DNA of 19,117 nt from JAMORN01 sp027063545 [NCBI: bacterium] (GTDB lineage Bacteria; JAMORN01). Numbering within the stretch: the first letter of the stretch is position 1; each line of letters starts with the position of its first letter. Below are positions 1 through 19,117 of the stretch, one piece after another. A program made the position numbers and the translations under genes. Below the pieces are notes generated by a model that ran no database searches, was not told where the DNA came from, and saw only the letters and a list, made by a program, of their open reading frames with translations. Where the stretch lies: NCBI GenBank assembly GCA_027063545.1, contig JAMORN010000267.1, positions 1 to 19,117 on the forward strand, read 5' to 3'.

Positions 1-428
1 GCTCCCATTCTATCCATTTTATTAACAAAAGCAATACGAGGAACTCTATACTTATCAGCCTGACGCCAAACAGTTTCACTTTGAGATTCTACTCCTCCTA
101 CAGCTTCAAAAATCACCACAGCACCATCTAAAACCCTCAATGATCTTTCTACCTCTGCCGTAAAATCTACGTGACCTGGAGTATCTATAATATTTATTAT
201 ATGTTCTTTCCATTGACATTGTACAGCCGCTGAAGTAATTGTAATACCTCTTTCCTTTTCTTGTTCCATCCAGTCTGTAGTGGCTGCCCCATCATGAACT
301 TCACCAATCTTATGAATAAGACCTGTATAATACAAAATTCTTTCTGTAGTTGTTGTTTTACCAGCATCAATATGAGCAATAATACCAATATTTCTAATTT
401 TTTCCAAATTATATTTATACTCAGCCAT
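1..428 (-). CDS. fusA: Elongation factor G, N-terminal part (cut by window edge)
   Basis: Translational GTPase that drives ribosomal translocation. Only the first 142 codons are present; the gene continues beyond base 1. The start is the ATG at 426-428, preceded by AAGGAG; another ATG four bases upstream is out of frame. The visible G domain has the P-loop [10 protein letters not shown] (residues 19-28), the switch I segment with [11 protein letters not shown], the G3 motif DTPGHVDF and the G4 motif NKMD near the cut end. It lies 17 bases after rpsG in the classic str operon order rpsL-rpsG-fusA and is probably co-transcribed from the promoter at 1345-1373. Codon use is ordinary for this genome: Ile is mostly ATT (13 ATT to 3 ATA by hand count), unlike tuf. 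Confidence 0.97.
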
Positions 429-445
429 CCATCCTCTCCTTTATT

Positions 446-916
446 TTACCACTTAAAGTGTGCAAATGCTCTATTTGCTTCTGCCATTCTATGAACATTT
501 TGTTTTATCTTAACCGCTGCACCTTCATTTCTATATGCAGCCATAAGTTCTTCAGCCAATCTTTGAGCCATAGGTTTACCTTTTTTCTCTTGAGCAGATG
601 TAATTATCCATCTAATAGCTAAAGATAATCTTCTCTCTGGTCTAACTTCTACAGGGATTTGATAATTTGCCCCACCTATTCTTCTTGTTCTCACCTCTAA
701 CTTAGGTTTTACATTTTCAATTGCCTTATTAAAAACATCTAAAGGATTCATACCCATTTTTTCTTCAATTATACCCATAGCATCATAAAAAACTTTCATT
801 GCTGTTGTTTTTTTACCATCCTTCATTAGTCTATTAATAAATTTTGTAATTATAACACTATTATAAACAGGATCTGGCTTAATTCTTAACCATGGTTTTA
901 CTTTCTTCTTAGCCAT
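446..916 (-). CDS. rpsG: 30S ribosomal protein S7
   Basis: Primary 16S rRNA-binding protein of the 30S head; it nucleates assembly of the 3' major domain and contacts E-site tRNA and mRNA. At 156 aa it has the usual length. The family-typical segments are visible: NRLMKDGKKTTA (about residues 28-39), NVKPKLEVRTRRIGGANYQIPVEV (about 69-92) and the RWIITSA region. The ATG start has GGAGAT upstream. It sits 15 bases after rpsL and 17 before fusA, consistent with one str operon transcript. In E. coli S7 represses its own operon through a structure in the rpsL-rpsG gap; here that gap is only 15 bases, so that site cannot be present in the same form. Confidence 0.98.
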   Translation of the reverse strand: MAKKKVKPWLRIKPDPVYNSVIITKFINRLMKDGKKTTAMKVFYDAMGIIEEKMGMNPLDVFNKAIENVKPKLEVRTRRIGGANYQIPVEVRPERRLSLAIRWIITSAQEKKGKPMAQRLAEELMAAYRNEGAAVKIKQNVHRMAEANRAFAHFKW

Positions 917-931
917 ATCTTATCTCCATTA

Positions 932-1306
932 TTATTCTTTTGGTTTTTTTACTCCATATCTAGAACGAGATTTTCTTCTTCCTTCTACCCCTGCTGTATC
1001 TAAAGCTCCTCTTATTATATGATATCTAACACCTGGTAAATCCTTAACTCTTCCACCCTCTACTAATACTATTGAGTGTTCCTGTAAATTATGTCCTTCT
1101 CCCGGAATATATGCTGTAACTTCATAACCATTAGATAATCTCACTCTTGCTATCTTTCTCAACGCAGAATTAGGTTTCTTAGGGGTCATAGTTGTTACTC
1201 TTACACATACCCCTCTTTTTTGAGGTGATCCTTGTAAAGCTCTCGCTCTTATTTTTTTCTTCTTTGGTTCTCTTCCATATCTCACTAATTGATTAATGGT
1301 TGGCAA
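932..1306 (-). CDS. rpsL: 30S ribosomal protein S12 (TTG start)
   Basis: Decoding-centre protein of the 30S subunit that controls translational accuracy and is the classical streptomycin-resistance locus. It has 124 aa, the normal length. The conserved block [11 protein letters not shown] (residues 41-51) and [10 protein letters not shown] (69-78) are intact. Both lysines of the KK pair (43-44, E. coli K42/K43 without Met) are retained, so no known streptomycin-resistance substitution is seen there. The start codon is TTG, giving M-P-T-I-N-Q, and is supported by a strong GGAGGAATAAG Shine-Dalgarno immediately upstream. It is the first gene of the str operon, 88 bases after rpoC, with its own TTGACA/TATATT promoter in that gap. 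Confidence 0.98.
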
Positions 1307-1344
1307 CTTATTCCTCCTGTTTTCTACTTTTTTGGGACTTTGTA

Positions 1345-1373
1345 AATATAGTTTTTTTACTATTAAATGTCAA
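1345..1373 (-). promoter_or_regulatory. Sigma-70-type promoter of the str operon
   Basis: On the minus strand, TTGACA (1368-1373) is separated by exactly 17 bases from TATATT (1345-1350), followed by an approximately 30-base leader and the GGAGG site of rpsL. It lies in the 88-base rpoC-rpsL gap, the longest gap in the rpoB-to-fusA stretch. It would let rpsL-rpsG-fusA be transcribed independently of rpoBC. Confidence 0.75.
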
Positions 1374-1394
1374 AAGTTTTTTTATTGTAATGTG

Positions 1395-4300
1395 TTAAAA
1401 ATCATTGAAGTTTTCTTCCTCTCCTCCAAAACTACCTATTTCTTCCTCTACGTCAGTCTGTTCAATCTCATCAACTAACTTGATATTTTTATATCTCTTA
1501 TTTCCTGTACCTGCAGGAATTAATCTACCTATAATTACATTCTCTTTTAATCCTCTAAGTTCATCTACTTTTCCTGATATTGCAGCATTTGTTAATACTC
1601 TTGATGTCTCTTGGAATGATGCTGCAGAAATAAATGACTCTGTCATAAGTGCTGTTTTTGTTATTCCTAATAACACGGGTTCATATTCTGCAGGTCTTTT
1701 ACCTTCAGCTAATACTTTTTTATTCTCTTCCAATACAATATGTCTATCAACAAAATCACCTTCTAAGAATTGTGTATCATTTGATTTTGTAATTCTAACT
1801 TTTTTCATCATTTGGCGGATAATACACTCTATATGTTTATCATTAATACTAACACCTTGTATTCTATAAACATCCTGAATTTCATTCAATAAGAACTCTT
1901 GTACAGCATTTATACCTTTAATTTTTAAAATATCATGTGGAGATACAGGACCTTCACACAATTTTTCTCCAGCCTTTACCTTATGTCCATCATATACTAA
2001 AATATGTCTACCTGCTGGTATAAAATACTCATGAACATTTCCTTCTTCATCTACTATTTCTATTTTTCTTTGTCTTCTTACAATTTCTTTTATATGTACT
2101 ATTCCATCAACTTCTGCAATTATAGCTTTATTTTCGCTTTCTTTAGCTTCAAATAATTCTGCAACCCTTGGAAGACCACCAGTAATATCTGTAGTCTTAC
2201 CTGATTCTCTAGGAAGCTTAGCTAAAATATCTCCAGGATAAACTTCTTGACCATCTTTCACAGCTAATCTTGCCCCTACAGGTAATGAATAGGTTTTTAT
2301 TACTTCTCCATCCTCATCCACTATTTCTATATATGGGAATCTATCTTTATATTCTATAATTACCCATTCTTCTATGTTAGTTGTCTCATCTTTTTCTACC
2401 TGATATGTATCATTTTCTATTAAGTTTTTAAATACAACTTTTCCTTTAACATCTGTAATTATTGGAATATTATATGGGTCCCATTCATATAATTTTTGTC
2501 CTTCTTTTACTTTTTGTCCATCTTCAACAAAAAGAATAGCACCCATTGGTAATTCGATTTTTGTTTTTTCTAAATTAGTATTTTCGTCAATAATTGAAAG
2601 TTCTCCATTTCTATTTAATACTATTTTCTTACCATCTTTATTCTGTACTATTTCTATATTTTCAAGTTTTACTATACCATCTGTTTTACTAGAAATTTCT
2701 CTTTCTGCAGCAATACGCGCAGCAGTACCTCCCACGTGGAATGTTCTAAGAGTAAGCTGTGTTCCAGGCTCACCAATAGATTGAGCTGCAATAACTCCAA
2801 CAGCATCTCCTATTTCAGCTAATTTTCCTGTTCCTGGGAAGATACCATAACACTTTTGACAAATCCCGTATTTAGATTCACAAGTCAACACACTTCTTAC
2901 CATCACACTTTCAATACCTGCTTCTTCTATCTTCTTTGCCTTTTCTTTAGTTATTAATTCTCCAGAAGCAACAATAACCTCTCCTGTTATTGGATGATAA
3001 ATATCTTTTAAAACAAATCTACCTTCTATTCTTTCAGATAAAGGTACAACTATTTCATCACCTTGTTTTATTACTGATACCTTTATTCCTCTTATAGTTC
3101 CACAATCATGCTCTGTAACAATTAAATCTTGAGCCACATCAACTAATCTTCTCGTTAAATATCCAGCATCTGCTGTTTTTAAAGCTGTATCAGCCAATCC
3201 TTTTCTAGCTCCATGAGTTGAAATAAAATATTCAAGAACATTTAATCCTTCTTTAAAGTTTGAAATAATAGGATTTTCAACGATAGCCTCTTCTGTTAAT
3301 TTTTTCTTAGGCTTTGCCATCAATCCTCTCATACCAGCAAGCTGTCTTATCTGTTCTTTACTACCTCTAGCACCAGAGTGAGCCATCATCCATAAAGGAT
3401 TAAATCCATCTCTTGATTTTTCTAAGTGTTTCATCAAATGCTCTGTAATTCTATTAGTTGTATGTGTCCATATATCTATAATTCTAGAATAACGTTCTCT
3501 TTCTGTCATAAATCCCATTTCATAACTTTCTTTAATTTCTTCTACTTCTTTTAGTGATTCTTCTATTAACTTTTGCTTTTCTTCGGGAACTTCTATATCA
3601 TCTATTCCTAATGAAATTCCACTTCTAGTTGCCCATTCAAACCCTAAATCTTTCAAGTCATCTAAGAATTTAATATATCTTGTATGAGATTCCTTACTAT
3701 AAACCTCATATACTAAAGCTGTTAATTTTTTCTTTGTCATTTCATCATTAATAAAATCAATGCTCTCTGGCACAATAGAATTAAATACTAATCTTCCATA
3801 TGTAGTTTCTATTACTTTATCTCTAACTTTTACAAAAATCTTAGCATGTAATGAAATTATACCATTTTCATAGGCAAAAGTAGCCTCTTCAAATGAAGAA
3901 AATTTCTTTCCCTCTCCTTTAGCCTTTTCTTTCACTTTTGTTAAATAATAAGAACCTAAAACTGTATCCTGAGAAGGTACAGCCAATGGTCTTCCACTAG
4001 CAGGAGAAAGTGTATTGTTACTTGATAGCATAATTATTCTTGCTTCAAACTGAGCCTCAAAAGATAGAGGTACATGAATAGCCATTTGGTCCCCATCAAA
4101 ATCTGCATTAAACGCTGAACAGACAAATGGAGAAAGTCTTATTGCTAAATCATCTGTTAATTTTACATAAAAAGCCTGAATACTTACTCTGTGAAGTGTT
4201 GGTGCACGATTGAGTAAAATTGGATGATCCTCTAATATCTCTTCCAATATTTCCCAAATTTCTTCAGATTCTTCAGCTATCATTCTTTTAGCAACTCTAA

Positions 4301-5483
4301 TACTTTGAGAATATCCTTTTTCTTCTAATTTTGCAATAACAAAAGGCTTAAATAATTCAAGAGCCATTACCTTAGGAACACCTGCTTCAAAAATCTTAAG
4401 TTCTGGCCCTACTACAATTACAGAACGTCCAGAATAATCAACTCTTTTACCCAAAAGATTCTGACGAAATCTTCCCTTTTTACCTTTTAACATTTCAGAT
4501 AAAGATTTTAAAGGCCTTCTATTTTCCCCTTTATAAACAAATTTTCTCTTACCATTATCTATTAATGCGTCAACTGCTTCTTGAAGCATTCTCTTTTCAT
4601 TTCTCAAAATTATATCAGGAGCATCTATCTCTATTAATTTCTTTAATCTATTATTTCTATTTATAACTCTTCTATATAAATCATTCAAATCACTAGAAGC
4701 AAATCTACCACCTTCAAGAGGAACTAATGGTCTAAGCTCTGGTGGTAATACTGGTAATACTTCATATACCATCCATTCTGGTCTATTACCTGAATGTCTT
4801 AATCTATCAATGACTTTTAATCTTTTTAAAAGAACTTGCCTTTTTTGTTCAGATTGCTCTAATTCTATTTTTGTTTTTAAATCAATTACTTCCTTTTCCA
4901 GCTCAATTTCTTGAAGAAGTTTTTTTATAGCCTCTCCACCCATTAAAGCTTCAAATTCATATCCTTGTTCTCTTAATTCTTCATACTCTTCTTCTGTTAA
5001 AAGTTGAAGCCTTTTCAAAGGTGCATTCCCAGGATCAGTCACTATATATGCTTCATAATAAATTACCTGTTCCAATGCCTTAGATGTAATATTTAAAAGA
5101 GTTGCTATAATTGAAGGAGTATTTGTATAAAACCATATATGAACAACAGGTATTGCTAACTCAATATGCCCCATTCTTTCTCTTCTAACTCTATGAGTTG
5201 TTACCTCAACACCACATTTATCACATATTATTCCTTTATATCTTATTCTTTTATATTTTCCACAAGCACATTCATAATCTTTTACAGGTCCAAATATTCT
5301 TTCACAAAATAATCCATCAAATTCTGGTTTATAAGTCTTATAATTTATAGTTTCTGGTTTTTTAACTTCACCATAAGACCACTTTCTAATTACTTCTGGT
5401 GAGGCTAATTTTATATATATTTTAGAAAATTCATCTGTTTTGTCTTTATTTGAAAATGGCTCAAATAATAATTTTATAGACAC
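1395..5483 (-). CDS. rpoC: DNA-directed RNA polymerase subunit beta' (GTG start)
   Basis: Largest catalytic subunit of RNA polymerase, 1362 aa. The N-terminal zinc site is C72-x-C74 and C87-x2-C90. The catalytic loop is [10 protein letters not shown] (459-468), with Mg-binding Asp 461, 463 and 465. The second zinc cluster (CGTIRG, then [11 protein letters not shown]) and the bridge-helix/trigger-loop region ([23 protein letters not shown]) follow. Between FHVGGTA and [15 protein letters not shown] there is a long insertion with repeated G-x-x-V-K/Y-x-G-x-x-L sandwich-barrel motifs. It aligns by eye with the E. coli SI3 insertion, a marker of Gram-negative lineages. The start is GTG with GGAGG six bases upstream. 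It lies 36 bases after rpoB and is co-transcribed with it. Confidence 0.98.
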
Positions 5484-5519
5484 CTTTAGCCTCCATTTTT
5501 TTTATTTTAGAAAATTTAA

Positions 5520-8500
5520 TTATTCTGCATATATGTTAATACCTATAGCTCTAATTTCACTTATTAATACTTTAAATGATTCTGGAATACCAAACTTAGG
5601 TAAGTTTTGACCTTTAACAATCGCTTCATAAACTTTTGTTCTACCTACAACATCATCAGATTTTACAGTTAATAATTCTTGTAATGTATATGCAGCTCCA
5701 TATGCCTCAAGAGCCCAAACTTCCATTTCTCCAAATCTTTGACCACCAAATTGACTCTTACCACCTAATGGCTGTTGTGTAATTAAAGAATATGGTCCTA
5801 TAGAACGAGCATGTATCTTATCTGTTACTAAGTGATTTAATTTCATTATATACATTATACCTACAGTAACTTTATTATCAAAATATTCACCTGTCCTACC
5901 ATCTCTTAATCTTACCTTACCATCTTCTGGAAGCCCTGCCTTCTTTAATTCTTCTTTAATAGTTTCTATAGAAGGTCCATTAAAAACTGGAACTTTTACA
6001 TAATATCCTTGCTTATAAGCAGCCCAACCAAGATGTGTTTCTAATAATTGCCCAATATTCATACGAGAAGGAATTCCTAAAGGATTTAAAAGTACATCAA
6101 TTGGAGTTCCATCATCCATAAATGGCATATCAGCAATACTAGCAATTTTTGATACAACACCTTTATTTCCATGACGTCCCGCTAATTTATCACCTACAGC
6201 CAATTTTTTCTTTGTTGCTATATAAACTTTTACCAATTGAATTACGTCTGCCCGTAATTCATCACCTCTCATTTCCTTTTCAATTTCAATATTAAGTCTT
6301 GTTTCCAATTCTTGAATTAACTTTTTACTAGTCTCTATTACCTCTCTTATTTTAACATTAGTATCTTTATCATCTACTAATTCTTCACTTATATCTATTC
6401 TATCAAATGGTATTGACTCAATTACATCTTTAGTGAGTTTTGTGCCTTCTTTAATTAAAGGACGTTTGGTGTAAGAATCTACTATATTTTTACTTAATTT
6501 TCCTTCCATTAATTTTATTAAAGCTTCTATAGTCTTTTCTAAGACTCTTCTAATCTTAGATTCATATTCTTCTTTGATTTTATTTATTTTTTCCTTCTCT
6601 TGTTGTCTTGCACTCTTTGTTTCTTTCTTCCTAGAAAGAATCTTAGTATCTATTACAATACCTTTTACTCCAGGATCAACTCTTAAAGAAGTATCTTTTA
6701 CATCACTAGCTTTTTCTCCAAATATTGCCTTCAATAACTTCTCTTCTGGAGATAATTGTGTTTCTCCTTTAGGAGTAATCTTTCCTACTAAAATATCTCC
6801 AGGTTTTACCCTAGCACCTATTCTTATTATACCATTTTCATCTAAGTTTTTTACTAACTCCTCTGAGTAATTCGGAATTTCTCTAGTTATTTCTTCAGGA
6901 CCTCTATTTGTGTCTCTTACTTCCACTTCATATTCTTCAATATGAATAGATGTTAATACATCATCATGTAAAATTCTTTCAGATACTATAATAGCATCCT
7001 CAAAATTAAATCCCTGCCAACTCATAAAAGCAATAAACATGTTTCTACCAAGAGCAAGCTCACCTCTATCAGTTGCCATTCCATCAGCAATAACATCACC
7101 TGCCTTAACAATATCACCTTCTCTAACTAACGGACGTTGATTTATTGTTGTATTTTGATTTGATCTTTCAAATTTTCTTAGTACATATATATCTTCCTCA
7201 AATAAGTCTAATATATTATCATTAGAATCATCAGGTTTTATTATAATTTTTTCTGCATCAACATAAACAACTTTTCCTCCTCTTTTAGCTGTTACAACAG
7301 CTTTTATGTCAATAGAAGGCTTCTTTTCTCTTCCTGTACCTACAATAGGTGCCTCAGGTCTTAATAAAGGAACCGCTTGTCTTTGCATGTTTGAACCCAT
7401 TAAAGCACGGTTAGCATCATCATGTTCTAAAAATGGAATTAATGATGCAGACACACCCACTAACTGATTAGTACTTACATCCATTAATTGGACATCTTTA
7501 GCTGAAACTAAAATTATTTCCCCCTTTTGTCTTGCAATAATATTTGAATCAATAATATTACCCTCATCATCAACATTTATATCAGCAGGTGCTATAATAT
7601 ATTCTTCTTCCTCATCTGCTGTTAAATATACTATCTCATCTGTAATTTTACCATCTACAACCTTTCTATATGGAGTAATTAAAAAACCATACTCATTTAG
7701 TCTAGCATAATTTGCTAAGGATACAATAAGTCCAATATTAGGACCTTCTGGCGTTTCTACCGGACATATTCTTCCATAGTGAGTATAATGAACGTCTCTT
7801 ACCTCAAATCCTGCCCTTTCTCTATCAAGTCCTCCAGGTCCTAAAGAAGATAATCTCCTTTTATTAGTTAACTCTGCTAATGGATTGGTTTGATCCATAA
7901 ATTGAGATAACTGAGATGTTTGAAAGAAACTCATTATAACAGTATAAACAGATCTAGCATTAACTAAATCATTAACATTTGTTATATCTTTTGTTGTTTT
8001 TAATTTTTCTCTTATTTGTCTAACTAAACGATTTAACGCATCAGCAAATCTAAGTTCTAATAATTCTCCTACAGGTCTTACCCTTCTATTTGCTAAATGA
8101 TCTATATCATCTAACTCTTCATCATTATCATAGTAATACATTAATTTCTTTACTATTTCAACAATATCATCAACTGTTAATACATTCGAATCTATCTTTT
8201 TCCCTTCAAGACCTTCTGGATTACCATATAGTTTCATATTTAACCTATATCTTCCAATCTCGCCTAAATAATATGTCCTTTCTGAAAAGAAAATTCTATT
8301 CATCATTTCTCTTGCAGCATTTTCACTCGGTAACTCACCTGTTCTTATTAAATTATATATAGTCTTCAAAGCATCTAAATAATCATTACACTTGTCTCCT
8401 ACAATTGTTTTATATACTAAATTTGTAGATTCTCTAGGATTTATATCCCAAACTTCTATCTCTTCTATACCTTTTTCTTTTAGATCTTCAAGTAAAGTCT

Positions 8501-9296
8501 CTGTAATAACCTCGTACTTTTCAGCTATAACTTCATCAGTTCTAGAATCTATAACCTCTTCTGCTAACACTTTACCAATTATATCTATAGGTTTATCGTC
8601 ATTTATATTAATAGTCTTTTTATTCAGGAAAAGTTCCATTAATTCTTCATTAGTAGAATATCCTAAAGGTCTCAATAATATTGTAACAGGAATTTTCTTA
8701 TTTTTACCTAAATTAATATAAATTCCTGTAGAATCTATATAGAATTCAATCCAAGAACCTCTATAGGGAATTATTCTTGCTGAAATTACTCTCCTTCCAT
8801 TCTGGATATCTTCAGAAAAGAATATACCAGCACTTCTATGAAGCTGTGATACTATTACTCTTTCATTTCCATTTATTATAAAAGAACCACTTTCTGTCAT
8901 TAAAGGGATATCACCTAAGTATACTTCATTTGTTATCTTTTCTGCAAATTTTCTCTCCCCTGTTTTTTTATTAGTCTTATATTTTAAAAGAGAAAATTTT
9001 ATCTTTAAAGGTGCACCATAAGTTAACCCTCTATCTTTACATTCTTTTATACTGTATTTTGGTATCCCAATATTATACCCCTCATATTCTAAAATATATT
9101 CTCCATTATCTCCATCATCTATTGGAAAATTTTCTCTAAAAACAGCTTCTAATCCTTTATTTTCTCTTTTTTCAGGAGGAACATCTGGTTGAAGAAAATC
9201 TCTATATGATTTTAATTGAATTTCTAATAAATTTTCTACATCAAATTCAAATTCTTTTTTCCCTAAAAATTTTCTTTCTATTGTTTTCCCTTCCAA
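5520..9296 (-). CDS. rpoB: DNA-directed RNA polymerase subunit beta (TTG start)
   Basis: Second-largest RNA polymerase subunit, 1258 aa (E. coli 1342). It shows the protrusion/lobe domains, the rifampicin-pocket block [20 protein letters not shown] with SLGPGGL following (461-490), the NFEDAI block, and [14 protein letters not shown] near the active site. The C-terminal clamp carries [25 protein letters not shown]. Between TKILSRKK and the [12 protein letters not shown] block is an SI2-like, charge-rich, coiled-coil insertion. Residue 478 is Asn (AAT at 7863-7865) where E. coli has His526. The start is TTG, placed by AAGGAG seven bases upstream. That Shine-Dalgarno could pair with an upstream CTCC. 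It follows rplL after 139 bases that hold a hairpin. Confidence 0.98.
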   Translation of the reverse strand: [1258 protein letters not shown]

Positions 9297-9303
9297 GACT
9301 CTT

Positions 9304-9318
9304 CTCCTTTAGTAGGAG
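9304..9318 (-). promoter_or_regulatory. Small hairpin covering the rpoB Shine-Dalgarno
   Basis: In the minus-strand transcript, CTCC (complement of 9315-9318) can pair with the GGAG (complement of 9304-9307) of the rpoB ribosome binding site across a 7-base loop. The stem is only 4 bp, so any effect on rpoB translation is speculative. The same GGAG with 7-base spacing also fixes the TTG start at 9294-9296. Confidence 0.3.
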
Positions 9319-9354
9319 TTTATAAATGTTTAATGACTAAATATAAATAAAATA

Positions 9355-9403
9355 AGAAGATACTTTCCTCCCCCCTTAAATCTAGGAGAGAAAAGTATCT
9401 TCT
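9355..9403 (-). terminator. Hairpin with U-rich tail between rplL and rpoB (attenuator or RNase III site)
   Basis: The arms 9355-9366 and 9392-9403 are perfectly complementary over 12 bp (AGAAGATACTTT / AAAGTATCTTCT). Partial extra pairing inside is possible between CCTCC and GGAG. In the direction of transcription the hairpin is followed by a U-rich, A-interrupted stretch (TTATTTTATTTATATTT on the minus strand). Its position matches the known partial attenuator and RNase III site between rplL and rpoB of E. coli. There, read-through sets RNA polymerase subunit synthesis below that of ribosomal protein L7/L12. The interrupted U tract suggests partial rather than full termination. The structure is directly seen; the function is inferred from position. 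Confidence 0.7.
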
Positions 9404-9435
9404 ATATAAAATAAAATCCTTTAATCATAGATGAA

Positions 9436-9819
9436 TTACTTAATTTCTACCTTAGCCCCTACAGCTTCTAATTTAGCTTTAATTTCTTCAGCTTCTTCTT
9501 TCTTTAATCCTTCTTTTAACACTTTAGGAGCACTTTCTACAACTTCTTTAGCTTCCTTTAACCCCAATCCTGTTATCTCTCTTACAACTTTTATAACTTT
9601 AACCTTTTCAGATCCTGCAGATACTAATTCAACAGAAAACTCTGTTTTTTCTTCTTGAGCACCAGCATCAGCACCTGCTGTACCTGGGACAGCAGCAACA
9701 GCTACTGGAGCTGCAGCACTAACTCCAAATTCTTCTTCTAAAGCTTTAACTAATTCACTTAATTCTAAAACTGTTAATCCTTTGATTTCCTCAATGATTC
9801 CTTGAATCTTGTCGCTCAT
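9436..9819 (-). CDS. rplL: 50S ribosomal protein L7/L12
   Basis: Acidic, multicopy stalk protein of the 50S subunit that recruits and activates the translational GTPases EF-Tu and EF-G. It has 127 aa, standard length. Three parts are visible: an N-terminal dimerisation helix region (about 1-33) that binds L10, an Ala/Gly/Val-rich flexible hinge (about 34-54), and the C-terminal factor-binding domain with [25 protein letters not shown]. The ATG start has GGAGG upstream. It lies 34 bases after rplJ, its binding partner. The following gap carries the hairpin that probably uncouples its high expression from rpoBC. Confidence 0.98.
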
Positions 9820-9853
9820 CTTTATCTCCTCCCATTATATGTTATTTTTTATG

Positions 9854-10378
9854 TTAACCTTCTTTTGATTTTTTCTCTTCAATTGCTTTAATTACACCAA
9901 CTAAATTTCTTAATAAACCTGACAATACAAATACAAGTCCAGAAATAGGTGCTTGAACACCACCAACAACCCTTGCCAGTAACTCTTCTCTTGTTGGCAA
10001 TTTAGAAATAGCCTCTATATCTTTATCAACATAAACCTTTCCTTGATAGTAAACAGCTTTAAATTTAGGTAAACCATTATGTTCTTTACTAAAATTATTT
10101 ACAGCTTTTACTACATGAACTAAATCTTCTCCAACAACTAGAGCAGTATCCTCTTTAAGATAATCTTCTAAGCCTTCTATCTTCAAAGATTCAAAAGCTT
10201 TATTTAATATAGTATTTTTAACTACTTTAAATGTAATACCTTCCTTTTTTAAAATTCTTCTTAATTTATTATCATCCTGAGCCTTCAATCCTTTAAAAGA
10301 TACTAATACTATTATTTCATTATTTTCTAACAAATCTTTTACCATATTTAACATTTCTATATTTCTCTGACTAGCCAT
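9854..10378 (-). CDS. rplJ: 50S ribosomal protein L10
   Basis: Base of the L7/L12 stalk: it binds 23S rRNA and, through its C-terminal helix, several L7/L12 dimers. It has 174 aa, in the family range (E. coli 165). Typical features are the N-terminal segment ending in VVKNTILNKAF and the AP-x-SGLVFVLSGLLRNLVGVIKAIEEKK helix at the C-terminus that carries L12. The ATG start has GGGGTG upstream. It lies only 24 bases after rplA. The long L10 leader structure that mediates autorepression in E. coli and Bacillus therefore does not fit here, and regulation must lie elsewhere. Confidence 0.98.
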   Translation of the reverse strand: MASQRNIEMLNMVKDLLENNEIIVLVSFKGLKAQDDNKLRRILKKEGITFKVVKNTILNKAFESLKIEGLEDYLKEDTALVVGEDLVHVVKAVNNFSKEHNGLPKFKAVYYQGKVYVDKDIEAISKLPTREELLARVVGGVQAPISGLVFVLSGLLRNLVGVIKAIEEKKSKEG

Positions 10379-10402
10379 CTTTACACCCCTAATTTTATTT
10401 TA

Positions 10403-11092
10403 TTACTGTAGAGATTTTGGGTTTATCTTTAATCCTGGACCCATTGTACTAGATAAGTATACTCCTTTTATATAAGTCCCCTTTGAAGTAGCAGGTTTAG
10501 CCTTTAAAACAGCATTATAAAATGTCATAAAATTTTCTTTTAAAGCTTCTTTATCAAATGATCTTTTTCCTATTATTCCGTGAAGATTTCCTGTTTTATC
10601 TACCTTAAAATTTACTTTTCCCTTCTTTATATCCGCAATTACCTTCTTTAAATCATTAGTAACTGTACCTGTTTTAGGATTTGGCATCAAACCTCTTGGT
10701 CCCAATATTCTACCTAATTTTCCTATTGCAGACATCATATCTGGAGTAGCAACAACAGCATCAAAATCAAGCCATCCGCCTTGTATCTTAGCAATTAAAT
10801 CATCTGCTCCCACATAATCAGCTCCAGCTTCTCTAGCCTCATCTGCTTTCTCACCTTTTGCAAAAACCAATATTTTCATTTTCTTTCCTGTTCCATGAGG
10901 AAGAGTAACACTACCTCTTACCATTTGATCTGATTTTCTTGGATCTACCCCTAATCTAAAAACTACATCTACGGTCTCATCAAAATTAGCCGCAGGATTT
11001 TCTTTAATAAAATCTATAGCCTCATCAACAGTATACATTTTATTTGGATCAATCTTTTCTTTTATTTTAAGATACCTTTTTCCTCTCTTCAT
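10403..11092 (-). CDS. rplA: 50S ribosomal protein L1
   Basis: Forms the mobile L1 stalk of the 50S subunit, which guides deacylated tRNA out of the E site, and acts as a translational repressor of rplK-rplA in many bacteria. It has 229 aa, the usual length. Diagnostic segments are [30 protein letters not shown] (domain I) and [19 protein letters not shown] (domain II/hinge), both conserved. The ATG start has AGAGGTAG upstream. It is located 19 bases after rplK, in one operon. Lys codons are mostly AAA in its first third, which serves as a comparison for the different codon choice in tuf. Confidence 0.98.
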
Positions 11093-11111
11093 AGTTATCT
11101 ACCTCTCTATT

Positions 11112-11546
11112 TTATTTTTCATCATCTATTACAACAACACCCATATTCTTAGCAGTACCTTCCATCATTCTTATAGTAGCTTCTATATCATCTGTATTCA
11201 TATCAACAATTTTCTTTTCAGCTAATTTTCTAAGTTGAGACCTTTTAATCTCACCTACTTTTTCTTTATTTGGTTTTCCAGAACCTTTTTCAATACCTAA
11301 TTCTTTCTTTATCATATCAGCAGAAGACATTTGTTTTAATTCAAATGTAAAAGAACGATCTGAATATACTGTAATAATTACAGGTACTATTTCACCTTTT
11401 CTATCTTGTGTCGCTGCATTAAATGCCTTACAAAATTCCATAATATTAATACCACGCTGACCTAATGCCGGACCTACAGGTGGAGCTGGTGTAGCATTCC
11501 CACCAGGAATTCTTAATCTTAACTTACCTACTTCTTCCTTTGCCAC
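11112..11546 (-). CDS. rplK: 50S ribosomal protein L11 (GTG start)
   Basis: Binds the GTPase-associated centre of 23S rRNA, assists EF-G and release factors, and is needed for RelA activation where RelA exists. It has 144 aa (E. coli 142). The N-terminal domain has [28 protein letters not shown] with the conserved proline-rich start; the C-terminal rRNA-binding domain ends in [11 protein letters not shown]. The start is GTG, with AAGGAG seven bases upstream (GTG-GCA-AAG). It follows nusG after 19 bases, too short to hold the separate L1-binding leader known from E. coli. Confidence 0.98.
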
Positions 11547-11565
11547 TTTTACTCTCCTTTTTTAT

Positions 11566-12096
11566 TTAAGACATAGGAATAACATCTTTAAATTCAACTT
11601 CTATAGGTGTTTCCCTACCTAAAACAGTAATCATTACTTCTAATTTTCCTTTTTCATAATCTATATTATTAATTTTACCCATAAAATCTTTAAATGGTCC
11701 ATTAACAATCTTAACTGTTCCACCTTCCTCAAAATCAGATTCAAAACTCACATTATCCGGTCTCCTAATGATTTTTTGGACCTCTTTTTCACTCATCGGT
11801 TTAGGACCACGTCTATCACCAACAAATTTTACAACTCCCTCAATATTGGATATTTCATACATTAAATTTTCATCATAAACCATTTTTATAAAAACATAAC
11901 TTGGTAAAACCTTTTTCTTTTTCTCCCTTATTTTTCCTCTTTCATGAACCCTAACTATATCTATTGGAACTTCTACAGATTCAATATAATCTTGTAAATT
12001 TCTTGTTTCTATCAATGTCTCTATAGCTTCTTTAACATCATCTTCCCTACCAGAAAGTGTCTGAATAGCATACCACTTTTTTATTAATTCCGCCAT
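11566..12096 (-). CDS. nusG: Transcription termination/antitermination factor NusG
   Basis: Binds RNA polymerase, modulates pausing and links transcription to Rho or to the ribosome. It has 176 aa, typical of the short form without an extra inserted domain. An N-terminal NGN domain starts at KKWYAIQTLSGREDDVKEAIE and contains the PSYVFIKM stretch. A C-terminal KOW domain shows FEEGGTVKIVNGPFKDFMGKI. The ATG start has AGGGAAG upstream. It is 12 bases after secE and 19 before rplK, in the standard secE-nusG-rplK order. Confidence 0.98.
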   Translation of the reverse strand: MAELIKKWYAIQTLSGREDDVKEAIETLIETRNLQDYIESVEVPIDIVRVHERGKIREKKKKVLPSYVFIKMVYDENLMYEISNIEGVVKFVGDRRGPKPMSEKEVQKIIRRPDNVSFESDFEEGGTVKIVNGPFKDFMGKINNIDYEKGKLEVMITVLGRETPIEVEFKDVIPMS

Positions 12097-12108
12097 AATC
12101 TTCCCTTA

Positions 12109-12303
12109 TTATTTCATTATTTTAATAATCTGGTCTAAAAATAAATTTATCAAATAATCCACTGCAAATATGTAGATACCAAAAATAATAATTATAACAA
12201 AAACAATCAAAGTTGAATCTATTAATTCTTTATTTGTCGGCCACTCAACTTTAGACCATTCAGTAATTACTTCTTTATAAAACTTCTTTATCTTTTCAAA
12301 CAT
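12109..12303 (-). CDS. secE: Preprotein translocase subunit SecE
   Basis: Essential membrane subunit of the SecYEG channel; it clamps SecY. It has 64 aa, the single-membrane-helix form found in most bacteria (E. coli has a three-helix form). An amphipathic N-terminal part, MFEKIKKFYKEVITEWSKVEWPTNKEL, holds the family's EW-x-K-V-x-WP signature. It is followed by one hydrophobic helix (about residues 30-50, TLIVFVIIIIFGIYIFAVDYL) and a short tail. I prefer the ATG at 12301-12303, with AGGG six bases upstream. An in-frame TTG at 12307-12309 would add M-G but has the purines directly abutting it. It lies between tRNA-Trp and nusG. Confidence 0.95.
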   Translation of the reverse strand: MFEKIKKFYKEVITEWSKVEWPTNKELIDSTLIVFVIIIIFGIYIFAVDYLINLFLDQIIKIMK

Positions 12304-12353
12304 ACCCAACCCTATTTAAATACTTTTTAAATACTTATATAAGTTTCATTCTC

Positions 12354-12426
12354 CAGGCCCGGAGGGACTCGAACCCCCGATCTTCGGATTTGGAGTCCGA
12401 TGCTTTACCAACTAAGCTACGGGCCT
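12354..12426 (-). tRNA. trnW: tRNA-Trp (anticodon CCA)
   Basis: A 73-base cloverleaf on the minus strand. The acceptor stem AGGCCCG/CGGGCCT is fully paired and G73 is the usual tryptophan discriminator. The anticodon stem TCGGA/TCCGA encloses CTCCAAA, giving CCA. The T arm is GGGGG-TTCGAGT-CCCTC. The bases after G73 are GAG, so the 3' CCA is not encoded. It lies between rpmG and secE, a placement seen in many bacteria, and is probably excised from the tuf-rpmG-secE transcript. Confidence 0.97.
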
Positions 12427-12453
12427 GTAAAAATCAATCTATACACCTCTTTT

Positions 12454-12606
12454 CTATCTAGTTTCTTTATGAATTGTATGCTTATTACAATAAGGACAAT
12501 ATTTTTTATACTCTACCCTTTCTGGGTGCTTTCTTTTGTTCTTTGTTGTAGTATAATTTCTATGTTTACAAACTGTACATTCCAAAGTAATAATTTCCCT
12601 AGCCAT
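12454..12606 (-). CDS. rpmG: 50S ribosomal protein L33, zinc-binding form
   Basis: Small 50S protein near the E site. It has 50 aa: [20 protein letters not shown] at the start, ending in HTIHKETR. Two CxxC pairs, C10-x2-C13 and C37-x2-C40, make this the zinc-ribbon ('C+') form, with the [18 protein letters not shown] stretch typical of the family. The ATG start has GAGGA about nine bases upstream. It lies 27 bases after tuf and 27 before tRNA-Trp, in the usual tuf-rpmG-trnW-secE order. Its short length makes it easy to miss in automatic calls. Confidence 0.96.
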
Positions 12607-12633
12607 AGCATTCTATCCTCTTCTTTATTATAA

Positions 12634-13827
12634 TTATTCTATTATCTTTGTTACTACTCCAGCTCCTACTGTCTTCCCTCCCTCTCTTATAGCAAATCTT
12701 AAATTCTCTTCCATTGCTATCGGATATATTAACTCTATTGTCATCTTTACATTATCTCCTGGCATTACTACTTCTGTCCCCTCTGGTAATGATATTATTG
12801 TACCTGTCACGTCTGTTGTCCTAAAATAAAATTGTGGCCTATATCCTGCATGAAATGGCTTATGTCTTCCTCCCTCCTCTGGCTTCAACACATATACTTC
12901 TGCCTCAAATTTCTTATGGGGTGTTATTGTACCTGGCTGTGCTAATACCATTCCTCTCTTTACTTCTTTCTTCTCTATCCCTCTCAATAATACACCAACA
13001 TTATCTCCTGCTATCCCCTCATCTAACTCCTTCCTAAACATCTCTACTCCTGTAACTACTGTCTTCTTTGTCTCTCCTAAACCTACTATCTCTACTTCAT
13101 CTCCTACCTTCACCTTCCCTCTCTCTATCCTTCCTGTCACTACTGTCCCTCTTCCTGTTATACTAAATACATCCTCTATCGGCATTAAAAATGGCTTATC
13201 TACATCTCTTACTGGCTCTGGTATATACTCATCTAATGCATTCAATAACTTCTCTATACTTGGTAACCCTATATCACTTGTATCTCCTTCCAATGCCTTC
13301 AATGCACTACCCTTTATTACAGGTACCTCTTCTCCTGGATACCCATGCTCACTCAATAAATCCCTTACTTCCATCTCTACTAACTCTAATAACTCTGGAT
13401 CATTCTCTTGATCTACCTTGTTTATATATACTACTATCGCTGGTACATTAACTTGCTTTGCTAATAACACGTGCTCTCTTGTCTGTGGCATCACTCCATC
13501 TGTCGCTGCAACCACCAATATAGCTCCATCCATCTGAGCCGCACCTGTAATCATGTTCTTTATATAATCTGCGTGTCCAGGACAATCTACGTGAGCATAA
13601 TGCCTCTTATCTGTCTCATACTCTACGTGTGCTGTGTTTATTGTAATACCTCTCGCTTTCTCCTCTGGTGCATTATCTATTTCCTCATAACTCTTTTGCT
13701 CCGCCTTACCCTTCTGTGCTAAATAATGTGTTATAGCAGCTGTCAATGTAGTCTTCCCATGATCTACGTGACCTATTGTCCCTACATTTATATGTGGCTT
13801 ATTCCTAACAAACTTTTCCTTTGCCAT
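12634..13827 (-). CDS. tuf: Elongation factor Tu
   Basis: GTPase that delivers aminoacyl-tRNA to the ribosome. It has 397 aa (E. coli 394). The motifs are GHVDHGKT (19-26), [14 protein letters not shown] (switch I, Thr62), DCPGH (81-85, catalytic His85), NKVD (136-139) and GSALKAL; domains 2 and 3 are complete to [10 protein letters not shown]. The ATG start is preceded by GAGGTGA. Codon choice differs sharply from all neighbours. In the first 149 codons I count 9 ATA/2 ATT for Ile, 11 AAG/1 AAA for Lys and 10 GAG/2 GAA for Glu, whereas fusA and rplA favour ATT, AAA and GAA. It follows four tRNA genes and is probably read from their promoter, as in the E. coli tufB operon. A second tuf copy may exist elsewhere. 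Confidence 0.99.
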
Positions 13828-13918
13828 CCCTTCACCTCTCTTTTTTCTCGTTTATTTTCTATTTTGACGATATTATTTTTATTTTTTTATAAACACATAA
13901 GAAATATAGCTATCTTTT

Positions 13919-13991
13919 AGCTCACGACCGGACTTGAACCGGCGACCCCGTCCTTACCAAGGACGTGCTCTACCTCCTGAGCTACGTGAGC
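13919..13991 (-). tRNA. tRNA-Thr (anticodon GGT)
   Basis: A 73-base cloverleaf with acceptor stem GCTCACG/CGTGAGC and discriminator T73. The anticodon stem CGTCC/GGACG encloses TTGGTAA, giving GGT. The T arm is GCCGG-TTCAAGT-CCGGT. CCA is not encoded. It is the last of the four tRNA genes and lies 91 bases before tuf, in the position of E. coli thrT. Confidence 0.96.
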
Positions 13992-14026
13992 TTTCAACAA
14001 ACACTTTTTTTCAACAAAAAAAAGCA

Positions 14027-14058
14027 AAATTGTAAATAAAAAAAATTACAAACAATTT
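14027..14058. repeat. AT-rich inverted repeat in the tRNA-Gly/tRNA-Thr spacer
   Basis: The spacer 13992-14109 (118 bases) is almost pure A/T with long A runs and holds no gene. Within it, AAATTGT (14027-14033) and ACAATTT (14052-14058) are inverted repeats. An alternative pair, TTGTAA (14030-14035) and TTACAA (14046-14051), overlaps them. It could be a tRNA-precursor processing structure or, on the minus strand, part of a weak promoter (TTGTTT...TACAAT, spacing only 15). It has no GC stem like a normal terminator. Low information content; it may be chance. Confidence 0.3.
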
Positions 14059-14109
14059 ATTTAAAAGAACTTAATAACTTACCATACATATCTATTTATA
14101 AATAAAAAA

Positions 14110-14183
14110 AGCGGGTGATGGGACTCGAACCCACAACCCTCGCCTTGGAAGGGCGATGCTCTAGCCAATTGAGCTACACCCGC
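14110..14183 (-). tRNA. tRNA-Gly (anticodon TCC)
   Basis: A 74-base cloverleaf with acceptor stem GCGGGTG/CACCCGC and discriminator T73. The anticodon stem TCGCC/GGCGA encloses CTTCCAA, giving TCC. The T loop TTCGAGT is standard. CCA is not encoded. Third in the cluster, in the position of E. coli glyT. Confidence 0.97.
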
Positions 14184-14222
14184 TTACCTTAAACAATAAA
14201 ACTCCAAATTATATCTTAAATA

Positions 14223-14305
14223 TGGACGGGGGTGGATTCGAACCACCGTAGGCTTACGCCGGCAGGTTTACAGCCTGCTGCCTTTGACCGCTCGGCCACC
14301 CGTCC
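14223..14305 (-). tRNA. tRNA-Tyr (anticodon GTA)
   Basis: An 83-base class II tRNA with a long variable arm. The acceptor stem is GGACGGG/CCCGTCC with A73. The anticodon stem GCAGG/CCTGC encloses CTGTAAA, giving GTA. The variable arm CGGCGTAAGCCTA can form its own stem-loop, as expected for bacterial tRNA-Tyr. CCA is not encoded. Second in the cluster, as E. coli tyrU. Confidence 0.97.
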
Positions 14306-14320
14306 ATTTATATATATTTA

Positions 14321-14393
14321 AGCCACCAGAGGGATTTGAACCCCCGACCCGCGGTTTACAAGACCGCTGCTCTACCAACTGAGCTATGGTGGC
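14321..14393 (-). tRNA. tRNA-Thr (anticodon TGT)
   Basis: A 73-base cloverleaf with acceptor stem GCCACCA/TGGTGGC and discriminator T73, the same as the other Thr tRNA here. The anticodon stem GCGGT/ACCGC encloses CTTGTAA, giving TGT. CCA is not encoded. First gene of the cluster, as E. coli thrU. It reads ACA, the threonine codon that dominates in the downstream tuf gene. Confidence 0.97.
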
Positions 14394-14434
14394 TTATATT
14401 TCGTTTCTAAAGACCTCTATTTTATACGGCTTAT

Positions 14435-14463
14435 AAAATAATTATTTAAAAAATAAATGTCAA
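14435..14463 (-). promoter_or_regulatory. Promoter of the tRNA-tuf operon
   Basis: On the minus strand, consensus TTGACA (14458-14463) is followed after 17 bases by TATTTT (14435-14440). The predicted start is some 35 bases before tRNA-Thr(TGT). A second -10-like TATAAAAT lies at 14419-14426. It sits in the 101-base gap after the upstream membrane-protein gene. It probably drives all four tRNAs and tuf, and possibly reads on into rpmG-trnW-secE and beyond, because I see no strong promoter before nusG or rplK. Confidence 0.75.
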
Positions 14464-14494
14464 TATTTTTTTTAAAAAAGATTTTAAATACTTT

Positions 14495-15118
14495 CTATAA
14501 AGTATCTAAGAAAAATCTAATAACTTTAATATCTCTTAACATTTTTTTATTTAAAGGTAGCATAAAGATAGGGTCTTTTATTTTTTTACTTATTAGAGAT
14601 TCTACATTTTTAGGAGTAATATCATGGATATCAATTTGTTCATAAATTAAAGCACCTAGTTTATAGTTTAATAAAGTTGAATATTTAAATATGGAATCTA
14701 TAGGAATATCCCGATTAAAAATATATAAAAAATTTACATTTAATCTTAAGTTTCTATTAGGGTACAGTATATCTACTTTTGTATAAATTTCATTCATATT
14801 ATCTTTAATTGTCCTTATATTAATAGATGTAGTTATATTTTCTATGTTATATTTAGAATGAAAATTAAAATCTTGAGCTAAAATCTCCCGTACTTTTGAA
14901 TCTGAAGTGTCTAACTTTTCTAATATTCTTTTATTTTCTGATAAAATTGAGTCTATATATAATGAATCACTCAAATTAATTTCTAATGAGTCTATATTAT
15001 TTTTCATATTGGGAGGATTTTTAACATAAGATATTAAATAAAATATAAGAAATATATTAATAATTAGTAAAACAACTAATATAATAATTATAGTTTTATG
15101 TTTTTTAAATTGAACCAT
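14495..15118 (-). CDS. Hypothetical membrane-anchored protein
   Basis: I do not recognise this 207-aa protein. It starts with a short basic stretch (MVQFKKHK), then one hydrophobic helix (about residues 9-30, IIIILVVLLIINIFLIFYLISYV). The remaining part of about 175 residues is hydrophilic, rich in Asn, Ile, Ser and Asp, with no Cys and few Gly. The layout suggests an N-terminally anchored protein with a periplasmic or extracytoplasmic domain; the helix lacks a clear signal-peptidase site. The ATG lies inside the end of the LOG-family gene (14-base overlap), suggesting translational coupling. It is the last gene of the trmI operon. It could be a lineage-specific envelope or assembly protein; no function can be assigned. 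Confidence 0.8.
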   Translation of the reverse strand: MVQFKKHKTIIIILVVLLIINIFLIFYLISYVKNPPNMKNNIDSLEINLSDSLYIDSILSENKRILEKLDTSDSKVREILAQDFNFHSKYNIENITTSINIRTIKDNMNEIYTKVDILYPNRNLRLNVNFLYIFNRDIPIDSIFKYSTLLNYKLGALIYEQIDIHDITPKNVESLISKKIKDPIFMLPLNKKMLRDIKVIRFFLDTL

Positions 15119-15749
15119 AAAATCTTTTCACCTCTTCTAAACTTTCCTCTGGGGTTTCAACTATTCTAAATAGATCCATATCCTCAGGAGATATTAACTT
15201 CCTTTCTTTTAAATACTGCTCTATCCACTCAATTAGTGGAAGCCAAAACTCTTTTCCAAATAAAACTATTGGAATTCTTTCTATTCTATGGGTCTGAACC
15301 AATGTTATCACTTCAAAAAGTTCATCTAATGTTCCAAAACCACCCGGAAAAACCAAAACTGCCTTTGTATATTTTATAAACATTACCTTTCTTACAAAAA
15401 AATACTTAAATGTTAAGAGTTTTGTTATATATTTGTTTGGCCTTTGCTCAAATGGAAGTTTTATATTAAGACCTATTGTTTCTTTTTCAACCTCATAAGC
15501 GCCCCTATTCCCTGCTTCCATAATACCAGGACCACCGCCAGTAATAACAGTATATCCATTTTTAGCAAATAAAGAAGCAGTTTCTTTTGCAAGTTTATAA
15601 TATTTATCATTCTCCTTTAATCTTGCAGATCCAAATATTGTCACTGCCTTCTCTATACCACTTAAATTATCTATACCTTCAATAAATTCTCCCATTATCC
15701 TTAATACTCTCCAAGACTCTTCTATATCAGGCATATCTTTTATATTCAT
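15105..15749 (-). CDS. LOG-family (TIGR00730-type) Rossmann-fold nucleotide hydrolase
   Basis: At 214 aa it belongs to the 'lysine decarboxylase-like' LOG family. Characterised members are phosphoribohydrolases that cleave nucleoside 5'-monophosphates to base plus ribose 5-phosphate (cytokinin activation in plants and some bacteria, nucleotide salvage or purine homeostasis in others). Signature motifs are GGGPGIMEAGNRGA (71-84), R120-K121 and PGGFGTLDELFE (135-146); the PGGxGTxxE motif holds the catalytic Glu143. An N-terminal extension of about 30 residues (ESWRVLRIMGEFIEGID) is typical of the bacterial subgroup. The ATG has GGAGAAG upstream. It lies 27 bases after hemW and overlaps the next gene by 14. 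The natural substrate cannot be told from sequence. Confidence 0.9.
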   Translation of the reverse strand: MNIKDMPDIEESWRVLRIMGEFIEGIDNLSGIEKAVTIFGSARLKENDKYYKLAKETASLFAKNGYTVITGGGPGIMEAGNRGAYEVEKETIGLNIKLPFEQRPNKYITKLLTFKYFFVRKVMFIKYTKAVLVFPGGFGTLDELFEVITLVQTHRIERIPIVLFGKEFWLPLIEWIEQYLKERKLISPEDMDLFRIVETPEESLEEVKRFYGSI

Positions 15750-15776
15750 TCTACTTCTCCTTTTTTCATTCTTTTT

Positions 15777-16850
15777 TTATATAAGATAATATACTAAACT
15801 ATTAAACAACTTCCAACCCTTAATTGTCGGTTTAATTTTATTTTTTTCTATATAAATAAATCCTTCCTTTTCTAAAAAAGAAATATACTCTTTTTTAACT
15901 AAACTTATATCAATACCCTCATAAAATCTTAGACCTAAAAAAATCTCTTCCTCTCTTATTTCTTCTTTATTTAATTTATTAGAACTTTTAAATTTATCTA
16001 AAATACTATTTGTAAAAAAATCATTAAAATCATAACTGTAATAAAATCTTCTCTCTTTAAAAAAACTATGGCTTGCTGGACCCAAACCTATATAATACTC
16101 TCTCCTCCAATATTTTATATTATGAATAGAAAAATATCCTCTTTCCCCATAATTTGATACTTCATAATGAATAAAGCCTAACTCCCTTAGTTTCATATCA
16201 ATATAATCATAAAGATAATCAAATTCCTCCTCATCTATCTTTATATTATCCTTATAAAATTTTGTTCCTTCTTCTATTGTTAATTCATAAAAAGAAGCAT
16301 GGGGTATTTTAAATTTTTTTATATAAAAAATTGCATCATCAACCAACTTTTTATTATTAAACCCAGGGATATTATAAATAATATCAATACTAAAATTATC
16401 GTACTCCCTTGACAATAACTCCAATGTTTTAATATTATCCTCTTTTGAATGTACTCTTCCTAAAAATTTTAAAACATTATCATTAAAATTCTGAATCCCC
16501 AAAGAAATTCTTGTAATACCAATCTCTTTATACAATCTAAAATCTTCAACAGTTTTAGGATTAACCTCTAAGGTAATCTCTTTTATTTGAGTGTTTTTAT
16601 ATCTAAAAATTTCATTTAATATTCTATCTAAATCTCTAATATCAATAAGAGAAGGGGTTCCTCCTCCAAAATAAACAGTATCTATTTTATACTCTTCAAA
16701 CTCTGGAAGTTGATTTAAAAGTTTTATATCACTTATTAATTTCTCTATATATTTACTGTAAAGAGCATCTTTGAATCTTACAGAGAAAAACTTACAATAA
16801 AAACATTTACTTAAACAAAAGGGAAAATGTATATAAAGTCCTACATTCAT
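15777..16850 (-). CDS. hemW: HemW-type radical SAM heme chaperone
   Basis: At 357 aa (E. coli HemW 378) it belongs to the HemN/HemW radical SAM family. The 4Fe-4S cluster motif C12-x3-C16-x2-C19-x-F21 has Phe rather than the extra Cys of true oxygen-independent coproporphyrinogen oxidase HemN, which points to HemW. SAM-binding GGGTPS is at 62-67, followed by EVNPKT and RISLGIQNFNDNVLKFLGRVH, which matches the family's conserved SxGxQ...LxRxH segment. HemW is known to bind heme and deliver it to respiratory enzymes. Older annotations call such genes coproporphyrinogen III oxidase. The ATG overlaps the stop of the upstream M20 gene (ATGA), so translation is probably coupled. Confidence 0.93.
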   Translation of the reverse strand: MNVGLYIHFPFCLSKCFYCKFFSVRFKDALYSKYIEKLISDIKLLNQLPEFEEYKIDTVYFGGGTPSLIDIRDLDRILNEIFRYKNTQIKEITLEVNPKTVEDFRLYKEIGITRISLGIQNFNDNVLKFLGRVHSKEDNIKTLELLSREYDNFSIDIIYNIPGFNNKKLVDDAIFYIKKFKIPHASFYELTIEEGTKFYKDNIKIDEEEFDYLYDYIDMKLRELGFIHYEVSNYGERGYFSIHNIKYWRREYYIGLGPASHSFFKERRFYYSYDFNDFFTNSILDKFKSSNKLNKEEIREEEIFLGLRFYEGIDISLVKKEYISFLEKEGFIYIEKNKIKPTIKGWKLFNSLVYYLI

Positions 16851-17986
16851 AACATTTTTAATATCTCAATCCAATCTTTTATTACCTTAGGAATAATATC
16901 TGGTGGTAGAAAGAATCTACTACTATGCCAGGGATAAAACCTATCCTTTCCATTATTTATCCCAAAAAACACATAAAAAATCTCTGTATATTTGCCAAAA
17001 TAAGAAAATGTTTCCCCTCCCAAAGAAGGCTCAATCTCTTTATACTTTATATTTAAATTATCAAATAAATCCTTAATCTTACTATAAACCAAACTTGAGT
17101 TTTCAAGTATTGGATAAAAACTTTCAAATACATTAATCTTATAATTAATCCCTACAAACTTAGAAACACTCTCAAGTAAAACTAAAAATTTATCTTCTAA
17201 AAGTTTTACATTTTCTCTATTTAATGTTCTCAGTGTCCCTTTAAAGTTTAATCTATCTGGTATTATATTAAAAACTTCACCAGCTTTAACACTTCCTATA
17301 GAAGCAATTGTAGAAGAGGTTGGAGAAGTAAATCTTGAAATTAATCCTTGAAGTTGTGTATTAAATAAACTAAAAGCATATATAGGATCCTCACCCTCAT
17401 GAGGATAGGCTGCATGTGTTGATGAGCCAATAAAATCTATATCAAACTCATAAACCTCTGCCATTATAGGACCTTTTCTTATTCCATAAACCCCATAATC
17501 TAAAAATGGATGATTATGAAAAGCAATAATAAAATCCACATTTTTAAGAAACTCTTTATCATCCTCTACTATAAATCTAGCACCTCCTGGAGGTGATTCT
17601 TCTGATGGCTCAAAATAAAAAACAATATTATAATCTAAATCTAATCTTGAAAGTTCTACAATTAAACCAACAAGAATTGAAATATGGCTATCATGACCAC
17701 AAGCATGCATTCTTCCACTTATTTTTGATTTATACTCCAAAGAAGTCTCTTCATTTATCGGCAAAGCATCAAGTTCGCTTCTAAAACCAATTACTCTATC
17801 TTTTCCATTATTTATAAAAACTTTAAGGCCATTTTTTCCAATCTCTGCAATTTCAATATGATCCATATTGGAAAACTCTTTTATATAAGAGATAACTCTA
17901 TCTTTTGTTCTATCTACCTCAAATCCTATCTCTGGATTGGAATGAATATCTTTAAAAAACTCAATAATACTAGCTTCTTTTCTCAT
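16847..17986 (-). CDS. M20D-family metal-dependent amidohydrolase
   Basis: At 379 aa it belongs to the peptidase M20D/amidohydrolase family (hippurate hydrolase, N-acyl-amino-acid and N-acetyldiaminopimelate deacetylases, IAA-conjugate hydrolases). Visible signatures are HSNPEIGFE (15-23), MHACGHDSH (93-101) with metal ligands Cys96 and His98, PSEES (127-131) with Glu129/Glu130, AFHNH with His157, and a C-terminal PWHSSRFF with His354. These match the ligand set of the dinuclear family. A dimerisation domain lies in the middle. No signal peptide is seen, so it is cytoplasmic. The ATG has AAGGA upstream. It starts only 4 bases after trmI and overlaps hemW by 4. The substrate is not predictable from sequence; a lysine-pathway or peptide-scavenging role is possible. 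Confidence 0.92.
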   Translation of the reverse strand: MRKEASIIEFFKDIHSNPEIGFEVDRTKDRVISYIKEFSNMDHIEIAEIGKNGLKVFINNGKDRVIGFRSELDALPINEETSLEYKSKISGRMHACGHDSHISILVGLIVELSRLDLDYNIVFYFEPSEESPPGGARFIVEDDKEFLKNVDFIIAFHNHPFLDYGVYGIRKGPIMAEVYEFDIDFIGSSTHAAYPHEGEDPIYAFSLFNTQLQGLISRFTSPTSSTIASIGSVKAGEVFNIIPDRLNFKGTLRTLNRENVKLLEDKFLVLLESVSKFVGINYKINVFESFYPILENSSLVYSKIKDLFDNLNIKYKEIEPSLGGETFSYFGKYTEIFYVFFGINNGKDRFYPWHSSRFFLPPDIIPKVIKDWIEILKML

Positions 17987-17990
17987 ATTT

Positions 17991-18773
17991 TTATCCTTTT
18001 TCTAATTTTCTTTTTGCAAAGATTAAATAAGCAGTATGAGCACTCATAATGTCCTCAGGTCTAAATCTTTCTGGAACAATTTTATAGTTTCTTACTAATA
18101 TCTCTTTTACCTCTATAGAATCAAAATAAATTCTTATATTTTTAAGTAAGTCTATTACCTGATTAGTGGTTGGAAGAAGAAAACAAACATTTGCAGAAGG
18201 TTTTAAAACATCAAAAAGCTCATTAAGTATAGGATTTGGTTCTCGTATATCAACAAAAGCCTTATCTATCTTTAAATCCTTAAACTCTTTTTGGAAGTTC
18301 TTTAAATTAAACTCCTGATTTAAAAGGGTAATATTATCATATATTTTAAACTTTTCAATATTCTTCTTTGCGTTTTTATAAAGTCGCTCTTCCTTTTCAA
18401 AGGATATTAGTTTTCCACTTTCCTTTAGAAGATAAGAAAAAACTAAACTAGCAGCCCCACTTCCTGTCCCAAACTCAAGCATTACATCATTTTCTAATAT
18501 ATTTAACTTACTAGCAATATAAAAACTATCCTTAGGATAGACTATTTGGGTCAAACGATTTATACCATACAGTATTATATCCTCTATTGTTGGCTTAAAT
18601 ATTGTTATCTCCCCTATTTTTATACCATAAGGCTTTCCTATTAAATCCTTATATTGAATATTTCCTTTTTTATAAGAAAAATTATGCTCAATATTTACCC
18701 TTTTTAAATACCTTTTATCATCATAATTTATTAATATCCAATCACCCTCTTTAATTAACTCCAAACCTTTCAT
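17991..18773 (-). CDS. trmI: tRNA (adenine(58)-N1)-methyltransferase TrmI
   Basis: SAM-dependent enzyme forming m1A58 in the tRNA T loop, a modification that stabilises tRNA at high temperature. From the chosen ATG it has 260 aa. An N-terminal beta domain has KEGDWILINYDDKRYL and the family segment KPTIEDIILYGINRLTQIVYPKD (60-82). The Rossmann domain has motif I EFGTGSG (100-106), SFEKEE (124-129, ribose-binding Glu) and motif IV VDIREPNP (174-181). The C-terminus RPEDIMSAHTAYLIFAKRK matches the family. Asp175 is kept, but the usual DLPDPW is replaced by DIREPN. An in-frame TTG at 18843-18845 would add 24 Lys/Asn/Phe-rich residues with no ribosome site; I reject it. The ATG's own site (GAGAGG, 12 bases upstream) is weak. 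First gene of its operon. Confidence 0.88.
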   Translation of the reverse strand: MKGLELIKEGDWILINYDDKRYLKRVNIEHNFSYKKGNIQYKDLIGKPYGIKIGEITIFKPTIEDIILYGINRLTQIVYPKDSFYIASKLNILENDVMLEFGTGSGAASLVFSYLLKESGKLISFEKEERLYKNAKKNIEKFKIYDNITLLNQEFNLKNFQKEFKDLKIDKAFVDIREPNPILNELFDVLKPSANVCFLLPTTNQVIDLLKNIRIYFDSIEVKEILVRNYKIVPERFRPEDIMSAHTAYLIFAKRKLEKG

Positions 18774-18860
18774 ATCATTAAAAAACCTCTCATTTTTATT
18801 TTTCCGTTTATCTTTTTTATTCAAAAATAATTTATTGTAAAACAAAAAATTAAATTTTAT

Positions 18861-18869
18861 TTTATAATA
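18861..18869 (-). promoter_or_regulatory. Possible -10 region of the trmI operon promoter
   Basis: The minus strand reads TATTATAAA here, with good -10 matches (TATTAT at 18864-18869, TATAAA at 18861-18866). It lies about 90 bases before the chosen trmI ATG. I find no convincing -35 at the right distance, only A/T runs, so this rests on one hexamer in a very AT-rich gap. Confidence 0.3.
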
Positions 18870-18897
18870 TGGGATTTGTGAAAAAAATCATAAAAAA

Positions 18898-18914
18898 TTC
18901 AAAACGTTCAAAAC
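18898..18914. repeat. Tandem TTCAAAAC repeat in the divergent intergenic gap
   Basis: Two identical 8-base copies, TTCAAAAC at 18898-18905 and 18907-18914, are separated by one G, giving a 9-base period. They lie between the trmI operon and the divergent transporter gene, about 40 bases upstream of that gene's likely -35. The spacing is close to one helical turn, so a regulator-binding site is conceivable, but two copies of an AT-rich octamer could be chance. Confidence 0.35.
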
Positions 18915-18926
18915 TCTGTTTTTGTT

Positions 18927-18942
18927 GGTGGGACGGATGGGG
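18927..18942 (+). other. Isolated G-rich island (two-tier G-quadruplex candidate)
   Basis: GGTGGGACGGATGGGG has four G tracts of 2, 3, 2 and 4 bases separated by 1-2 bases, in a gap that is otherwise nearly all A/T. Geometrically it could fold as a two-tetrad G-quadruplex on the plus strand. It lies just upstream of the -35 of the transporter promoter, so it would act on DNA rather than in the leader RNA unless another start is used. The sequence is seen; the function is unknown. Confidence 0.4.
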
Positions 18943-18953
18943 AAAATAGTTTT

Positions 18954-18982
18954 TTGTCTTCTTTAAATTTTTTTCTTATTAA
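18954..18982 (+). promoter_or_regulatory. Likely promoter of the TDT-family transporter gene
   Basis: TTGTCT (18954-18959) and TATTAA (18977-18982) are spaced by 17 bases on the plus strand and followed by an AT-rich leader of about 40 bases and AGGAGGGAAC before the ATG at 19031. In such AT-rich DNA the -10 match is weak evidence; the spacing and position support it. Confidence 0.45.
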
Positions 18983-19030
18983 AAAATAAAAAAGTCTTTT
19001 ATTAATAGTTTAATTAAAAAAGGAGGGAAC

Positions 19031-19117
19031 ATGGAGAAACTAAAAATGCTTCCTACTTCTATTTTTGCTTCTATTATGGGTACTGGTATTTTATCTGTTT
19101 GTCTATATTTAGGTGGA
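19031..19117 (+). CDS. TDT/SLAC1-family transporter, N-terminal fragment (cut by window edge)
   Basis: Only 29 codons are present, beginning MEKLKMLPTSIFASIMGTGI. The stretch LPTSIFASIMGTGILSVCLYLGG resembles the first membrane helix of the tellurite-resistance/dicarboxylate transporter (TDT, SLAC1) family, whose members start with a Phe-Ala-x-x-MGTGI-like segment. Family proteins are ten-helix membrane carriers or anion channels (TehA, malate permeases, sulfite exporters). The ATG is preceded by a strong AGGAGG. It is divergent from the trmI operon. The assignment rests on a short segment; the substrate cannot be inferred. Confidence 0.7.
   Translation, partial: MEKLKMLPTSIFASIMGTGILSVCLYLGG

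What the first reader, a model, noticed from the sequence alone, without database searches (positions are those of the whole stretch)
12634..13827. tuf has codon usage unlike every neighbour, including other highly expressed genes
Hand counts over the first 149 codons of tuf give Ile 9 ATA/2 ATT/0 ATC, Lys 11 AAG/1 AAA and Glu 10 GAG/2 GAA, with ACA, GTA, CCA and AGT preferred. The same counts in fusA (142 codons: Ile 13 ATT/3 ATA) and the start of rplA (Lys 10 AAA/3 AAG) show the opposite preference. EF-G and ribosomal proteins are also highly expressed, so translational selection alone does not explain it. Possible explanations are import of the tuf coding sequence from an ATA/AAG/GAG-using (often thermophilic) lineage, gene conversion with a second tuf copy of different origin, or selection on the DNA or mRNA itself. 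The bias also leaves several long open frames on the opposite strand.
Basis: partly seen in the sequence, partly recalled or inferred. Interest (0 to 1): 0.65.

Follow-up and report, generated by a model that had tools for sequence, protein, structure and literature searches.

The report
EF-Tu gene with its own codons
The gene for the protein-synthesis factor EF-Tu spells its protein with codons unlike the other genes examined in this bacterium, and other bacteria from different families show the same kind of gene-specific spelling, which points to selection on this one gene rather than to a borrowed gene.

Summary
Import is not supported: of 157 tuf loci surveyed, ten (this genome and nine others) show the same tuf-only departure: purine-ended codons, AAG/GAG over AAA/GAA, AGT for serine. 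Each keeps its own genome's A:G balance (r 0.91 over 27 shifted loci), and the ten need ten changes on the EF-Tu tree. A second tuf copy exists, identical over the 116 visible bases. Expression level alone does not explain it: groEL is unshifted in 8 of the 9 type-2 genomes where it was found. Best reading: tuf-restricted synonymous selection for codons read by U34/C34 tRNAs; selection on the mRNA's bases is the main rival. The mechanism is inferred, not shown. Seven library searches listed no description of it.

The parts
12634..13827 (-). tuf (EF-Tu, 397 aa), the gene with deviant synonymous codon usage
   Evidence: TIGR00485 EF-Tu 722 bits, cut-off 522
12603..12718 (-). 116 bases (end of tuf, stop codon, spacer, ATGG of the next gene) identical to the end of a second tuf copy on contig C213, where rpsJ follows instead of rpmG
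   Evidence: the rest of copy 2 is not assembled, so 116 is a lower bound
13918..14394 (-). four tRNA genes ahead of tuf: Thr-TGT, Tyr-GTA, Gly-TCC, Thr-GGT
12454..12606 (-). rpmG-like ORF (50 aa) directly after tuf; name from the sequence, not from a search
12353..12427 (-). tRNA-Trp
9439..12096 (-). nusG, rplK, rplA, rplJ, rplL: neighbours without the tuf pattern (names from gene order and sequence)
1395..9296 (-). rpoB and rpoC, used as long comparison genes of ordinary usage

Best explanation
tuf is a native gene whose synonymous sites are under strong selection of their own. Shown: it favours purine-ended codons (A-ended in the four-fold boxes of this AT-rich genome, G-ended for Lys and Glu), and the same tuf-restricted shift is found in nine other surveyed genomes that do not group on the EF-Tu tree. 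Inferred: the favoured codons are those read by tRNAs with U34 or C34. NNG codons can be read by both where both genes exist, while pyrimidine-ended codons depend on the G34 tRNA (decoding rules recalled), so where each anticodon has about one gene, NNG and NNA are the better-supplied class. Inferred too: it shows in tuf because EF-Tu is usually the most abundant protein and itself carries the aminoacyl-tRNAs (recalled). The two tuf copies look recently converted or duplicated, so both would carry the pattern.
For: tuf is the sole extreme outlier of 296 own ORFs. Ten of 157 surveyed loci share the shift with ten changes on the tree. The G share of purine-ended four-fold codons in tuf follows each host's own (r 0.91 over 27 loci). 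The third base carries most of the signal (summed dAIC 2252 for third-base weights against 2330 for the best model tried, Ser left out). G-ended codons rise for Ala, Thr, Pro, Gly, Lys, Glu and Gln in most type-2 tufs. Arg moves to CGG or AGG, both C34 codons, rather than to the AGR family (123 of 243, background expectation 129). G350 and G021 carry C34 beside U34 genes in several boxes. In the own assembly the C34 genes found (Gly-CCC, Arg-CCU, Leu-CAG) include those of boxes where GGG and AGG rise, and none was found for Thr, Val, Pro or Ala, where A-ended codons dominate.
Against: Ser goes to AGT, read by a G34 tRNA, rather than TCR, and Leu goes to TTR beyond a third-base rule. Among two-fold pyrimidine boxes Phe, Cys and AGY shift to T in type 2 while Asp and His shift to C; the rule predicts neither. 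Ribosomal proteins and groEL do not lean the same way, except groEL of the L189 genome. In the own assembly AAG is 90% although only Lys-TTT was found (assembly 83% complete). tRNA supply was not measured, and identical tRNA copies were collapsed in my count.
Confidence: 0.4

Rival explanations
1. Selection acts on the bases of the tuf mRNA itself: G favoured, pyrimidines and C avoided, at more than the third position. Possible reasons are escape from Rho (which binds C-rich, G-poor RNA; recalled) or less pairing with itself and other RNAs.
For: Weights fitted on two-fold, four-fold and Ile third positions are G above A in all ten type-2 tufs and C below A in all ten. Leu TTR (374 of 566, background 213) and Ser AGY (120 of 197, background 62) rise also in the 21 loci chosen without regard to AGT. 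Adding pyrimidine steps to third-base weights gains 78 dAIC over ten type-2 tufs. Own tuf folds less than copies recoded to genome usage (z 4.5). Rho is present in 19 of 19 genomes tested.
Against: Arg does not move to AGR (259 of 476, background 270). In two-fold pyrimidine boxes C is not below background in 5 of 10 type-2 tufs. Against permutations of its own codons tuf is no less folded (z 0.4). Simple unpairing should favour A over G, yet AAG and GAG win. Own tuf has no less C than rpoB (10.8% against 9.8%). Sites fixed by amino acid show no purine gain (p 0.27). Rho presence does not discriminate.
Confidence: 0.28
2. The pattern is ordinary translational codon adaptation, stronger in tuf only because tuf is expressed more than anything else.
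For: Selection on tuf synonyms is measurable in Salmonella, 0.2-4.2e-4 per codon (PMC4786093, abstract). groEL of the L189 genome is part-shifted, purine share 0.71 against 0.49. Fifteen of 17 type-1 tufs also raise C-ended codons in two-fold boxes, as in ordinary adaptation.
Against: In type-2 genomes nusG, rplK, rplA, rplJ, rplL, rpoB and rpoC stay at a mean purine share of 0.43-0.48 against 0.80 for tuf, and most ribosomal proteins have a lower G share in two-fold purine boxes than rpoB. groEL is unshifted in 8 of 9.
Confidence: 0.15
3. The coding sequence was imported from a lineage, perhaps thermophilic, that uses ATA, AAG and GAG.
For: tuf usage differs strongly from the genome; the closest EF-Tu found (G044, 80%) is in another phylum by the tool's kinship label.
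Against: G044's tuf is itself a deviant in its own genome, so it is no donor of matching usage. The host's A:G balance is kept. Gene order is ordinary, and the labelled tufs do not group.
Confidence: 0.06
4. A mutational cause: transcription-linked mutation of the coding strand or GC-biased conversion between the two copies.
For: A second copy with a shared 116-base end exists; tuf GC is raised (0.398).
Against: GC-biased conversion should raise C with G: own tuf has TTC 0/9, TAC 0/12, ATC 0/30. Deamination of the coding strand should raise T: four-fold T is 0.15 in tuf against 0.50 in rpoB, and ATA replaces ATT.
Confidence: 0.06

Closest known systems
Codon adaptation of tuf in Salmonella (Brandis and Hughes 2016, PMC4786093; abstract and outline seen)
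   Same: Synonymous choice in tuf is under measurable selection.
   Different: There, by the abstract, tuf holds the optimal codons of highly expressed genes; here tuf departs from ribosomal proteins, rpoB, rpoC and, in 8 of 9 related cases, groEL.
Purine loading and mRNA avoidance (PMC5028192, two passages seen; Lao and Forsdyke 2000 only as cited there)
   Same: A purine-rich message with less folding than genome-like recodings.
   Different: Proposed there for mRNAs in general; here one gene, with G over A in the two-fold boxes.
Selective charging of tRNA isoacceptors (Elf et al. 2003; recalled, not read)
   Same: Genes may prefer codons of low-demand tRNAs that stay charged.
   Different: A plain rare-codon rule fails: AAG and CAG go from about 80% to 100% in several genomes.
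Concerted evolution of duplicate tuf genes (recalled)
   Same: Two copies with an identical stretch, one near rpoBC and one ahead of rpsJ.
   Different: It does not by itself predict a codon bias.

Membership tests
bacterial EF-Tu (TIGR00485) | whole-length match above the curated cut-off | tested here: met
   722 bits, cut-off 522, residues 1-397
horizontally acquired gene | usage matching a donor genome and a discordant tree position | tested here: inconclusive
   no donor of matching genome-wide usage seen; no phylum-mates held, so concordance with RpoB could not be judged
ordinary translational codon adaptation | same direction in ribosomal proteins and other abundant proteins | tested here: not met
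   ribosomal proteins, rpoB, rpoC and groEL not shifted, with the exceptions named in the report
ordinary translational codon adaptation | favoured codons match the tRNA supply | tested here: inconclusive
   C34 genes present in G350 and G021; own assembly incomplete, no Lys-CTT or Glu tRNA found
purine loading for unpaired mRNA | less folding than composition alone gives | tested here: not met
   z 0.4 against permutations of tuf's own codons, 60 of each kind
duplicate tuf pair under concerted evolution | second copy near-identical | tested here: inconclusive
   116 of 116 visible bases identical; the rest of copy 2 is not assembled

The most novel reading that the evidence does not exclude
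tuf is written in codons whose aminoacyl-tRNAs win when EF-Tu itself is scarce, so the gene's codon usage is a self-referential control: a shortage of EF-Tu spares translation of the EF-Tu message. This would explain why tuf, and not ribosomal proteins or most groEL genes, carries the pattern, and why it turns up again and again in separate lineages.
Probability: 0.1. Interest if true: 0.8.

Novelty: new variant of a known kind. Interest (0 to 1): 0.5.

Why it matters
Codon-adaptation indices commonly take EF-Tu and ribosomal proteins together as the reference for optimal codons (recalled). In these bacteria tuf and ribosomal proteins disagree, so such indices, growth-rate predictions from codon bias and composition screens for gene transfer could be misled. 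If the cause is found, tuf offers a recurrent natural test of what selects synonymous codons in one gene alone.

Tried and rejected
Antisense coding: the longest antisense frame in tuf (185 codons) is ordinary for synonym-permuted copies (median 175). Specific weak mRNA structure: actual folding does not differ from permutations of the same codons. Shine-Dalgarno-like content: coefficient near zero beside third-base weights. A plain rare-codon rule fails at Lys and Gln. A bias limited to one end of the gene: the purine share is even along the ten type-2 tufs (0.78, 0.80, 0.82, 0.80), although in the own tuf avoidable pyrimidines are commoner in codons 1-100. A screen for runs of purine-ended codons did not single out tuf (longest run 25 in another ORF, 20 in tuf). 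Phyla of G044 and G097: one other genome held in each, neither with a match at the threshold.

Limits of the counts. Of 193 loci examined, 157 were kept; 35 named loci had no qualifying tuf and one (L269) had too little background. The loci come from samples of 41 and 386 genomes ranked by EF-Tu likeness, from places I chose off a capped list, and from one named RpoB scan rich in Bacteroidota, so these are not population frequencies. The type-2 cut (purine share at least 0.2 above background and AGT at least 0.4) was set after seeing the own gene; Ser results in the type-2 set are therefore partly circular, and repeats them on a set chosen without AGT. Survey backgrounds are mechanical stop-to-stop ORFs plus RpoB matches, from 485 codons upward; the own locus had 626 codons there and was refitted with all sampled own ORFs. 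In one search the fusA5 rows are matches to tuf itself and are not used. In one search the longest ORF of L354 is not groEL and that row is not used; L361 is a partial groEL taken on its Pfam match; G076, G134, G098 and G031 have two groEL loci each.

Full report
What is there. The window is one contig (19,117 bases) of a fragmentary genome: 1.57 Mb, 355 contigs, 83% complete, with no phylum-mate among the relatives offered. On the minus strand it carries four tRNA genes, tuf, an rpmG-like ORF, tRNA-Trp, a secE-like ORF, nusG, rplK, rplA, rplJ, rplL, rpoB, rpoC, rpsL, rpsG and the first 142 codons of fusA (apart from tuf the names rest on sequence and gene order). tuf encodes a full-length EF-Tu.

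Over the gene ATA is 28 of 30 Ile, AAG 28 of 31 Lys, GAG 31 of 42 Glu, ACA 27 of 28 Thr, GTA 31 of 43 Val and AGT 6 of 7 Ser, while TTT, TAT and GAT stay as in the genome. In 324 kb of readable own sequence (about 21%; 27 further contigs read N) I called 296 ORFs of 100 codons or more. tuf scores z 32 against genome usage, the next 9.3; its purine share in four-fold boxes is 0.84 against a mean of 0.47 (s.d. 0.08) and a next value of 0.65. Both halves of the gene are affected, z 15 and 17. The unread four fifths of the genome could hold other such genes.

A second tuf copy exists. Contig C213 begins inside tuf and runs on into rpsJ-, rplC- and rplD-like ORFs. The 116 visible bases are identical to the window's copy through the stop codon, the spacer and the start codon of the next gene, although that gene differs. 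I read this as recent conversion or duplication. Assemblers cut contigs at repeats, so 116 is a lower bound. No visibly different second copy is seen; the rest of copy 2 is unassembled.

The same departure recurs elsewhere. I compared tuf with neighbouring genes and RpoB in 157 loci kept of 193 examined. In 27 the four-fold purine share of tuf is at least 0.2 above background. Ten of these also put at least 40% of Ser in AGT (type 2: this genome, G031, G076, G097, G044, L189, G021, G134, G098, G350); 17 do not (type 1), and 15 of those 17 raise C-ended codons in two-fold boxes. In type 2 C falls below background in those boxes in only 5 of 10. 118 loci are under 0.1, 43 of them named; the Bacteroidota among these have tufs leaning to T- and C-ended codons. 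One type-2 genome is named, an uncultured deltaproteobacterium (L189). Coding GC is no predictor: 0.28-0.68 in type 2, 0.32-0.67 in unnamed ordinary ones. The preferred purine follows the host: the G share of purine-ended four-fold codons in tuf tracks its own background (r 0.91 over the 27). This genome uses ACA; GC-richer ones use ACG.

It is close to confined to tuf. In type-2 genomes nusG, rplK, rplA, rplJ, rplL, rpoB and rpoC (4 to 8 genomes each) average a purine share of 0.43-0.48 against 0.80 for tuf. For rpsJ, rplC and rplD only one type-2 genome could be scored, with 0.71, 0.61 and 0.51; rpsJ there is not far from tuf. groEL was found in 9 of the 10 genomes, not in the own assembly. 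In 8 it is not shifted; in the L189 genome it is part-shifted, 0.71 against 0.49. That case suggests the pressure can reach other abundant proteins.

It is not one lineage's gene. On a 62-row EF-Tu tree the ten type-2 rows need ten changes (shuffled labels average 9.5), at least six by starred branches; the bootstrap had not settled. The closest EF-Tu, 80% identical in G044, has the same tuf-only shift in its own genome. Import from one ATA/AAG/GAG-using lineage is therefore unlikely. Separate imports cannot be excluded strictly, but each would need a donor matching the host's A:G balance. Within one family the strength varies: G076 +0.38, but G348 +0.18 and G218 +0.14.

What is selected. In the ten type-2 tufs the third base carries most of the signal. 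With Ser left out, summed dAIC is 2252 for third-base weights, 2330 with pyrimidine steps added, 2326 with YC steps, 2270 for base weights at all positions, and 2257 with Shine-Dalgarno likeness. Observed over expected at codon positions 2-3 is 3.7 for CG, 2.2 for GG and 1.7 for AG, against 0.24 for AA, 0.23 for CC, 0.28 for GC and 0.37 for TC, while AC stands at 1.10. In the 21 loci chosen without regard to AGT, Leu moves to TTR (374 of 566, background 213) and Ser to AGY (120 of 197, background 62), but Arg does not move to AGR (259 of 476, background 270). Neither a pure third-base rule nor a pure base-composition rule fits everything.

Mechanism. I favour selection for codons read by U34 and C34 tRNAs: where both exist NNG has two readers and NNC one (decoding rules recalled). 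G350 and G021 have C34 beside U34 genes in several boxes (36 distinct tRNAs read for 43 matches and 32 for 36; identical copies were collapsed, so copy number is only roughly known). In the own assembly the 24 tRNA genes found include Gly-CCC and Arg-CCU but no C34 tRNA for Thr, Val, Pro or Ala, in line with the rise of GGG and AGG and the A-ended choice in those four boxes. Lys and Glu do not fit unless their C34 genes lie in unassembled parts. Shown: the codon shift, its near-restriction to tuf, its recurrence. Inferred: that tRNA supply is the cause, and that EF-Tu's abundance or its role as tRNA carrier explains the restriction. The chief rival is selection on mRNA bases, for instance against Rho binding; Rho is present in 19 of 19 genomes tested, which does not discriminate, and the own tuf has no less C than rpoB. 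Mutation and GC-biased conversion fit badly because C-ended codons do not rise and T falls in the own tuf.

Print record. Seven full-text searches of the held library listed nothing whose title or shown abstract describes tuf-restricted purine- or G-ended codon usage; I opened only two papers, and the library lacks most subscription papers. Nearest are measured selection on tuf synonyms in Salmonella (PMC4786093, abstract) and mRNA avoidance with a mention of purine loading (PMC5028192, two passages).

Verdict. Observation confirmed; import not supported; a recurrent, tuf-centred codon usage of unsettled cause, most likely selective. Interest 0.5: the recurrence and the split between tuf and ribosomal proteins would surprise specialists, but it is a variant of codon bias and the mechanism is open.

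Noticed in passing
window 14495-15118 (-): 207-aa ORF with one apparent N-terminal membrane span and no NCBIfam match.
   Followed up: no
window 17991-18845 (-): Methyltransferase-like protein; the NCBIfam matches are weak and below their cut-offs. A tRNA methyltransferase is my guess only.
   Followed up: no
window 1-428: The contig ends inside fusA and C213 begins inside tuf copy 2, so the fusA-tuf junction is missing from the assembly.
   Followed up: partly
L353 (genome of L189): groEL of this genome is part-shifted like its tuf: purine share 0.71 against 0.49 in the background.
   Followed up: partly
L277 (G076) against L223 and L224 (G348, G218), one family: Close relatives differ in the strength of the tuf shift (+0.38 against +0.18 and +0.14; AGT 0.62 against 0.12 and 0), so it changes within a family.
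   Followed up: partly
type-1 loci of the survey, e.g. L007, L257, L275: Other tufs combine purine-ended four-fold codons with more C-ended two-fold codons; type 1 and type 2 may grade into each other (L275 is type 2 with raised C).
   Followed up: partly
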